In this document: piece by piece, positions 1 to 64,000 of the stretch
How positions within the stretch are numbered: position 1 is the first letter of the stretch
Layout of the letters: each line of letters opens with the position of its first letter
NCBI GenBank assembly: GCA_015689775.1
Contig: WVSR01000003.1
Location: 186,001-250,000, forward strand
DNA: 64,000 nucleotides
Source: Rhodobacterales bacterium LSUCC0387
GTDB taxonomy: Bacteria; Pseudomonadota; Alphaproteobacteria; Rhodobacterales; Rhodobacteraceae
Direction: 5' to 3'
Position numbers and translations under genes: made by a program
Notes under the pieces: generated by a model
What the model was told of the DNA's origin: nothing
What the model saw: the letters and a program-made list of their open reading frames with translations, nothing else
Databases searched by the model: none

Positions 1-356
1 TAATGCCGGTAGCTGGCCCCGTTGGCTTGGGCTCGGCTGCACTAGCGGCAGAACTAGGTTCCGACAGTTTGAAAATTATCGGCGTAGACGCCGATTTGGT
101 CGCTACTGATCCGGAACGTGCTGATGTATACCTAACTTCAGTCCTTAAGCGTATGGATAGTACTGTTGAAGCAGTTATCAACGCAGCTATGGATGGATCT
201 TTTGAAGGAGGCCTTACCGTTGGCACTTTAGCTAACAACGGCGTGGGGATTGCACCGTATCATAACTTTGAGAGTGCTGTCCCCCCTGAATTAAAGGCGG
301 AAATTGACGCGGTCCGTGCCGGAATAATTGACGGCTCGATTTCTGTAGGGCCTTAA
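1..356 (+). CDS. BMP family ABC transporter substrate-binding protein, C-terminal part
   Basis: This is the last 117 or so residues of a periplasmic binding protein of the BMP/PnrA-like family, which captures nucleosides for the importer encoded just downstream. The frame is open to the left edge, so the gene starts outside the window. Seen: a PVAGPVGLGSAA stretch, IGVDAD, then TSVLKRMD and NNGVGIAPYHNFE, the usual order at the C-terminus of this family (sugar-contacting strand, hinge, then a helix). It is followed after a hairpin by the ATPase and two permeases, so it is the first gene of the visible operon. Nucleoside specificity is inferred from the adjacent purine nucleoside phosphorylase. 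Confidence 0.88.
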   Translation, partial: MPVAGPVGLGSAALAAELGSDSLKIIGVDADLVATDPERADVYLTSVLKRMDSTVEAVINAAMDGSFEGGLTVGTLANNGVGIAPYHNFESAVPPELKAEIDAVRAGIIDGSISVGP

Positions 357-364
357 CAGCCTAA

Positions 365-393
365 TCCCTCCCCTGATACGTTCGGGGGAGGGA
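365..393 (+). terminator. Hairpin between binding protein and ATPase genes
   Basis: TCCCTCCCC at 365-373 pairs perfectly with GGGGAGGGA at 385-393 around an 11-base loop. There is no following T-run, and the ATPase start codon lies 13 bases beyond. Such hairpins after the binding-protein gene of ABC operons commonly protect the upstream mRNA and lower expression of the membrane parts. That role is inferred here. Confidence 0.6.
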
Positions 394-406
394 CCCTTAA
401 GGGCCT

Positions 407-1942
407 ATGACAATGGACATAGAATTAAAAGGCATTACAAAACGGTTTGGTTCTGTAATTGCGAACGATCAAATTAACCTGCAAATCAAAGCGGGCGAAG
501 TGCTGGGCTTACTTGGTGAAAACGGCGCTGGAAAATCCACGCTTATGAATATTCTTTCGGGGCTTTATGCGCCCGATGAAGGAAAATTACTAATCGACGG
601 CATTGAAGTAAATTTTCGAGGCCCTGGAGACAGTATCTCTGCAGGAATAGGGATGGTCCATCAGCATTTTATGCTGGTACCAATATTTTCAGTCGCTGAA
701 AATGTAATTCTTGGAGTTGAGCCAGTCAAAACTGCTGACTATTTAGATTTATCGAAGGCTCGCACTCTAGTTAATAAAATTAGCTCTGAATACGGTCTAT
801 CAGTTCCCCCAGATGCCATTATCGAAGACCTTCCAGTTGGGATACAACAAAAAGTTGAAATTATAAAAGTTTTATTTCGAGAAGCTAATGTAATTATTTT
901 TGACGAACCAACTGCGGTCCTGACACCAAGTGAAGTAGAAGATTTTTTTTCAATAGTACGGGCCCTTAAAGCTTCAGGTAAGGCGATCGTATTTATTACT
1001 CATAAATTACACGAAATCAAAGAAATCGCCGATCGTGTTACAGTGCTGAGGCATGGGCGCATTACGGGTGAAGGAAATCCTAAAAGACTTACCAAAGAAA
1101 AGCTTGCGGAGATGATGGTTGGGCGACAGGTGGCTTTTACGGTAAATAAAATAAAGTCAAAAATTGGCCAGCCTGTTTTAAAGCTCAAAAATATTGAGCT
1201 CCATACAAAAGATAACGAACGAGTTCTAAAAAATATCAATTTCAGTATTAAGGCTGGAGAAATAGTAGGTATTGCCGGTATTCAGGGGAATGGCCAGACA
1301 GAATTAATAGAGGTTATTACAGGATTAAGAAAAAACTACACAGGTGAAATGTTTTTGGGCGAACTAGATATTACGAGAGCTAATGCACGCCAACGTCATG
1401 TGGCGGGTATGGCCCACATTCCAGAAGATCGTCATAAATTTGGAATGGTTGAAAACTTTTCAATCACAGAAAATATTATTATCAATAATTATTATGAAAA
1501 GAGGCTCTCTGATTTTATCACAATAAATTGGATAAAAGCCAGGTCGGCTGCGGCACTATTGTGTGAAGAATTCGATGTACGGACACCATCAGTTGATCTT
1601 AACGGCAAGAGCTTGTCGGGCGGCAATCAACAAAAAATGGTTGTTGCAAGAGAACTAGGCCGCAAACCAAAAATCGTCATTGCTGCACAACCTACGAGAG
1701 GCGTTGATGTTGGCTCTATAGAGTATATTCACAGCCGCCTCGTCCAGAGCCGTGATGATGGGAATGGTGTGTTACTTATTTCGTCTGAGTTAGACGAAAT
1801 CATATCTTTATCTGACCGGATACTGGTCATGTATGATGGCTCTATTGTTGCAGAGTTTGACAATACAGATGCAAAACCCAAGCGAAATCAAATTGGACTA
1901 GCGATGGCAGGTTCGACAGAAGAAATTTACAATGAACACTAA
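407..1942 (+). CDS. Nucleoside ABC transporter dual ATP-binding protein (BmpB/NupB type)
   Basis: A 511-residue protein with two fused ABC ATPase domains that powers nucleoside import. Domain 1: Walker A GENGAGKS at residues 37-44, Q-loop HQHFMLV at 85-91, degenerate signature LPVGIQQ at 142-148, Walker B ending DE at 166-167. Domain 2: the P-loop is replaced by GIQGNGQ near 290, without the invariant Lys, while the signature LSGGNQQK at 403-410 is canonical. This asymmetry is normal for the RbsA/BMP class, where one composite site hydrolyses ATP. A second ATG lies two codons inside. The 3' end overlaps the first permease by 11 bases, so the genes are translationally coupled. The coding sequence is clearly AT-richer than the genes beyond 5 kb. 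Confidence 0.93.
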   Translation: MTMDIELKGITKRFGSVIANDQINLQIKAGEVLGLLGENGAGKSTLMNILSGLYAPDEGKLLIDGIEVNFRGPGDSISAGIGMVHQHFMLVPIFSVAENVILGVEPVKTADYLDLSKARTLVNKISSEYGLSVPPDAIIEDLPVGIQQKVEIIKVLFREANVIIFDEPTAVLTPSEVEDFFSIVRALKASGKAIVFITHKLHEIKEIADRVTVLRHGRITGEGNPKRLTKEKLAEMMVGRQVAFTVNKIKSKIGQPVLKLKNIELHTKDNERVLKNINFSIKAGEIVGIAGIQGNGQTELIEVITGLRKNYTGEMFLGELDITRANARQRHVAGMAHIPEDRHKFGMVENFSITENIIINNYYEKRLSDFITINWIKARSAAALLCEEFDVRTPSVDLNGKSLSGGNQQKMVVARELGRKPKIVIAAQPTRGVDVGSIEYIHSRLVQSRDDGNGVLLISSELDEIISLSDRILVMYDGSIVAEFDNTDAKPKRNQIGLAMAGSTEEIYNEH

Positions 1943-3056
1943 ATCAAACTTTCGAAAAACTACCGCTGATTTACTAATGCTACGGCAAGGCGCTTACCGA
2001 GACGCCATAGTTTTGCCAATCATAGCAATAGCAACTGCGCTCCTAATTGGTGCGCTAATAATGACCGCAACCGGAGTTGATATTTATACGATTGGTCGAA
2101 GTTTTGCTGCATTGGGACACGGTGCATTTGGATCAATTAATGCAATTTCTGAAACTTTTACCGCCGCGATACCATTGATATTAGCAGGTTTGGGGATTGG
2201 CTTGGGCTTCCGAGCGGGATTATTCAACATCGGAGCAGAAGGCCAGATAATAATTGGTGGCCTACTAGCAGTAATCTTTAGTTTTACTTTCTCAGATCTT
2301 CCTACAATCGTTTTAGTTACTTTTACGTTAATTGTGGGATCCTTAGCAGGAGCAGCCTACGCGGGAATTGCGGGGGTGTTACGAGCTGTCACAGGCGCGC
2401 ACGAAGTAATTCTTACAATCATGTTGAATTTAATAAGCTATCGGATCCTTGACTATGCATTGCGCCAACCATTCATACAAAAAGATGGTCGCTCGGATCC
2501 AATATCTAAATCGGTCCCAGGCAATGGACAATTACCAAAATTACTAGACTGGATAGATCCAAATCTACGCCTTCATGTAGGTATTTTTATAATGGTAGGG
2601 GCTGTCATCCTATTGTGGTGGTTAATAAAAAAATCAAAAATGGGTTTTGCCATTCGTACAAACGGAGAGAATTCACATGCAGCGCTCTACGCGGGCATGA
2701 ACCCAAAAATGGTAATTATAGGCTCCATGGCATTAGCCGGAGGATTAGCCGGCCTTGCTGGCGCAGTACAAATTTCGGGCGTTTTGGAACGCGCTAGTCC
2801 TGGATTTTCCGCGGGCATTGGATTTGATGCAATCGCGGTGGCGCTCTTAGGTCGTAGCCATCCAATTGGCATTTTGTTCGCGGGAATATTGTTTGGGGGA
2901 CTTGAAGCAGGCGGCCGCCAAATGCAAATTGATGCAGGAGTTTCAATCGATCTAATTAGTATAATCCAAGCATTGGTTGTCGTGTTTATAGCTGCACCCT
3001 TAATTATTCGTACAATTACTCCATGGGCATTCTCAAAAAATAAGAGAACATCATGA
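1932..3056 (+). CDS. Nucleoside ABC transporter permease 1
   Basis: A 374-residue inner-membrane permease of the BPD_transp_2 family (RbsC/NupP-like). It has many hydrophobic segments, with GLGIGLGFRAGLFNIGAEGQ around residues 86-105 and FDAIAVALLGRSHPIG around 297-312, both typical of this permease class. It starts inside the end of the ATPase gene and its stop overlaps the next start as ATGA. It pairs with the second permease to form the heterodimeric channel. The substrate is inferred to be purine nucleosides from the downstream phosphorylase gene. The sequence is AT-rich like its operon partners. Confidence 0.92.
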   Translation: MNTKSNFRKTTADLLMLRQGAYRDAIVLPIIAIATALLIGALIMTATGVDIYTIGRSFAALGHGAFGSINAISETFTAAIPLILAGLGIGLGFRAGLFNIGAEGQIIIGGLLAVIFSFTFSDLPTIVLVTFTLIVGSLAGAAYAGIAGVLRAVTGAHEVILTIMLNLISYRILDYALRQPFIQKDGRSDPISKSVPGNGQLPKLLDWIDPNLRLHVGIFIMVGAVILLWWLIKKSKMGFAIRTNGENSHAALYAGMNPKMVIIGSMALAGGLAGLAGAVQISGVLERASPGFSAGIGFDAIAVALLGRSHPIGILFAGILFGGLEAGGRQMQIDAGVSIDLISIIQALVVVFIAAPLIIRTITPWAFSKNKRTS

Positions 3057-4300
3057 GGATTTCTGATATTTTTAATCTTAAAAAAATTAACAGATCTCAA
3101 ACGAGTGGAATAATCCTTTTAATACTTTCCGCCCTTGTTCTGTTCTTTTTGAACGTACCAGATGGATCGTATGCAACTTTCAAACTGTCGCGGCCAAACG
3201 ACGCCCTACCTTTGAAAGACTTAGTTCTATCCGGCGGACCATTTAACACTGTGGCCTCAATGATCCTCGCATTTATTGGTGTGCGCCAATTTTTGAAAGG
3301 AGGTGGCCGATGGATTGCGCTGTCTTTAGGATTTGGCTTTCTGATAACAATCGCCGCTTTTCTGGTTTGGGCCACTGCTGATAAAAGTCTTAATCTCACA
3401 GGCATGCTGCAAGCTACCGTAGTGAGGGCGGTACCGATAGCATTAGGTGCACTTGCGGGCCTTCTTTCAGAACGAGTTGCAGTGATCAATATTGCTATCG
3501 AAGGAATGCTACTTGCGGGCGCATTCACGGGTGCACTTGCAGGATCATTGTTCGGTGGCTGGGGCGGAATGATTAGTGCAATAATCATTGGTGGGAGCTT
3601 TGGCTTTATCCTGGCAACGTTAGTTATCACTTTCCGTATGGATCAAATTATTGCCGGAGTGGTCATAAACCTATTAGTGCTTGGACTTACCTCATACGTA
3701 TCCTCTCAGGTTTTTTCCGAATATAGAAATCTAAACAACGCGCCGGTATTTAGGGCAATAAAAATCCCAGTACTAAGCGATATACCTATAATCGGGCCAG
3801 TAATTTTTTCTCAAAATATATTTGTTTATGGCGCACTAATTTTAGTTGCAATCACTACCTATTATCTTTTCTACACGCGCAATGGCCTTAGGGCTCGAGC
3901 AGTGGGCGAACATCCGAAAGCAGCAGACACCTTAGGTATAAACGTAATTCGTACAAGGTATTTCCACGTTGTATTGGCCGGCGCAGTCGCTGGCTTTGGC
4001 GGGGCTTGGTTCACGCTCGGTTCGGTTGGACGATTTGATGAAGGGATGACCGGTGGCCGTGGCTTTATCGGCTTGGCGGCGATGATATTTGGACGTTGGC
4101 ATCCTGTAGGCGCATTGTCAGCTGCACTCGTTTTTGGCTTTGCCGATAGTCTTCAACAAAAACTTGCGCTGCTGAATACCCCAATCCCATCTGAATTTCT
4201 TGCGATGGCACCTTACTTAGCAACTATAGTCGTCGTCGCAGGTATAATCGGACATGCACGGCCTCCTGGCGCAATAGGAAAACCGTACCAGAAAGAATAG
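3053..4300 (+). CDS. Nucleoside ABC transporter permease 2
   Basis: A 415-residue permease of the same family, with an N-terminal extension carrying extra membrane segments before the core. The core has VAVINIAIEGMLLAGAF and MTGGRGFIGLAAMIFGRWHP, equivalent to the glycine-rich motifs of permease 1. The start is fixed by the ATGA overlap with the preceding gene. This is the last transport gene. A 77-base gap separates it from punA, and no convincing terminator or strong promoter was seen in that gap, so the phosphorylase may share the transcript. Confidence 0.92.
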   Translation: MRISDIFNLKKINRSQTSGIILLILSALVLFFLNVPDGSYATFKLSRPNDALPLKDLVLSGGPFNTVASMILAFIGVRQFLKGGGRWIALSLGFGFLITIAAFLVWATADKSLNLTGMLQATVVRAVPIALGALAGLLSERVAVINIAIEGMLLAGAFTGALAGSLFGGWGGMISAIIIGGSFGFILATLVITFRMDQIIAGVVINLLVLGLTSYVSSQVFSEYRNLNNAPVFRAIKIPVLSDIPIIGPVIFSQNIFVYGALILVAITTYYLFYTRNGLRARAVGEHPKAADTLGINVIRTRYFHVVLAGAVAGFGGAWFTLGSVGRFDEGMTGGRGFIGLAAMIFGRWHPVGALSAALVFGFADSLQQKLALLNTPIPSEFLAMAPYLATIVVVAGIIGHARPPGAIGKPYQKE

Positions 4301-4377
4301 CCAACCACTCAAAACGTGACTTGACTATTTGTTCACCATCAAACGCAAAATATAAATGAAGTTATTACAATTAAAAA

Positions 4378-5166
4378 ATGGACAATATCTCAAAAATTCA
4401 ATCAATCACAGGAAGTATGCCACCCGACATAGGTGTAATCTTAGGGTCAGGAATGGGCCATCTTCTAGATTTAGTTCAGGGACACAAGATACCCTACTCT
4501 GATCTTTTAAATTTTCCAATTTCTATGGTTTCAGGTCACAAATCTGAACTTGTTATAGGAGAGTTGGAAGGTCGTAGAGTTTTAATTTTTAATGGCCGAA
4601 GTCACTACTATGAACAAGGCAAAGCAGATGCAATGCGCACACCGTTAGAAACTTTCAAGAAACTCGGTGGCAAGAGGATTATAATCACCAACGCGGCGGG
4701 ATCGTTAAGTTCAGAATCTGTTCCCGGAGACTTAATGCTAATAAACGATCACATCAATTTTTCAGGACTGAACCCACTCATCGGTATCGAAGATGATGCC
4801 CGATTTGTTCCGATGAAAAATGCTTATAGTCCTGCGATGCGTGCAGACTTGCGCCAAGCCGCAGAGGCAAAGGGCATCCGCCTTCGCGAAGGGGTCTATG
4901 CGTGGTATTCTGGTCCCTCCTTCGAGACGCCAGCCGAAATCCGCGCAATCCGCACCCTTGGCGCAGATGCGGTGGGAATGTCTACTGTGCCCGAAGTCAT
5001 CTTATGTCGCTTTTTAGGTCTTGAGGTTGCGGCGGTATCGGTCATCACAAACATGGCAGCAGGCCTTTCTGATGAAGCCATCAGCCATGAGCATACAAAG
5101 GCCATGGCCCCCTTGGGCGCACAGAAATTCGAAAGCCTTTTGCGGCACTATCTCAAAAATGGTTAA
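4378..5166 (+). CDS. punA: Purine nucleoside phosphorylase
   Basis: A 262-residue trimeric-type (PNP family 2) enzyme that splits inosine, guanosine or xanthosine with phosphate into base and ribose 1-phosphate. Seen: phosphate loop GSGMGH at 23-28, NGRSHYYEQG near 79-88, GPSFETP with Glu183, MSTVPE from 201, and TNMAAG with Asn225, which match the Glu/Asn pair that reads the purine. It sits directly after the nucleoside importer, a natural uptake-and-salvage unit. Odd: base composition changes within the gene. By hand count 4381-4440 is 23/60 G+C, but 4921-4980 is 38/60, with the switch near 4800-4850. The reading frame is intact across it. Confidence 0.93.
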   Translation: MDNISKIQSITGSMPPDIGVILGSGMGHLLDLVQGHKIPYSDLLNFPISMVSGHKSELVIGELEGRRVLIFNGRSHYYEQGKADAMRTPLETFKKLGGKRIIITNAAGSLSSESVPGDLMLINDHINFSGLNPLIGIEDDARFVPMKNAYSPAMRADLRQAAEAKGIRLREGVYAWYSGPSFETPAEIRAIRTLGADAVGMSTVPEVILCRFLGLEVAAVSVITNMAAGLSDEAISHEHTKAMAPLGAQKFESLLRHYLKNG

Positions 5167-5235
5167 AGAAATTTAACTTTTCCCAACAGGCTGCCTGTGC
5201 TGTAAAGGGGTAAGAGTGATGAACGGCCCCCCCTT

Positions 5236-6156
5236 ATGCAAATCTATCTGCCCATCGCCGAAGTCAGTGTTGACGCTTTTGCCATCCTCGGGATTGGCGG
5301 GTTGGTTGGCATATTGTCAGGAATGTTTGGGGTCGGCGGCGGCTTTTTGATAACGCCTATGCTGTTTTTCATCGGCATCCCCCCCGCTGTGGCTGTCGCT
5401 ACATCTGCCAGTCAGGTCGTGGCGTCATCCGTCTCAGGCGTGATGGCCCATCTCAAGCGGCGCACAGTTGATCTACGCATGGGTTTGGTTTTGCTCATTG
5501 GCGGCTTGATCGGCGCAGGCGCAGGCGTGCAGCTTTTCGCGATTTTGCGCGCAATGGGTCAGGTCGATCTGGTGGTGCAGATCTCTTATGTGGTTTTCTT
5601 GGGCATCATTGGCAGCATGATGTTTGTCGAAAGCATACGTGCCTTGCGCAAAAGTCGACATGGCTCAGCTCCAAAGCGGCGCAAACATAACTGGATTCAC
5701 GCCCTGCCCTTCAAGATGAAATTCCGTGTTTCAGGGCTGTATATTTCAGTGATCCCCCCGCTTGTTGCAGGAGCGCTTGTCGGGCTTTTGGCGGCCATCA
5801 TGGGGGTTGGTGGCGGGTTCATCATGGTGCCTGTTATGATCTATCTCTTGGGTATGCCCACAAAGGTCGTGGTCGGCACATCCCTGTTCCAGATTATTTT
5901 TGTCACTGGCTTCGCCACTGTGATGCATGCCGCTACGAACCGCACGGTCGATATCGTGTTGGCCGTTGTTCTTTTGGTGGGCGGGGCGATTGGCGCACAA
6001 GTCGGGACGCTGATCGGCACAAAACTACGAGCCGAGCAATTGCGGATTTTATTGGCAAGCCTCGTCTTGATCGTCGTTGCAAAATTGGTTTTTGACGTCT
6101 TAGTCGAACCTGCTGAGCTCTATTCCATCTCCTACCAAGCGGGGGTGGGGCTATGA
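5236..6156 (+). CDS. TauE/SafE family sulfite exporter-like membrane protein
   Basis: A 306-residue multi-pass inner-membrane protein of the TauE/SafE (DUF81) family, whose characterised members export sulfite or organosulfur compounds. The internal duplication is visible: a GxxSGMFGVGGGF motif near residues 25-36 returns as LLAAIMGVGGGF near 184-195, each opening one half of the protein. The first genes of this block return to GC-rich composition here. Its stop overlaps the next start (ATGA), and the partner is a TIGR02186 protein, a pairing I recognise from other Rhodobacteraceae. The transported substrate cannot be told from sequence. Confidence 0.87.
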   Translation: MQIYLPIAEVSVDAFAILGIGGLVGILSGMFGVGGGFLITPMLFFIGIPPAVAVATSASQVVASSVSGVMAHLKRRTVDLRMGLVLLIGGLIGAGAGVQLFAILRAMGQVDLVVQISYVVFLGIIGSMMFVESIRALRKSRHGSAPKRRKHNWIHALPFKMKFRVSGLYISVIPPLVAGALVGLLAAIMGVGGGFIMVPVMIYLLGMPTKVVVGTSLFQIIFVTGFATVMHAATNRTVDIVLAVVLLVGGAIGAQVGTLIGTKLRAEQLRILLASLVLIVVAKLVFDVLVEPAELYSISYQAGVGL

Positions 6157-6908
6157 GAATGCTTGTCGCAGTCTTTGTTTATCTGTCCACGCTGCTGCCC
6201 GTCTGGGCCGAGGATGTGGTGGCAGGGTTCAGCCAAGACAGCATCTCGATTACGACCAACTTCTCTGGTTCGGAAATTTTGATTTTTGGCGCCGTGCGGC
6301 GCGAGGCGCCCATTGCACGCGATACAAACCTTGAGGTTGTGGTGACTGTTTCAGGACCAAGCCGCCCTGTCACAATGCGGCGCAAGGAACGCTTTGGCGG
6401 GATTTGGATCAACCGCGCATTTGCTCATATCGATGCGGCACCAACATTTTATGCTGTCGCCACCAGCGCACCCTATCGTGACACGATTAGTAGTGTTTCT
6501 GATGTGCTTTATAGCATCTCTCTGCCGCGTGCGTTTCGCAATGTCGCAGGCGGCGCAGATCATGCCAGCGGCTTCCTCGAAGCCCTTGCCCGTCTGCGTG
6601 CTGAAGAGGGGCTCTACCAGATCAATGAAAACAGTATCGACCTTCGGGAAGACACCCTATTTTCGACCTCTATCGCCCTGCCCGCAAATTTGGTTGAAGG
6701 GGATTATTTAGTGCGCATTTTCTTGACCCGTGAAGGGCGCGTCATCAGTGCGCATGAAAACACGATTGCAGTGCGCAAAGTCGGGATTGAGCGCGCTGCC
6801 TATCGTCTCGCAAATGAACAGCCCCTACTTTACGGGTTTTTGGCGTTGTTAATCGCCATTGCCGTGGGGTGGCTTGTCTCCGCCCTATTCCGCATGATCC
6901 GGGCCTGA
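6153..6908 (+). CDS. TIGR02186 family membrane-anchored protein
   Basis: A 251-residue protein of unknown molecular role. Seen: an N-terminal signal peptide (residues 1-19, cut likely after VWA), a beta-rich periplasmic region of about 200 residues with RREAP and GFLEALARLRAEEGLY, and one C-terminal membrane helix (about 228-247) ending in a short RMIRA tail. It is coupled by ATGA to the TauE-like exporter, so it probably serves as its periplasmic accessory protein (inference). Its last 24 bases overlap the convergent helicase gene on the other strand. Confidence 0.8.
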   Translation: MRMLVAVFVYLSTLLPVWAEDVVAGFSQDSISITTNFSGSEILIFGAVRREAPIARDTNLEVVVTVSGPSRPVTMRRKERFGGIWINRAFAHIDAAPTFYAVATSAPYRDTISSVSDVLYSISLPRAFRNVAGGADHASGFLEALARLRAEEGLYQINENSIDLREDTLFSTSIALPANLVEGDYLVRIFLTREGRVISAHENTIAVRKVGIERAAYRLANEQPLLYGFLALLIAIAVGWLVSALFRMIRA

Positions 6909-8420
6909 TTGAGCATCTAAAACCAAAGGCGCGCTTGGCATCTCTAGATCACTGACCCCAAGTGGGCTTTTGGGTTTGGACAGCATATAGCGCGTCACCC
7001 AAATCAAGCGGATCTCGGCCCGTGTAATCGCCACATAGGCCAAGCGTTTCCACAAAGGTTGGCCCGCTTCGACACGGCCCACGCGGCTTGCTGCGTAGAT
7101 ATCAGGGGAAAAGACCTGCACTTCGGGCCATTGGCTGCCTTGCGCCTTATGGATTGTCACCGCAGCCCCGTGCAAAAACGCCGCTCCCATATGCGCGGCA
7201 TAGGGGATAAACGGCTCCTCTTCATCGGGCAGTTCAATTTTCACGATAGAGGCGGCAGAGAGCTGCGGCGCCTCGGCACCTATGACATGCAAGCGCGAAA
7301 ACCCAGGTTTTGAGCCTGGCCCAACATAGACAACCTGCGCGCCCTTAATCAGACCACGCGCCTCAAGATCAATGCGCTTCTTGCGATGCTTAAGCGGCAA
7401 TTCAATCCCGTCACAAATCAGAGGCTCGCCTGGCAATAGCACATCAGAGGGCGCACCATGCACAGACCGAAACCCTGTGATCAACCGCACCCGTGTGGCA
7501 TTGCGCCAAACCAAAACGGGGCTGCGCGCCATCAAATCACTATCAGCACGCGGCGAAACAACCACGCGCTCATCCCTCGTGGCCGCCTGTTCAATCATCC
7601 GTTCAAATTGCTCGAACTCAAGCGCGGGATCCCCCAATGCATGGGCCAGATCAAGGATCGGGTTATCTGAATGTTGGCGATGGATACGGCCCAACGAAAA
7701 AACTACTTTTGGGTTGATCTGCTCAAACACCATTTTGCCCAAATGCCCCACGGGCGCCAATTGGGCGGGATCGCCGAACAGAACAAGCGCAGGAAATATC
7801 TCGCGCAAATCCGTGAATTGCTTATCATCCAACATGCTGGCCTCATCAACCAGACCGATATCCAATGGCTCCTCTCGCCGTTTCCAGCCTGTGATAAAAT
7901 CCGACCCCCGCAACCCCGCTGCGGCCAAGGCTGCTGGAATAGATTTATGGGTTTCATAGGTCAGGCGGGCGCGCTCTAGCGCATCATCACTCAGGGCCTC
8001 AATCTGCGGCCTTTCCCCCTGTCCCGTAAGCCACTCCGCAACCTTTTCAAATTCAGGGTCATAAACAGGCGTATACAGAATGCGGTGGATCGTGGTGGCT
8101 GGCACCCCGCGCATACGCAAGACGCTCGCGGCCTTATTGGTGGGGGCAAGGATTGCAGCAGACCTGCGGTCTTTTCGGCGGCGCGGCTCAAAATCACCTG
8201 TGATCAGGTCAACCCCTGCAGCCTCAAGGCCTTTGACTAAGGCCGATAGCAGCATCGTTTTCCCAGACCCTGCTTTTCCCGTTATGGCCAAAACGCCAGA
8301 TTGACCATCTGACATTGGGGTGATCGTCTCGGCTTCAATATCCACACCATGCCCCGCCAACATGGCGGCAACACTATCAAAGGCCTCGGCCTGATCAGAG
8401 GAGAAGGTCAACGCAGACAT
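6885..8420 (-). CDS. ATP-dependent RecD-like DNA helicase (SF1)
   Basis: A 511-residue superfamily 1 helicase of the RecD/Dda type. Seen: Walker A GKAGSGKT at 48-55, Walker B region GLVDEASML, LFGDPAQLAPVG (motif III), and the UvrD_C_2 end with VTIHKAQGSQW and YVAITRAE. Such helicases unwind 5' to 3' and act in DNA repair or replication restart. This one stands alone, without RecB or RecC nearby. The start at 8420 lies just after the first hydrophobic-free Met, and the length is normal for the family. It is transcribed convergently with the TIGR02186 gene, with a 24-base overlap. Confidence 0.86.
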   Translation of the reverse strand: MSALTFSSDQAEAFDSVAAMLAGHGVDIEAETITPMSDGQSGVLAITGKAGSGKTMLLSALVKGLEAAGVDLITGDFEPRRRKDRRSAAILAPTNKAASVLRMRGVPATTIHRILYTPVYDPEFEKVAEWLTGQGERPQIEALSDDALERARLTYETHKSIPAALAAAGLRGSDFITGWKRREEPLDIGLVDEASMLDDKQFTDLREIFPALVLFGDPAQLAPVGHLGKMVFEQINPKVVFSLGRIHRQHSDNPILDLAHALGDPALEFEQFERMIEQAATRDERVVVSPRADSDLMARSPVLVWRNATRVRLITGFRSVHGAPSDVLLPGEPLICDGIELPLKHRKKRIDLEARGLIKGAQVVYVGPGSKPGFSRLHVIGAEAPQLSAASIVKIELPDEEEPFIPYAAHMGAAFLHGAAVTIHKAQGSQWPEVQVFSPDIYAASRVGRVEAGQPLWKRLAYVAITRAEIRLIWVTRYMLSKPKSPLGVSDLEMPSAPLVLDAQSGPDHAE

Positions 8421-8532
8421 GGGCTCACCCTAACGCCCTAGATGCCACCCTTCCACGGCAAAAACACCCCTTCGGACAAGTTAACCAAAATTCATGGAAA
8501 GTGTTTTTCAAATTTTGGGTTTTTATTAATCT

Positions 8533-8547
8533 TGGCACGGAATGTGC
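8533..8547 (+). promoter_or_regulatory. Sigma54-like promoter
   Basis: TGGCACG, four bases, then GTGC: the -24 GG (8534-8535) and -12 GC (8546-8547) have the exact 10-base spacing of the RpoN consensus TGGCACG-N4-TTGC, with one core mismatch (GTGC for TTGC). The stretch before it (8480-8530) is AT-rich with T-tracts, as is common upstream of such promoters. It reads toward the broken small gene about 85 bases downstream. The rest of 8421-8631 holds no gene I can support. Confidence 0.45.
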
Positions 8548-8631
8548 AGCACCAGAGCGCCACCAGGAAAAGCTTGTCGGAATACGGCTCGAAGAGTTCG
8601 GCCATAATTAGTTGGTACGGGAAGACCCCAC

Positions 8632-8942
8632 ATGTACATGGAAGATTGGGAACTGATTGAGGTGGTTTTGACCCTGCTTATGTCTGAAACATCAGATTTC
8701 AGCAATTGTGCCAAAAACTTACAAAGGAATGGCCCCAAGTGCGTGCATCCTATGTGATCGGCGTGGTACTAAAGGCCTGCGAAGTGATCGCACGCGCCTT
8801 CAAGGATAGAGAAAAACGCCAAGACATCCGCAAGGGACGTGAGTTCGCGCTGTAGCTGTCATACACGGCTTATGAGCTGACCCAGTACGGGGTCGATCCT
8901 TTGCCGATGCAGGATCTACGCAAGGTTGATGACGTAGATTAG
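8632..8942 (+). pseudogene. Broken small gene (frameshift and in-frame TAG), function unknown
   Basis: Starting at ATG 8632 (or 8638) the frame reads MEDWELIEVVLTLLMSETSDF and then degrades. One base missing near 8700 would join it to the next frame, which reads QQLCQKLTKEWPQVRAS and continues to an in-frame TAG at 8853-8855, after which another 28 sensible codons follow to a stop at 8940-8942. Restored, it would be about 103 residues, acidic and helical. I do not recognise the family. The last bases overlap the end of doeB on the other strand. A sigma54-like promoter lies upstream. Two separate lesions suggest real decay, but assembly or sequencing error is possible. Confidence 0.5.
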
Positions 8943-9922
8943 GCAGCGCCCAACTCAACAGCCAACACCGCTGCGCAATCGCCTGATTTAATCAAGCCAG
9001 GTGCGTGGCGGGCCACAAGCAAACCATCACGCTTGGCCAGAAGGCCAAGCGGGGGTTTGCCTGTCGCCTCAACAGGCCAAATGCGAGCAACAAGGTCGCC
9101 CGCGCGCAGGCGCGCACCTAAATCAACTACGGGTTCATAAAGCCCATTCATCTCGGTGAAGGTAAAGCAATCTGCATCAGGCATATCTAACAGGCTGCTG
9201 GGTGCAGCTTCGACCTTACCCTGCACCACCCCGAGATGGATCAGAAAATTACGCACACCGCGCTTGGCAATGGCGACCGTCTCAGCGCGCGCCATCCCTG
9301 CGCCACCAAGCTCAGTCGTTACGAAAGTTTTTCCTGTGCGCTCAACAGCGCCGTCAAACATACCCGTATCATCAATTTCGAGCATTTTTACAGTGTAGGG
9401 TGCGCCAAAGGCGCCGGCGGCCTGCGCACAAGCCTGATCTTGGGCCGCATCGGGCAAAACATGGCTTGCAGCAAAGGGAAGAAAGTCCAACGTCTTGCCG
9501 CCCGAGTGGAAATCCAAAACCGCGTCAACCTGCGGAAGGAGTTCATCATTGAGATAGGCCGCGATTTTCTGCGTAACTGTCCCGCGCGCATTTCCAGGAA
9601 ACGCGCGGTTCATATTACCTTGATCAATCGGCGAAGTGCGACTTGCCGCCAAAAAGGCGGGTGTATTCATCTGCGGCAAAATGATTACCCGCCCTGCGAC
9701 ATCAGACGCCTCAAGCGAATAGGCCAAATCATGCAGGGCAATCGGCCCTTCATATTCATCCCCATGATTACCGCCCGTCAACAACACGGTCGGACCATCC
9801 CCATTGCCGATGACGCATATCGGGATCATCACATGGCCCCATGCGCTATCATCGCGGCTATGGGGCAGGCGCAAATGGCCATGCGCCTTACCCATGCCAT
9901 CAAGGGCAATGGTTGGGGTCAT
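8939..9922 (-). CDS. doeB: N-acetyl-diaminobutyrate deacetylase DoeB (AstE/aspartoacylase family)
   Basis: A 327-residue zinc hydrolase of the succinylglutamate desuccinylase/aspartoacylase family. In ectoine breakdown DoeB removes acetate from N-alpha-acetyl-2,4-diaminobutyrate. Seen: zinc motif GGNHGDEYEGP (His and Glu ligands, residues about 51-61), FPGNARGT, the later zinc His in DFHSGGKTLDF, and TTELGGAG toward the C-terminus. Its start overlaps the stop of doeA, and that tight coupling to an ectoine hydrolase is the main reason for choosing DoeB over other members of the family. The EutE name is used for the same enzyme in other species. Confidence 0.83.
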   Translation of the reverse strand: MTPTIALDGMGKAHGHLRLPHSRDDSAWGHVMIPICVIGNGDGPTVLLTGGNHGDEYEGPIALHDLAYSLEASDVAGRVIILPQMNTPAFLAASRTSPIDQGNMNRAFPGNARGTVTQKIAAYLNDELLPQVDAVLDFHSGGKTLDFLPFAASHVLPDAAQDQACAQAAGAFGAPYTVKMLEIDDTGMFDGAVERTGKTFVTTELGGAGMARAETVAIAKRGVRNFLIHLGVVQGKVEAAPSSLLDMPDADCFTFTEMNGLYEPVVDLGARLRAGDLVARIWPVEATGKPPLGLLAKRDGLLVARHAPGLIKSGDCAAVLAVELGAA

Positions 9923-11097
9923 TTCACAAATACCTCACGTGGCAAATTGGACAGGCATTCAACACCTGTCTCGGTGATCAGGATCGGCTCAGTGATTTCA
10001 AGCCCTCCATCATCCAACCACAAAGCAGGCATGAAATGGAAGGTCATTCCCGGTTTTAACACGGAATGATCCCCGCGCCGAAAGCTCATTGTACGCTCGC
10101 CCCAGTCGGGCGGATAGCTTAGACCAATGGCGTAGCCGCAGCGGCTGTCTTTCTCGAAACCCATTGCATTGAGCTTTTTGTTAAAGGCATTCGCAATATC
10201 TTCGCAGAAATTTCCAGGCTTTGCTTGTTCAAGGCCTGCGTGGATCGCTTCGACGACCGCCTCTTCGGCACGGCGATATTTTTCAGGTAGCTCGCCCAAG
10301 AATAGCGTTCGCGATTGGGGGCAATGATAGCGGCGATAACAGCCCGCAATTTCAAAAAAGGTCGCTTCGCCCGCGGCCATAGGTTTGTCATCCCATGTCA
10401 AATGGGGAGCGGTGGCATCCACGCCTGAGGGGGTCAAGGGCACAATGGCAGGGTAATCGCCCCAATGACCATCCGCACCTAAGATGCTCGTGCGGCTGAT
10501 CTCGGCGACAAGTGCGTTTTTCGGCATGCCCGGCTCGGCTGTTTCGCGGATGACCTCGTGCATCCGCTCCACGATCTTTGCGGCGCGGCGCATATAGGTG
10601 ATTTCCTGCTCAGATTTCACCGCGCGCTGCCAATTCACCAAACCTGTGCTGTCCACGAATTCGGTATCAGGCAGGCCCTTGACCAAAGCCGCATAGGCAG
10701 CAGCAGAGAAATAATAATTATCCATCTCAACGCCGATGCGCCCTCGCAAGCCGCCATGATCATGGATCAGGCTAGCAAGGGTTTCATGCGGATGTTTTTC
10801 TGGGTTTTGCACATAGGTGTCGTCATAGCCAACCACGGCATCGTCTGACATCCAGACCGTGCGCAAGGCGCCCAATCCATCCATCGCGCGGCCCCACCAA
10901 ATCGGCTCGCCTTTATTACCCAGCAGTACCGCTTGATGGACATAAAATGACCATCCGTCATAGCCCGTCAACCACGCCATATTGGAGGGATCAGTTACAA
11001 TGATGAAATCCAAATTTCGCGCGGCCATCTCAGCGCGCGTGCGCTTAATACGCGCCTGATATTCTTCGGTCGGAAAGTTATGAATGCGAGAAACCAT
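9919..11097 (-). CDS. doeA: Ectoine hydrolase DoeA (M24 peptidase family)
   Basis: A 392-residue creatinase/prolidase-fold enzyme that opens the ectoine ring to N-acetyl-diaminobutyrate. Seen: N-terminal creatinase domain with DPSNMAWLTGYDGWSFY and the C-terminal pita-bread domain with HLTWDDKPM, FFEIAGCYRRYHCPQSRT and AIGLSYPPDWGER, segments I associate with DoeA rather than with true proline peptidases. An AGGAGG ribosome site precedes the ATG at 11097. It is first in a two-gene unit with doeB. No ectoine transporter (uehABC), eutBC or regulator is visible in the window, so the rest of the pathway must be elsewhere or missing. Confidence 0.85.
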   Translation of the reverse strand: MVSRIHNFPTEEYQARIKRTRAEMAARNLDFIIVTDPSNMAWLTGYDGWSFYVHQAVLLGNKGEPIWWGRAMDGLGALRTVWMSDDAVVGYDDTYVQNPEKHPHETLASLIHDHGGLRGRIGVEMDNYYFSAAAYAALVKGLPDTEFVDSTGLVNWQRAVKSEQEITYMRRAAKIVERMHEVIRETAEPGMPKNALVAEISRTSILGADGHWGDYPAIVPLTPSGVDATAPHLTWDDKPMAAGEATFFEIAGCYRRYHCPQSRTLFLGELPEKYRRAEEAVVEAIHAGLEQAKPGNFCEDIANAFNKKLNAMGFEKDSRCGYAIGLSYPPDWGERTMSFRRGDHSVLKPGMTFHFMPALWLDDGGLEITEPILITETGVECLSNLPREVFVK

Positions 11098-11307
11098 CTG
11101 CCGCCTCCTTTTGGTGGGTCAAGTTTTTGACAATTCAGCGCCCACCGCTTCCCACTTCGCGTCATTGCTTGCACCAAAAACGTCGCTTGCGCCAATCACA
11201 TTGTCGGGCCTGTGATCCCTGACTTTGCTGCAAGGCATGGCACTAGGGCGGATTTTCCCTTACGCTTGGGACAAACGTGCCAACACACATGACAAAGGAA
11301 AAAACCT

Positions 11308-12678
11308 ATGCTTACCAATGACCAGCTGTCGAAATGGGATCGCGACAGCTTCATGCACCCTTCTACACATCTTGCCCAGCACGCCCGCGGCGAAACCGCT
11401 AATCGGATCGTACAAACTGCAAGCGGCTGTCACATCACCGACCGCGATGGAAATCGCTTTTTAGACGCATTCGCTGGGCTTTACTGCGTGAACATCGGCT
11501 ATGGCCGTCAAGAAGTGGCCAAAGCCATTGCCGAGCAAGCCAGCGAATTAGCATATTACCACGCCTATGTGGGCCACGGCACTGAGGCCTCAATCACGCT
11601 TGCTCAGATGGTAATGGATCGTGCGCCCGACCATATGTCGAAGGTCTATTTTGGGCTTGGCGGATCGGATGCCAATGAGACCAACATCAAACTGGTTTGG
11701 TATTACAACAATATCCGTGGGTTGCCACAGAAGAAAAAGATCATCTCGCGTTGGCGCGGCTATCACGGCTCAGGCCTGATGTCGGGATCACTGACAGGGC
11801 TGAGCCTGTTCCATCAAAAATTCGACCTGCCCCTCGATGCGGTCTTGCACACAACCAGCCCCTATTATTTCCGCCGTGATGACCTCAGCCTCTCCGAGGC
11901 GGAATTCTCAGCCAAATGCGCCGCTGATCTCGAGGAATTGATCGCGCGCGAAGGTGCAGACACAATCGCGGCCTTTATCGCAGAACCCTTGCTGGGAACG
12001 GGTGGGATTGTACCGCCCCCCGCTGGATATTGGGAAGCGATCCAGCCCGTGCTGCAAAAGCATGATATCTTGTTGATTGCAGATGAGGTGGTCACGGGCT
12101 TTGGCCGCATGGGATCAATGTTTGGCTCGCCCCATTATGGCATCACACCGGACATCATGACCATCGCCAAAGGCCTAACCTCGGCCTATGCGCCGCTCTC
12201 AGGATCCATTATTTCCAAAAAAGTTTGGAAGGTTCTGGAAGATGGCGCTGATGAATTCGGCCCCTTGGGTCATGGTTGGACATATTCCGCCCACCCCATC
12301 AGCGCCGCGGCAGGTGTTGCCAATCTCAAACTTTTGGACAACCTAAATTTGGTAAAGAATGCCCGCGACACGGGCGCCTATTTCAACCAAGCCATGCGCA
12401 CCGCTCTTGCTGAGCATGCCCATGTGGGCGAGGTGCGCGGTGATGGGATGCTCTGCGCGGTGGAATTGGTTGAGGATCGCGACACGCGTACCTTCTTTGA
12501 CCCCGCCAAAAAGATCACCCCCCAGATTGTCGCCGCAATGGCGCGGCGCGGGGTGATTGCACGGGCCATGCCACAGGGCGATATCATTGGCTATGCGCCG
12601 CCGCTATGCCTCAGTCGCGAGGAAGCGGATACTGTCATCAGCGTCACAACCGAGGCGATTAAAGAGGTTTTGCAATGA
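11308..12678 (+). CDS. Class III aminotransferase, possibly DoeD-like
   Basis: A 456-residue PLP enzyme of the class III (omega) aminotransferase family. Seen: GLGGSDANETNIKL (cofactor phosphate region), ADEVVTGFGRMG, and the PLP-binding Lys288 in IAKGLTSAYAPLSG. It is divergent from the ectoine genes doeA-doeB across 210 bases. DoeD, the diaminobutyrate transaminase that follows DoeB in the pathway, belongs to this family, so the position suggests that role. However, many Rhodobacteraceae carry similar enzymes acting on other omega-amino donors with pyruvate, and substrate cannot be read from sequence. An AAAGGA ribosome site precedes the start. Confidence 0.8.
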   Translation: MLTNDQLSKWDRDSFMHPSTHLAQHARGETANRIVQTASGCHITDRDGNRFLDAFAGLYCVNIGYGRQEVAKAIAEQASELAYYHAYVGHGTEASITLAQMVMDRAPDHMSKVYFGLGGSDANETNIKLVWYYNNIRGLPQKKKIISRWRGYHGSGLMSGSLTGLSLFHQKFDLPLDAVLHTTSPYYFRRDDLSLSEAEFSAKCAADLEELIAREGADTIAAFIAEPLLGTGGIVPPPAGYWEAIQPVLQKHDILLIADEVVTGFGRMGSMFGSPHYGITPDIMTIAKGLTSAYAPLSGSIISKKVWKVLEDGADEFGPLGHGWTYSAHPISAAAGVANLKLLDNLNLVKNARDTGAYFNQAMRTALAEHAHVGEVRGDGMLCAVELVEDRDTRTFFDPAKKITPQIVAAMARRGVIARAMPQGDIIGYAPPLCLSREEADTVISVTTEAIKEVLQ

Positions 12679-12682
12679 TCTT

Positions 12683-12712
12683 AAATGGGGTCAACGCAAC
12701 TTGGCCCCATTT
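12683..12712 (+). terminator. Hairpin after the aminotransferase
   Basis: AAATGGGG at 12683-12690 pairs perfectly with CCCCATTT at 12705-12712, beginning five bases after the stop codon. The stem ends in TTTC rather than a long T-run, so termination may be weak or bidirectional toward the convergent desaturase-type gene. The rest of 12713-12855 is AT-rich and empty. Confidence 0.5.
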
Positions 12713-12855
12713 CAACTCCATAATTTCTTAGCAAACAGGAGATCTTAGCAGTCTCACAGAATGAATGTCCTCAAGCGTTGTAACTTTAAAAAGCCGGGAT
12801 CCCTCAAGACCGTTTGTCACTGCATTTTAATAGACTCAAAATACTCTTAAGAGAC

Positions 12856-13839
12856 CTATACGCTCTTTTTGCTAACTTTTTGACGGACACGATTTGTGGC
12901 TTCTTTAGTGCCATCATGATCTGTATCAAACCAAACGTCTAATGGAACCTCCATCGTTCCATAGTTACATTCAAAATACCTATGATGTAACTGATGATGG
13001 AAGTCCGCCGAGTCGAGTAACTTCGTCTTTTTGGCCAGAATTTTTTCAAACCCAGAATGTGAAAAAGCCGGGCCAAGCGACGTCATAAATAAATGAACAA
13101 AGACTATAGCGGGTTCAGACGGTATCACAAAATGTATCAATACTGACGATTGATAAATTAAGTTTTCGATTGGATGCATTGAAATGCCAGACCATGGACC
13201 GGTGTGTACGTTCCTATGATGAGTACTGTGGACGTGCTTGTACAAAAAGGGATGATGCAGCAACCGATGGATAAAATAAAAGTGACCAGATCGAACCATT
13301 GGCAGCACCAAAAGCCATGCAAAAAATTGTAAAGGGTGGTCGTTGAATGGCATCACGCTTATCAAGCCATTGGCGAGAAGATTTAAATACAAAATCTCGT
13401 ATGCCGTCCAGACGGTAACACCGCTAACTAGGCTCCAAAAAATATTGTCGTACACTTGGTCATTAAAACTGAAAAATTTATTTTTTTGGGCCATTTTTCG
13501 TTTTAAAAATTTAAAGTCATCTCCCTGCATTCTTAAAGAATAAAGATACATATGAAGTGACCCGGCCACCAAAAATAGTATGGCTGAGTTACGAATATAG
13601 GTTAGAGCTATAATTTTAGAACTTGGTTCCTGAAAGGCTTCAAGGCCAGGAGTTAAGTAATGGTAAGTTCCAACCGCTAGTATTGCGATAAACAATGCCC
13701 GTGAAATGCTGATCCAACGGAAAACAATCCATCTGAACGTCTTCGCGACATCAATAGGCCACTCAAACAACGGATTGTATCGAATAGGCTCATTTGGACT
13801 ATAGTTCCAAGATTTTTTATCAACGGAGGAATTAGCCAT
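12856..13839 (-). CDS. Sterol desaturase / fatty acid hydroxylase family protein
   Basis: A 327-residue integral-membrane di-iron enzyme of the fatty acid hydroxylase superfamily. The His clusters are complete: H186 to HRLLHH at 191-196, HSTHH at 204-208 and HHQLHH at 281-286, set among about four hydrophobic segments. Family members hydroxylate or desaturate sterols, carotenoids or lipid tails. The substrate here is unknown. The gene stands alone between convergent and divergent neighbours, and its composition is far more AT-rich than the housekeeping genes (13441-13500 is 17/60 G+C by hand count), which points to recent acquisition or an accessory role. Confidence 0.85.
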   Translation of the reverse strand: MANSSVDKKSWNYSPNEPIRYNPLFEWPIDVAKTFRWIVFRWISISRALFIAILAVGTYHYLTPGLEAFQEPSSKIIALTYIRNSAILFLVAGSLHMYLYSLRMQGDDFKFLKRKMAQKNKFFSFNDQVYDNIFWSLVSGVTVWTAYEILYLNLLANGLISVMPFNDHPLQFFAWLLVLPMVRSGHFYFIHRLLHHPFLYKHVHSTHHRNVHTGPWSGISMHPIENLIYQSSVLIHFVIPSEPAIVFVHLFMTSLGPAFSHSGFEKILAKKTKLLDSADFHHQLHHRYFECNYGTMEVPLDVWFDTDHDGTKEATNRVRQKVSKKSV

Positions 13840-14029
13840 TTTTTATCACCAAGCCGAAAACACAAGACACCATACCCAAGAGTCCATCTAGCTCAAAAAA
13901 GCGAACTCGTCAGCGGAAGCCGCATGCTACTGTAGAATTTGTAATCTTCATAGTTCTCAAACAGTTTTGACAAAGGTTACCTTGTTATTTCATGTTTCTA
14001 TAAGTGTAAGCTTCAGAGGGAGTGTACCT

Positions 14030-14341
14030 ATGACAGAACTCAAAGCATGCCCATTTATGCGACTTCATCCTGATGACAATACACTTGTTGCGAGAATTAA
14101 CGCTGATGAGGGCACAAAGATCAACACGGATGAAGGCCAGGTGCAATTGTCTCGAATGATCCCAATGGCTCACAAGATCGCCTGCAGGCATATCAAGTCT
14201 GGAGATGTGGTCTTAAAATATGGCATGCCGATCGGCGTAGCTACAGCGGACATCGCGCCCGGCGAACATGTGCACGTCCACAACGTACGTTCTGCCTATA
14301 CACCAAGCGTTGTATTACACGACGCAGATGCCGTCAGCTGA
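14030..14341 (+). CDS. UxaA-type lyase small subunit (SAF domain)
   Basis: A 103-residue SAF-domain protein, equivalent to the N-terminal part of altronate/galactarate dehydratases or to the small subunit SuyA of (2R)-sulfolactate sulfo-lyase. Seen: IPMAHKIACRHIKSGD, KYGMPIGVATADI and the His-rich HVHVHNVRS that ends this domain. I place the start at 14030 because GAGGGAG lies eight bases before it; the frame is also open further upstream to 13967 without any ribosome site. The large subunit follows 10 bases downstream. Choice between sugar-acid dehydratase and sulfolactate lyase cannot be settled here. Confidence 0.8.
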   Translation: MTELKACPFMRLHPDDNTLVARINADEGTKINTDEGQVQLSRMIPMAHKIACRHIKSGDVVLKYGMPIGVATADIAPGEHVHVHNVRSAYTPSVVLHDADAVS

Positions 14342-14351
14342 GGAGAGTAAA

Positions 14352-15551
14352 ATGATCGAAGGCTGGCTGCGACAAGATGGCAGAAAAGGTATCCGAAACA
14401 GTGTTTTAGTAGCGTATTTGGTGGAATGCGCACATTTTGTAGCGTCCGAAATCGTTACAGAGTTCCGGGGCCAAGACGTACAATTAATTGGTTTTCCAGG
14501 TTGCTTTCCCAATGAATATGCTTCGCAAATGATGGAGCGCCTCTGCACCCATCCCAATGTTGGTGCAGTCCTATTCGTTTCGCTCGGATGTGAAAGCTTC
14601 GACAAAGCGCGTGTTTCTGCGGCCGTAGGGGCATCAGGCAGACCTGTCCGCACGCTTGTAATTCAGAAAGCAGGTGGCACTAAAGCGACAATAAAATTAG
14701 GCCAGGACTGGATAAGAAGTGTGCTTTTAGAAATAGACAATGTATCGCGCACACCGTTGGCACTCTCTGACCTAGTAATCGGGACGGTCTGTGGCGGATC
14801 AGATGGAACATCAGGCATATCAGGTAATCCTGCTGCCGGACGCGCATTCGATTTCCTAGTAGCAGAAGGCGCAGCCTGTATTTTCGAAGAAACAGGGGAG
14901 CTAATCGGTTGCGAAGAAATCATGGCAGAGCGCGCAGTGACCCCAGAATTAGGGAAGGCAATACGAGAAAGCGTACTCAAAGCCGAACGTTATTATCAAA
15001 CGCTTGGGTATGGGAGCTTTGCTGCAGGTAATGCCGCAGGTGGGTTATCCACAATTGAAGAAAAATCTCTCGGCGCCTATGTAAAATCCGGCAGCAGTCA
15101 AATCTCAGGCCTTATCAAACCAGGCGATATCCCTCCATGCGGCGGACTGTATCTAATGGATGTGGTGCCGGATGGGGACGTTCGCTTTGGCTTCCCGAAC
15201 ATCAGCGACAATGCTGAAATCGTCGAGATGATAGCCTCTGGTGCGCACATGACCCTATTCGTCACAGGGCGCGGCTCAGTGGTAGGCTCTGCAATATCAC
15301 CAGTCATTAAAATTTGTGCCAATCCAGAGACTTATCGTGCCCTATTTGACGATATGGATGTTAACGCAGGCGACATCATTGAAGGTCATCGTACGATCGA
15401 CGAAGTAGGACAAGAGATTAGTGAACTTGTATATGCTGTCGCAGGCGGTCAACAAACTAAATCTGAACAGCTCGGTCATCGAGAATTCATACTTACCTAC
15501 AAAAGCTTTGAGCCGATTGGTCCAGCCTGTTTACCAAATCTTCATGCATAA
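14352..15551 (+). CDS. UxaA-type lyase large subunit (altronate dehydratase or sulfolactate sulfo-lyase type)
   Basis: A 399-residue protein of the galactarate/altronate dehydratase C-terminal family. Seen: GRKGIRNSVLVAYLVECAH at the start, GFPGCFPNEYA, GTVCGGSDGTSGISGNPAAG, and TGRGSVVGSAISPVIKICAN near the end. Cys residues in the GFPGC, LGCES and CGGSD segments may hold an iron centre. The start at 14352 is set by GAGGAGAG just upstream. It forms a two-gene unit with the SAF subunit. Candidates are altronate dehydratase (UxaA split in two), SuyB, or another hydroxy-acid lyase. No other hexuronate or sulfolactate genes are adjacent, though a sulfur-transport gene follows on the opposite strand. 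Confidence 0.82.
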   Translation: MIEGWLRQDGRKGIRNSVLVAYLVECAHFVASEIVTEFRGQDVQLIGFPGCFPNEYASQMMERLCTHPNVGAVLFVSLGCESFDKARVSAAVGASGRPVRTLVIQKAGGTKATIKLGQDWIRSVLLEIDNVSRTPLALSDLVIGTVCGGSDGTSGISGNPAAGRAFDFLVAEGAACIFEETGELIGCEEIMAERAVTPELGKAIRESVLKAERYYQTLGYGSFAAGNAAGGLSTIEEKSLGAYVKSGSSQISGLIKPGDIPPCGGLYLMDVVPDGDVRFGFPNISDNAEIVEMIASGAHMTLFVTGRGSVVGSAISPVIKICANPETYRALFDDMDVNAGDIIEGHRTIDEVGQEISELVYAVAGGQQTKSEQLGHREFILTYKSFEPIGPACLPNLHA

Positions 15552-15635
15552 CTTGAGTGTGTATTGGCTAAGTATGCAATCATAGCTAACGGTAACTCTA
15601 GGCTTTAAGAAACAAACAATCAAAGAATGCGCTGA

Positions 15636-16694
15636 TTACGTGGCTGGTTGTACTGATGGGTTGGGTGCTTTTGAGCCATATTTAAAAGGCACTGCACCGA
15701 GCAGAAAGCGCATCAGCGCGCCCCCGAGTGCGATCGCCGTCAACGCCAAGATCGCAGCGAATGACAGGGTAGGCACACCAGACAAGCCAGCACCTACGGT
15801 GCATCCACCGGCCAAGACTGCGCCGAAGCCCATAAGTCCAGCACCAGCTAAATAGCGCGCGGTTTGGCGGGTGCTGTTAAAGCTGGCCCAAGCAAATTGC
15901 CCCCGTAAAAGCGCCGCCAAACCCGCACCCAGCACTGTGCCTCCCATCAACCCCACACCAAAGCCAGGCGCAATGGCGGTCGAGGCAATAACCCAAAACA
16001 AAGTTTCGGTGACAGGTGCAGTGAAAGACAGGCTTTGCAATGCGATTGGATCGAAATCATCAAACAAGATAAAGCCCGTACCAATCCAGCCCAGAGGCAC
16101 TAAAAGCCCCAACAGCGCTGCCAGAGCCAGCATTCCGGCCCCAAGGCCCGAACGCCAGGCAAAGGCCAATGCAGCGCCCGCAATCAGCGCCGCCAACAGG
16201 AGTGGCGTCCCCGGTAGAGTAGGGGCCAATTCTATGGTGATGGCTTTTAAACTAGTGTGCAGGCCCGACAGCACCCCTTTTAACGTGGCATGGGCGACAA
16301 TTGCGAATACCACTAGCACCAGAAGCGCTCGCAGATTGCCGCTGGCGCCCAGTACAGTCAGCCGCGATACGCATCCGCGCGTCAAGATCATGCCAGCGCC
16401 GAAGGCGAACCCGCCAATGACAATGGCCACAACGGGCAGATTTGTGACCATAAAGCGGTGATCTGCAAAATCGATCCAGCCCAGCAGTATGGCTACCTGC
16501 GTACCCAGGGTAGCTGTGGCCAGCGCCATCAGCCAGATACCGGCAGCTTGACGGCGATCTTCACCATCGATCATCCGGCGAAAGCAGAGGCGCGTGATTT
16601 GCGCCAACGCACCAAAAGCGCATCCCAAAGCCAATGCAAACCACAGAGCGGCCTGGGGAGCGGTGAGGGTTTCAAAGCCCAGCTGTTCAAACAT
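15636..16694 (-). CDS. YeeE/YedE family (thiosulfate uptake-type) membrane transporter
   Basis: A 352-residue polytopic membrane protein with about nine to ten hydrophobic segments. The conserved Cys motifs of the family, TRGCVSRL in the first half and LAGGCTVGAGLSG in the second, are both present. In the studied member TsuA such cysteines pass thiosulfate through the pore. The frame extends upstream to 16835, but I start at 16694 (MFEQLGFETL) because an AGGA ribosome site precedes it and the extra residues look unlike a membrane N-terminus. It is convergent with the lyase genes. It is GC-rich, unlike its neighbours on both sides. Confidence 0.8.
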   Translation of the reverse strand: MFEQLGFETLTAPQAALWFALALGCAFGALAQITRLCFRRMIDGEDRRQAAGIWLMALATATLGTQVAILLGWIDFADHRFMVTNLPVVAIVIGGFAFGAGMILTRGCVSRLTVLGASGNLRALLVLVVFAIVAHATLKGVLSGLHTSLKAITIELAPTLPGTPLLLAALIAGAALAFAWRSGLGAGMLALAALLGLLVPLGWIGTGFILFDDFDPIALQSLSFTAPVTETLFWVIASTAIAPGFGVGLMGGTVLGAGLAALLRGQFAWASFNSTRQTARYLAGAGLMGFGAVLAGGCTVGAGLSGVPTLSFAAILALTAIALGGALMRFLLGAVPFKYGSKAPNPSVQPAT

Positions 16695-17150
16695 GGCGGA
16701 TCCTAACAAAAGCGGAACGTTATCCTCTTTTGCGAGAAAATAAGGCGCTGACAAGCCCCAAATAGCCCGGAATACGGTTTTATATGGAACATATGTTCTG
16801 GTTTCTTGCATGGAAGTGAACGCTTTTCTGCCCAAGCGCCCAGATAAAAGAAAATGGCCGGTCAGATCGGGCGGGCCATAACAGTGGTTCTTTTTTTAAC
16901 GCCCGAGAATGCGGGGACTTGGTGAAGGCACGGCACTTCGAAACTCTATCTTTTCTTATAATCGCAAAGGGAATTTGGGCAGCGTAGTTGATGTGCGCCT
17001 GCCCAATGTTGCGGTTCCTTTCTGAACCAAGTCGTAACGGAGGATGGTATGAAATTTTATTCTGACTTTTGTTATTGGTAGAAAAATAATTCTTTTTGAT
17101 GCAAAGCTTAGATAACATTACCGTTTCTGTAGTAAGATGCAGGGGCAGTC
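16695..17150. other. Divergent intergenic region with perfect palindrome
   Basis: No gene is supported in these 456 bases between the YeeE-type gene and the subtilase. A perfect 12-bp palindrome GAACATATGTTC lies at 16787-16798, about 95 bases before the YeeE start, a plausible operator. A TATAAT box occurs near 16956 and an AT-rich stretch (17040-17140) precedes the subtilase. The segment 16850-16885 can form an ATGGCC/GGCCAT stem followed by a run of seven T, possibly a terminator on the + strand. Confidence 0.4.
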
Positions 17151-19325
17151 ATGAAACGCAAGTTCAATCGAATTGCTTTTGTTACACCAAGTGTTGTTTT
17201 GGCGGCATGCGGTGGAGGTGGCGGCAGCTTTGGCCCATCTCCTACTGGAGAATACGTTGACACGGCATCAGGCATTTACGCTACCGAATATGCCTATAAT
17301 GATATGCTCTCTTCTATCAATCCTCTTTCGTTAAACAACTATGGTTACACGGGTTCTGGCGTTCGTGTAGCAGTTGTTGACAGTGGAATTGACGCAAACC
17401 ATCCCGAATTTAACGGGCGCACCATTTACGGTTACGATTTTGCAAGTAGTTCTTCAGGTTATGCACGAGATGAAAATGGTCATGGTTCGCATGTTGCTTC
17501 AATTATAGCAGGCGAACGTGACGGGTATGGAATGCGTGGCGTTGCGTATGACGCAACACTCTACTCTTACAAAGTTGATAATGACGGAGATGGCGGCCTT
17601 GAAGCCGCTAATACAGATGCTCAGATCACAAGCATTTTTAATAGGCACGTAACTGATAATATCGATGTGTCAAATAACAGCTGGGGGTGGGGTACAAGTG
17701 TAACGTCGGTAAGTTCCGCAACAGCACAGAGCTTGCTGGGAAATACTATGACTGCCGCTGCGGCTGCGCAGAACAACGGCACACTAATAGTTTTTGCTGC
17801 TGGTAATGATGGCAACTCACAGCCTAGTTTGACTGGTGCGCTGCCATATCACGATTCAAGCCTAGCTGGAGCTTGGCTGACAGTGGTCGCTATTGATAAT
17901 AATTTGCGTGAAACTGCATATACAAACCGATGTGGCGTGGCGCAAAGCTTTTGTGTGACCGCTCCCGGTGGCGCTGATAACTCGTCATCATATGGAATTC
18001 GTGCTGCTGACGCAGGAACAACCAGTTATGTTAGGTTAAGTGGCACCTCGATGGCTGCCCCTCACGTCAGCGGTCTAGCGGCTGCCCTAATGGAGAAGTT
18101 TCCAAATCTGACACCCGCACAAATTGCCACACGTATAAAATCCACTGCTTCCTTGGCTTCACTAACCAGTTATGGAGGCGGAACATTAAGTAGTCTGGGT
18201 GAGACAGCCATGCGTGCGATCTTTGGATACGGTCTAGTCAATGCTGAAGGTGCGTCAGCCCAAATAGGTTCTCTGAGCTACCCCATACATGGCACTCTAT
18301 CCGGCGCCGTTGATCTATCAAGTGAACGAGTTGCACTGCCAGCAGGTCTGAGCTCTTCAAGTGTAGGCCAAATCATGGCCTCGACCTATGCAGTATTTGA
18401 CACCTTTGATGGAGCAATCTTTAGGACGTCAGGCGATCAGATTTTTTCAGAGCATTCACAAGCTCATGTTCCGGGATATGCGGGTGGTAGTCTGTCCAGC
18501 ACTTCTGCGGCTTCAGATCACGTTAGTCTCTTTCAATCTGGCGATTATCAATCGGGAACCACTATGGAATACTCTTTTGCGCAGCAAGGAAGCATAGACC
18601 CCGCACATTCATATTGGGGGCAAACAGCCAATCTATTCGAGGATGCGCCCGGTTCTATTTCAGCGCCACAGTTTAAGTTTCAACACACCACATCATACGA
18701 CAATGCGAACATTTCTTATTTCGCAAGCTTCACGGCTGACGCATCAGCGGGCACGAATACGCAGAATGGTGAGCTTGGTGTTTCGGGAAATTTTGGCCTT
18801 ACTGATAGCACGACCCTAATTGCGTCAGCTTCTTTCGGCGATCAGCCGACAGTTCTGGGCTTGCAAGGAAGCGCAATCAATACAAGCTCAGTTCGCATGC
18901 AAGTAGGCCTCCGCTCACAGCTTCGACCCAGCCTAAGTTTTTTCGGGCGATATGAGCATCAGCAATACGATGATATGTCGCCATCAATAATAGCGTTTGG
19001 ATCAAATGACCTTACTGCAGAAAACATGATGTTTGCCGTTGAGGCTGAGTTGCAAAATGGTGGGCAACTCGCAGTTGGTGCTAAAACGGAATATCAATAT
19101 TCAAATGGTAGCGTTAGCCTATACGCTCCAACTAGCGTGACACGATCTGGCGATATTATTTATTCAGAGCAAAGCTTTGAAATGGAGGCAGATAATGTTT
19201 TCCAGCCGTTCCTTGCTTACTCTATCCAAACTGAAAACGGTGCAATAGAATTTGGGGCGGTAGCTTCATCATTCTCAAACCCTAAATTGGAGGGCGTAAG
19301 ATTAGGCATATCACGACACTTCTAA
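17151..19325 (+). CDS. Subtilase-family (S8) serine protease with putative C-terminal beta-barrel, lipoprotein-like
   Basis: A 724-residue exported protease. Residues 1-20 form a lipoprotein-type signal with lipobox L17-A18-A19-Cys20, followed by a Gly/Ser linker. The subtilisin catalytic set is complete: Asp77 (VVDSGID), His111 (GHGSHV), oxyanion Asn219 (AAGNDG) and Ser300 (GTSMAAPH). After about residue 370 comes a linker and then a region of alternating strands (about 480-724) with many aromatic and polar pairs, ending in Phe, as outer-membrane barrels do. The layout matches autotransporter subtilases, though a barrel-type C-terminus with an N-terminal lipobox is unusual. The GC content is lower than in the housekeeping genes. 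The next gene overlaps its 3' end. Confidence 0.85.
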   Translation: MKRKFNRIAFVTPSVVLAACGGGGGSFGPSPTGEYVDTASGIYATEYAYNDMLSSINPLSLNNYGYTGSGVRVAVVDSGIDANHPEFNGRTIYGYDFASSSSGYARDENGHGSHVASIIAGERDGYGMRGVAYDATLYSYKVDNDGDGGLEAANTDAQITSIFNRHVTDNIDVSNNSWGWGTSVTSVSSATAQSLLGNTMTAAAAAQNNGTLIVFAAGNDGNSQPSLTGALPYHDSSLAGAWLTVVAIDNNLRETAYTNRCGVAQSFCVTAPGGADNSSSYGIRAADAGTTSYVRLSGTSMAAPHVSGLAAALMEKFPNLTPAQIATRIKSTASLASLTSYGGGTLSSLGETAMRAIFGYGLVNAEGASAQIGSLSYPIHGTLSGAVDLSSERVALPAGLSSSSVGQIMASTYAVFDTFDGAIFRTSGDQIFSEHSQAHVPGYAGGSLSSTSAASDHVSLFQSGDYQSGTTMEYSFAQQGSIDPAHSYWGQTANLFEDAPGSISAPQFKFQHTTSYDNANISYFASFTADASAGTNTQNGELGVSGNFGLTDSTTLIASASFGDQPTVLGLQGSAINTSSVRMQVGLRSQLRPSLSFFGRYEHQQYDDMSPSIIAFGSNDLTAENMMFAVEAELQNGGQLAVGAKTEYQYSNGSVSLYAPTSVTRSGDIIYSEQSFEMEADNVFQPFLAYSIQTENGAIEFGAVASSFSNPKLEGVRLGISRHF

Positions 19326-19717
19326 GCCTATGCTTATTTTGCTCGTGCGTAGCGGCGGATGTAACCCCTGAATTTAACGTTCAGGAATACACAATTATGT
19401 CCGGATTTTATCCCGAAGACGTATACCTAGATTCAGCACAAATTAGAGAACTTTCGGCTAATGAGGATTTGCGCCTTGATGAAAATGCGCTTGTTTATGC
19501 AACACGAATACTTCCAGATGGTACATATCAGCCGACCATAAGCCATCGGCAAGACGGTTATGGGCCACTATTGATCAATGTTATTTATGATGCTTCTGCT
19601 GGAGCAGGCGTGGCAGTATTAAACCAAAGAATTCTAGTTATTGAGTCATCAAACAGAAGTGAAGGCGTCAGCCTGTTCATTAGCTATCCAAGAGATAATG
19701 CTATTAAGCCGAATTAG
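19301..19717 (+). CDS. Small secreted protein, unknown function; possible ATT start
   Basis: The clear Met start at 19397 gives 106 residues without an export signal. The same frame, however, is open back to a stop at 19283, and codons 19301-19369 encode a textbook signal peptide: Arg-His, then a hydrophobic run LLSLCLFCSC and a VAA cut site before DVTPEFN. No ATG, GTG or TTG lies in that part. ATT at 19301 has GGAGGG at 19289-19294, ideally spaced, so it is the best start and would give 138 residues overlapping the protease gene by 25 bases. Alternatives are a mutated ATG, a sequence error, or the short cytoplasmic form. I do not recognise the mature domain. Confidence 0.55.
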   Translation: MRHITTLLSLCLFCSCVAADVTPEFNVQEYTIMSGFYPEDVYLDSAQIRELSANEDLRLDENALVYATRILPDGTYQPTISHRQDGYGPLLINVIYDASAGAGVAVLNQRILVIESSNRSEGVSLFISYPRDNAIKPN

Positions 19718-20110
19718 GCTGCGTTCTTATACTTCAGATCATGACAAACCTCATTGCCATCGCCACTTGCGCAGAGTTGGGCGGCTAAAAGAGCGTTGTA
19801 GCAAAAACGCCTGGGACTCAATTAAGCTCTCCATTCTCAAAAACCTAATCTGTGTGTGGCAGCATGTACGATATATCTCCCATAGGCCCGGGACACAGTG
19901 TGCAACAGCTTAAAGACTAAGTATCTGTTTATAAGTGTTAAATAGAAGCTAAGCCCCAGCGAGATGTGGGCTGTAGCAACTAAGTCTAAGCATACGTACC
20001 GTTTTGAGCCTAGCGTACGTACCGCCATACGTACCACCGTACGTACAAAATGGTGGCACGTAGGCTAAATCAGGTCAACGAAATAAGAAAATCAATGAGT
20101 TATGAGGATT
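19718..20110. other. Non-coding stretch between small secreted protein gene and tRNA-Ala
   Basis: No gene is supported in these 393 bases. The short open frames have no ribosome sites and no family resemblance. The part nearest the tRNA 3' end carries the 12-bp repeat cluster listed separately. The position just downstream of a tRNA 3' end is a classic site for integration of mobile elements, but I saw no integrase gene and no second copy of the tRNA end in the window. Confidence 0.5.
19991..20046. repeat. Cluster of short TACGTAC repeats beside tRNA-Ala
   Basis: CATACGTACCG at 19991-20001 is followed by three adjoining 12-bp units: GTACGTACCGCC, ATACGTACCACC and GTACGTAC from about 20015 to 20046. 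Each unit contains the self-complementary core TACGTA. Repeats of this size near a tRNA 3' end resemble integrase arm-binding sites or an operator array. That reading is inference. Confidence 0.6.
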
Positions 20111-20186
<76 letters not shown>

Positions 20187-20287
20187 GGAACCATTCACAA
20201 CATTGGTTGCGGTCTGCGGTGTATGGTGTCGCGCGGGGCAGATCAAGCGAAAAAAGCCGCCCCACACGCAGTAGCATTCAGAGCGAT

Positions 20288-20623
20288 CTACTCATCATCA
20301 TCCGAGCCGACATCGGCAATGTCATCAAGCGAAACATTATCGTCATCGTCATCTTCGAGAAGATCATCATCCAGATCGGAATCATCATCCAATACCAAAT
20401 CATCTTCATCATCCAAGATCACTTCATCGTCCGCATTGTCTTTGGCCTTAGCGGCGGACGCGGCAGATGGTTTTTCCACGACCAAGCTGCGGCCACCTTT
20501 ACCAGTGTCCAATGTGACCGTCTCGCCCGTATATGGGCTTACGATTGGGTTTTTATTAAGGTCGTAGAAACGCTTGCCTGTGGTTGGGCATACGCGTTTA
20601 ACACCCCATTCCTCTTTGGGCAT
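20288..20623 (-). CDS. TIGR02300 family protein (FYDLN acid domain)
   Basis: A 111-residue protein typical of alphaproteobacteria. The N-terminal half carries the signature KRFYDLNKNPIVSPYTGE (residues 17-34). The C-terminal half (from about 66) is almost entirely Asp, Glu and Leu and will be disordered and highly acidic. The function is not known. It is divergent from the YgjP-type gene and lies between it and tRNA-Ala. The start at 20623 is the only Met before the conserved part. Confidence 0.88.
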   Translation of the reverse strand: MPKEEWGVKRVCPTTGKRFYDLNKNPIVSPYTGETVTLDTGKGGRSLVVEKPSAASAAKAKDNADDEVILDDEDDLVLDDDSDLDDDLLEDDDDDNVSLDDIADVGSDDDE

Positions 20624-20755
20624 GACACCCCCTTCAATGAACGCTATCGAGAGAATTGCGATCCCCTGCCATAATGTGAATAGGGTGTCAAAGGCTTTCC
20701 GAATACTAATTCGCGGATTGCTCGTTTAATTGACGCAAGACAGAGGCTTATTGCG

Positions 20756-21475
20756 ATGCGGCGCAAGACATTATCTTGGATTCACCAGTTAAACGTGCCA
20801 CAGCCCGTTGAGGTGGTGATGAAGAAATCCGTGCGCGCCACGCGATTCTCCTTACGGGTGTCCAACAGAGATGGCACTGTCAGCCTAACCATGCCCCATT
20901 GGGCGCTCGAAGGTGAGGCTTTGGCCTTTTTGAACGCTCGCCGTGAATGGTTGATGGGGCATTTGCAAAACCGCCCAGCAGCACAGCGCGCTACTATTGG
21001 TGCGGTAATTCCCATCGAAGGAGTTCCGCATCCGATCATCGCGGGCAGTGGCCGTTCGGCAAAGTTGGCCGATGGGTGTTTAAGCGTTGCCGATGATCCA
21101 CGCTTGCCCATTCGCGTGGCCGCGTTTCTGAAAACTCGCGCCAATGCGCGGCTCCACGCAGCCTCGGAATATTACGCGAATAAATTGGGAAGACAGTTTT
21201 CCAAGCTCACGCTTCGTGACACCAAAAGCCGCTGGGGCAGTTGCTCGGCGCAGGGGCATTTGATGTATTCTTGGCGACTGATCATGGCCCCGCCTGAAGT
21301 TCTGGATTATGTTACCGCTCATGAGGTTGCGCATTTGGCAGAAATGAATCACGGTCCAAAATTCTGGGCACATTGCGCCTCGCTATGCCCTGATTATCAG
21401 CGGCATCGCGCATGGCTGAAAACCCATGGGAACGAGATTTTAGCGTGGCGCTTTGAGAGCTTGCCAACAGGATAG
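20756..21475 (+). CDS. YgjP/SprT-like metallopeptidase (M48-related, DUF45)
   Basis: A 239-residue soluble zinc peptidase-like protein of the YgjP family. Seen: HEVAH at 189-193 and the third zinc ligand His199 in EMNHGPKFW, preceded by the family marker DTKSRWGSCSAQG. The in vivo substrate of this family is not established. It is followed at once by a GntR regulator on the same strand (23 bases after the stop). Confidence 0.87.
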   Translation: MRRKTLSWIHQLNVPQPVEVVMKKSVRATRFSLRVSNRDGTVSLTMPHWALEGEALAFLNARREWLMGHLQNRPAAQRATIGAVIPIEGVPHPIIAGSGRSAKLADGCLSVADDPRLPIRVAAFLKTRANARLHAASEYYANKLGRQFSKLTLRDTKSRWGSCSAQGHLMYSWRLIMAPPEVLDYVTAHEVAHLAEMNHGPKFWAHCASLCPDYQRHRAWLKTHGNEILAWRFESLPTG

Positions 21476-21497
21476 GGTTTGTGATCACATATGGCCT

Positions 21498-22151
21498 ATG
21501 GTTACCAACCCGCGCCCAAGTGAACAAACCGTTGCCGTGGCCCATGAACGGGTCTATCGCGCTTTGCGCTCGCGCATTATGCATGGCGAAATTTTGCCAG
21601 GGCGGGCGATGACGCTGCGTGGAATTGGCCAAGAATTTCAGGTCTCGATGACGCCTGCGCGCGAGGCAGTTAGACGTTTGGTGAGCGAAGGTGCACTGTC
21701 CTTATCGGCGTCAGGCCGCGTGGCGACCCCAGAACTTAGCAATGAACGGATCGAAGAATTGGCGGCGTTGCGCTCATTGCTTGAGCCTGAATTAGCCGCA
21801 CGCGCCCTGCCGCGGGCGCATATGGCCCTTGTTGAACGAATGGAAAGCACCAATAGCGCTATTGCAGGGGTGATTCATACGGGCGATGCCATTGCTTATA
21901 TCCGCCACAACCTTGAATTCCACCGCACGCTCTATTTGCGAGCACAAGCGCCAGCAATGTTGGCTTTGACCGAAACGGTTTGGCTGCAATTGGGGCCAAC
22001 CATGCGCGCGCTGTACGGGCGGCTACACCGAACCGATGCGCCACAGCATCATCGTTCGATCCTCGCCGCATTAAAGGCTGGAGATGAGCCAGGGCTGCGA
22101 TTGGCCGTTCGGGCCGATGTCACCCATGGATTGAGGCTACTGGCCACTTGA
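21498..22151 (+). CDS. GntR family transcriptional regulator (FadR/FCD type)
   Basis: A 217-residue regulator. The N-terminal winged helix (residues about 12-75) shows RVYRALRSRIMHGEILPG and FQVSMTPAREAVRRL; the C-terminal FCD all-helical ligand domain follows, with RHNLEFHRTLY providing metal-site His residues. I start at ATG 21498 because the family begins a few residues before the wing; the frame runs back to 21453 into the previous gene. No obvious target operon is next to it, as the downstream lpdA is convergent. Confidence 0.85.
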   Translation: MVTNPRPSEQTVAVAHERVYRALRSRIMHGEILPGRAMTLRGIGQEFQVSMTPAREAVRRLVSEGALSLSASGRVATPELSNERIEELAALRSLLEPELAARALPRAHMALVERMESTNSAIAGVIHTGDAIAYIRHNLEFHRTLYLRAQAPAMLALTETVWLQLGPTMRALYGRLHRTDAPQHHRSILAALKAGDEPGLRLAVRADVTHGLRLLAT

Positions 22152-22171
22152 GGCTGACCATTAACCATTGC

Positions 22172-22191
22172 TTAAACCGCATCGGGTTTAA
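22172..22191. terminator. Hairpin between convergent gntR and lpdA genes
   Basis: TTAAACC at 22172-22178 pairs with GGTTTAA at 22185-22191 around a six-base loop, 20 bases after the regulator stop. Flanking A and T runs are short, so this is a weak, possibly bidirectional terminator. Confidence 0.35.
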
Positions 22192-22297
22192 AATGAGCCA
22201 TGTGGCTTGGAGGCCCCCAATCAGGAAACCGCCGTTAGACTTGCCAAAGGTTTCTCCAACTGTTGCGCAAGTCACCTCAAAGGAAAGATGCCGCAAG

Positions 22298-23686
22298 TTA
22301 GGCGTGGATCGCCCCGTCCCCGCAAGCTAATGCCGCCTCGCGCACTGCCTCAGAGAATGTGGGATGCGCATGACAGGTCAGCGCTAAATCCTGCGCACTG
22401 GCACCGAACTCCATCGCGACACAAACTTCATGGATCAAATCCCCAGCTGCGGGGCCGATGATGTGAGCACCCAAAATGCGGTCAGTTTCCTTGTCTGCAA
22501 GGATTTTTACAAAACCATCCGCCGCAAAATTCGCCTTAGCGCGGCCATTGCCCATGAAGGAGAACTTGCCAACCTTGTACGCGCGGCCCTCGGTCTTCAG
22601 CATCTCTTCAGTCGCGCCGACAGAAGACACTTCGGGGTTAGTGTAAACCACGCCCGGGATCACACCATAATTCACATGACCATGTTTACCCGCAACAACC
22701 TCGGCAACGGCCATGCCTTCGTCCTCGGCTTTATGCGCCAACATTGGGCCTACGATGCAATCACCAATCGCATAAACGCCCTTGATATTGGTCTGCCAGT
22801 GGCCATCCGTTATGATTTGGCCGCGCTCGGACATTTCCACCCCAAGCGCATCAAGGCCAAGCCCCTCGGTGTAGGGTTTGCGCCCAGTCGCAACCAGAAC
22901 AACATCCGTAACAACCTGATGGCCGCTGTCATCTTTCTTCAATTTGTAGCTAACAGTTGCATTGTTCTTGGTCGTTTTGACCCCTTGAACAGCTGCACCA
23001 AGCGTGAATTTCAAACCCTGTTTTGATAGGATTTTTTGGAAATTCTTAGCAACCTCTCTATCCATGCCGGGCGTGATGGTGTCGAGATATTCAATCACCT
23101 CAACCTCGGCCCCAAGACGGGCATAAACAGACCCAAGCTCAAGGCCGATAACACCTGCACCAATGACAACCATTTTCTTGGGCACTTTACCCAGACCTAA
23201 GGCCCCTTCAGAGGTGACCACGATTTTTTCATCCACCTCAATGCCTGGCAAAGTGGACGGCGTCGAGCCAGATGCAATGATGATCGATTTTGCGTTGTGG
23301 ATTGTGTCGCCAACCTTCACCTGGCCCGCCGCGGGGATAGAGCCAAACCCTTTGATCCAATCCACCTTGTTCTTTTTGAACAAGAATTCAATCCCTTTGG
23401 TGTTTTGGCCAATCACATCATCTTTATAGGCCAGCATGCCCTTCCAATCGACCTTGGGCGCAGCGCCTTTGAGGCCCATCTTGGCGAAGTTATGTTCTGC
23501 CTCGTGCAAGGCATGGCTTGCATGCAGCAGCGCTTTAGAGGGGATGCAGCCGATATTGAGGCAAGTGCCGCCCAATGTGTCGCGGGCTTCGACACAAGCA
23601 GTCTTTAGACCCAACTGTGCGCAACGGATTGCGCACACATAGCCACCAGGGCCCGCGCCAATAACGATAACATCATAATCTGCCAT
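22298..23686 (-). CDS. lpdA: Dihydrolipoyl dehydrogenase (E3)
   Basis: A 462-residue FAD/NAD flavoprotein that reoxidises the lipoamide of 2-oxoacid dehydrogenase complexes. Seen: FAD-binding GAGPGG at 10-15, redox pair Cys42/Cys47 in [12 protein letters not shown]-binding [13 protein letters not shown] motif [20 protein letters not shown] and the catalytic HAHPTFSEA near the C-terminus. Start at 23686 is fixed by AGGAG seven or so bases upstream; the longer frame to 23848 is spurious. The E1 and E2 genes are not adjacent, so it may serve the pyruvate, 2-oxoglutarate or glycine systems. MAPEG and SseB-like genes follow the same strand upstream. Confidence 0.95.
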
Positions 23687-23851
23687 AATCTTCGTCTCCT
23701 TGGCGCTTGGTCGTGGCCCTGTATCAGGCCGAATTGGCCAAGCGCATAGGAAATTGGCGTGCGCGAAACAAGGATTTTCACCCCTGCCCCCCCCGAAAAC
23801 GGGCCAAAATAGCGCAGCTAAGGGGGTGATTTTCGGCTTTGTGATCACAAA

Positions 23852-24253
23852 TTAAAAAACTGCGATCACAGCCATAGCGATTGTCGCAAAGAACCCAACC
23901 GCCCAAATGATAGACCGCCACGGCGTAAGTCCCTGCGCATAGGCAGGCACATAAAGAATCCGCGCCACCAAATAGGCATGGGCGCAGATTTCGGTAGCGG
24001 TATTAGACGCCCCAAGCGTCGTCACCAAACCCACCGCGATGGCAAAGAGGATTAATGCCTCAAAATGGTTGTTTAAGGCGCGCTGCAATCGGCCCGCAAC
24101 ACCCGTTAGGCTTTTGGCCGCATCCCGCGCACTCATGGAGTAGCCGACACCGACCTGTAAATGCGCAACAACGCCGTAAAGTATCAATTGGAATACTTGT
24201 AGAAAGAAGGCGAGGGAGAGGATGTAGAGCTCGGTCGTCAATGCGGTTTGCAT
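23852..24253 (-). CDS. MAPEG family membrane protein
   Basis: A 133-residue protein with four hydrophobic helices, matching the MAPEG superfamily (membrane proteins related to glutathione S-transferases). Seen: RLQRALNNHFEALILFA, with the family's Arg-Ala-xx-Asn-xx-Glu pattern, and LVARILYVPAYAQG. Bacterial members of this subgroup have no proven reaction. It sits between lpdA and the SseB-like gene on the same strand. Confidence 0.83.
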   Translation of the reverse strand: MQTALTTELYILSLAFFLQVFQLILYGVVAHLQVGVGYSMSARDAAKSLTGVAGRLQRALNNHFEALILFAIAVGLVTTLGASNTATEICAHAYLVARILYVPAYAQGLTPWRSIIWAVGFFATIAMAVIAVF

Positions 24254-24282
24254 GGCTAAGCCTTTCGTTGCAGCGGGCCAAG

Positions 24283-25074
24283 CTATCGCAGCTTGGGTGG
24301 GTTGTCTGGATCCGATCCGGGCGCGGAATGTTCCCGTGACTTTTCAACCTGCGGCAGATCAAAACGCAAGCCAACCTTAGCCAATTTAGCCACAAAGCCC
24401 TCATGTGCCAGCAAAAACACCACATCAAGCATGCCCGCCTCAACGCCAGACAGATGCAGCGTTTCTGAAACGGCCCGCGCCAAGGCCTCATGCGCCTCGG
24501 GCGCAGCATCGATAAAGCATAGGATATGGCTGCGACCGCCATCGGCATACTCGGCCAAGGCAAGATAGGCCCCTGCGGCCAATCCCGTCAGACCTGCTAA
24601 TTTGGCATCCAAAGCAATCAACACATCTTGCGGCAGGCCGCGTGGTGCGTTCAGCGAAACGGGGCGCGCATCTATGGATGTTGGCCCCTGCTCCGCTATA
24701 TCGCGCAGCCAGACCATGGCAGCACCATCAAGCAATGTCTCGCTTGGCGCGACCCCAAGGTTCAAGCCCAGACCAATATCTTGAGGCGCCAACATTTTGG
24801 CCAATGCCCGCCCCGTAAGCGCAGCATACGGCGCTTCTACCCCGTCCACGAACTGAGACAGCCGTTCTTCGCGGTCAAAAGCCAAGACGAAGGATGCCCC
24901 CTCAGATGTTAGGATTTGTGGTTCAATCCGATCCTGCCCTGCGGCCATTGGGCACTCAAGCAGCACGAATAGCTCGGCCCCCAAAAGGCGGTCATAGAAT
25001 CGCATTCGCGGCGTCTGGGCATCAGGGTCTGCTTGCATTTGCGCATAGGCATGATCCAAGGGCGTTTCGGTCAT
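24283..25074 (-). CDS. SseB family protein
   Basis: A 263-residue soluble protein with an N-terminal SseB-type domain (residues about 25-130, containing FVLAFDREERLSQFV) and a C-terminal domain of about 100 residues ending in a Pro/Ser-rich tail. The SseB domain is widespread but its biochemical role is unclear. The gene ends 29 bases before the MAPEG gene on the same strand and is divergent from kdsA. The length and start (MTETPLDHAY) agree with homologues I know from Rhodobacteraceae. Confidence 0.75.
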   Translation of the reverse strand: MTETPLDHAYAQMQADPDAQTPRMRFYDRLLGAELFVLLECPMAAGQDRIEPQILTSEGASFVLAFDREERLSQFVDGVEAPYAALTGRALAKMLAPQDIGLGLNLGVAPSETLLDGAAMVWLRDIAEQGPTSIDARPVSLNAPRGLPQDVLIALDAKLAGLTGLAAGAYLALAEYADGGRSHILCFIDAAPEAHEALARAVSETLHLSGVEAGMLDVVFLLAHEGFVAKLAKVGLRFDLPQVEKSREHSAPGSDPDNPPKLR

Positions 25075-25257
25075 CCATCAACCCTCCAACATCTTGCGCA
25101 AAACAGGCGCAGGTCAGGATTTTTCATCCTCATCCCGTAGTGCTTGGTCTCGGCCTCTGCAAGGGCGGCGGGTGCGATGATATACGATCTTGCAAAAAAA
25201 ATTTAACTCAGCCTTGCCATACTTTGCCCTTAAGAAGCGGCCTATCAACACTGTTTT

Positions 25258-25313
25258 GAAAATACATCCTTTGCCTTCCTTGTATTTTCAGGCATCTACC
25301 TGTTGATATCAAC
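25258..25313 (+). promoter_or_regulatory. Two inverted repeats upstream of kdsA
   Basis: GAAAATACA at 25258-25266 pairs perfectly with TGTATTTTC at 25281-25289. Thirteen bases later a perfect 12-bp palindrome GTTGATATCAAC lies at 25302-25313, 41 bases before the kdsA start. They could be regulator sites or an mRNA leader structure. The rest of the 280-base gap is empty. Confidence 0.4.
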
Positions 25314-25354
25314 GACAGCATCAATTTTTACGAACAGGCATCGGCGTAAAAACT

Positions 25355-26188
25355 ATGAAACAAGTGCAAATCGGAAATCTAACCGTCGGCAACGACCGCC
25401 CGCTCACCCTTATTGCGGGGCCTTGCCAATTGGAAAGCGCGGATCATGCGCAGATGATTGCCGGCGTCCTAAAAGAGGCCTGCGACAAGGCAGGCGCACA
25501 ATATATTTTTAAGGGCAGCTTTGATAAGGCCAATCGCACCTCACTGAATGCAGCGCCACCCTTGGGATTGGAGAAGGGCCTAGAGGTTTTGGCATCCGTC
25601 AAGTCAACGCTTGGTGTGCCTGTACTAACCGATATTCACGAAAAAGAGCAATGCGCCCCCGTTGCCGAGGTGGTCGATATTATGCAGATCCCTGCCTTTC
25701 TCTGCCGTCAAACCGCGCTTTTGCTGGCTGCGGGCAAGACGGGTGCGGTGATCAATGTCAAAAAGGGGCAGTTTCTTGCACCATGGGATATTCCCAATGT
25801 GGTCGCCAAAATCGAAAGCACGGGCAATGATCGGATATTGCTTACCGAGCGCGGGGTCAGTTTTGGCTATAACCGCCTGGTGGTCGATATGCAGTCCCTG
25901 CCCGAGATGGCAAAAACGGGCTGTCCTGTTGTGATGGATGCAACCCACGCTGTCGCACAACCCGGGGGTTTGGGTGGCGCATCAGGCGGTCAACGCGAAT
26001 TTGCGCCTGTTTTAGCCCGTGCAGCCGTTGCGGTCGGTGTGGCTGCGGTCTTTACAGAGACGCACCAAGACCCTGATAATGCACCTTGCGATGGCCCAAA
26101 TATGATTCACCTGACGGATATGCCCGCATTAATTGAAATGTTGATGCAGCTTGACCACTTGGCTAAAGCCAATCCAATCCGCATTTAA
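25355..26188 (+). CDS. kdsA: 3-deoxy-8-phosphooctulonate synthase
   Basis: A 277-residue TIM-barrel enzyme condensing phosphoenolpyruvate with arabinose 5-phosphate to make KDO 8-phosphate for lipopolysaccharide. Seen: IAGPCQLES near the start, KGSFDKANRTS (phosphate and PEP contacts), TDIHE, KKGQFLAPWD and ATHAVAQPGG, FTETHQDPDNAPCDGPN. This confirms a Gram-negative outer membrane. A phosphomannomutase gene follows after 24 bases, probably in one transcript supplying envelope sugars. Confidence 0.95.
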   Translation: MKQVQIGNLTVGNDRPLTLIAGPCQLESADHAQMIAGVLKEACDKAGAQYIFKGSFDKANRTSLNAAPPLGLEKGLEVLASVKSTLGVPVLTDIHEKEQCAPVAEVVDIMQIPAFLCRQTALLLAAGKTGAVINVKKGQFLAPWDIPNVVAKIESTGNDRILLTERGVSFGYNRLVVDMQSLPEMAKTGCPVVMDATHAVAQPGGLGGASGGQREFAPVLARAAVAVGVAAVFTETHQDPDNAPCDGPNMIHLTDMPALIEMLMQLDHLAKANPIRI

Positions 26189-26212
26189 CACAAGCCCGAT
26201 AAGGCATTCGCC

Positions 26213-27709
26213 ATGACAAAACCCCTTGCCGAGGTCACCCCGAATACATGGGCCTTTTTGCGCGATCCTATGATCAAACCGACCGGGTTTCGCGAATATG
26301 ATGCACGCTGGCGTTTTCCCGAAGAGATCAACCTGCCCGGCATTACAGCTTTAGGTCTGGGGCTTGGCACTCAGATGCACGAGGCAGGCGTCCGCCCCGA
26401 GATCGTGGTGGCTAATGATTACCGCGACTATTCGCTATCGGTCAAAAATGCTCTAATGTTAGGCTTGATGCAGGCGGGGATCAAGGTGAAGGATATCGGC
26501 CCCGCGCTCAGCCCGATGGCCTATTTTGCACAATTTCACATTGATGCGCCAGCCGTGGCGATGGTGACAGCCAGCCATAATCCAAATGGATGGACAGGGG
26601 TGAAAATGGGATTTGAAAAGCCCCTCACCCATGGCCCTGTCGAAATGGCGCGTTTGCGCGATATCGTTTTGAGCGGCGCGGGCATGGCGCGCGCGGGGGG
26701 CGCGTATGAGTTTGTCGATGGGGTCAAAGAGGCCTATCTGGATGACCTTGTTGGCGATTTCAAAATGACCCGCAAGCTGCGCGTGGTCTGTGCAACGGGC
26801 AATGGCACAGCTTCGGCCTTTGCCCCTGAGTTATTCGCGCGCATGGGGGTCGAGGTGGTCGCCTCGCACAATGCGCTTGATTACACATTCCCGCATTACA
26901 ACCCAAACCCCGAAGCGATGGAAATGTTGCACGACATGGCCGACACGGTGCGCGACAGCGGCGCTGATTTCGCGCTTGGGTTTGATGGGGACGGCGATCG
27001 TTGTGGCGTGGTCGACAATGAAGGCGAAGAAATTTTCGCGGACAAAATGGGCGTGATCTTGGCCCGCGATTTGGCCAAACACCACAAGGGCGCGATTTTC
27101 GTAGCGGATGTAAAATCCACAGGGCTTTATGCCTCTGACCCTGAATTGAGGGCATTGGGCGCCCGGGCAGATTATTGGAAAACGGGTCACAGCCATATGA
27201 AACGCCGCGTGCATGAATTGAGCGCGCTCGCAGGGTTCGAAAAATCGGGCCACTATTTCTTTGCGCCGCCTCTGGGGCGCGGCTATGATTGCGGCATGCG
27301 CGTTGCGGTGGAAATCTGCAAATTGATGGATCGCAACCGTGACGCCTCCATGGCAGATCTGCGCCGCGCTTTGCCTCAAACCTATGCCACCCCAACCATG
27401 TCGCCCTATTGTGCAGATACGCTAAAATACGAAGTTCTCGCCCGATTGGTGGAAAAACTCGTGGCTTTGCAGGGTCAGGGCGGGTCACTTGGCGGACAGA
27501 AGGTCGTAGATGTTGTCACTGTAAATGGCGCGCGGGTAATGTTGGAAAATGGCGGGTGGGGCCTTGTGCGAGCCTCATCAAACACGCCGAATTTGGTGGT
27601 TGTCTGCGAAAGTCCCGCCAGCGACGCAGAAATGCACGCGATCTTCCAAGACCTAGACGCTATCGTTCGAACGGAACCCGATGTCGGGGCTTATGATCAA
27701 ACCATTTGA
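26213..27709 (+). CDS. Phosphomannomutase/phosphoglucomutase
   Basis: A 498-residue alpha-D-phosphohexomutase that interconverts hexose 6- and 1-phosphates for polysaccharide precursors (GDP-mannose or UDP-glucose routes). Seen: phosphoserine Ser121 in TASHNPNGWTG, magnesium loop GFDGDGDRCG, sugar-binding GHYFF and the C-terminal RASSNTPNLVV. It lies directly after kdsA on the same strand. Mannose versus glucose preference cannot be decided from sequence, so no gene symbol is given. Confidence 0.9.
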   Translation: MTKPLAEVTPNTWAFLRDPMIKPTGFREYDARWRFPEEINLPGITALGLGLGTQMHEAGVRPEIVVANDYRDYSLSVKNALMLGLMQAGIKVKDIGPALSPMAYFAQFHIDAPAVAMVTASHNPNGWTGVKMGFEKPLTHGPVEMARLRDIVLSGAGMARAGGAYEFVDGVKEAYLDDLVGDFKMTRKLRVVCATGNGTASAFAPELFARMGVEVVASHNALDYTFPHYNPNPEAMEMLHDMADTVRDSGADFALGFDGDGDRCGVVDNEGEEIFADKMGVILARDLAKHHKGAIFVADVKSTGLYASDPELRALGARADYWKTGHSHMKRRVHELSALAGFEKSGHYFFAPPLGRGYDCGMRVAVEICKLMDRNRDASMADLRRALPQTYATPTMSPYCADTLKYEVLARLVEKLVALQGQGGSLGGQKVVDVVTVNGARVMLENGGWGLVRASSNTPNLVVVCESPASDAEMHAIFQDLDAIVRTEPDVGAYDQTI

Positions 27710-27789
27710 GACTGCTAAAATAAACCAAAGATTTTTCACACAAGGGTCTTGATCCTGCGACCCGCGCAAAGTAACTAGCGCGTCACGGT

Positions 27790-27864
27790 TGGGGTGTAGC
27801 CAAGTGGTAAGGCAACGGTTTTTGGTACCGCGTACCGTAGGTTCGAATCCTACCACCCCAGCCA
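27790..27864 (+). tRNA. tRNA-Gln (TTG)
   Basis: A 75-base cloverleaf with encoded CCA. The acceptor TGGGGTG pairs with CACCCCA, the T-arm has GGTTCGAATCC, and the anticodon loop TTTTGGT gives anticodon TTG. The first base pair of the anticodon stem is an A-C mismatch (27-43), the only flaw seen. Confidence 0.95.
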
Positions 27865-27944
27865 ATTCTTTCCAATATTTACAGCTACATCACACGGTTC
27901 ACCACGTGGAGCACTTGTTGCTGATATCTTAGCGTTAGACGCGT

Positions 27945-28826
27945 CTATCTTTCGTCAGAATGACGCGCTTTGTTGCGCGCATCTTTTCGCGATAGCTGAT
28001 AGCGCCTTTCATGGGAAAGGTTTGGGATTTGTGCTCGCGCATGATCCGCGCGACGCAGATCCAAATCACAGAGGTGCAAAGCGGGCGCAGCCGTTCCTGC
28101 ATCTATCAAAACCTCGCCCCATGGCGCGACAATCATCGAATGACCATAAGTGCTGCGTCCATCTTCATGGCTACCAGATTGAGCGGCGGCCACGATAAAA
28201 CTGCCCGTCTCAATGGCACGGGCACGCAAGAGCACCTCCCAATGGGCTTGGCCTGTGGCGACCGTAAAAGCAGATGGCACAAAGATCATGCGCGCGCCGG
28301 CCTTGGCATAATCGCGAAAGAGACCTGCAAAGCGAATATCATAGCACACGCTCATACCCCATGGGCCCCAAGGGGTGTCCACCAATACCGCCTGATCCCC
28401 CGCATCAAATCGGCTCGACTCTCCAATTGGGGCCTGCCCTGCTAGTGCGATATCAAACAGATGAATTTTGTCATATGCCGCAACCACATCTCCATCAGGT
28501 GCTATCAAAACAGCGTGATTGCGGAATTTTTCTGCGCCTTCCGGTTGAACGGGTGTTGTGCCTGCTTGGATCCAGATGGAATGCCTGCGCGCCGCCTTGC
28601 ACGCGGCATCTAGAAACGGATCCTCCGAAGCGGTCTTGACCTGTGACAAAGCTTTCGCACGATCGCGGCACATCAAACCCGCCACTTCAGGCAGACACAA
28701 AAGATCTGCGCCTACCGCCGCCGCATCGCGCGCAAACTCTTGCATCAAGGCGATATTTGGGGCGTGGGTCGTGGCAGAACACATCTGCCCAAGGGCCACG
28801 CGCAGGTGATCTGCGACCTTGCTCAT
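27945..28826 (-). CDS. Carbon-nitrogen hydrolase family protein (Nit/omega-amidase type)
   Basis: A 293-residue member of the nitrilase superfamily. The catalytic triad is complete: Glu47 (CLPE), Lys120 (YDKIHLFD) and Cys161 (SVCYDIRF). The sequence most resembles the Nit1/Nit2 branch, whose members hydrolyse deaminated glutathione or 2-oxo-acid amides. Exact substrate is inferred only. It is four bases into overlap with the upstream arylesterase gene on the same strand, so the two are coupled. Confidence 0.85.
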   Translation of the reverse strand: MSKVADHLRVALGQMCSATTHAPNIALMQEFARDAAAVGADLLCLPEVAGLMCRDRAKALSQVKTASEDPFLDAACKAARRHSIWIQAGTTPVQPEGAEKFRNHAVLIAPDGDVVAAYDKIHLFDIALAGQAPIGESSRFDAGDQAVLVDTPWGPWGMSVCYDIRFAGLFRDYAKAGARMIFVPSAFTVATGQAHWEVLLRARAIETGSFIVAAAQSGSHEDGRSTYGHSMIVAPWGEVLIDAGTAAPALHLCDLDLRRADHARAQIPNLSHERRYQLSRKDARNKARHSDER

Positions 28827-29545
28827 GACCCACTAGCCTCTGCACGGGCAATAAGGTTTGCAACCTCGGGGCCCAGTGCCTCAACCACCAAAGCCACGCC
28901 TTGAGCATTGGGGTGGATGCCATCGGGCTGCATCAAATCGCTCAATGCTTCTTGGCGATCATTTTCAGCAGCCGCAGCAATAGGCTCAAGAAAATCAAGC
29001 ACAAGTCCCGTCTCATACTGGGCCGAGAGATCGGGGTAAATCGCGTCAAATTCAGCCTTAAACACAGGGCCATAATTATTTGGCGCGGGCAAGCCCACCA
29101 AAAGAATGGGCAAATTGCGCTCAGATATTTTCTGCAAAATCGCCTCAAGGTTGGCGCGGCTGGTTGCAGGCGGAATGCCGCGCAACAGATCATTACCCCC
29201 TAATGCCAAAATCACGGCATCCACATCAGGTGTCAGCGTCCAGTCAATCCGAGAAAGCCCACCTGCGGTGGTATCGCCCGAGACACCCGCATTAACGACC
29301 TCTGCATCAAGACCGTGCCCATTGAGCCAATTTTGTAACTGCGGCACAAAACCTTCGCCTTGGGGCAGGCCGTATCCTTGGGTCAGACTGTCGCCCAAAG
29401 CGACCACCTGCACCTGCGCCGCCCCCGTCTGAGGCAACAACATCAGCAGCAGGCCAAACAATGCAGCCGAGGCAGACCGCCCCTTGCCGCAGCGCGGCAA
29501 AACCCCATATCGAGATGCAACCAAGTATGCGGGGTTATTGAACAT
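28823..29545 (-). CDS. Arylesterase / GDSL-type lysophospholipase (TesA-like)
   Basis: A periplasmic SGNH hydrolase of about 240 residues. Seen: signal peptide ending GAAQ, block I GDSLTQGYGLP with the nucleophile Ser, GVSGDTTAGG, LGGNDLLRGI (Asn) and the Asp-His pair in DGIHPNAQG. It is divergent from an ABC exporter gene. The longest frame runs deep into that gene, so I start at ATG 29545, which shares the CATG with the ABC start. A TTG at 29500 would give a more compact signal peptide and leave some promoter space. Divergent pairing of this esterase with a LolD-like ABC gene is common in Proteobacteria. Confidence 0.83.
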   Translation of the reverse strand: MFNNPAYLVASRYGVLPRCGKGRSASAALFGLLLMLLPQTGAAQVQVVALGDSLTQGYGLPQGEGFVPQLQNWLNGHGLDAEVVNAGVSGDTTAGGLSRIDWTLTPDVDAVILALGGNDLLRGIPPATSRANLEAILQKISERNLPILLVGLPAPNNYGPVFKAEFDAIYPDLSAQYETGLVLDFLEPIAAAAENDRQEALSDLMQPDGIHPNAQGVALVVEALGPEVANLIARAEASGS

Positions 29546-30245
29546 GGCTGAGACCATCCTTTCGCTTGAAGACGCGGGTCTGTCCTTGATGGGCAATGCT
29601 GGCCCTGTCGATATCCTAAATGGGGTGTCTTTGACGATAAGCAAAGGGGAAAGTGTTAGCCTAGTTGGGCCATCTGGTTCGGGCAAGTCCTCACTATTGA
29701 TGTTGATAGGCGGATTAGAGCACCCCACATCAGGCACAGTGCACGCGCTTGACCACGATTTGGGACATATGAATGAGGATGCCTTAGCGCGGTTTCGCCG
29801 CGACCATATGGGCATTGTCTTCCAGTCATTTCACCTGATCCCAACCATGACCGCGCTTGAGAATGTTGCAACCCCTCTTGAATTGGCAGGGGTGGCCGAT
29901 GCGTTTGACCGGGCCAAAGCTGAATTGGCTTCGGTTGGCCTTGCGCATCGTGCGGGGCATTATCCTGCGCAAATGTCAGGGGGCGAACAACAGCGCGTGG
30001 CCTTGGCCCGCGCGGCAGCACCACGCCCCTCGATCTTGTTGGCGGATGAACCCACAGGGAATTTGGACGCAACCAATGGCGCGCAAATCGTGGACCTTTT
30101 AATGGATCTGCAAACCCGTCACGGGGCTACGCTGATCCTTGTCACCCATTCTTCAGAACTGGCGACAAAATGCGACCGCATGATCACCTTGCGCGATGGT
30201 CGGGTTGTGTCAGAAACACGCCCGCGGAAAGGATCGCGCAAATGA
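29544..30245 (+). CDS. ABC transporter ATP-binding protein (YbbA/LolD type)
   Basis: A 233-residue ATPase of the MacB/LolD branch. Seen: Walker A GPSGSGKSS, Q-loop QSFHLIPTMTALENVATPLE, signature MSGGEQQRVALARA, Walker B ILLADEPTGNLD and switch His in VTHSSE. It is coupled by ATGA to a large FtsX-like permease. Together they match the YbbA-YbbP pair, which sits divergently from a TesA-type esterase in E. coli as here. Members of this branch usually move lipids or peptides out of the membrane. The cargo is unknown. Confidence 0.9.
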   Translation: MAETILSLEDAGLSLMGNAGPVDILNGVSLTISKGESVSLVGPSGSGKSSLLMLIGGLEHPTSGTVHALDHDLGHMNEDALARFRRDHMGIVFQSFHLIPTMTALENVATPLELAGVADAFDRAKAELASVGLAHRAGHYPAQMSGGEQQRVALARAAAPRPSILLADEPTGNLDATNGAQIVDLLMDLQTRHGATLILVTHSSELATKCDRMITLRDGRVVSETRPRKGSRK

Positions 30246-32782
30246 TCATGGCGTGGCGAATTGCGCAGCGCGAATTACGCGCGCATTGGCGTGGGGGTTT
30301 GCGCGGCTTTCGCATTTTTCTAGCCTGTTTGATTTTGGGCGTGGCGGCCATCGGCACCGTTGGCACTGTGCGCAGTGCAATTGGCGATGGCTTGTCGCGT
30401 GAGGGAGCGGTGATCCTTGGCGGTGACGCGGAGATGGAATTCACCTATCGCGGCCCAAATGATGAAGAGCGCGCCTTTATGGCGGCCATCTCAACGGATC
30501 TCTCAGAGACCATCGAGCTGCGGTCTATGGCTGGTTTTGCGGGCCCTGAGGAGATGGATTACGCCCTGACCCAATTGCGTGCGGTTGATGCGTCCTATCC
30601 GCTTTATGGCGCGGCAGGTCTTATACCAGAACAACCCATCCAAGAGGCCATTTCTGGACAAAACGGCCTGCACGGTGCGGTGATGCAGCAAGTGCTGATT
30701 GATCGTTTGGGCATGCAAATTGGCGATGTTTTCACCATTGGAACAGCAGAATTTCAGTTGCGCGCAGCGCTTGACTCAGAACCAGATGGCGCAGCAGGCG
30801 GCTTTGGCCTTGGCCCGCGCACGATCATATCGCTTGACGGATTGACCGCGTCGGGCCTGATCCAACCTGGCACGCTATATGAAACCGAAGTGCGGCTCAA
30901 ACTGCCCGAAGAGGCAGATTTCGATAGATTGCGAGGGCAGATGGAGACGGCTTTTCCCGAAGGCGGTATCCGCTGGCAAGACAGCCGCCGCGCGGCCCCG
31001 GGGGTACAACGCTTTGTCGATCGTATCGGCACATTCTTGGTCTTGGTTGGCCTTGCAGGTTTAGCCGTAGGCGGGGTCGGCATTGCTGCCGCCGTGCGAG
31101 CCTATTTGGAAAATCGTCTGTCCACCATTGCAATCCTGAAAACCATCGGGGCCGAAGGGCATACGATCTTTGCGGCCTATATGATCCAAATTATCATTTT
31201 GGGTGCCGTTGGTGTTGGTATGGGCGTGGCGCTTGGGGCGCTGTTGCCGCTTTTGGCGACCCCATTCTTGGCACCGCATATGCCTGTCGACTTGAACATA
31301 ACCATTGCCCCTGCAGCCCTTTTTGAGGCGGCAAGCTACGGCGCGCTGACGGCATTAATTTTTACGCTTCTGCCCTTGGCGCAAACCGAACGCCTGCGCG
31401 CCGCAGCGATCTTTCGAGATGCGGCAAGCCCAGCCATTGCCACCCCGCGCAAACGATATATAGCAGCGCTGCTTGGCTTGTGTGCGGCGCTCTTGGGACT
31501 GGCGCTATGGCGGTCTAGCGTCCCGATTTTGACACTTGGCGCAGCAGGGGGGATTGCTGCCGCGCTTCTGATCCTATGGATGGCTGCATGGGTGTTACGC
31601 CGCGTCTTGCGCAATTTTGCAAGCGGGCGCGCATTACGTGGGAGGGTCATGTTGCGCGCGGCCCTGGCCGCGATTGCTGCCCCCCGTTCAGAAGCGACAG
31701 CCGTGATGATCTCGCTGGGTCTGGGTCTTTCGGTTCTGGCGGCGGTAGGGCAAATCTCGTCCAATCTGCAAAATGCGATTGACCGCGACCTTCCCGAGGT
31801 CGCCCCCTCCTATTTCTTTGTGGATATCCAACCGAACCAGATTGACGCCTTTCTCACCCGCACGTCGACCGACCCTGCGGTATCACGGGTGGAAACCGCG
31901 CCTATGCTGCGTGGCATCGTGACAAGGATCAACGGGCAAGACGCGCGCGAAGTGGCGGGGGATCACTGGGTCGTTCGTGGGGATCGTGGCCTTACCTATC
32001 TGGACGAAGCCCCGCCGCACGACCAAATAGTTGCGGGGCAATGGTGGGATGTGGGCTATAATGGGCCGCCATTGATGGCCTTTGCCGCCGAAGAGGCAGC
32101 CGAATTAGGTGTCGGGCTTGGCGACCAGATCACTGTTAACGTTTTGGGGCGGGACATCACCGCGACTATTGCCGCGCTGCGTGAGGTTGATTTCTCGAAT
32201 GCAGGGATCGGGTTTGTTATGACCCTGTCCTCCAACGCTCTGGCAGGCGCACCCCATACGTTCATCGCAACAGTCTATGCAGAGGAAGCTGCGGAAGCGC
32301 AGTTGTTGCGTGATATTGCAGGCGCTGCCCCCAATGTTACCGCAATTCGCATCCGCGATGCGCTAGACCGCGTGGCCGAAGCGCTTGAGGCCATTGCTAC
32401 GGCAACTTCCCTTGGTGCGGGTGTCACCCTGTTGACAGGATTAATCGTCTTGATTGGTGCAGCAGCATCGGGCGAACGGGCACGCAGCTATGAGGCGGCA
32501 CTTTTGAAAACCCTCGGCGCCTCACGTGGGCAAATCCTATCATCCTTTGCCCTTCGTTCTGCGTTATTGGGGGCTATGGCGGGCTTGGTCGCTCTTGGCG
32601 CAGGCACGCTTGGCGGGTTTGCGGTCATGGAATTTGTAATGGAGGCGCCCTTCCAGTTTGACCTCATCTCGGCCGTCTTGATAATTGGGGGCGGTGCCTT
32701 GATTAGCCTTGCTGCGGGGATCTTATACGCGTGGCGACCTTTGGCCATGCGTCCTGCGGCACGGTTACGCGCGCACGATTGA
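30242..32782 (+). CDS. FtsX-like ABC transporter permease (YbbP type)
   Basis: An 846-residue permease with the duplicated FtsX/MacB core: membrane segments at the start, near 270-430 and at the C-terminus, and two large periplasmic domains between. The motif ENRLSTIAILKTIGAEGHTIF in the first core is repeated as YEAALLKTLGASRGQIL in the second. The start at 30242 is set by the ATGA overlap with the ATPase gene. It probably works with that ATPase in export or extraction of an envelope substrate (inference). The length agrees with YbbP homologues. Confidence 0.88.
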   Translation: MIMAWRIAQRELRAHWRGGLRGFRIFLACLILGVAAIGTVGTVRSAIGDGLSREGAVILGGDAEMEFTYRGPNDEERAFMAAISTDLSETIELRSMAGFAGPEEMDYALTQLRAVDASYPLYGAAGLIPEQPIQEAISGQNGLHGAVMQQVLIDRLGMQIGDVFTIGTAEFQLRAALDSEPDGAAGGFGLGPRTIISLDGLTASGLIQPGTLYETEVRLKLPEEADFDRLRGQMETAFPEGGIRWQDSRRAAPGVQRFVDRIGTFLVLVGLAGLAVGGVGIAAAVRAYLENRLSTIAILKTIGAEGHTIFAAYMIQIIILGAVGVGMGVALGALLPLLATPFLAPHMPVDLNITIAPAALFEAASYGALTALIFTLLPLAQTERLRAAAIFRDAASPAIATPRKRYIAALLGLCAALLGLALWRSSVPILTLGAAGGIAAALLILWMAAWVLRRVLRNFASGRALRGRVMLRAALAAIAAPRSEATAVMISLGLGLSVLAAVGQISSNLQNAIDRDLPEVAPSYFFVDIQPNQIDAFLTRTSTDPAVSRVETAPMLRGIVTRINGQDAREVAGDHWVVRGDRGLTYLDEAPPHDQIVAGQWWDVGYNGPPLMAFAAEEAAELGVGLGDQITVNVLGRDITATIAALREVDFSNAGIGFVMTLSSNALAGAPHTFIATVYAEEAAEAQLLRDIAGAAPNVTAIRIRDALDRVAEALEAIATATSLGAGVTLLTGLIVLIGAAASGERARSYEAALLKTLGASRGQILSSFALRSALLGAMAGLVALGAGTLGGFAVMEFVMEAPFQFDLISAVLIIGGGALISLAAGILYAWRPLAMRPAARLRAHD

Positions 32783-32844
32783 GCGCGCGGCCACGCCGCA
32801 AATTTAGCCTTGCTTATGCGCCCATATGCGCGCAAGTTTTGACC

Positions 32845-33615
32845 ATGTTCAAATTGTTCAAGCGCACCGCCAAAGCCGCAGGGCATCCAGCCTTGGGTCA
32901 GGGCAAAGGCCGGCAACCACGGCCTGAATTAGCGAGCTATATCGTGGGCGACGTTATGGGCTGTGCCAATTTGCTTGAAGGTATTTTGGCGCGCATTGAC
33001 GCCCATATCGGCAATAGTGGCGCAACAAATCCGCAATTGGTGTTTGTAGGAAATTACCTCCACGCAGGTGGACAAGGGTTAGCCACGCTCGACCGCCTGA
33101 TGGATCTTACCCAAGAATTTCCAAATAACGTCACCTGTCTTTGTGGAGCGCAGGAACGACTTTTGCTAGATAGTTTAGACGCACCAGCGGTGCGGCTCCA
33201 ACGCTGGCTGCGTGCAGGGGCACCACAATTTTTGCAGGAACTCAAACTTCACCTGCACCTGCCCCCCGATGACTTGGTTGCGCATTTATCAGAAGCCTTG
33301 GGGGAGGCGCGCATCGCTTGGTTGGCCAACCTTCCACTATTTTGGAAATCGGGCAGCTTGGCTGCAACCCATGCAGGCGCTGATCCGCATCATCCGCTTG
33401 ACCGACAAAGCGGGCGCAATCTGATCTGGGGCCATCCGGAATTTGCCTATCGCCTGCGTGGAGATGGCCTATGGATAGCCCACGGCCATAACGCGGTCGA
33501 CAGCGTAACCCAAGCGGAGGGGCGCATCGCGCTGAACACCCACCCGGATGAAACGGGCCGCCTAAGCGCCGTAGCGATTTTGCCCGATGGTAGCATTACA
33601 GAATTGCATACCTGA
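32845..33615 (+). CDS. Degenerate metallophosphoesterase (pseudophosphatase)
   Basis: A 256-residue relative of serine/threonine-type phosphoprotein phosphatases in which the N-terminal metal motifs are lost. Expected GDxHG is GDVMG (35-39, His to Met), GDxVDRG is GNYLHAG (69-75, both Asp and the Arg lost) and GNHE is GAQE (101-104, Asn and His lost). Later His-containing segments THAGADP and AHGHN are still present. The fold is likely kept but two-metal catalysis is very unlikely, so binding or regulation is more plausible. I start at ATG 32845; the frame extends back into the permease gene. A strong terminator follows. Confidence 0.8.
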   Translation: MFKLFKRTAKAAGHPALGQGKGRQPRPELASYIVGDVMGCANLLEGILARIDAHIGNSGATNPQLVFVGNYLHAGGQGLATLDRLMDLTQEFPNNVTCLCGAQERLLLDSLDAPAVRLQRWLRAGAPQFLQELKLHLHLPPDDLVAHLSEALGEARIAWLANLPLFWKSGSLAATHAGADPHHPLDRQSGRNLIWGHPEFAYRLRGDGLWIAHGHNAVDSVTQAEGRIALNTHPDETGRLSAVAILPDGSITELHT

Positions 33616-33624
33616 AAGAGAGGT

Positions 33625-33666
33625 AAGCGCGGACTAACCGGGGAGAGATCATTAATCCGCGCTTTT
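33625..33666 (+). terminator. Rho-independent terminator after the pseudophosphatase
   Basis: AAGCGCGGA at 33625-33633 pairs with TCCGCGCTT at 33656-33664; TAA/TTA extends the stem inward, and TTTT follows at 33663-33666. It begins nine bases after the stop codon and closes the YbbA-YbbP-phosphatase unit. Confidence 0.75.
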
Positions 33667-34003
33667 AAGGAGAAATCGGGTGTCCCTCAAGGGTGACGGC
33701 AGTATCCCGTAAGAACACCCGAAACGCAGTGCCCACCTCAAACCGCTGGAAGGGACTAGCAACCAGAAACTTAGGCTTCGCGTGTAAATGGCCTTTGCGA
33801 GCGTGCCTTCGCAACGGCCCAATGTTGGCCGATGTTATCCGTAGCTATGTGCGTCAAATGCCCGAACTGATCATCGAGGGCTAGGCCCGCACCAATATCG
33901 CACCACTTTTGCCGCGCTGGCGTCCTTCTGCCCCCGTTCTTAAGTGAAACAATCTGTCCCATAGAAGCTCAATGTTGAACCACAGTGGAAAAGGCGACAG
34001 AGT
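33667..34003. other. Intergenic stretch without supported gene
   Basis: An open frame on the + strand ends ADVIRSYVRQMPELIIEG at 33884 and could be the tail of a decayed gene, but its upstream part has no ribosome site or recognisable motif. No repeat or promoter stood out. The next gene starts at 34004. Confidence 0.4.
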
Positions 34004-34303
34004 ATGAATGAGCCGCAAGACGAAAACAATCAACTGCTAAGCCTTGCTGGGGCGGAGGCCTCGGACATGATCAGTAACCCTGACGATCCAAGCAGCAGGC
34101 CGCTGCGCATGGGGCATTGTCTTTTTGCCATCAAGCAGCAATCATACCGGCAGGAACCGGCGCTTGAGCAATTCATCCAAGCCCTTCTTGCCGATGCACC
34201 CAACAGGTTGCAGGCGCTCTCGCGCGGGCAAAAATTTGAAACCGCGCTGACCGAGGGGGTCGCTGTGCCTCAGGCGCTATTGGAACGGATAATGGCCACA
34301 TGA
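34004..34303 (+). CDS. Hypothetical protein coupled to LysR regulator
   Basis: A 99-residue soluble protein that I do not recognise. It has an acidic N-terminus, a central LRMGHCLFAIKQQSYRQEP segment and a helical C-terminus. The stop overlaps the LysR start as ATGA, which supports it being a real translated gene. An AAAGGCGACAG stretch before the ATG may be its ribosome site. Its link with the regulator suggests a joint role, but nothing in the sequence shows what. Confidence 0.6.
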   Translation: MNEPQDENNQLLSLAGAEASDMISNPDDPSSRPLRMGHCLFAIKQQSYRQEPALEQFIQALLADAPNRLQALSRGQKFETALTEGVAVPQALLERIMAT

Positions 34304-35262
34304 CGCGATCCGATCTTAAGGGGATCAGCCTCAAGAGCCTTGAGACCTTCGAGGTGATGGCGCGCACGGGATCGCTCTCCGATGCGGCAGAGGAAGTGGG
34401 TCTATCAGTGCCGGCCGCCTCACAACAATTGCGCAACTTATCTTTGGCGGTAGGGGTTGAATTGATTGACACCCGGAGGCGGCCTATTGGCCTGACGCCT
34501 GCAGGTCGGTCGTTCCTAAGACGGGTGGAAGTGGCCCTTGGCGCACTGCGCGCAGGGCAAAAAGATCTTACCCGCCTGAATCTATCTGGCATATCCGCTC
34601 TTGGTATCGGGGTTATTGATGATTTTGAGAATGACCTAACCCCAAAATTGGCCGCCCGTTTGGCTGAGACGCTCAGCGGTTGCAAATTCCGCCTGCAGAC
34701 TGGGGCAAGCCACTTCTTGCTAAATATGTTGGCAAAGCGGAATCTTGATATGGTCATTTGCGCAGCACCGCATACCGCGCCCGCCGAAATCGTGGCGCAC
34801 CCAATTTTGCAAGATCCCTATATTTTGGCTCTCCCGAAAGGATATGCTTTTGAGGGAAAGTTTGAAGATTTGGGCGGGCTTGCTTTTTTGGGCCGCGACC
34901 CTGCGCAGTTTATGGCGCAGCATATTGATGATTATCTTCAGACGCATGATGTGCAGGTTAGTCGCCGATTTGAGATAGACTCGAACCAATCCATTTCGGC
35001 CCTTGTGGCGGCAGGGCTTGGCTTTACCATCACAACGCCCCTGAGCCTGATGCGAGGCGAGCGATTTGCAGATGGGATCGACACCTACCCCCTGCCCTCG
35101 CCCGCGCAACCGCGCCAGATCATGCTCTATTGCACCGATGACTGGACGGGCGCCATTCCCAAGGAAATGGCGAATTTGATACGCGATCTTTCACAAAAGC
35201 TGTTCATCACGCCAGCTCTGCAAAGGATGCCTTGGTTGGGGGCGGATTTCCGCATGCTGTAG
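34300..35262 (+). CDS. LysR family transcriptional regulator
   Basis: A 320-residue LysR-type regulator. The N-terminal helix-turn-helix (residues about 8-65) shows SLKSLETFEVMARTGSLSDA and VPAASQQLRNLSLAVGVEL, and the C-terminal half is a periplasmic-binding-like effector domain. It is coupled by ATGA to the small gene before it. No divergent operon is attached, so its targets are not evident. The acs leader begins downstream. Confidence 0.88.
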   Translation: MTRSDLKGISLKSLETFEVMARTGSLSDAAEEVGLSVPAASQQLRNLSLAVGVELIDTRRRPIGLTPAGRSFLRRVEVALGALRAGQKDLTRLNLSGISALGIGVIDDFENDLTPKLAARLAETLSGCKFRLQTGASHFLLNMLAKRNLDMVICAAPHTAPAEIVAHPILQDPYILALPKGYAFEGKFEDLGGLAFLGRDPAQFMAQHIDDYLQTHDVQVSRRFEIDSNQSISALVAAGLGFTITTPLSLMRGERFADGIDTYPLPSPAQPRQIMLYCTDDWTGAIPKEMANLIRDLSQKLFITPALQRMPWLGADFRML

Positions 35263-35843
35263 CGCCCTTAATTTCGAATGGCTCGCGCCCGGTTTTGGTC
35301 TGCCACCGACCGATGATCAGGAAAAACACCACATGTTGGGGTTGCGCCGCAGCGCAGAATTTAGCGCTAACTCCCTAAAACGCAAAAATACAACCTATAG
35401 CTTAAATAGGTTCTCCACCAAAATAGGCATGTTTTTCAGGGAAATTTGCAAAATTTGTTAATAAATTTACAAATTCCGCAACGCAGTGTAAATTTGTTAC
35501 ACAGAAATCGTGGAAATCAGGATGTATTCCTTCTGAAGCTGAAAACTTGATGTAAACTGTCTGTGATCAATAGCGGTGTGCCTGATCGTAAAACCAGGCC
35601 AAGGATGGGGCCGCTGTCGACTTTGCGAAACCGCCCAATGAAGGGGGCAAGGACGCAAAATTTGGGGATCGAGGAGGATCTTTTTTAGTCATCACATGAG
35701 CTGCGTTTGTGTCGTTTGTTTACGTTGAACAAACACGAAGCGCCATATTGCCACGAAGGGATCGGGGTGAGCGACACCCAAGCTGCGGCGCGGCACCCTT
35801 TGTCAGACGACATCCGCGCCGTCACCTTTGATGGAGAACTACA
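35263..35843 (+). promoter_or_regulatory. Palindrome-rich leader of acs
   Basis: These 581 bases carry no supported gene but hold a cluster of inverted repeats. TTTGCAAA lies at 35445-35452. AATTTGT (35452-35458) pairs with ACAAATT (35469-35475). GTGTAA (35486-35491) faces TTACAC (35497-35502). GTTTGTT (35714-35720) faces AACAAAC (35728-35734). TTTGCAAA resembles sites of the RamB/ScfR/PccR short-chain acyl-CoA regulators, which would fit control of acetate use (inference). GGAG at 35833-35836 serves the TTG start of acs. Confidence 0.5.
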
Positions 35844-37784
35844 TTGCCAACGACTTCGAAATTCCCTGACCTTCTTGCTGGCGCGCATATTGACGCAGAT
35901 AAATACACAGCAATGTACAAGGCCTCCATTTCCGATCCCGAGGCATTCTGGGGTGAACAAGGCAAGCGCCTTGATTGGATCAAGCCCTACACCAAGGTCA
36001 AAAATACCTCCTTCGCCTATGACAATGTAGATATCCGTTGGTATGAAGACGGCACGCTGAACGTAGCGGCAAACTGCATTGATCGTCATCTGGCAACGCG
36101 CGGCGATCAGACCGCGATTTTGTTTGAACCAGACAATCCCAACGAAGCCGCGCAGCATATCACCTACGCACAGCTTGGCGATGAAGTGGGCCGTTTTGCT
36201 AATACCCTGAAATCATTGGGCGTCAAGCGCGGCGATCGCGTTGTTCTGTATTTGCCGATGATCCCCGAAGCAGCCTATGCCATGCTTGCCTGTGCGCGCA
36301 TCGGCGCGATCCACTCCGTGGTCTTCGCAGGCTTCTCGCCCGACGCATTGGCAAATCGCATCAATGACTCGGAAGCACGGGTTGTCATCACTTCGGACGG
36401 CGCCCCCCGCGGCGGTCGTGTCACTGATCTGAAATCCAACGTGGATAAGGCGCTTTTCCATTGTGATGACCATGTGAAATGCTTGGTCGTGAAGCGTACC
36501 GGTCAAGATGTAACTTGGGCCGATGGTCGCGATATCTGGTATCACGATGCCTCTGCGGGCCAATCCACCGCCTGCCCTACTGAAGAAATGAACGCTGAAG
36601 ATCCGTTGTTCATTCTGTACACTTCAGGTTCAACGGGCAAGCCGAAGGGCGTTGTTCATACTTCAGGCGGCTATCTGACTTATGCTGCGATGACGCATCA
36701 ATATACGTTCGACTATCAAGATAGCGATGTGTTCTGGTGCACCGCGGATGTCGGTTGGGTGACAGGCCACAGCTACATCATCTACGGCCCGCTTGCGAAT
36801 GGCGCGACAACCCTGATGTTTGAAGGTGTGCCGACCTATCCAGACGCGGGTCGCTTCTGGGCTGTTTGCGAAAAGCACAAGGTCAACCAATTCTACACCG
36901 CCCCCACAGCCATTCGTTTGCTGATGGGTCAGGGCAATGAATTCGTGACCAAATATGATCTCTCTAGCCTCAAGCTTTTGGGGTCGGTCGGTGAACCTAT
37001 CAACCCCGAAGCGTGGAATTGGTATAATGACGTAGTCGGCAAGGGGAACTGTCCAATTGTTGATACATGGTGGCAGACTGAAACGGGCGGCCATTTGATT
37101 ACACCTCTGCCGGGGGCCACCAAACTTAAGCCTGGCTCAGCGACTAATCCATTCTTCGGCGTGCAGCCCGTGCTCTTGGATGCAACCACAGGTCAAGAAA
37201 TCCACGAAACCGCCGCAGACGGCGTGTTGTGTATAAAAGACAGCTGGCCCGGTCAGATGCGCACGCTGTGGGGCGATCCTGATCGCTTTGTGCAGGCTTA
37301 TTTCACTGATTACAAAGGCTATTATTTCACGGGGGACGGATGCCGCCGCGACGAAGATGGCTATTACTGGATCACGGGCCGCGTGGATGATGTGATCAAC
37401 GTGTCGGGCCACCGCATGGGCACAGCCGAGGTTGAGTCGGCGCTCGTGGCGCATGAAAAAGTATCCGAGGCCGCAGTGGTAGGTTTTCCGCATGACCTCA
37501 AAGGTCAGGGAATTTACTGCTACGTCACGCTGATGGTAGGTCAAGAGCCATCGGAAGAATTGCGGGCAGAATTGACTAATTGGGTGCGTAAAGAGATCGG
37601 CCCAATTGCTAAACCAGACGCGTTGCAATTTGCACCTGGCCTGCCCAAAACGCGGTCAGGGAAAATCATGCGCCGTATTTTGCGCAAGATTGCTGAAAAC
37701 GATTTCGGCAGCCTTGGCGACACATCAACCTTGGCAGATCCAAGCGTAGTGGATGATCTCATCGCCAATCGCATCGTTAAGTAA
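35844..37784 (+). CDS. acs: Acetyl-CoA synthetase (TTG start)
   Basis: A 646-residue AMP-forming ligase that activates acetate to acetyl-CoA. Seen: P-loop [21 protein letters not shown], the [18 protein letters not shown] hinge and the catalytic, acetylatable Lys607 in TRSGKIMRR. The only start in frame is TTG at 35844, because a TGA lies at 35829-35831 and the next Met is inside the conserved region; GGAG seven bases before supports it. Downstream come adk, which recycles the AMP produced, and a symporter pair, so the block looks like an acetate uptake and activation unit. Confidence 0.95.
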
Positions 37785-37801
37785 CGCGTGGACTTCAGTA
37801 A

Positions 37802-38488
37802 ATGACGGCAGATACGATGACACGACCAGTTAACTTAATCCTTCTCGGGCCTCCGGGCGCCGGGAAGGGCACTCAAGCCCGGATGCTAGAAGAGGCATTC
37901 GGGCTTGTGCAGCTGTCCACAGGCGACTTGTTGCGTAGCGCAGTCAATGCAGGCACACCCGCAGGCTTGGCCGCGAAATCGGTTATGGAAAAGGGCGAGT
38001 TGGTCTCGGATGGGATTGTGCTTGCCGTGCTCGAAGAACGCCTTCAGCAGGCCGATGTGGCCGCAGGCACAATTTTGGATGGTTTTCCCCGCACCGCCGC
38101 GCAAGCCGAAGCGCTTGATGGCCTTTTGGCGGCACGCAACCAACAGATCGACGCTGTCATCAGCCTTGAGGTGGATGATGACGCGATGGTGGCTCGCGTA
38201 TCGGGCCGCTATACCTGCTCCGATTGTGGCGAAGGATATCATGACAAATTCAAACAGCCCGCAAAAGCGGGTGTTTGTGACAAATGTCAGGGCAGCTCGT
38301 TTAAGCGCCGCCCTGATGATAATGCCGAAACAGTGCGCACGCGCCTATCGGCATATCATGCCCAAACGGCTCCCCTTATCGAGTATTACGATGCCCGCGG
38401 CATGCTTAGCAAAATCGCGGCCATGGGGGCTATTGACGATATTGCAAAGGCACTTGGCAAGATCGTGTCCCGCCTCAATGGGGCGTAG
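37802..38488 (+). CDS. adk: Adenylate kinase
   Basis: A 228-residue kinase interconverting ATP, ADP and AMP. Seen: P-loop GPPGAGKGT at 16-24, DGFPRTAAQAE, and a LID domain with four Cys (139, 142, 159, 162) that should bind zinc, a feature of many alphaproteobacterial and Gram-positive Adk. A second ATG lies five codons inside. It follows acs by 17 bases, which fits removal of AMP made by acetate activation. This is probably the main Adk or a second copy; the ribosomal-protein operon is not in the window. Confidence 0.92.
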   Translation: MTADTMTRPVNLILLGPPGAGKGTQARMLEEAFGLVQLSTGDLLRSAVNAGTPAGLAAKSVMEKGELVSDGIVLAVLEERLQQADVAAGTILDGFPRTAAQAEALDGLLAARNQQIDAVISLEVDDDAMVARVSGRYTCSDCGEGYHDKFKQPAKAGVCDKCQGSSFKRRPDDNAETVRTRLSAYHAQTAPLIEYYDARGMLSKIAAMGAIDDIAKALGKIVSRLNGA

Positions 38489-38586
38489 TTGGGCAAAAGA
38501 ATTCTGGCGGCGCCTTAGGAGGAGGCGGCGTCAGATGTCACCGTTGGGGCAGTGCCTCACTGGTTAGAAACCGAAGGGAGATATCA

Positions 38587-38847
38587 ATGGCCGAAAAGGC
38601 AAATAACTCTGAATACTGGGCCGCGAACGTCCGCTTAGTCACCTTATGCTTGGTGGTCTGGGCGCTGTGTTCATATGGCTTTGCTATTCTTTTCCGCCCG
38701 ATGCTTAGCGGTATCGCGGTGGGTGGCACAGATCTGGGCTTCTGGTTTGCTCAGCAAGGTTCAATCCTCGTATTCCTTATTCTGATTTTTTTCTACGCAT
38801 CGCGTATGAACAAATTAGACAAAGAATATGGCGTGGACGAAGAGTAA
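38587..38847 (+). CDS. DUF4212 small symporter subunit
   Basis: An 86-residue membrane protein with two hydrophobic helices (about 17-37 and 54-75). DUF4212 proteins are encoded directly before sodium/solute symporters of the VC_2705 type and are thought to act as their small subunit, as here with a 15-base gap. A GAAGGGAG ribosome site precedes the ATG. Confidence 0.88.
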   Translation: MAEKANNSEYWAANVRLVTLCLVVWALCSYGFAILFRPMLSGIAVGGTDLGFWFAQQGSILVFLILIFFYASRMNKLDKEYGVDEE

Positions 38848-38862
38848 AGGACGGGCCAGATT

Positions 38863-40632
38863 ATGGAACAAACAACTCTAAATATTATCGTTGTGGGGCT
38901 GTCGTTTGCGCTCTACTTCGGTATCGCAATTTGGGCCCGCGCGGGCTCCACATCTGAATTCTACGCCGCAGGGCGTGGTGTTCCGCCTGTGTTGAACGGT
39001 ATGGCAACTGCGGCTGACTGGATGTCGGCGGCCTCCTTCATCTCAATGGCAGGTCTTATCGCATTCGTAGGCTATAACAACTCGACCTTCCTTATGGGCT
39101 GGACGGGCGGTTACGTGCTTATGGCGATGCTTCTTGCGCCCTATTTGCGCAAGTTCGGCAAGTATACGGTTCCTGAGTTCGTAGGCGACCGTTTCTACAG
39201 CCAGACTGCACGCGTTGTGGCCGTTGCCTCGCTGATTATTATGTCCGTAACTTACGTTATCGGTCAGATGACTGGCGCTGGCGTGGCCTTCTCTCGCTTC
39301 CTCGAAGTGGACAAAACAACGGGTCTCTACATTGCGTCCGCAACCGTTTTCGTTTACGCAGTTTTGGGCGGTATGAAGGGTATCACTTACACTCAGGTAG
39401 CGCAGTATTGCGTTCTAATCACCGCATACACCATCCCTGCTGTGTTCATCTCGCTGCAACTGACAGGTAACCCGATCCCAAGCCTCGGCCTCTTCTCCGA
39501 GCACACAGCCTCTGGCCAGCCTTTGCTGACTACATTGGACGGTTTGCTCACGGATCTGGGCTTCAATGCCTACACCACAGGCTCTAGCCCATGGTTAATG
39601 GCGTTGTTTACCTTGTCTCTGATGATTGGTACCGCGGGCCTGCCCCACGTGATCATTCGCTTCTTCACCGTTCCCAAAGTGTCAGACGCACGTTGGTCTG
39701 CTGGCTGGGCGCTGGTGTTCATCGCGCTGCTTTACCTGACCGCTCCTGCGGTGGGTGCTATGGCACGTTTAAACATCATGACCACCATGTGGCCAGATGG
39801 CGTTGAAGGTGAGCCTGTTGCACAAGCTGATCTGCCTGATTGGTTTAACACTTGGTCGGTCACTGGCCTTTTGGCTGTTGAAGACAAGAACGGCGACGGC
39901 CTTATCCAGTACTACAATGAAAATAATGCTGGTATGGCTGAAATGGCAGCTGAGCGTGGTTGGGCAGGAAATGAGCTTGTCACGTTCAACCGTGACATCC
40001 TCGTTTTGGCAAACCCAGAAATCGCGCAGCTTCCAGGTTGGGTTATCGCTCTGATCGCTGCAGGTGGTTTGGCGGCAGCCCTGTCCACGGCGGCGGGTCT
40101 TCTGTTGGCGATCTCCTCTTCCATCAGCCACGATTTGATCAAGTCGGTGATCAATCCTAACATCACTGAGAAAGGCGAGCTTCTTGCCGCCCGCATCTCG
40201 ATGGCAGGCGCGATTGCTTTGGCGACCTATCTTGGTCTGAACCCTCCAGGCTTCGCGGCGCAAACCGTGGCTCTGGCATTCGGTCTGGCAGCAGCATCGC
40301 TGTTCCCAACACTGATGATGGGTATCTTCTCCAAGCGCATGAACTCCGCAGGTGCAACAGCAGGTATGCTTGCAGGTCTGATTTCGACCTGTCTCTACCT
40401 GTTCACATTCTTGGGTTGGTTCTTCATCCCAGGCACCAACATGCTGGATAACACTGCAGCGAACTACTTGTTCGGCATCCCACCAACCCATTTTGGGCCA
40501 GTGGGCGCATTGCTGAACTTTGCAGTCGCATTCGCAGTATCCCGCGTGACAGCAGAGCCTCCGCAGGAGATCCAAGACCTCGTGGAATCCGTACGTATCC
40601 CACGTGGCGCAGGTGCAGCCATCAACAAGTGA
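38863..40632 (+). CDS. Sodium:solute symporter family protein (ActP/VC_2705 type)
   Basis: A 589-residue transporter with about 13 membrane segments of the SSS family. Seen: TSEFYAAGRGVPPVLNGMA, ADWMSAASFISMAG near the start and a periplasmic insertion near 300-370. The subgroup is annotated as acetate permease-like, and the nearby acs supports a short-chain acid substrate, although this is inference. The gene is followed by a strong terminator and then by a DUF294 signalling protein, a frequent companion of this symporter. Confidence 0.88.
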   Translation: MEQTTLNIIVVGLSFALYFGIAIWARAGSTSEFYAAGRGVPPVLNGMATAADWMSAASFISMAGLIAFVGYNNSTFLMGWTGGYVLMAMLLAPYLRKFGKYTVPEFVGDRFYSQTARVVAVASLIIMSVTYVIGQMTGAGVAFSRFLEVDKTTGLYIASATVFVYAVLGGMKGITYTQVAQYCVLITAYTIPAVFISLQLTGNPIPSLGLFSEHTASGQPLLTTLDGLLTDLGFNAYTTGSSPWLMALFTLSLMIGTAGLPHVIIRFFTVPKVSDARWSAGWALVFIALLYLTAPAVGAMARLNIMTTMWPDGVEGEPVAQADLPDWFNTWSVTGLLAVEDKNGDGLIQYYNENNAGMAEMAAERGWAGNELVTFNRDILVLANPEIAQLPGWVIALIAAGGLAAALSTAAGLLLAISSSISHDLIKSVINPNITEKGELLAARISMAGAIALATYLGLNPPGFAAQTVALAFGLAAASLFPTLMMGIFSKRMNSAGATAGMLAGLISTCLYLFTFLGWFFIPGTNMLDNTAANYLFGIPPTHFGPVGALLNFAVAFAVSRVTAEPPQEIQDLVESVRIPRGAGAAINK

Positions 40633-40670
40633 TCCTTTGATCACTTAGGGGCTACCCCTTAAGAAAAATG

Positions 40671-40703
40671 GGCGCATTCCGATCAATCGGGATGCGCCTT
40701 TTT
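40671..40703 (+). terminator. Rho-independent terminator after the symporter
   Basis: GGCGCATTCCGA at 40671-40682 pairs with TCGGGATGCGCC at 40687-40698 (one G-T pair, loop TCAA), followed by TTTTT. A smaller GTGATC/GATCAC hairpin overlaps the stop codon at 40630-40645. Confidence 0.88.
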
Positions 40704-40752
40704 CATAAATAGTCTAGGCTGAGCCAGACCGACCAAACAGACCCAGATCCAG

Positions 40753-42567
40753 ATGCCAAAAGAAATCCTGACCCTTCTGTCACAAACGCACCCCTACGAC
40801 AGCTTACCGCATGATTATCTGGCGGAACTGGCAGGGCAGGTGAACCGCTCCATGGCGAAAGCGGGCGCTGTGATTTATCACGCGGGCGCGCCGCTTGAGG
40901 CGCTTTACCTCATCGTGTCAGGGCAGGTTGATATCAACGAACCCAATGGTGAACTGGTCTCGATCCTCGGCCCGAAAAACTCGTTCGGGGAGCGTGGCTT
41001 GATGCGCGATGGTATTGCGCCTGTCACCGCAACCGCTGTGAAACCGACAGAACTTTTGGAGATCTCGGCGCCGCTTTTCCATAAATTGGTGAAAGAGCAC
41101 CCCGCCTTTCTAGATTTCTTTGACCGCACCCGCCCAGCCCGCGCCAAGCGCAGTGCCTTGTCGACCCAAACCTTGGGCGATTTAATGACGCGCAATCCTC
41201 TGACCTGCACAGCGCAAGACAGCTTGCTGAGCGCCGCGAAAAAGATGCGGGATCACCGCGTCTCTTGCTTGCTTGTCACCTCCGAAACGGGGGCGCTGCA
41301 AGGGATCATCACCACACGCGACCTAACCAATCGCGCGATGGCGGCGGGGCTGCCATCAGACACGGCCGTGGCCGAAGTGATGACGCGTTATCCCAAGACC
41401 TTGCCCGCCTCCGCCCTTGTAGCTGATGCGCTGCATTTGATGGTCGAGCATGGGTTTACCCATATGCCCGTCATGGATCGCGGGCAGCCCGAAGGCATAT
41501 TAAGCCAGACCGATATGATGCGCTTTCAGGCGACCAGTTCCGCCTCAATCATCATGGATATCGCCTATGCCGCGAATAGCGCAGAAATTGCCAAATGTGT
41601 AAAAGGCATCCCTGCCCTTTTGATGCAATTGGTTGGGACAAATAATGATCATCAGGTGGTCACACGCGTGATCACCGATATCGGCGATGCCACGACACGC
41701 CGGTTGCTAAAACTTGCCGAAGACCATCTTGGGCCGCCGCCTGTGCCCTATCTGTGGCTGGCCTGCGGCAGCCAAGGTCGGCAAGAACAAACGGGCGTTT
41801 CCGACCAAGACAATTGCCTGATCATAGACGATGCCATGCGCCCAGAAGATGACGCTTATTTCGCCGCTTTGGCAAAATTCGTCTCGGATGGTTTAGATGA
41901 GGCAGGCTATTTCTATTGCCCAGGTGATATGATGGCAACCGCCGCGCGTTGGCGGCAACCCTTACGCGTTTGGCGAAACTATTTCTCGAAATGGATCAAC
42001 AAACCCGACACCGAGGCGCAGATGTTGGCATCGGTTATGTTTGACCTGCGACCCATTGGCGGCACAATGGCCCTGTTTGACGATCTTCACGCCTCGACCC
42101 TTGCAGAGGCTGCGGGAAATTCGATTTTTGTGGCTCATATGATTTCTAATTCGCTCAAGCATACGCCCCCGCTTGGTCTCTTTCGGGGCTTTGCCACTGT
42201 TCGGTCGGGCGAGCTTAAAGATCGCATTGATCTCAAGCATAACGGCGTTGTGCCCGTGGTGGATTTGGGGCGCATCTATGCGCTGAAAGGACAGTTGACC
42301 GAAGTAAACACCCGCGCGCGCTTGGTTGCCGCAATTGACGGAGGTGCGGTTTCTGCCTCGGGCGGACGGGATTTATTGGATGCCTATGACATGATCGCGG
42401 AAGCGCGGCTTGCGCATCAAGCGCGCCAAATCCGCAATGGCCACGCGCCCGATAATTTCATGGCGCCTGCTTATTTATCCGATTTTGATCGAAGTCATCT
42501 CCGCGATGCCTTCGTTGTGATTAAAACAATGCAATCGGCAATCGGACAGCGGAGCGGGTTTCTATAA
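40753..42567 (+). CDS. cNMP-binding, CBS and DUF294 nucleotidyltransferase-like protein
   Basis: A 604-residue cytoplasmic signalling protein. Domains in order: cyclic-nucleotide-binding fold (about 10-125, with FGERGLMRDG), two CBS domains (about 155-275), a GlnD-like nucleotidyltransferase-type DUF294 domain (about 300-445, with LACGSQGRQEQTGVSDQDN) and a helical C-terminal domain. Proteins of this layout occur beside ActP-like symporters and a DnaQ-type exonuclease, as here. They are believed to sense nucleotides and adjust the symporter, but the reaction is unproven. Confidence 0.86.
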   Translation: MPKEILTLLSQTHPYDSLPHDYLAELAGQVNRSMAKAGAVIYHAGAPLEALYLIVSGQVDINEPNGELVSILGPKNSFGERGLMRDGIAPVTATAVKPTELLEISAPLFHKLVKEHPAFLDFFDRTRPARAKRSALSTQTLGDLMTRNPLTCTAQDSLLSAAKKMRDHRVSCLLVTSETGALQGIITTRDLTNRAMAAGLPSDTAVAEVMTRYPKTLPASALVADALHLMVEHGFTHMPVMDRGQPEGILSQTDMMRFQATSSASIIMDIAYAANSAEIAKCVKGIPALLMQLVGTNNDHQVVTRVITDIGDATTRRLLKLAEDHLGPPPVPYLWLACGSQGRQEQTGVSDQDNCLIIDDAMRPEDDAYFAALAKFVSDGLDEAGYFYCPGDMMATAARWRQPLRVWRNYFSKWINKPDTEAQMLASVMFDLRPIGGTMALFDDLHASTLAEAAGNSIFVAHMISNSLKHTPPLGLFRGFATVRSGELKDRIDLKHNGVVPVVDLGRIYALKGQLTEVNTRARLVAAIDGGAVSASGGRDLLDAYDMIAEARLAHQARQIRNGHAPDNFMAPAYLSDFDRSHLRDAFVVIKTMQSAIGQRSGFL

Positions 42568-42614
42568 CCCCCGCGCCTGTTTTTGGTTGTCACGAAAAGA
42601 GAAAGACCAACGAA

Positions 42615-43148
42615 ATGCAAATGTTCCTCGTCCTTATTGCGGCACTGTCTTCGGCCTTTGCAGGGGCAGGCATCGCCTATGGCCTACGCCGCCTGATAGG
42701 AGAGCGGATACCAAAATGGTTCGTGCCTGCGGGCGCAGGGCTGGCGATGATCCTGACCACGATATCCCTTGAATATTCATGGGCGCGCGGCGTCATGGCC
42801 ACCCTGCCCTCAGACACTGTAATGATCGCCACCCGCGAACAGCGCGCAGTTTGGCAGCCGTGGACATATGTGAAGCCATGGATCAAAGCCTTTGTCGCGG
42901 TTACCCCGTCAGAGACTGTCGAAACAGTCGAAGGCTCGGGCCAATGGGTTGTGCAAACGCGCCTGCACGAGCGGTGGCAACCCGCGATCATCAAGCCCAT
43001 CTTGGTGGATTGCACGACCCCCGCCCGCGCAGAGATTTTTCCAACCACCAGTTTTGATGCCGATGGCCGCGCCGAGAATGCCGATTGGTTAGTGGTTTCC
43101 GTTGATGATCCGTTGATTGTCGTGGTCTGCCCAACTCTGGGCGGCTAG
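42615..43148 (+). CDS. Conserved membrane-anchored hypothetical protein
   Basis: A 177-residue protein with two N-terminal membrane helices (about 3-22 and 36-52) and a soluble region of about 115 residues outside, with LHERWQPAIIKPILVDC. I do not recognise a named domain. It lies between the DUF294 protein and the exonuclease fusion on the same strand with gaps of 47 and 39 bases, so it probably belongs to the same unit. Confidence 0.7.
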   Translation: MQMFLVLIAALSSAFAGAGIAYGLRRLIGERIPKWFVPAGAGLAMILTTISLEYSWARGVMATLPSDTVMIATREQRAVWQPWTYVKPWIKAFVAVTPSETVETVEGSGQWVVQTRLHERWQPAIIKPILVDCTTPARAEIFPTTSFDADGRAENADWLVVSVDDPLIVVVCPTLGG

Positions 43149-43187
43149 GCCGCGTCACCGCTGCGGGAGGAGGAGGCCCGCACGCCC

Positions 43188-45176
43188 ATGTTCACCCATC
43201 TTAGTTTGCGTTTGCGCATCTTTTTGTTCTTTGCGCTCTTGGCCTTTGGGGGCGCGGCCCTGCTGACCGCGGGTCTGGTGATCGGGTATGTTCGTTTGGG
43301 CGAGGATCACGCGCTATCGGCCCTTATCACCGCAGGGGCGGTTGGGGCATTTGCAATTATCGGCCTGTCTGCTTGGGTTTGGACGAAGTTCGATGAATAT
43401 GTCGCCCGCCCCCTTGAGGCATTGGCCGCGGATATGCGCGCCCGCGCCCATGCCGATGTGGATGATGAAATCAATCCAAACTATGCGCGATATTTGGGTG
43501 ATTTAGCCCCTGCTGCTGCGGCTGTTGCCGCGCATTTGACCGAAACGCGCAACGCAATGGCATTGGCCGTGGGTCGTGAAACAGCACGGCTCGGCCTTGA
43601 GAAGCAGCGGCTTGAAACCTTACTGGCTGAAATTCCCGATGGGGTCGTGTTCTGCACGCCTGACCATAAAATCGCGCTTTACAATGGCAAGATGCGGGAT
43701 CTCTTCAATGATGATGAGGGGTTGGGTCTGAACCGCCCCCTTGATCAGCTTTTGCGCATGGCCCCCTTGCGGGAGGCTTATGGCAGGCTGTTGCGCGCAC
43801 AGAGCGCCAAGGGCACGGATATTTTGGTAACAACCCGCCACGATGCCCGCCTTTTCGAGGCACGGATGCGCTTATTCTGGCTCGAAGGTCAGGAAACAGC
43901 CGATCCTGCCTATCTCTTGTGCTTGCAAGACCGATCCAAGGACTTGGCACTGCATGGCACGCGCGAGGCTCTGTTTGCCGATTTAATTGAGGCCGTGGAT
44001 GCCGTTTTGCCAGACCTGCCCCAAGGGGCGCCGCGTGCGCAGTTGGAAAAGACGTTGCGCGATGTGCAAAAAGAAAAGGCCAAAACCGATACAGCATGGT
44101 GGCCCCTTGAGCAGCTTGACCTATCCGATATTGCAATCGCGCTTACCACGCGCTTGGCGCAAAAGGATATCCAACTGCAGTATGACGCGCAGCCTGACTT
44201 GCGACTGCGCGCCGATGGCTTTGCCATCAGCCGCTTGTTAGAGCGCCTGACGCTGTCGTGGATTGGCGCGGGGGCGTCTGACATTCGACTTTCGGCCCGA
44301 CTGACAGAGGGAGAGGCCATTCTTGACGTGCAGGGAGATGCAAAGGCCCCTGACGCGGCACGGCTCAAAGATTGGTTAGACAGCCCCCTGGTCACGGGCC
44401 ATTCACGCTTTTCTGGGGCCGATGTTTTGCGCAGCCACGGCGCCAAGATCGAAGCCACAGATCAACGGATCAGCCTGTCACTAGCCGCCGCCCCCGAAGC
44501 GCTGCAAACGCCGCGCGTGATCCAATATGATTTTGACCTGTTGCAAACCGCACTGCCTGCTGAGCTGTCACAGGCCCCGCTGAAAAACTTGTCTTTCGTG
44601 GTGTTCGATACAGAAACCACCGGGCTGAACCCGCAAGTCGATGAAATCTGTCAGATTGCCGCGATGCGGATCGTAAACGGCAAATTGGTCGAGAGCGAAC
44701 GCTTTGACACATTGGTCAACCCTGCGCGCAAAATCCCTGCGGCCTCAACAGCGGTGCATCACATCACCAATGAGATGGTGGCAGACGCCCCATCGGTTGT
44801 TGATGCCTTATCGCGGTTTCATCGCTTTGCCGATGGCGCGGTTCTGGTGGCCCATAACGCCCCCTTTGACATGGCTTTTCTACAGCGGCGCGAAGGGGTC
44901 ATTGGCGCGCGTTTTGATCAGCCGATCTTAGACACTGTTCTGTGTTCGGCCATCCTTTTTGGTCAGTCTGCGGAACACACATTAGACGCACTATGTGACC
45001 GCCTTAGCATTCGCATACCCGCCAATGCCCGTCATACCGCACTTGGCGACACATTGGGAACAGCGCGGGCCTTTGTGAAGATGTTGCCCATGCTTGAGGC
45101 GACAGATATCCAAAATTTGGGACAGTTGATCACGGCCTTTGATCGTCATGCACGGCTCTTGCGCCATTTGAACTAA
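43188..45176 (+). CDS. Membrane sensor-like protein fused to a DnaQ-type 3'-5' exonuclease
   Basis: A 662-residue protein. N-terminus: two membrane helices (about 8-30 and 42-62) and a HAMP/PAS-like part (RLETLLAEIPDGVVFCTPDH). Middle: a region resembling a histidine-kinase core but without a clear phospho-His or ATP-binding G boxes (about 250-445). C-terminus from about 468: a DEDDh exonuclease with Asp474 and Glu476 (FDTETTG), Asp561 (HNAPFDMAF) and His616/Asp621 (HTALGD), so catalysis is probably intact. It may degrade a nucleotide or nucleic acid near the membrane in response to a signal. It is downstream of DUF294 and the symporter. Confidence 0.85.
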   Translation: MFTHLSLRLRIFLFFALLAFGGAALLTAGLVIGYVRLGEDHALSALITAGAVGAFAIIGLSAWVWTKFDEYVARPLEALAADMRARAHADVDDEINPNYARYLGDLAPAAAAVAAHLTETRNAMALAVGRETARLGLEKQRLETLLAEIPDGVVFCTPDHKIALYNGKMRDLFNDDEGLGLNRPLDQLLRMAPLREAYGRLLRAQSAKGTDILVTTRHDARLFEARMRLFWLEGQETADPAYLLCLQDRSKDLALHGTREALFADLIEAVDAVLPDLPQGAPRAQLEKTLRDVQKEKAKTDTAWWPLEQLDLSDIAIALTTRLAQKDIQLQYDAQPDLRLRADGFAISRLLERLTLSWIGAGASDIRLSARLTEGEAILDVQGDAKAPDAARLKDWLDSPLVTGHSRFSGADVLRSHGAKIEATDQRISLSLAAAPEALQTPRVIQYDFDLLQTALPAELSQAPLKNLSFVVFDTETTGLNPQVDEICQIAAMRIVNGKLVESERFDTLVNPARKIPAASTAVHHITNEMVADAPSVVDALSRFHRFADGAVLVAHNAPFDMAFLQRREGVIGARFDQPILDTVLCSAILFGQSAEHTLDALCDRLSIRIPANARHTALGDTLGTARAFVKMLPMLEATDIQNLGQLITAFDRHARLLRHLN

Positions 45177-45376
45177 GGCGCGAAGGCTTGACATTGCCCT
45201 GCCCGCGCGCGTAAGAGCGGCACATCTTCCAGCAAGCTTTGGCTTTCTGGTCTTAGGATATGTCCAAGATCGCCCCCCGTCAGCGAGTTTCGCCCACGGG
45301 GGCCTTGGTGCATTGCAATGCGGTGGCCTGATGCACAGATCACCAAAGAGATGACGCGACAAAGGGGCCTTGGCCA
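45177..45376 (+). promoter_or_regulatory. Upstream region of ffh with possible -35 box
   Basis: A TTGACA lies at 45188-45193, and a weak -10-like TAAGAG follows after 18 bases. This is a possible promoter for the ffh-rplS block. No structured RNA or small gene was recognised in the 200 bases. Confidence 0.3.
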
Positions 45377-46870
45377 ATGTTTGAAACACTTTCAGAACGC
45401 CTCTCCTCGGTCTTTGAGGGGCTGACAAAGCAAGGCGCTTTGTCTGCTGATGATGTGAAAACAGCGCTGCGCGAAGTGCGGGTGGCTTTGCTTGAGGCAG
45501 ATGTCTCTTTGCCTGTGGCGCGGGAATTTATTCGCGCGGTCGAGAAAAAGGCCACAGGCGCTGCGGTGACCAAATCGGTGACTCCTGGTCAACAGGTCGT
45601 CAAAATTGTGCATGACGAATTGATCGCCACCCTTCAGGGCGAAGGCGAGATTGGCGCACTGAAAATCGACAACCCGCCTGCACCCATCCTGATGGTGGGT
45701 CTGCAAGGGTCGGGGAAAACCACTACAACCGCGAAACTGGCCAAGCGCCTGAAGGAGCGCGAAGGCAAGCGCGTGTTGATGGCATCCCTTGACACAAACC
45801 GTCCTGCCGCGATGGAGCAGTTGGCCATCCTTGGCCAACAAATTGGCGTGGATACCCTGCCCATCATCAAAGGTGAAAACCCTGAGACGATTGCTAAGCG
45901 CGCCAAAACCCAAGCGGGGCTTGGTGGCTATGATGTCTATATCCTCGACACCGCAGGGCGCTTGCATATTGATCAAGACCTGATCGCGCAGGCCGCAGCC
46001 GTGCGTGACATTGCCAACCCACGCGAGACCCTCTTGGTCGTGGATGGCCTTACGGGCCAAGATGCGGTGAATGTTGCGCAGGAATTTGACGATAAAATTG
46101 GCGTCTCTGGCATCGTTTTGACCCGTATGGACGGCGATGGTCGCGGCGGCGCGGCACTCTCAATGCGCGCCATCACGGGCAAACCGATCCGCTTTGTGGG
46201 TTTGGGTGAAAAGCTCGAGGCGCTTGAAACATTCGAAGCACAGCGTGTCGCTGGCCGCATCTTAGGTATGGGCGATATCGTGGCCCTTGTTGAAAAAGCC
46301 CAAGAAACACTTGAGGCTGAACAGGCCGAGCGCATGATGAAGCGCTTCCAAAAAGGTCAGTTCAACATGAATGACCTTAAAGGCCAGTTAGAGCAGATGC
46401 TGAAAATGGGCGGGATGCAGGGCATGATGTCGATGATGCCGGGCATGGCCAAGATGCAAAAGCAGCTTGATGAGGCAGGGCTTGATGACAAGGTGATCAA
46501 ACACCAAATCGCGCTGATCCAATCCATGACGAAGCGGGAAAGGGCCAACCCTGACCTTTTACAGGCAAGCCGCAAAAAGCGCATCGCCGCAGGCGCAGGT
46601 CAAGATGTCTCTGACCTAAACAAACTTTTGAAAATGCACCGCCAAATGGCCGATGCGATGAAGAAGCTGGGCAAAATGGGCAAAGGTGGAATGCTCAAGC
46701 AGGGCCTTGGCGCATTAATGGGCAAAGGCGCACCCAAAGATTTGGCGGGCATGGATCCTTCAGCAATGGATCCCAAAGCGATGGAGGCCGCAGCCCGCAA
46801 GATGGGGCTTAGCGGCTTGGGTGGTGGCGGTGGTCTGCCGCCCCTGACGGGCTTTGGCAAAAAGAAATAA
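45377..46870 (+). CDS. ffh: Signal recognition particle protein
   Basis: A 497-residue SRP GTPase that binds signal sequences and delivers ribosomes to FtsY. Seen: N domain (1-95), G domain with G1 LQGSGKTTTTAKLA, DTAGRLHID, TRMDGDGRGGAALS, then the Met-rich M domain (about 325-480) with MMSMMPGM and a Gly-rich tail. The 4.5S RNA gene was not found in the window. It heads a same-strand run with aroQ and the ribosomal genes. Confidence 0.96.
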   Translation: MFETLSERLSSVFEGLTKQGALSADDVKTALREVRVALLEADVSLPVAREFIRAVEKKATGAAVTKSVTPGQQVVKIVHDELIATLQGEGEIGALKIDNPPAPILMVGLQGSGKTTTTAKLAKRLKEREGKRVLMASLDTNRPAAMEQLAILGQQIGVDTLPIIKGENPETIAKRAKTQAGLGGYDVYILDTAGRLHIDQDLIAQAAAVRDIANPRETLLVVDGLTGQDAVNVAQEFDDKIGVSGIVLTRMDGDGRGGAALSMRAITGKPIRFVGLGEKLEALETFEAQRVAGRILGMGDIVALVEKAQETLEAEQAERMMKRFQKGQFNMNDLKGQLEQMLKMGGMQGMMSMMPGMAKMQKQLDEAGLDDKVIKHQIALIQSMTKRERANPDLLQASRKKRIAAGAGQDVSDLNKLLKMHRQMADAMKKLGKMGKGGMLKQGLGALMGKGAPKDLAGMDPSAMDPKAMEAAARKMGLSGLGGGGGLPPLTGFGKKK

Positions 46871-46882
46871 AGGGATCGCATC

Positions 46883-47188
46883 ATGACCGATACAGCCGCC
46901 CGCGCCGCAGCGCTGCTCAAGGAACATCGCGCCTCGATTGATCGCTTGGACGCAATTCTCGTCTATACCCTTGGCGAGCGGTTCAAGCACACCCAAGCCG
47001 TAGGGAAATTGAAGGTGCAACATGATCTGCCCCCTTCCGATCCAGACCGCGAAGCCAAACAAATCGCGCGGCTTGAGCGTTTGGCTGAGGAGGCCGATCT
47101 CGACCCCGAGTTCGCCAAGACCTTTCTGAAATTCATCATTCAGGAGGTCATCCGTCACCATGAACAACACATTGAAAACGGGCAATAA
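46883..47188 (+). CDS. Chorismate mutase (AroQ type)
   Basis: A 101-residue all-helical protein of the AroQ class, which converts chorismate to prephenate for phenylalanine and tyrosine. Seen: [21 protein letters not shown] at the first helix, with the catalytic Arg, and [15 protein letters not shown] at the last. It starts 12 bases after ffh, a placement that is common in Rhodobacteraceae. Confidence 0.88.
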
Positions 47189-47229
47189 ACAAAGACGCCC
47201 CGATCATCTATCCGAAGGAGAAGACTAAC

Positions 47230-47709
47230 ATGGCAATGAAAATCCGCTTGGCCCGTGGTGGCTCGAAAAAGCGCCCATTCTACAGCATCGTGGCCTCTGA
47301 CAGCCGCATGCCCCGCGATGGCCGCTTCATCGAGAAGCTCGGCACATATAACCCGCTCTTGGCAAAAGACAGCGAAGATCGCGTGAAAATGAACATGGAG
47401 CGCGTGAAATACTGGCTCGAGCAGGGTGCGCAGCCCACCGACCGCGTAAGCCGTTTCTTGGAAGCAGCTGGCGTGTTAGCCGCGAAAACCCGCAACAACC
47501 CGAACAAAGCCGTTCCAGGCAAAAAGGCACAAGAGCGCGCAGAAGAAAAAGCCGCTAAGACCGCAGAAGCAGCCGAAGCCGAAGCAGCAGCCGCACCTGC
47601 ACCTGCCGCAGAAGAAGCGCCCGCAGAAGAGGCCGTTGTTGAAGAAGCAGCTGCACCTGAAGAAGCGCCTGCCGCTGAGGAAGCCGCAGAAGAAGCAAAG
47701 GCTGAGTAA
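47230..47709 (+). CDS. rpsP: 30S ribosomal protein S16 with long acidic tail
   Basis: The first 90 or so residues are standard bS16: [37 protein letters not shown] and [15 protein letters not shown]. Unlike the usual 80-90 residues of the family, 159 are present. From about residue 97 a Lys-rich linker leads into an Ala/Glu/Pro tail of about 55 residues, low in complexity and probably disordered. GGAGAAG precedes the ATG. Confidence 0.96.
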
Positions 47710-47796
47710 TCAGCCCCCTGCCTTGCCCCCTCTTGTTGGGTATTGGGGGCAAGGCGGCCTTAGGGCCAAGCGTAGATGTGGCTTTGAGTATCTTAA

Positions 47797-47952
47797 ATGC
47801 GCCGCCTGATCCTAATTTCGATCCTCTGCCTTTTCGCCTATATAGGTGGGCGCGTTGAAGAACGGCGCAATGCGCAAGCGGCCTGTCTTGCCCTTTCGGG
47901 CGAATGGGTCAGCGCAGATCGGTTATGCCTAAGAAAGGGCCCCGTGGAATGA
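47797..47952 (+). CDS. Small membrane or secreted protein upstream of rimM
   Basis: A 51-residue frame: [18 protein letters not shown] forms a signal peptide or anchor, followed by [20 protein letters not shown] and three Cys in all. The stop overlaps the rimM start as ATGA (47949-47952), which argues that it is translated. I recall similar short proteins at this place in other Rhodobacteraceae. Function unknown. Confidence 0.65.
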
Positions 47953-48473
47953 GCGATCAAAACCTGATTTGTGTCGGTGCGATTGCAGGCTCCTTTGGCG
48001 TGCGCGGTGAAGTGCGCCTCAAAAGTTTTTGCGCCAATCCCGAAGATATCAGCACTTACACCCCGCTGTTTTCTGAAAAAGGCGACCGCAGCTTTGATCT
48101 TAAAATCACCCGTGCCGTCAAAGGTGGCTTTGCCGCGCGGGTTGTTGGGATCATGACAAAGGATGCGGCAGATAGCCTTCGCGGCACCCGTTTGTTTGCA
48201 CCGCGCACGGCCCTACCTGCCCTTCCTGATGACGAGTTTTATCATAGCGACCTTCTCGATCTTAACGTGGTCGACACAGGCGGCGCGGCGCGCGGTAAGG
48301 TGGCGGCCGTTTTGAACCATGGCGCAGGTGATATTCTCGAACTGCGCAGCGTGCCCAATCACAAGGGCAGCGTTCTTGTGCCATTTACACAGGCGATTGT
48401 CCCCACAGTCGATCTCAGCGCCAAGCGCATCGTGATTGATCCGCCAGAAGGCTTGTTTGACGATGACGTCTAA
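47949..48473 (+). CDS. rimM: Ribosome maturation factor RimM
   Basis: A 174-residue 16S rRNA processing factor with an N-terminal beta-barrel ([19 protein letters not shown]) and a PRC-barrel domain (about 95-170, [14 protein letters not shown]). I start at 47949 because it is the ATGA overlap with the small gene before it; the longer frame begins at 47904. It is followed by trmD with an 11-base overlap, the usual order. Confidence 0.94.
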
Positions 48474-49287
48474 ACCACCCCGCAGCTATGGCCGTCTGTC
48501 GATTTCAGCCAATGCGACTCCACGCGATTTGATGGAGCCACAGCGCCTAAAGGATGCATGGTGCGCCAAGGTCATCACACTCTTCCCGGGCATGTTTCCA
48601 GGTGTCTTAGGGGGCTCGCTGACAGGTAAGGCATTGCAAAGCGGTCTTTGGGCATTAGACACCATCGACCTGCGCATCTTCGGCGAGGGCAAGCACCGCA
48701 ATGTTGATGACACGCCCGCAGGCGGCGGCGCAGGGCTGGTGTTGCGCCCCGACATTTTGGGGCGCGCCATGGACATGGCCGCTGATAACACGCCACGTGA
48801 CCCTGCACGCTGGCCGCGTGTCTATCTGTCACCTAGGGGGCGGCCTTTTTCGCAGGCCGATGCCGCGCGCTTTGCGAGCTGTGACGGCATGACCCTTTTA
48901 TGCGGGCGGTTCGAAGGGGTGGATCAACGTGTGATTGATCATTATGAGATGGAAGAGATCTCACTGGGTGATTTTGTTCTGACGGGGGGCGAGATTGCCG
49001 CCCAAGCGGTGCTTGATGCCACCATTCGCCTTATTCCGGGTGTTTTGGGAAATTTTGACTCGACCCAAGAAGAAAGTTTTTCCAATGGCCTTTTGGAGCA
49101 TCCGCACTTTACCCGCCCCGCTGAATGGCGTGGGATGGCGATCCCTGAGGTTTTGACATCTGGCGATCATGCCCGAGTTGCCGAGTGGCGCCATGCCCAA
49201 GCCGAGGCTTTGACGCAATCGCGCCGCCCTGATCTTTGGGCAGAATATCTCTCCAAACAGTGCAAGACAGGGCACGATAAGGCTTGA
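48463..49287 (+). CDS. trmD: tRNA (guanine-N1)-methyltransferase
   Basis: A 274-residue SPOUT methyltransferase that makes m1G37 in tRNA. Seen: [50 protein letters not shown] and the trefoil-knot region [15 protein letters not shown]. The first 30 or so residues before the core are an extension typical of this bacterial family. Start at 48463, overlapping rimM by 11 bases. Confidence 0.95.
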
Positions 49288-49516
49288 TCCTTTGGGATTT
49301 GCAGCCTATACGCCATCCGTCCGCAGTCAGATTCGGCTGACCGGACCTCTTTGGTTTTTTCTTGGGGCTTCGTCCCTGCGCTTTTGCGGAACTTCGGCGC
49401 AAGGCAGATTGGCTAAAGATCAAATTAGGAAAGTCAGCGTGACCTCTGGCGGACACCCCCATATGGGAAAAGGTGGATCCGGTCGAAGACCAGAGCTCTC
49501 AGATGCGACCACACCT

Positions 49517-49533
49517 TCGCGGAGCAACCGCGA
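49517..49533 (+). other. Hairpin in the rplS leader
   Basis: TCGCGG at 49517-49522 pairs with CCGCGA at 49528-49533 (loop AGCAA), just before the AGAGGAG ribosome site of rplS. A smaller GGTC/GACC hairpin lies near 49480. Either could take part in control of L19, which is inference. The 267-base gap 49288-49554 is otherwise empty. Confidence 0.4.
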
Positions 49534-49554
49534 GCATTTAGAGGAGAAGATCCA

Positions 49555-49941
49555 ATGGATCTGATCGCACAAATCGAGGCGGAACAGATCGCCGCCCTTG
49601 GGAAGACCATTCCCGATTTCAAAGCTGGCGACACCATTCGCGTTGGCTTTAAAGTGACCGAAGGGTCGCGTTCTCGTGTGCAGATGTATGAAGGCGTTTG
49701 CATCAGCCGTAAAAACGGCAAAGGGATCGCAGGTTCGTTCACTGTTCGCAAAATTTCATTTGGTGAAGGCGTAGAGCGCGTATTCCCCCTCTACTCGACC
49801 AATATCGATTCAATCGAAGTGGTGCGCCGCGGCCGTGTTCGCCGCGCGAAGCTGTACTACTTGCGTGATCGCCGTGGTAAGTCGGCCCGTATCGCCGAGA
49901 AAACAAACTATCGCGAACTCAGCGATAACGCCGAAGCGTAA
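49555..49941 (+). CDS. rplS: 50S ribosomal protein L19
   Basis: A 128-residue bL19 with [39 protein letters not shown] and [24 protein letters not shown] lies eight bases before the start. It closes the ffh-rimM-trmD block and is followed by rpmE after 14 bases. Confidence 0.96.
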
Positions 49942-49955
49942 GAAGGGCTTAGACG

Positions 49956-50177
49956 ATGAAAAAAGACATCCATCCCGATTACCACGTCATCGATGTCAAA
50001 ATGACCGATGGCACCGTTGTTCAAATGAAATCCACTTGGGGTTCCGAGGGCGATACGCTTGCGCTTGATATTGACCCTTCTGTGCATCCTGCATGGACAG
50101 GTGGTGGCGCGCGCTTGATGGATACAGGCGGCCGCGTTTCCAAGTTCAAAAAGAAATACGAAGGTCTGGGTTTCTAA
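49956..50177 (+). CDS. rpmE: 50S ribosomal protein L31
   Basis: A 73-residue bL31 with [19 protein letters not shown] and HPAWTGGG. It has no Cys residues, so it is the zinc-free form. A strong terminator follows. Confidence 0.94.
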
Positions 50178-50199
50178 TCCAAACGTACCTGACTGTTTC

Positions 50200-50230
50200 A
50201 AAACACCGTCTCTTTGGGGCGGTGTTTTTT
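50200..50230 (+). terminator. Rho-independent terminator after rpmE
   Basis: AAAACACCG at 50200-50208 pairs with CGGTGTTTT at 50220-50228 and merges into a T-run. It ends the rplS-rpmE transcript. Confidence 0.85.
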
Positions 50231-50353
50231 ATTTTAACCACAATTTAAATATTGTTCCTGCTTAACAGTACTGCATCTCTTCCGTATACTGAGTACCAAC
50301 GGGATGCGCCCTTAATGGCACAGCCCTTTCAATTCACCAGGTGGTATTTCGGG

Positions 50354-51181
50354 TTATGTAATACGGCGAATGGACGCCATGATTTTATCCTGCTCGAAGA
50401 CATTTTTCCAATCATTGCGCATCAGGGCTGGGATACCGAATTCGATTGCCTTGTTGCATGCGTCCGAGAAAACACCGTCCTGAACATTAAAGATTACAGC
50501 ACCCAAAATGTTCATATGACCGAGCAAGAAGTCACGTGCGCATTCCTCGGAAACGCCAGTTTTCACAACTTCGTCCATCGCTTGTTTCATCACGACCAGA
50601 AGCGAGGCGCAGACGGTTTCGGACAGGCCAGGTTCCAGATAAGCCATCTGTTCAACCGTCACGCGGTATGTGGTGCGCACGGGCGCATAGATCGCTTTCG
50701 CCACCTCATCGCCGATCGCGTAGTGCTCTTCTGGGCCCTGCATCAGAGCATTCACGATGCCCTGCGGATGAGCCACCCCACCAAAACGGTCGAGGCGCGC
50801 AGCTTCTGTGGCTTCATTATGGTAGATCATTGGGTGACATGGGTGGGTCACAAAGTAAGTGATGTCGTCGCGTTCTGGCAGATGGCCCGCGAAAGGTGCT
50901 GCTGCGTCGAGGATCACAACCAGTGTGCCTGGGTTCAGTTTGTCGACGATGCTTGTGGCGACAGCGCCAATGGCCGTATCCGGAACAGCAAGAAGTACAA
51001 CGTCAGCGTTAGCAATTGCGGTCTCAGCATCAACGCAATCAACACCAACGGCCTCTTTTAGACGTGAGCGGCCAGCTTCGCTCACTTCAATGTGGGACAC
51101 ATCAAAGTCAGTTTTAGCCAAATTGAGGGAGCATCGGACTCCCATTTTGCCACCAGCGCCAAAAACTGCCACGTTCGTCAT
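50354..51181 (-). CDS. Apionate oxidoisomerase-like NAD-binding protein (ApnO family)
   Basis: A 275-residue dehydrogenase-like protein: N-terminal Rossmann fold with GAGGKMG (residues 8-14) and LLAVPDTAIG, and a C-terminal helical domain of the 6-phosphogluconate dehydrogenase type with VEQMAYLEPGLSETVCAS, RDFLLGHMNILGAVIF and DACNKAIEFGIPALM. This closely fits the family of D-apionate oxidoisomerase ApnO from apiose breakdown. No other apiose genes are in the window, so the substrate is uncertain. Start at 51181 is set by AGGAG; the longer frame to 51271 is dropped. Confidence 0.78.
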   Translation of the reverse strand: MTNVAVFGAGGKMGVRCSLNLAKTDFDVSHIEVSEAGRSRLKEAVGVDCVDAETAIANADVVLLAVPDTAIGAVATSIVDKLNPGTLVVILDAAAPFAGHLPERDDITYFVTHPCHPMIYHNEATEAARLDRFGGVAHPQGIVNALMQGPEEHYAIGDEVAKAIYAPVRTTYRVTVEQMAYLEPGLSETVCASLLVVMKQAMDEVVKTGVSEECARDFLLGHMNILGAVIFNVQDGVFSDACNKAIEFGIPALMRNDWKNVFEQDKIMASIRRIT

Positions 51182-51311
51182 AATATGTTCTCCTACCGCT
51201 CTATCCGAGCCCCTTGCATGCCATGCATCGCTACCCTGCCCGCCTTGATACTTGGTTTTCCAGTTAAGCACAAAAGATGAAAATTCTATCAGCTACGACG
51301 GCCTATCGTGC

Positions 51312-51347
51312 TGAAAAAGAAAAAGCCCCGCTCTGCTGAGCGGGGCT
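51312..51347 (-). terminator. Rho-independent terminator after rpsA
   Basis: On the minus strand AGCCCCGCTC (51347-51338) pairs with GAGCGGGGCT (51333-51324), loop AGCA, followed by TTTTTCTTTTTC. It lies 39 bases after the rpsA stop. Confidence 0.92.
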
Positions 51348-51385
51348 ATTCCATCTCATGACGGGACCAAAGGTCCCCGTGATGA

Positions 51386-53065
51386 TTATTCGTCTTTGTT
51401 CAATGCAGCGCCAAGGATATCGCCCAAGCTTGCACCAGAATCGGATGAGCCATACTGCTCGACCGCTTCTTTTTCTTCGGCTATTTCGCGCGCCTTGATC
51501 GACAGACCCAGTTTGCGGGTCTTCGCATCGATATTGGTTACGCGTACATCGATCTTGTCACCAACCGAGAAACGGTCAGGGCGCTGATCACCACGGTCGC
51601 GGCTGAGGTCAGAGCGGCGGATGAAAGATTTCATGCCCTCATACTCCACTTCCAGACCGCCTTCTTCGACCGAAGTCACAACAACAGTGATAACCGAGCC
51701 ACGCTTCACGCCACCAACGGCATCTGCGAATGGGTCGCCATCAACGGCTTTGATCGACAAGGAGATACGCTCTTTCTCAACGTCGACTTCGGTAACAACC
51801 GCCTTGACCATATCGCCTTTGCGGTAATCGCCGATCACATCCTCGCCACGGCCTTCCCATGTCAGGTCAGACAGGTGAACCATACCGTCAATGTCGTTAT
51901 CGAGGCCGATGAACAAACCGAATTCGGTGATGTTCTTGATCTCGCCTTCAACCGCAGTGCCAACAGGATGGGTTTCTGCAAACACTTCCCATGGGTTGCG
52001 CATGGTCTGCTTGAGGCCAAGCGATACACGGCGCTTGGAGCTGTCGATCTCCAGAACCATAACTTCGACTTCCTGGCTGGTCGAAACGATCTTGCCAGGA
52101 TGCACGTTTTTCTTTGTCCAAGACATCTCAGACACGTGCACCAGACCTTCAATGCCAGGCTCTAGCTCAACAAAAGCACCGTAATCAGTGATGTTGGTCA
52201 CGCGGCCCATATGAACAGACTCAAGCGGGAATTTCGCTTCAACGGAATCCCATGGATCGTCCAACAGCTGCTTCATGCCGAGGCTAATACGATGGGTGTC
52301 TTTGTTGACTTTGATCACCTGAACCTTCACTGTCTCACCAATTGTGAGAACCTCTTTTGGGTCATTCACACGGCGCCATGCCATGTCGGTGACGTGCAAC
52401 AGGCCGTCAACACCGCCCAAGTCAACAAATGCGCCGTATTCGGTGATGTTCTTGACCACACCATCCACGATATCGCCTTCGCCCAGTTTACCGATAACTT
52501 CGGCGCGCTGCTCGGCACGACTTTCCTCAAGGATTGCGCGGCGGGACACAACGATATTGCCACGGCGGCGATCCATTTTCAGGATTTGGAATGGCTGCTT
52601 GAGACCCATCAAAGGCCCTGCGTCACGCACGGGGCGCACGTCAACCTGAGAACCAGGCAAGAACGCAACAGCACCGCCAAGATCAACGGTGAAGCCACCT
52701 TTGACGCGGCCAAAGATTGCGCCATCGACACGCTCTTCTGCGGCATATGCTTTTTCCAAGCGATCCCATGCAGCTTCGCGGCGAGCCATTTCGCGGCTCA
52801 GAACCGCTTCGCCACGCGCGTTTTCCACATTACGCAAGTAAACCTCTACCTCATCACCAACTGCGATTTCGGGGGCCTCGCCGGGATTTGCAAATTCTTT
52901 AAGGTCGATGCGGCCTTCCATTTTGTAGCCCACATCAATGATGGCTTGGCCCGCTTCGATTGCGATAACCTTGCCAGTGACAACCGCACCTTCTGCGGGA
53001 GTGTCAACCTCGAAGCTTTCATTCAGAAGGGCTTCGAATTCTTCCATAGTTGCTTTAGCGCACAT
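51386..53065 (-). CDS. rpsA: 30S ribosomal protein S1
   Basis: A 559-residue protein built of six S1 RNA-binding repeats, which brings mRNA to the ribosome. Repeats are seen as GGFTVDLGG, EYGAFVDLGGVDGLLHVTDM, DYGAFVELEPGIEGLVHVSE, EFGLFIGLDNDIDGMVHLSD and a last, weaker copy. The N-terminal region before the first repeat is acidic. It follows cmk and aroA on the same strand with a 208-base gap holding small hairpins, probably including the autoregulatory leader. Confidence 0.96.
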   Translation of the reverse strand: MCAKATMEEFEALLNESFEVDTPAEGAVVTGKVIAIEAGQAIIDVGYKMEGRIDLKEFANPGEAPEIAVGDEVEVYLRNVENARGEAVLSREMARREAAWDRLEKAYAAEERVDGAIFGRVKGGFTVDLGGAVAFLPGSQVDVRPVRDAGPLMGLKQPFQILKMDRRRGNIVVSRRAILEESRAEQRAEVIGKLGEGDIVDGVVKNITEYGAFVDLGGVDGLLHVTDMAWRRVNDPKEVLTIGETVKVQVIKVNKDTHRISLGMKQLLDDPWDSVEAKFPLESVHMGRVTNITDYGAFVELEPGIEGLVHVSEMSWTKKNVHPGKIVSTSQEVEVMVLEIDSSKRRVSLGLKQTMRNPWEVFAETHPVGTAVEGEIKNITEFGLFIGLDNDIDGMVHLSDLTWEGRGEDVIGDYRKGDMVKAVVTEVDVEKERISLSIKAVDGDPFADAVGGVKRGSVITVVVTSVEEGGLEVEYEGMKSFIRRSDLSRDRGDQRPDRFSVGDKIDVRVTNIDAKTRKLGLSIKAREIAEEKEAVEQYGSSDSGASLGDILGAALNKDE

Positions 53066-53273
53066 AGATATTCAGTTCCTTTTCATAGAGCTATTCGGGC
53101 CATGCGGTTGTCTCCGCAGGTCTTTGGTTTCGTTTTTAATCGCCCCCTCGAAAATAATGAAGGGCCGGAGGATATCCCGACCCTGCTCAATCCGAGACGT
53201 TGAGCGTCTGCTTGATTGCGTGGCACATACAGTCATTACGCCAGTATGACAAGAGTTTTGGGCATTTTTCACA

Positions 53274-53870
53274 CTAGCCCTTGAGGCGGGCCGCCACATG
53301 ATCTGCAGCGAGGCGCACAGCCGCCTCAATATCCAAATCGCTGGTGTCGATCACCACCGCATCTTCGGCCACACGCAATGGAGCATCTGCACGGGACATA
53401 TCGCGGCTGTCGCGCTCGATGAGCTCGTTCAAAATCAGCGCTTCATTCCCCCCAAGCTCCAAATAGCGGCGATGCGCGCGCACTTCGGGGCGGGCTGTAA
53501 CGAATAATTTTAAATCCGCATCGGGGCAGATCACGGTGCCAATGTCGCGCCCATCCAAAACAGCGCCGCCGCTTTGACGGGCAAAATCGCGTTGAAATGT
53601 CACCAAGGCACTGCGCACTTCGGGGATCACGGCAACTTTTGAGGCGACCTGTCCTATCGCATGGCTTCGCAGATCAATGCGGGCAAGATCAGCTGCTGTC
53701 AGGTTTTGTGCGGCTATCTCAGGCGCGGCCCCATCGGCCACTTTCGCTCCAACGGCCCGATAAAGTAGACCTGTATCAAGATGGGCAAACCCAAATTGAT
53801 CGGCCAAGCGGCGACTGATTGTGCCCTTACCTGCGGCCGCAGGCCCATCAATAGCAACCTTAAAAATCAA
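53274..53870 (-). CDS. cmk: Cytidylate kinase
   Basis: A 198-residue kinase that phosphorylates CMP and dCMP. Seen: P-loop [16 protein letters not shown] at 8-23, [19 protein letters not shown] and [13 protein letters not shown]. It is coupled to aroA by an ATGA overlap and followed by rpsA, a classical order. Confidence 0.95.
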
Positions 53871-55219
53871 GCATCCACCTCGCCAAGCTTGGCGCCAAGC
53901 CCCCGCATCAGGTCAATGAAGATTGGGAATGATGTCGTAATTGGCCCACCATCGTCAATTTGAACGGGTTCTTTCGTGGACAGCCCCAAGCACAAGAATG
54001 ACATTGCGATCCTATGATCCAAATGTGTCGCACATATCGCGCCCCCTTGCACACCGCCCGCACCGCGACCCTGCACAATCCACCAATCAGGGCCATCTTC
54101 CACCTCAACCCCATTCGCGCGCAGACCTGTGGCCATAGCGTCAATGCGGTCGCTTTCCTTGACCCGCAGTTCTTTGACCCCGCGCATCACAGTCGCGCCC
54201 GTGGCATTTGCGGCCATGACCGACAGAATTGGGTATTCATCAATCATACTTGCGGCGCGCTCAGGCGGAACTTCGATCCCCTTGAGATCAGGTGAGAAAC
54301 GCGCACGGATGTCTGCCATAGGCTCTCCGCCTTCATCACGGATGTTTTCATAGGTCAAATCCGCCCCCATCTCGACCAGCGTTTCAAACAAACCTGCGCG
54401 GGTAGGGTTAAGGCCGATATTTGGCACCAATACATCTGAGCCTTCCGTGATCAGCGCCGCACAAATTGGGAAGGCCGCGGAGGAGGGATCACGCGGCACA
54501 GTGATATCTTGAGGGCGCAATTCTGGTTGGCCCTCTAAGGTGATCACGCGCCCCTCATCGGTCTGCTCGCTCGAAATCGTTGCGCCAAAACCCGCAAGCA
54601 TCCGTTCGGTATGGTCCCGCGTGGCCTCTTCTTCGATGACCACAGTTTGTCCGCGCACATTCAAGCCCGCCAACAGAACCGCAGATTTGACCTGCGCTGA
54701 GGGCACAGGCAACTTATAGCGCACAGGCACGGGGGTTTCCGCACCGATAATCGTCATCGGCAAGCGCCCGCCTGAGCGCCCAAAGGCCTGTGTACCAAAA
54801 AGGGCGAGCGGGTCTGTGACCCGTGCCATGGGGCGCTTATTGAGGCTCGCATCGCCTGTAAAGGTGGCCGCAATGGGGGTTGTGGCCATAGCGCCCATAA
54901 TCAGACGCACACCCGTTCCAGAATTGCCGCAATCAATCACGTGATCAGGCTCGGCAAAGCCGCCAACACCAACGCCATCCACATGCCACTCGCCATCCCC
55001 GATACGCGTGACACGCGCACCAAAAGAGGCCATCGCCTTGGCCGTATCCAAAACATCTTGCCCCTCAAGCAACCCTTTGATGCGCGTCTGCCCGATGGCC
55101 ATCGCCCCAAAAATAAGGCTGCGATGCGAGATAGATTTATCACCTGGCACATGCGCCTCGCCCGACAAACCCGCGGATTTCCGCGCCTGCATTTTGATAG
55201 GTTTTCCGTGGGCAGACAT
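53867..55219 (-). CDS. aroA: 3-phosphoshikimate 1-carboxyvinyltransferase (EPSP synthase)
   Basis: A 450-residue enzyme of the shikimate route. Seen: [44 protein letters not shown], the catalytic [14 protein letters not shown] and RVKESDRI. A Lys-His-Gly-rich N-terminal start and the PGDKS motif point to the alphaproteobacterial class. The start at 55219 gives [10 protein letters not shown]. It shares an ATGA with cmk downstream. Confidence 0.95.
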
Positions 55220-55295
55220 GCTTCATTCCCTCGCAAATTAACTTGGCCCATCTGATAGCGGTGACAGCCCGCCGCGTCCACAGGCTTTGGGGGTA

Positions 55296-55997
55296 TCACC
55301 CCAATCGGCGGAAGGTCAGATAATGGGGAACCCGCCCCTCCCGCAGGGCTTTTTGTTCGTAACGGGTGGAAATCCAATCGCCCCAAGGTTTTCGCCAATC
55401 CTCTAGCCCTTCGGCCAACCATTCAAACCCTGCCCTTGGAACTTCCTCCAATGTCTGGCGGACATAGTCGGGAATATCGGTGGCAACCCGAAAAATCGCA
55501 CCGGGTTTCAAAACCCGCGCTAAAGGTTCCAAATGCTCGGGCGTGACGAAACGGCGGCGGTGGTGGCGTTTCTTCGGCCACGGATCAGGATAAAGCAAAA
55601 ACGCCCGCGCGATTGATGCATCAGGCAGCACATCAAACATATCGCGCACGTCACCTGGAAAGACCCGCAGATTGGCGACACCGCTGGCACGGATTTTGCC
55701 AAGCAGCATGGCCACGCCGTTGATATAGGGCTCGCAACCAATCAACCCGACATTGGGGTTGAGCGCGGCTTGATGCACCATATGCTCGCCGCCGCCAAAC
55801 CCGACCTCAAGCCAAACATCGCGCCCGCCAAACAGCGCCTCAAGATCAAGGGCTGTCCGATCGGGGTTCTCGTCCCAATCAACCGCGCCAGGACTAAGCT
55901 TGGCCAAGTCCTGTTCCAAATAGGCTTCTTGGCTGTCGCGCAGGTTATGCCCTTTACGGCGACCATAGAAATTGCGGTGAGGTCTGGCTTCGGTCAT
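55296..55997 (-). CDS. trmB: tRNA (guanine-N7)-methyltransferase
   Basis: A 233-residue class I SAM-dependent methyltransferase making m7G46. Seen: the SAM motif VGFGGGEHMVHQA, LIGCEPY, FLLYPDPWPKKRHHRRR and TDIPDYV. A longer start at 56048 would reach back to metK, but MTEARPHRN at 55997 fits the family better. No strong ribosome site was seen at either, so the start is uncertain. It is downstream of metK. Confidence 0.9.
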   Translation of the reverse strand: MTEARPHRNFYGRRKGHNLRDSQEAYLEQDLAKLSPGAVDWDENPDRTALDLEALFGGRDVWLEVGFGGGEHMVHQAALNPNVGLIGCEPYINGVAMLLGKIRASGVANLRVFPGDVRDMFDVLPDASIARAFLLYPDPWPKKRHHRRRFVTPEHLEPLARVLKPGAIFRVATDIPDYVRQTLEEVPRAGFEWLAEGLEDWRKPWGDWISTRYEQKALREGRVPHYLTFRRLG

Positions 55998-56056
55998 GTT
56001 TGAAAGAAGGCCCCAACCAAATCGGTCAGGGCCATACTCCATGTGCAAGGTTCAAA

Positions 56057-57238
56057 TTAAAGCGCGGATTTGATCGCATCGACCAGATCAGTGCGCTCCC
56101 AAGAGAAGCCACCATCTGCCTCGGGGGCGCGGCCAAAATGGCCATAGGCCGCGGTGCGCTGGAAGATTGGCTTATTCAAACCCAAATGCAGGCGAATGCC
56201 GCGTGGGGTCAGATTCATCGCCTGCGCCACGGCGCGCTCAATCGCGGCCTCATCGACATTACCCGTGCCATGTGTGTCGGCATAGATCGACAAAGGCTTG
56301 GCCACGCCAATCGCATAGGACAGCTGAATAGTGCAGCGATCTGCAAGACCCGCAGCCACCACGTTTTTCGCCAGATAGCGCGCCGCATAGGCGGCTGAGC
56401 GATCCACCTTGGTCGGATCTTTGCCCGAGAACGCACCGCCGCCATGCGGGGCCGCGCCACCATAGGTATCAACGATGATCTTGCGCCCTGTGAGGCCCGC
56501 ATCGCCATCGGGGCCACCAATGACGAATTTACCCGTTGGGTTAACGTGCCATTCTGTGGCGGCAGTCAGCCACCCCTCGGGCAGCACTTCGCGGATATAT
56601 GGCTCGACCAAGTCCCGCACATCAGCGGAGGTCATGCTTTCGTCCAAATGCTGTGTCGACAAAACCAAGGACGTGATTTCAACTGGCTTGCCATCCTCAT
56701 AGCGCACAGAAAGCTGCGATTTCGCATCTGGCCCAAGCTGCGGGGCCGCGCCCGACTTGCGTGCCTCAGCCAAACGGCGCAGGATCGCATGGGAATATTG
56801 GATCGGGGCGGGCATCAGATCAGGCGTTTCATTGGTGGCAAAGCCAAACATGATCCCTTGGTCGCCTGCACCCTCGTCTTTATCCTCTGCCGCGTTCACG
56901 CCTTGTGCGATATGGGCGGATTGCTCGTGCAAGAGGTTGGTGATCTCACAGGTTTTCCAATGGAATTTGTCCTGCTCATACCCAATGTCGCGGATACACG
57001 CGCGGGCGATATCTTCGATACGGCCCATGTAGTCGCGTAGCTTATCTTGGTCGGACAAACCAACCTCGCCGCCAATCACAACGCGATTGGTCGTAGCGAA
57101 AGTCTCGCAAGCAACACGCGCTTCAGGTTCTTCGGACAAAAACGCGTCCAAGACCGCATCAGAGATACGATCGCATACTTTATCAGGATGACCTTCCGAA
57201 ACGGATTCGGAGGTGAAAACATAGTGCTTACGGGACAT
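56057..57238 (-). CDS. metK: S-adenosylmethionine synthetase
   Basis: A 393-residue enzyme making SAM from methionine and ATP. Seen: [23 protein letters not shown] near the start, [41 protein letters not shown] and [14 protein letters not shown]. It is preceded by a SAM/SAH riboswitch whose 3' strand covers the GGAG ribosome site, so translation should fall when SAM is high. The trmB methyltransferase, a SAM user, follows. Confidence 0.97.
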
Positions 57239-57244
57239 GGTAAG

Positions 57245-57292
57245 TGCTCCATTGGGGTTAAAGCCGCCACGTCAGGAAGCCGTTGTGGGGCC
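57245..57292 (-). promoter_or_regulatory. SAM/SAH riboswitch upstream of metK
   Basis: Read on the minus strand, CCACAACGGCTTCCTGACG is followed by TGG, a spacer and CAATGGAGCA. This matches the compact SAM/SAH riboswitch consensus (CACAACGGCUUCCUGRCGUG, then GGAGCA). CCAC pairs with GTGG to make the stem, and the GGAGC segment that closes the pseudoknot is also the ribosome site at 57250-57247. In this class, ligand binding hides the ribosome site. The class is known almost only from Rhodobacterales, always before metK. Confidence 0.87.
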
Positions 57293-57312
57293 AAGATTGC
57301 GCCGCTTTATCT

Positions 57313-58839
57313 TCAAGTGCGGGTGGGATCAACCATATCAACACGCCGCTTGCGCAAAAATGCGCCCAAGAGCCCCAAAAGCATCACCCCATAAGCTACA
57401 TCCCCAAACCGCGCATAAAGGGTCGGGGGTAAGGATGGGGGCAAGGTGGCATCAATCACACCCATCTCTCCCATTCCCAAAGCAGACACGATTTCGCCAC
57501 GCGCATCTATCACGGCGCTGACCCCTGTATTGGCGGCGCGCAAAACGGGCAAACCTTGCTCCGCTGCGCGCAGCTGAAGCAGGGCCAAATGCTGATAGGG
57601 GCCTGAAAACTGGCCAAACCACGCATCATTGGTGGCATGGAACATCCAATTAGGGCGCGGCACATCCGTGATATAATGCGGGAAAATCGCCTCGTAACAG
57701 ACCATCGGAAAAACCGTTCCAAGATCTGCGCCGAGATCAAAGACCTGTGCCCCTGACCCGCGCGAGAAACTTAGACCCATGCGATTTGCTAGCCCGTGTA
57801 ATCCCATCTCGCGCGAAAGTGATTGCAATGGCATATATTCCCCGAAAGGCACCAAATGATGCTTATCATAGGTTGCGGTCACTGCACCCGTTTGATCAAC
57901 CAAGGCAAGGGAGTTATAGGCCACCTCCCCCTCAAGACGTTGTGCGCCCAAAAACAACATTCCACCGCCCGCAGCAGCAGCCAGATCTTGGCGAATGGTT
58001 TCGGCATTCTCCAAGAGCGAAGTTAAAACCGTTTCAGGATAAAGCACCAAATCGGGCCTTGGGTCCCCTGCCTCACGGACGGGCAGAGCGGTGAGATCCA
58101 GAATCCGATCTTGAAAAAAGGGCTTCATCTCGGGCCGCCATTTGAGGTCTTGTGCAGCATTGGGTTGAATGATGCGGATGAGCGGCGCATCTGGGGCCGC
58201 CTGTGGCGCGGGAAAAACTGGCATGAACACCCAAAGCGCCACAATGCCACCCAACAGCCCCCCAGCGAAGCGCCAAGCCCCATTAATTGCAAAATGGGCC
58301 AAAAGACCCGCCAGACCGAGCAGCAAAAAGCCCATCCCATGCGCACCGACAACCCCTGCCAAAATCCGCAAATTGGTGCCAATCATGGCGTGGCCAAACA
58401 TTGCCCAAGGAAACCCCGTCAGGATATAGGCGCGCAGATATTCCCCAAATGACAGCGCCAGAACAATCGCCATGATGCGGGCCGCACGGCTTTGGGGACG
58501 GGCCAAGGCGCAGATCGCCCAGACGGGCAGTGCGAAAAACAGGGCCAAGCCCCCTGATAAGCCCAAAATCGCAAAAGGGGCCATCCACCCCTCTTGCGCC
58601 GCATAGACCATGAAGGGCTCGACAATCCAATGCAGCGCAAGGATGAAGTAGCCCAATCCCCCCCAAAACGCGGAAACCGCCGCGGCCTTGGGGGTTGGTG
58701 ATTGGGCCAAGAGATAGATCAAAGCGCCCAAACCCAATGGGGTCGCGATGAGTATGTTAAATGGCGCAATGCCCAGAGCCGCGCCTAAACCTGCGCAAAA
58801 TGCCAACAGACGCGGATCGCGCAGCCGTGTCATGATCAC
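57313..58839 (-). CDS. lnt: Apolipoprotein N-acyltransferase
   Basis: A 508-residue inner-membrane enzyme that N-acylates lipoproteins. It has about six to seven membrane helices in the first 220 residues and then a nitrilase-like periplasmic domain with Glu269 (YPETVL), Lys326 (YDKHHLVPFG) and Cys381 (VCYEAIFP). The GTG start at 58839 overlaps the corC stop as GTGA; an ATG two codons on (58833) is an equally good alternative. The lipoprotein-like subtilase in this window would be a possible client. Confidence 0.93.
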   Translation of the reverse strand: MIMTRLRDPRLLAFCAGLGAALGIAPFNILIATPLGLGALIYLLAQSPTPKAAAVSAFWGGLGYFILALHWIVEPFMVYAAQEGWMAPFAILGLSGGLALFFALPVWAICALARPQSRAARIMAIVLALSFGEYLRAYILTGFPWAMFGHAMIGTNLRILAGVVGAHGMGFLLLGLAGLLAHFAINGAWRFAGGLLGGIVALWVFMPVFPAPQAAPDAPLIRIIQPNAAQDLKWRPEMKPFFQDRILDLTALPVREAGDPRPDLVLYPETVLTSLLENAETIRQDLAAAAGGGMLFLGAQRLEGEVAYNSLALVDQTGAVTATYDKHHLVPFGEYMPLQSLSREMGLHGLANRMGLSFSRGSGAQVFDLGADLGTVFPMVCYEAIFPHYITDVPRPNWMFHATNDAWFGQFSGPYQHLALLQLRAAEQGLPVLRAANTGVSAVIDARGEIVSALGMGEMGVIDATLPPSLPPTLYARFGDVAYGVMLLGLLGAFLRKRRVDMVDPTRT

Positions 58840-59735
58840 GCAGCGTCACCTTTGGGCAATCGCACACGCAACCGTTTGATCCGCCGCGCATCGGCATCGA
58901 CAACCTCAAACTCGGCACCAGAAGGGTGCGGAACGATTTCCCCGCGCGCGGGAATACGCCCCGTCAGTTTGAACACCAAACCACCAAGGGTGTCGATTTC
59001 CTCATCCTCATCAGTGTCCAGCAGTTTGATCCCAATCTCGGCTTCAAACTCGTCTAATGGGGCGCGGGCAAGGGCGAGATAAGCGCCTGATTTCTCATGG
59101 CTCCATGGGCTGTCTTCTTCGACATCATGCTCATCTTCAATCTCACCGATGACCTGTTCGATCAAATCTTCGATCGTCACCAAACCATCGACACCGCCAT
59201 ATTCATCAATCACCAAAGCCATATGGGTGCGCTCGGTCTGCATTTTTTGCAGCAGCACCCCAATCGGCATGGAGGGCGGCGCGTACAGCAAGGGCCGCAA
59301 CATAGAGCGTAAATCGAAATCACCCTCCGACGTGTGAAAGCCATGGCCCAAAGCAACGTCTTTCAAATGAACTAGGCCGATGGGGCTATCTAGCGTGCCA
59401 TCGTAAACAGGCAGGCGCGTGTTGCCGCTTTCTCGAAACACCGCGATGAGATCGTCAAGGCTGATATCGGCGGGCACCGCCGTGATCTCGACACGCGGGA
59501 TCGACACATCCTCGACCCGCAGGCGAAGCAGATTGGACATGCCAAATTGCGCAAAGGATTTACCGTCGCTTGCGGGGTGGCTCAGGCTTTCAGCTTCGGC
59601 ATGATCTGCATGATCGGGGTCTGATTGGCTAGACCCAAAAAGACGGGAGAAGAAACTTTGCCTTTGCGGCAGAGGCTCGTCATCAAGGGGCGCGCTTTGC
59701 GCCGCGATAGACGAGGGTTCGGGATTTGAGCTCAT
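58836..59735 (-). CDS. corC: CorC/HlyC family CBS-domain transporter-associated protein
   Basis: A 299-residue cytoplasmic protein with two CBS domains (about 70-195, with [18 protein letters not shown] and [23 protein letters not shown]) and a C-terminal CorC_HlyC domain (about 210-290). It lacks the membrane DUF21 domain, like CorC rather than the larger relatives. Magnesium or cobalt efflux is the usual assignment. It lies between ybeY and lnt on one strand. Confidence 0.9.
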
Positions 59736-59779
59736 AGCCCCTTTCCAAGGTTACACTGACAAAACTTGTGCCATCCGCC

Positions 59780-60274
59780 CTAATATGGGTCAGCAACCCC
59801 CAGTCTGGCAAGGATGCGTGTCTCTAAACTTTCCATCACCGTGGCATCGGGGTCATTTATATGATCAAACCCCAATAAATGAAGGATCGAATGAACCATC
59901 AAATGTGTCAAATGATCATCAAAATCTTTGCCCTGCTCCTCCGCCTCGCGGGCGCAGGTCTCATAGGCGACTGCAATATCACCCAATTCATGTGCTGGGC
60001 CATCCGAGTCGGGGGTCGGCAATTTGGGCATTTGACCAAGGGGCAGGTCAATCGCTTCTGTGGGCCAAGACAACACATTGGTCGGTGTCGGCTTGCCACA
60101 AAAATTGCTGTTTAGGGTTGCGATGCGGGTATCGTCACAGGCCAAAACCGAAACTGCAAACCGCTCAGGATCAAGCCCAAGGTCAGCACAAATACCTTCT
60201 GCTGCGCGCGCAGTGACATCTTCAATGTCACAGTCCTGCCACGCAGGGGTTTCGATCAGAATGTCAATTTCCAT
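59780..60274 (-). CDS. ybeY: Endoribonuclease YbeY
   Basis: A 164-residue zinc endoribonuclease for rRNA maturation. Seen: NFCGKPTPTNVLSWP and the zinc motif HLMVHSILHLLGFDHIND, where the usual HGxLHLxGYDH is HSILHLLGFDH (Gly to Ser, all three His kept). It is 11 bases downstream of phoH, the standard order. Confidence 0.94.
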   Translation of the reverse strand: MEIDILIETPAWQDCDIEDVTARAAEGICADLGLDPERFAVSVLACDDTRIATLNSNFCGKPTPTNVLSWPTEAIDLPLGQMPKLPTPDSDGPAHELGDIAVAYETCAREAEEQGKDFDDHLTHLMVHSILHLLGFDHINDPDATVMESLETRILARLGVADPY

Positions 60275-60285
60275 GCGCTTTGCGC

Positions 60286-61305
60286 CTAACCTTTAACCTC
60301 ATCGGCGTCATAGGCCTCGATAATCTTGGCGACCATCGGATGACGTACCACATCTTTTGCGGTGAAATAGTTAAAGCTGATCCCTGAGACTGGACCCAAA
60401 ATGCGTTCGGCCTCAGCAAGACCAGAATTCACGCCGCGCGGCAAATCAACCTGACTGCGATCACCCGTGATGACCATACGACTGCCGCGCCCCAGACGGG
60501 TCAAGAACATCTTCATTTGCATTGTAGTTGCGTTTTGGGCTTCGTCCAAAACCACATAGGCATTGGCCAATGTCCGTCCCCGCATGAAAGCCAAGGGTGC
60601 AATTTCAATGGTTTTTTCTTCCATCAATTTCTGCAATTGCCGACCGGGCAGAAAATCATGCATCGCATCATAAAGGGGCTGCATATAAGGGTCGACCTTG
60701 TCCTTCATATCCCCAGGCAAAAATCCCAAACGCTCGCCCGCTTCCACGGCGGGGCGCGACAAGATGATCCGATCCACATGGCCATTGATCAAGCGGTTCA
60801 CAGCGACAGCAACCGCCAAATAGGTTTTCCCCGTTCCCGCAGGGCCAATCCCAAAGGCCAGTTCGTTTTTCAGCAAGTTTTGAACATAGGCTTTTTGCGC
60901 ATCGGTGCGGGGCTCCACCGTTTTCTTACGGGTGCCGATTTCCAACGAGGATGCACCAAACATTTCAATCTGGTCCCCCGCGCGAACGCCTGTCCCCTCG
61001 ACAGAGCCACGCATACGGATTGCACCCTCGACATCTTCGGCCTCTACAGGTTTTCCTGCCTCTAATCGGGCATAGAGACTGCCCAAAACTTCAGCCGCGC
61101 GCTCCCGCGCCTCGCCATGCACGACCAATTGGTTGCCACGGCGAATGATCTGCACCGACAGCGTTGTTTCAATTTGCGTGAGATTTCGGTCGAATTCTCC
61201 ACAAAGGTCGATCAGAAGGCGATTGTCAGGAAAGCTCAGATGCAAATCCGCAGGGGGGCCAGATTTAGGGGTGGCGGGTGCGCTCAACGTGGACAATGCC
61301 AACAT
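60286..61305 (-). CDS. phoH: PhoH family ATPase (YbeZ)
   Basis: A 339-residue PhoH-like ATPase thought to work with YbeY in RNA metabolism. Seen: a KH-like N-terminal part (about 25-110), Walker A GPAGTGKTYLAVAVA, RPAVEAGERLGFLPGD, and the Walker B DEAQNATTMQMK with a GDRSQVDLP motif. It is followed by ybeY, corC and lnt as an operon-like row. Confidence 0.94.
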   Translation of the reverse strand: MLALSTLSAPATPKSGPPADLHLSFPDNRLLIDLCGEFDRNLTQIETTLSVQIIRRGNQLVVHGEARERAAEVLGSLYARLEAGKPVEAEDVEGAIRMRGSVEGTGVRAGDQIEMFGASSLEIGTRKKTVEPRTDAQKAYVQNLLKNELAFGIGPAGTGKTYLAVAVAVNRLINGHVDRIILSRPAVEAGERLGFLPGDMKDKVDPYMQPLYDAMHDFLPGRQLQKLMEEKTIEIAPLAFMRGRTLANAYVVLDEAQNATTMQMKMFLTRLGRGSRMVITGDRSQVDLPRGVNSGLAEAERILGPVSGISFNYFTAKDVVRHPMVAKIIEAYDADEVKG

Positions 61306-61811
61306 ACTCTCCTTCGCTCAGAGAAGATTCCTGAGTTGAGAGTGCCAAGCCCTCGCAACCAAATCAATAGCTAGTGTGAGATGCACGAAAATTTCACATA
61401 TCTAGGCGACAGATGACCGATTTTTGCCCCTGAACAGACCAGCAGAGTAAATATCAGGCACAACCCCACCCGTGGCGTAGTCAACAACAACTGAATTTGG
61501 CGGGGCGACAGCCGTGCAAACAGGCAAGCAGCCCAATCGCCACAAACCGCACGGCATGTGCCATTCCATTTTGGATAAAGCTATTCACAAGCACGCCCAA
61601 TCTCAAAATTCTTTCCCTACGACCATCCCGCTAAAATGTGGAAGAATGGTTAACAGCGCGATTGTTCAGAAAAATATCCGAGCAATTTCGCTTCGAAAAG
61701 AAAAATGTATTAATATTTAGATATAAATTTATAAATAATCTCAGAAAATTGTGAGAAATTGTTCCTCCTGGGGCATCCTAACTGCCGAAGGTCGCCTCAG
61801 ACATCCGCAGA
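61306..61811. other. Intergenic region with AT-rich block
   Basis: No gene is supported between miaB and phoH. The stretch 61660-61770 is strikingly AT-rich, with ATTAATATTTAGATATAAAT-like runs, and may hold the phoH promoter (minus strand) or a binding site for a nucleoid protein. The open frame near 61514-61720 has no ribosome site or recognised motif. Confidence 0.5.
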
Positions 61812-63134
61812 CTATACCAACGCGCCCGTCAAGGAATTGGTGGCGGACTTAATGATTCGAACCATCGCCACTTGACCAATTAATTCAGCGGGCGCGATCG
61901 CATGAACCGAATGCAAATAGCCTGATTTTCCAATCAATTGACCCTCTTGGCGTCCGTGCTTTTCAAACAGAACTGGCATTTCGCGCCCCACCATTCCGTC
62001 TTGAGCCGCCCATTGTTGTTCGGTCAAAAGCGCCTGCAATTCTTGCAAACGGGCATCTACAATCTCAGGCGCAAGAATTGCACGCTCGGCTGCAGGCGTG
62101 CCGGGACGCGCGGAATACTTAAACGAATAAGCCTGCCCGTAATTCACTTTGCGCACCAAATCCATCGTTTGCACAAAATCTCCATCTGTCTCCCCTGGGA
62201 AGCCCACGATGAAATCCCCTGACAGCAACAAATCAGGGCGCACGTCACGGATGCGCGCGATCAGGTCAAGATAGTCCTGCGCGGTATGTTTGCGGTTCAT
62301 CGCTTTGAGAATACGATCAGACCCCGATTGAACAGGTAGATGAAGATAGGGCATCAGCTTATCACAATCACCAAAAGCCGCGATCAGGTCATCTTCCATG
62401 TCATTGGGGTGCGATGTGGTGAAGCGGATACGTGCCAAATCGTCGATTTTCGCCAATTCACGGATCAGGCGCGCAAGCCCCCATTCACGCCCATCCTCAT
62501 CTTGCCCATGATAGGCATTCACGTTTTGCCCCAAAAGCGTGATTTCGCGCACGCCGCGTTCGACCAAATCATGAGCCTCTCCCAAGATGCGCGCAACGGG
62601 GCGACTGACCTCAGCGCCTCGGGTATAGGGCACAACGCAAAACGCACAGAATTTGTCGCAGCCTTCCTGCACTGTCAAAAACGCACAAGGCCCGCGCTTG
62701 GCACGGCGATCTTTTGGCAGATGCAGAAACTTATCTTCTTCGGGGAAATCCGTATCAAGGGCCTTTACTCCTGCCTCCACTGCGCGCATCATGGCAGGCA
62801 GGCGGTGATAAGTCTGCGGGCCAACGACCAAGTCTACAATCGGTTGACGGCGCATAATCTCTTCGCCTTCGGCCTGTGCAACACAGCCCGCAACACCGAT
62901 TTTCAAATTGGGGTTCTCATCGCGCAAAGGTTTCAGGCGGCCCAATTCCGAGTAGATCTTTTCCGATGCCTTCTCGCGAATATGGCAGGTGTTCAGCAGG
63001 ATCATATCCGCTTCTTCCGCACTGCCCACCTGCTCATAGCCCTGACCAGACAGCGCCTCTGCCATACGCTCGCTGTCATAGACATTCATCTGGCAGCCAT
63101 AGGTTTTCACGAATAGCTTTTTGGGTTCAGTCAT
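61812..63134 (-). CDS. miaB: tRNA-2-methylthio-N6-dimethylallyladenosine synthase
   Basis: A 440-residue radical-SAM methylthiotransferase acting on i6A37 of tRNA. Seen: the first cluster's Cys14 (YGCQMN), Cys50 (NTCHIREKA) and Cys84 (AGCVAQAEG); the radical-SAM Cys159, Cys163 and Cys166 ([12 protein letters not shown]); and a C-terminal TRAM domain. I start at ATG 63134; the longer frame to 63173 lacks family support. It ends about 500 bases before phoH. Confidence 0.95.
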
Positions 63135-63720
63135 TGCACGGGGCCTTTTTAGCAGATCGCAGTACAGGGTCACTTAGCCCAAGAGCGGTCGCACATCAAC
63201 GCATGTGACTCATTGCAGTAGACCACAAAGCCCCGAAAATTGGGGTTGAGTTACAAAAATTTAAGAATTGGTCGGGATAAACCGCATATTTAGATCAAAG
63301 ACTAGGCATCTTTGGCCAAATTTTGCCGCCTACCGCAGGGCGGGTTTCGCAGGGAGCCTTTTGCGATTTTGATTGCAGAGGATCGGGTTATTTCGGGCGA
63401 AAGACGGGTTGAAAATGTTCGAAGATCATCGCCTCGGTGACGAAGAAATAAACACCCTTGCGTGCCAATGGCACCATTCCATCACGGCAACCATCTGCTC
63501 TTTTCGCATGGCCAAAGCACTGCGCAGCAATGCAGGATCTCGCTACAATATCGGAGATATTCGCTAGCACCGCTCAAGCGGTTCCAATGGTATAGTCAGC
63601 AATTGATGGATTTGGGGCTGATAGAACCGGGGCAATGGTCCTGGGGCCATGCCCCTTCCTGCCACCGATCACCGCCTGCGCGCGCAAGGGAGGGCGCGCA
63701 GGGGTATCTGAAGGTCTGTC
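63135..63720. other. Intergenic region with hairpins near the Hsp20 end
   Basis: No gene is supported. A perfect nine-pair stem CCTGCGCGC (63675-63683) with GCGCGCAGG (63694-63702) lies 18 bases after the Hsp20 stop and may help end that transcript, though it has no T-run. Next to it GGGGCAATGG can pair with CCATGCCCC (63630-63657). Short open frames on both strands at 63373-63570 mirror each other and show no family trait. Confidence 0.45.
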
Positions 63721-64000
63721 TCAGACCTCTACATCTGTCACTTCAAGTGCAGGTGTTTGTTTGGATGCCTTGCCAGATGTAATTGCAATCTGACGCGGTT
63801 TTTTCGCCTCTGGCACTTCGCGCAAGAGATCGACATGCAACATGCCGTTCTCATGGCTTGCTTGGGTCACGCGCACATGATCGGCCAATTGGAACCGCTT
63901 CTCAAAAGCGCGGGTTGCAATGCCACGATGCAAATAGGTGCGGGCGGTGTCGTCCTTCTCTTTGCGGGCCGCGATGACCAGTTCCATCTCGCGTTGCTCA
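63721..64000 (-). CDS. Hsp20 family small heat-shock protein, C-terminal part
   Basis: About 93 residues of an IbpA-like chaperone are present; the start is beyond the right edge. Seen: an alpha-crystallin core with YLHRGIATRAFEKRFQLADHV, then GMLHVDLLREVPEAKKPRQI, including the IxI-like end of the domain, and a C-terminal Ala/Thr/Val tail. These proteins hold unfolding proteins during heat stress. Regulation cannot be judged because the promoter lies outside the window. Confidence 0.9.
   Translation of the reverse strand, partial: EQREMELVIAARKEKDDTARTYLHRGIATRAFEKRFQLADHVRVTQASHENGMLHVDLLREVPEAKKPRQIAITSGKASKQTPALEVTDVEV

Follow-up and report, generated by a model that had tools for sequence, protein, structure and literature searches.

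A recurrent ATT codon inside the 3′ end of a subtilase gene is the likely start of a small, putatively exported protein in Alphaproteobacteria

A small open reading frame overlaps the 3′ end of a subtilase gene

The window analysed here, a single stretch of 64,000 nucleotides, belongs to contig 3 of a 2.5-Mb genome (G000). It contains a subtilase gene whose 3′ end is overlapped by a small open reading frame (ORF), which is shifted by −1 relative to the protease and ends at a TAG stop codon (19715-19717). The relevant features are listed below, with the basis for each in brackets.

17151-19325, + strand: subtilase (S8 peptidase) gene of 724 aa with a predicted C-terminal outer-membrane β-barrel (ORF; PF00082; model of the C-terminal 364 aa; barrel matches)
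19287-19316, + strand: codons of the last predicted strand of the protease, LEGVRLGISR, containing both GGAGGG and ATT (DSSP strand 353-362 of the model; invariant Leu and terminal Phe in five aligned proteases)
19289-19294, + strand: GGAGGG, Shine-Dalgarno-like, 6 nt before ATT (sequence; a GGG run upstream in all six copies)
19301-19303, + strand: ATT, proposed start codon (ATT at the corresponding site in 6 of 6 intact copies)
19301-19325, + strand: protease/small-gene overlap of 25 nt, including the protease TAA (sequence; ORFs)
19301-19357, + strand: putative signal peptide MRHITTLLSLCLFCSCVAA, residues 1-19 (by eye and by a simple rule)
19301-19717, + strand: small protein, putatively exported, 138 aa, of no known family (family searches; relatives; dN/dS 0.34 between two relatives)
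19397-19399, + strand: internal ATG at codon 33, the first canonical start of the frame (ATG in 3 of 6 copies, ACA in 3 of 6)

In the small frame, the upstream stop codon TAA (19283-19285) is followed by the codons ATT GGA GGG CGT AAG and then by the ATT at 19301; the next in-frame NTG is the ATG at 19397. A preliminary description of this DNA had stated that no ATG, GTG or TTG precedes position 19397, that ATT 19301 stands at good spacing behind GGAGGG, and that it overlaps the protease 3′ end by 25 bases. The codons, the 6-nt spacing and the end of the protease gene at 19325 (TAA included) agree with all of this. Read from ATT 19301, the frame gives (M)RHITTLLSLCLFCSCVAA-DVTPEF..., and codons 1-19, which end in V-A-A before D, resemble a signal peptide as judged by eye and by a simple rule, in line with the VAA cut site proposed there. 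What the preliminary description missed is that the overlapping protease frame restricts the codons possible at the start column.

Past the small gene lies a tRNA-Ala gene on the minus strand (20111-20186), and three 13-nt copies around ACGTACC (19989-20036) occupy the space between the two. The tRNA-Ala neighbour might be the mark of a gene-gain site, in keeping with the patchy distribution of the gene pair. A member of the FYDLN_acid family (PF09538, E 2.3e-28) is encoded from 20288 to 20623; its C-terminal end carries a long acidic stretch.

The protease is predicted to end in an outer-membrane barrel

A Pfam match (PF00082, E 1.5e-53) places a subtilase catalytic domain in the protease. 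Its C-terminal 364 aa were modelled with moderate confidence (pLDDT 66.9, pTM 0.69). When the model was compared with known structures by VIA-align, porins were matched with Z up to 14.7, and each of the 50 matches listed (Z 13.3-14.7) was an outer-membrane barrel, with the alignment running to the last residue. Foldseek matches included OmpG, AaaA and EspP, at low TM-score, while no Pfam barrel model matched this part of the protein. The protease ends in Phe (Tyr in the relative from genome G747, see below). At the moderate confidence of the model, the C-terminus is thus predicted to form an outer-membrane β-barrel, with the ATT lying over its last strand. In the protease frame this ATT straddles two codons, taking the third base from Arg and the other two from the Leu that follows; this Leu, like the terminal Phe, is invariant in the five aligned proteases.

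The arrangement predicted here, a subtilase domain followed by an outer-membrane barrel, resembles that of the autotransporter subtilases EprS and fusolisin; NalP is another protein of this type. The EprS model of NCBIfam matched the catalytic part of the protease with an E-value of 1e-36. The protease is not assigned to either name, since the scores (126 of 1700 bits for EprS, 51 of 999 bits for fusolisin) lie far under the curated cut-offs. The overlapping small gene is, moreover, absent from those models.

Intact and decaying copies of the gene pair

Compared with 101 relatives, the small protein of the window gave two matches, among them a clear relative from the same family in genome G048 (E 8.8e-12, 33% identity), with homology reaching beyond the overlap (BLAST E 2.7e-17). 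The search of 394 family genomes returned three matches, or 2 of 394 once a spurious one (G211, E 3.5e-4) was dropped; the latter lies inside a 438-aa ORF that by eye resembles a solute-binding lipoprotein. No relative of the window protein was found in the genome contig collection, in plasmids or in viral contigs. Within the G048 genus, another genus of Rhodobacteraceae, 6 of 20 genomes gave matches. The gene is intact in two species, G048 and its close relative G448, and decayed in four other genomes (G449, G454, G440 and G446).

Searching the genome contig collection with the protease C-terminus identified three loci, in IMCC1909, a PS1-clade genome and a SAR116 genome. The first is apparently the same record as G448 and was not counted as a separate copy. 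In the PS1 and SAR116 genomes a small ORF sits behind the protease. With a profile built from the three Rhodobacteraceae copies, the small ORF was the top match both in PS1 (266 ORFs, E 5.2e-5) and in SAR116 (157 ORFs, E 6.3e-6); the reverse profile, from PS1 and SAR116, ranked G048 first of 490 (E 0.0024) and the window copy only third of 440 (E 0.09). By these profile comparisons the PS1 and SAR116 small ORFs are homologous to the Rhodobacteraceae copies.

A five-row profile of the small protein recovered only the window among 385 class genomes (1/385), and nothing beyond the already known copy in sets of 58, 40 (overlapping the 58) and 28 genomes. The protease profile matched in 5 of the 385 class genomes and gave, beside the window, one further full-length relative, in the AT-rich alphaproteobacterial genome G747 (29.5% GC); three partial matches (L033-L035) were left out of the copy count. 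The same profile found no relative in viral contigs, and a purD search of 34 class genomes gained no handle on SAR116. The small ORF of G747 is not a significant sequence match: among 140 ORFs it came eighth with one profile (E 4.2) and second with another (E 0.27). It is counted as a copy by position, frame, length and signal peptide and not by sequence.

The intact copies therefore number six, from five lineages: the window, G048 together with G448, the PS1 clade, SAR116 and G747. Each of the six small ORFs is read in the −1 frame relative to a subtilase of this type, whose 3′ end it overlaps. The sample is small, with two close relatives and one member homologous by position only, and the pair is rare and scattered.

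The whole protease matched 89 records of the plasmid collection. In the only one of the 89 inspected (H1), no small ORF overlapped the protease 3′ end. On seven Ensifer plasmids (H2-H8), subtilase-like matches fall where the gene table, known to be incomplete, lists no feature. Lipid A acyltransferase-like genes flank the pair in SAR116 (L027 535-2431, also LpxK) and in G048 (L002 1844-2959). These are possibly shared neighbours; they were identified from translations by eye and coincidence is not excluded. We found no publication on this protease/small-gene pair in a search of titles and abstract openings, outside which most subscription journals lay.

The decayed copies indicate, from what remains of their sequences, that protease and small gene decay together in the G048 genus. 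In G449 (L022) the small gene is frameshifted with its ATT kept, and the protease is in three short pieces; G446 (L024) has a small-gene fragment and only the N-terminal part of the protease; in G440 (L023) a small-gene fragment remains, with no protease piece at E 1e-3. In G454 (L021) the small frame stays open for 142 codons, but TTT replaces the ATT. Since its protease survives only as two short pieces, our own reading is that this frame is a recent relic, although another start could be used there.

ATT is the only start-like codon common to the intact copies

The ATT at 19301 had been proposed as the start in the preliminary description, which suggested comparing the start codon in homologues. 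The comparison supports the proposal: ATT occupies the corresponding site in all six intact copies and is the sole start-like codon that they have in common, in the contexts AAG-ATT-AGG (window), CGA-ATT-AAG (G048 and G448), GAA-ATT-AAA (PS1), AAA-ATT-AAA (SAR116) and AAG-ATT-ATC (G747). Initiation at this codon remains an inference. The same recurrence eliminates a read error at 19301, which had been raised as an alternative. With ATT read as Met, the N-termini are MRHITTLLSLCLFCSCVAA, MKLFASILTSAFLLNCSA, MKLFYAVLVILLVVDTTAQ, MKYFLSLLIFIFAGEVSAQ and MIIRLLVILSLTGLPFFSYANQ, all of them signal peptides by appearance, with openings that include MKLF..., MKYF..., MRHI... and MIIR....

The copies differ in what else the frame offers. 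Three of them, the window, PS1 and SAR116, have ATG at codon 33 and no NTG in the stretch that separates it from the upstream stop; in G048, G448 and G747 codon 33 is ACA. G747 has no NTG between the upstream stop and ATT, its first NTG being a TTG at codon 9. An in-frame TTG ten codons upstream of ATT provides a usable alternative start in G048 and G448. An AUU with no NTG upstream therefore occurs in the window, PS1, SAR116 and G747, but not in G048/G448. Homologues beginning at the position of 19397 would have spoken against the ATT; no copy lacks the upstream signal-peptide stretch, even though three of the six do have ATG at codon 33.

In every copy a run of at least three G lies 4 to 9 nt upstream of ATT, within a Gly codon of the protease. 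The Shine-Dalgarno-like sequence is GGAGGG in the window and GGAGGGGG in G048/G448; PS1, SAR116 and G747 have only the weaker GGGG or AGGG. No RNA structure common to the copies was seen by eye among local folds at the ATT. The overlap measures 25 nt in five copies; in G747 the protease ends two residues earlier, which leaves 19 nt.

Related proteases without a small ORF carry other codons at this column: CTT in G365, GTT in G018 and GGT on the NT-25 plasmid, with Phe, Phe and Val, respectively, at the place of the Leu. That such proteases simply lack ATT near their ends was ruled out by two of them: −1-frame ATT codons occur elsewhere near the protease end in G365 (open for 27 and 3 codons) and on NT-25 (open for 8 codons).

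Chance and codon usage

To gauge how often such an arrangement arises by chance, we took 362 ORF ends from five genomes, counting only ORFs of 150 aa or longer, and examined the last 12 codons in the −1 frame. These contained 97 ATT codons, of which 17 opened frames of at least 60 codons; 7 of these 17 passed a simple signal-peptide rule, which was our own and was devised with the target sequences already in view. Of the seven, six belong to the five homologous loci (the window contributing twice, with ATT 19286 and ATT 19301), and the seventh, L036, is unrelated.

Given the protease amino acids and local codon usage, the probability of the pattern xxA-TTR that creates the ATT is 0.030 in the window genome, 0.19 in G048, 0.23 in PS1, 0.53 in SAR116 and 0.50 in G747, where the AT-rich background makes ATT common. 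The joint probability over the five lineages is 3.6e-4. All five use TTA for the Leu, and the product of the TTA-only values from the same table is about 1.4e-6; because the Leu codon is TTA, codon 2 of the small frame begins with A, and it encodes Lys or Arg in four of the five lineages. Both calculations were chosen post hoc and ignore shared ancestry. With that reservation, codon usage alone is unlikely to account for the choices that create the ATT.

The small protein

The 138-aa product belongs to no Pfam or NCBIfam family. Its structural model (pLDDT 68.2, pTM 0.60) gave no Foldseek match at E 0.001 and a best VIA-align Z of only 2.8. Three weak resemblances were taken as chance: SAKe6AC-LB, from a profile search of PDB sequences (E 7e-6), rests on 13 residues with no stretch passing alone, and mtrE (E 0.086) and DUF1796 (E 0.039) are below the cut-off.

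Between G048 and G448, dN/dS outside the overlap is 0.34 in the small frame, as opposed to 0.90 and 1.22 in the other two frames; between G048 and G454 it is 0.38 in the small frame. The first comparison rests on 20 differences in 426 nt and has modest power. Within that power, these ratios indicate that the small frame is under purifying selection.

The small protein is probably a periplasmic partner of the protease. We infer this role because the two genes overlap, occur together and decay together, and because gene pairs with short overlaps are reported to be enriched for complex subunits in a large survey, known to us in part (PMC10666635). Whether such a partner would be a chaperone or an inhibitor cannot be distinguished, as no informative family or fold match is available.

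Alternative starts and modes of expression

Translation from the ATG at 19397 would yield a 106-aa protein without signal peptide and would make the upstream frame accidental. This ATG is the first canonical start in the window and has counterparts at codon 33 in PS1 and SAR116, but the ACA codons of the other three copies, and a stretch upstream that is open and signal-peptide-like in six of six (with one other case by chance among 362 ORF ends), render this start very improbable. The true start could instead differ between species, being the TTG ten codons upstream of ATT in G048/G448 or the TTG at codon 9 in G747. Both are in frame, and TTG is a normal start codon. Neither is shared, however, and three copies (window, PS1, SAR116) offer no NTG of any kind ahead of codon 33; besides, the upstream TTG would put ten residues before a normal MKLF start, and the TTG of G747 would remove the charged part of the signal peptide. 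We consider species-specific starts of this kind improbable.

Another way of dispensing with a strong start codon would be for ribosomes terminating on the protease to step back 16-22 nt and reinitiate, in which case the codon itself would matter little. The fixed overlap (19 nt in G747 and 25 nt in the other five copies) would suit this mechanism. When ribosome recycling factor is lost, non-canonical codons are reported to serve as starts, although these lie downstream of the stop codon (PMC2268962, available in part). Against it, recurrence of ATT itself would not be expected, and the survey cited above, in the part available, gives a window for termination-reinitiation of −8 to +6 nt (PMC10666635). 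The present overlap is longer, which points to direct initiation, perhaps after a translating ribosome opens the mRNA, and leaves reinitiation with little to recommend it. Finally, a −1 frameshift near the end of the protease gene might produce the small frame as a fusion to the protease, since the two frames overlap there in the matching register. No slippery heptamer common to the copies was seen by eye at the overlap, however, and a fusion product would lose the last barrel strand of the protease and carry a signal peptide internally; we attach almost no weight to this mechanism.

A proposed start codon, probably held in place by the protease frame

We consider it likely that the small gene, paired with that of an outer-membrane subtilase, truly begins at ATT 19301 and that its product is exported, AUU initiation and export both being inferred in the absence of expression data. 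The observations behind this interpretation are the sequence, the synteny, the recurrence of ATT, the constraint on the start column and a barrel prediction of moderate confidence. From the comparison of copies, translation probably does begin at this ATT, with the overlap keeping the codon in place, although this has not been demonstrated.

The ribosome-binding site and start of the small gene would lie within codons of the last strand of the protease, the former over a Gly and the latter over the Leu. As long as the Leu is kept, the −1-frame column would be limited to NTT or NCT; ATG, GTG or TTG could not arise there, because the protease codon would become TGN (Cys, Trp or stop). ATT is the member of this set with documented natural use as a start. 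The fMet initiator tRNA would start at the AUU, aided by the G-rich site, and the yield would be low relative to the protease and probably sensitive to IF3. The product would then be exported and most likely act as the periplasmic partner of the protease, either chaperone or inhibitor. Low level, IF3 sensitivity and partner role, like AUU initiation, are inferences, which holds also for the low expression that the preliminary description associated with AUU starts. The overlap with the protease frame is enough to explain why a weak start codon would persist, whether or not it is useful to be weak. We give even chances to the wider proposal that the last strand doubles as the −1-frame ribosome-binding site (Gly codon) and AUU (Leu codon) of an exported partner, and that this constraint fixes a weak, IF3-sensitive start over the long term and sets a low ratio of partner to protease.

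A recurrent AUU start with a visible reason would make the persistence of weak starts directly testable. Gene finders restricted to ATG, GTG and TTG would call a 106-aa product without signal peptide at this locus. Further cases might come to light in a survey of barrel genes for NTT starts near the 3′ end, in the −1 frame, that lead into a signal peptide.

Comparison with known non-canonical starts

To our knowledge, very few bacterial genes have been shown to start naturally at AUU. The infC gene, encoding initiation factor IF3, starts with AUU in E. coli, AUC in Streptomyces and AUA in S. aureus; it shares with the present case a non-canonical, AUU-type start kept in evolution, and IF3-dependent repression lies behind the infC start (PMC5472188, PMC13009471; these and the following sources were available in part). 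The difference is one of logic: infC autoregulates the very factor that judges start codons, whereas the small gene described here encodes an exported protein, overlaps another gene and has no evident autoregulatory logic. The pcnB gene of E. coli is reported to have an AUU start that limits expression (title of a reference cited in PMC13009471). It resembles the small gene in this codon and encodes an unrelated protein. We do not know of pcnB lying in an overlapping gene.

Staphylococcus aureus offers cvfC1, a small-protein gene with an AUU start, strong Shine-Dalgarno pairing and conservation among staphylococci, and ccpN, with an AUA start; in reporters, such starts are described as giving about 10% of AUG output, with one AUA site reaching at most 30% when the medium was rich (PMC13009471). 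Like the gene studied here, cvfC1 uses AUU to start a small protein, but it is the first gene of an operon in Firmicutes, whereas here the start lies inside the 3′ end of the upstream gene in five alphaproteobacterial lineages. The sigR gene of Streptomyces has a conserved non-canonical start as well, a GTC found in 32 of 34 species and repressed by IF3, which is reported to repress non-canonical starts; the codon is a different one, and no forcing by an overlapping coding frame is apparent in the available part of the source (PMC5472188). If the inference of AUU initiation holds, the small gene would work like infC, pcnB, cvfC1, ccpN and sigR, and what would be new relative to them is a start inside an overlapping barrel gene, an exported product and recurrence across several alphaproteobacterial lineages.
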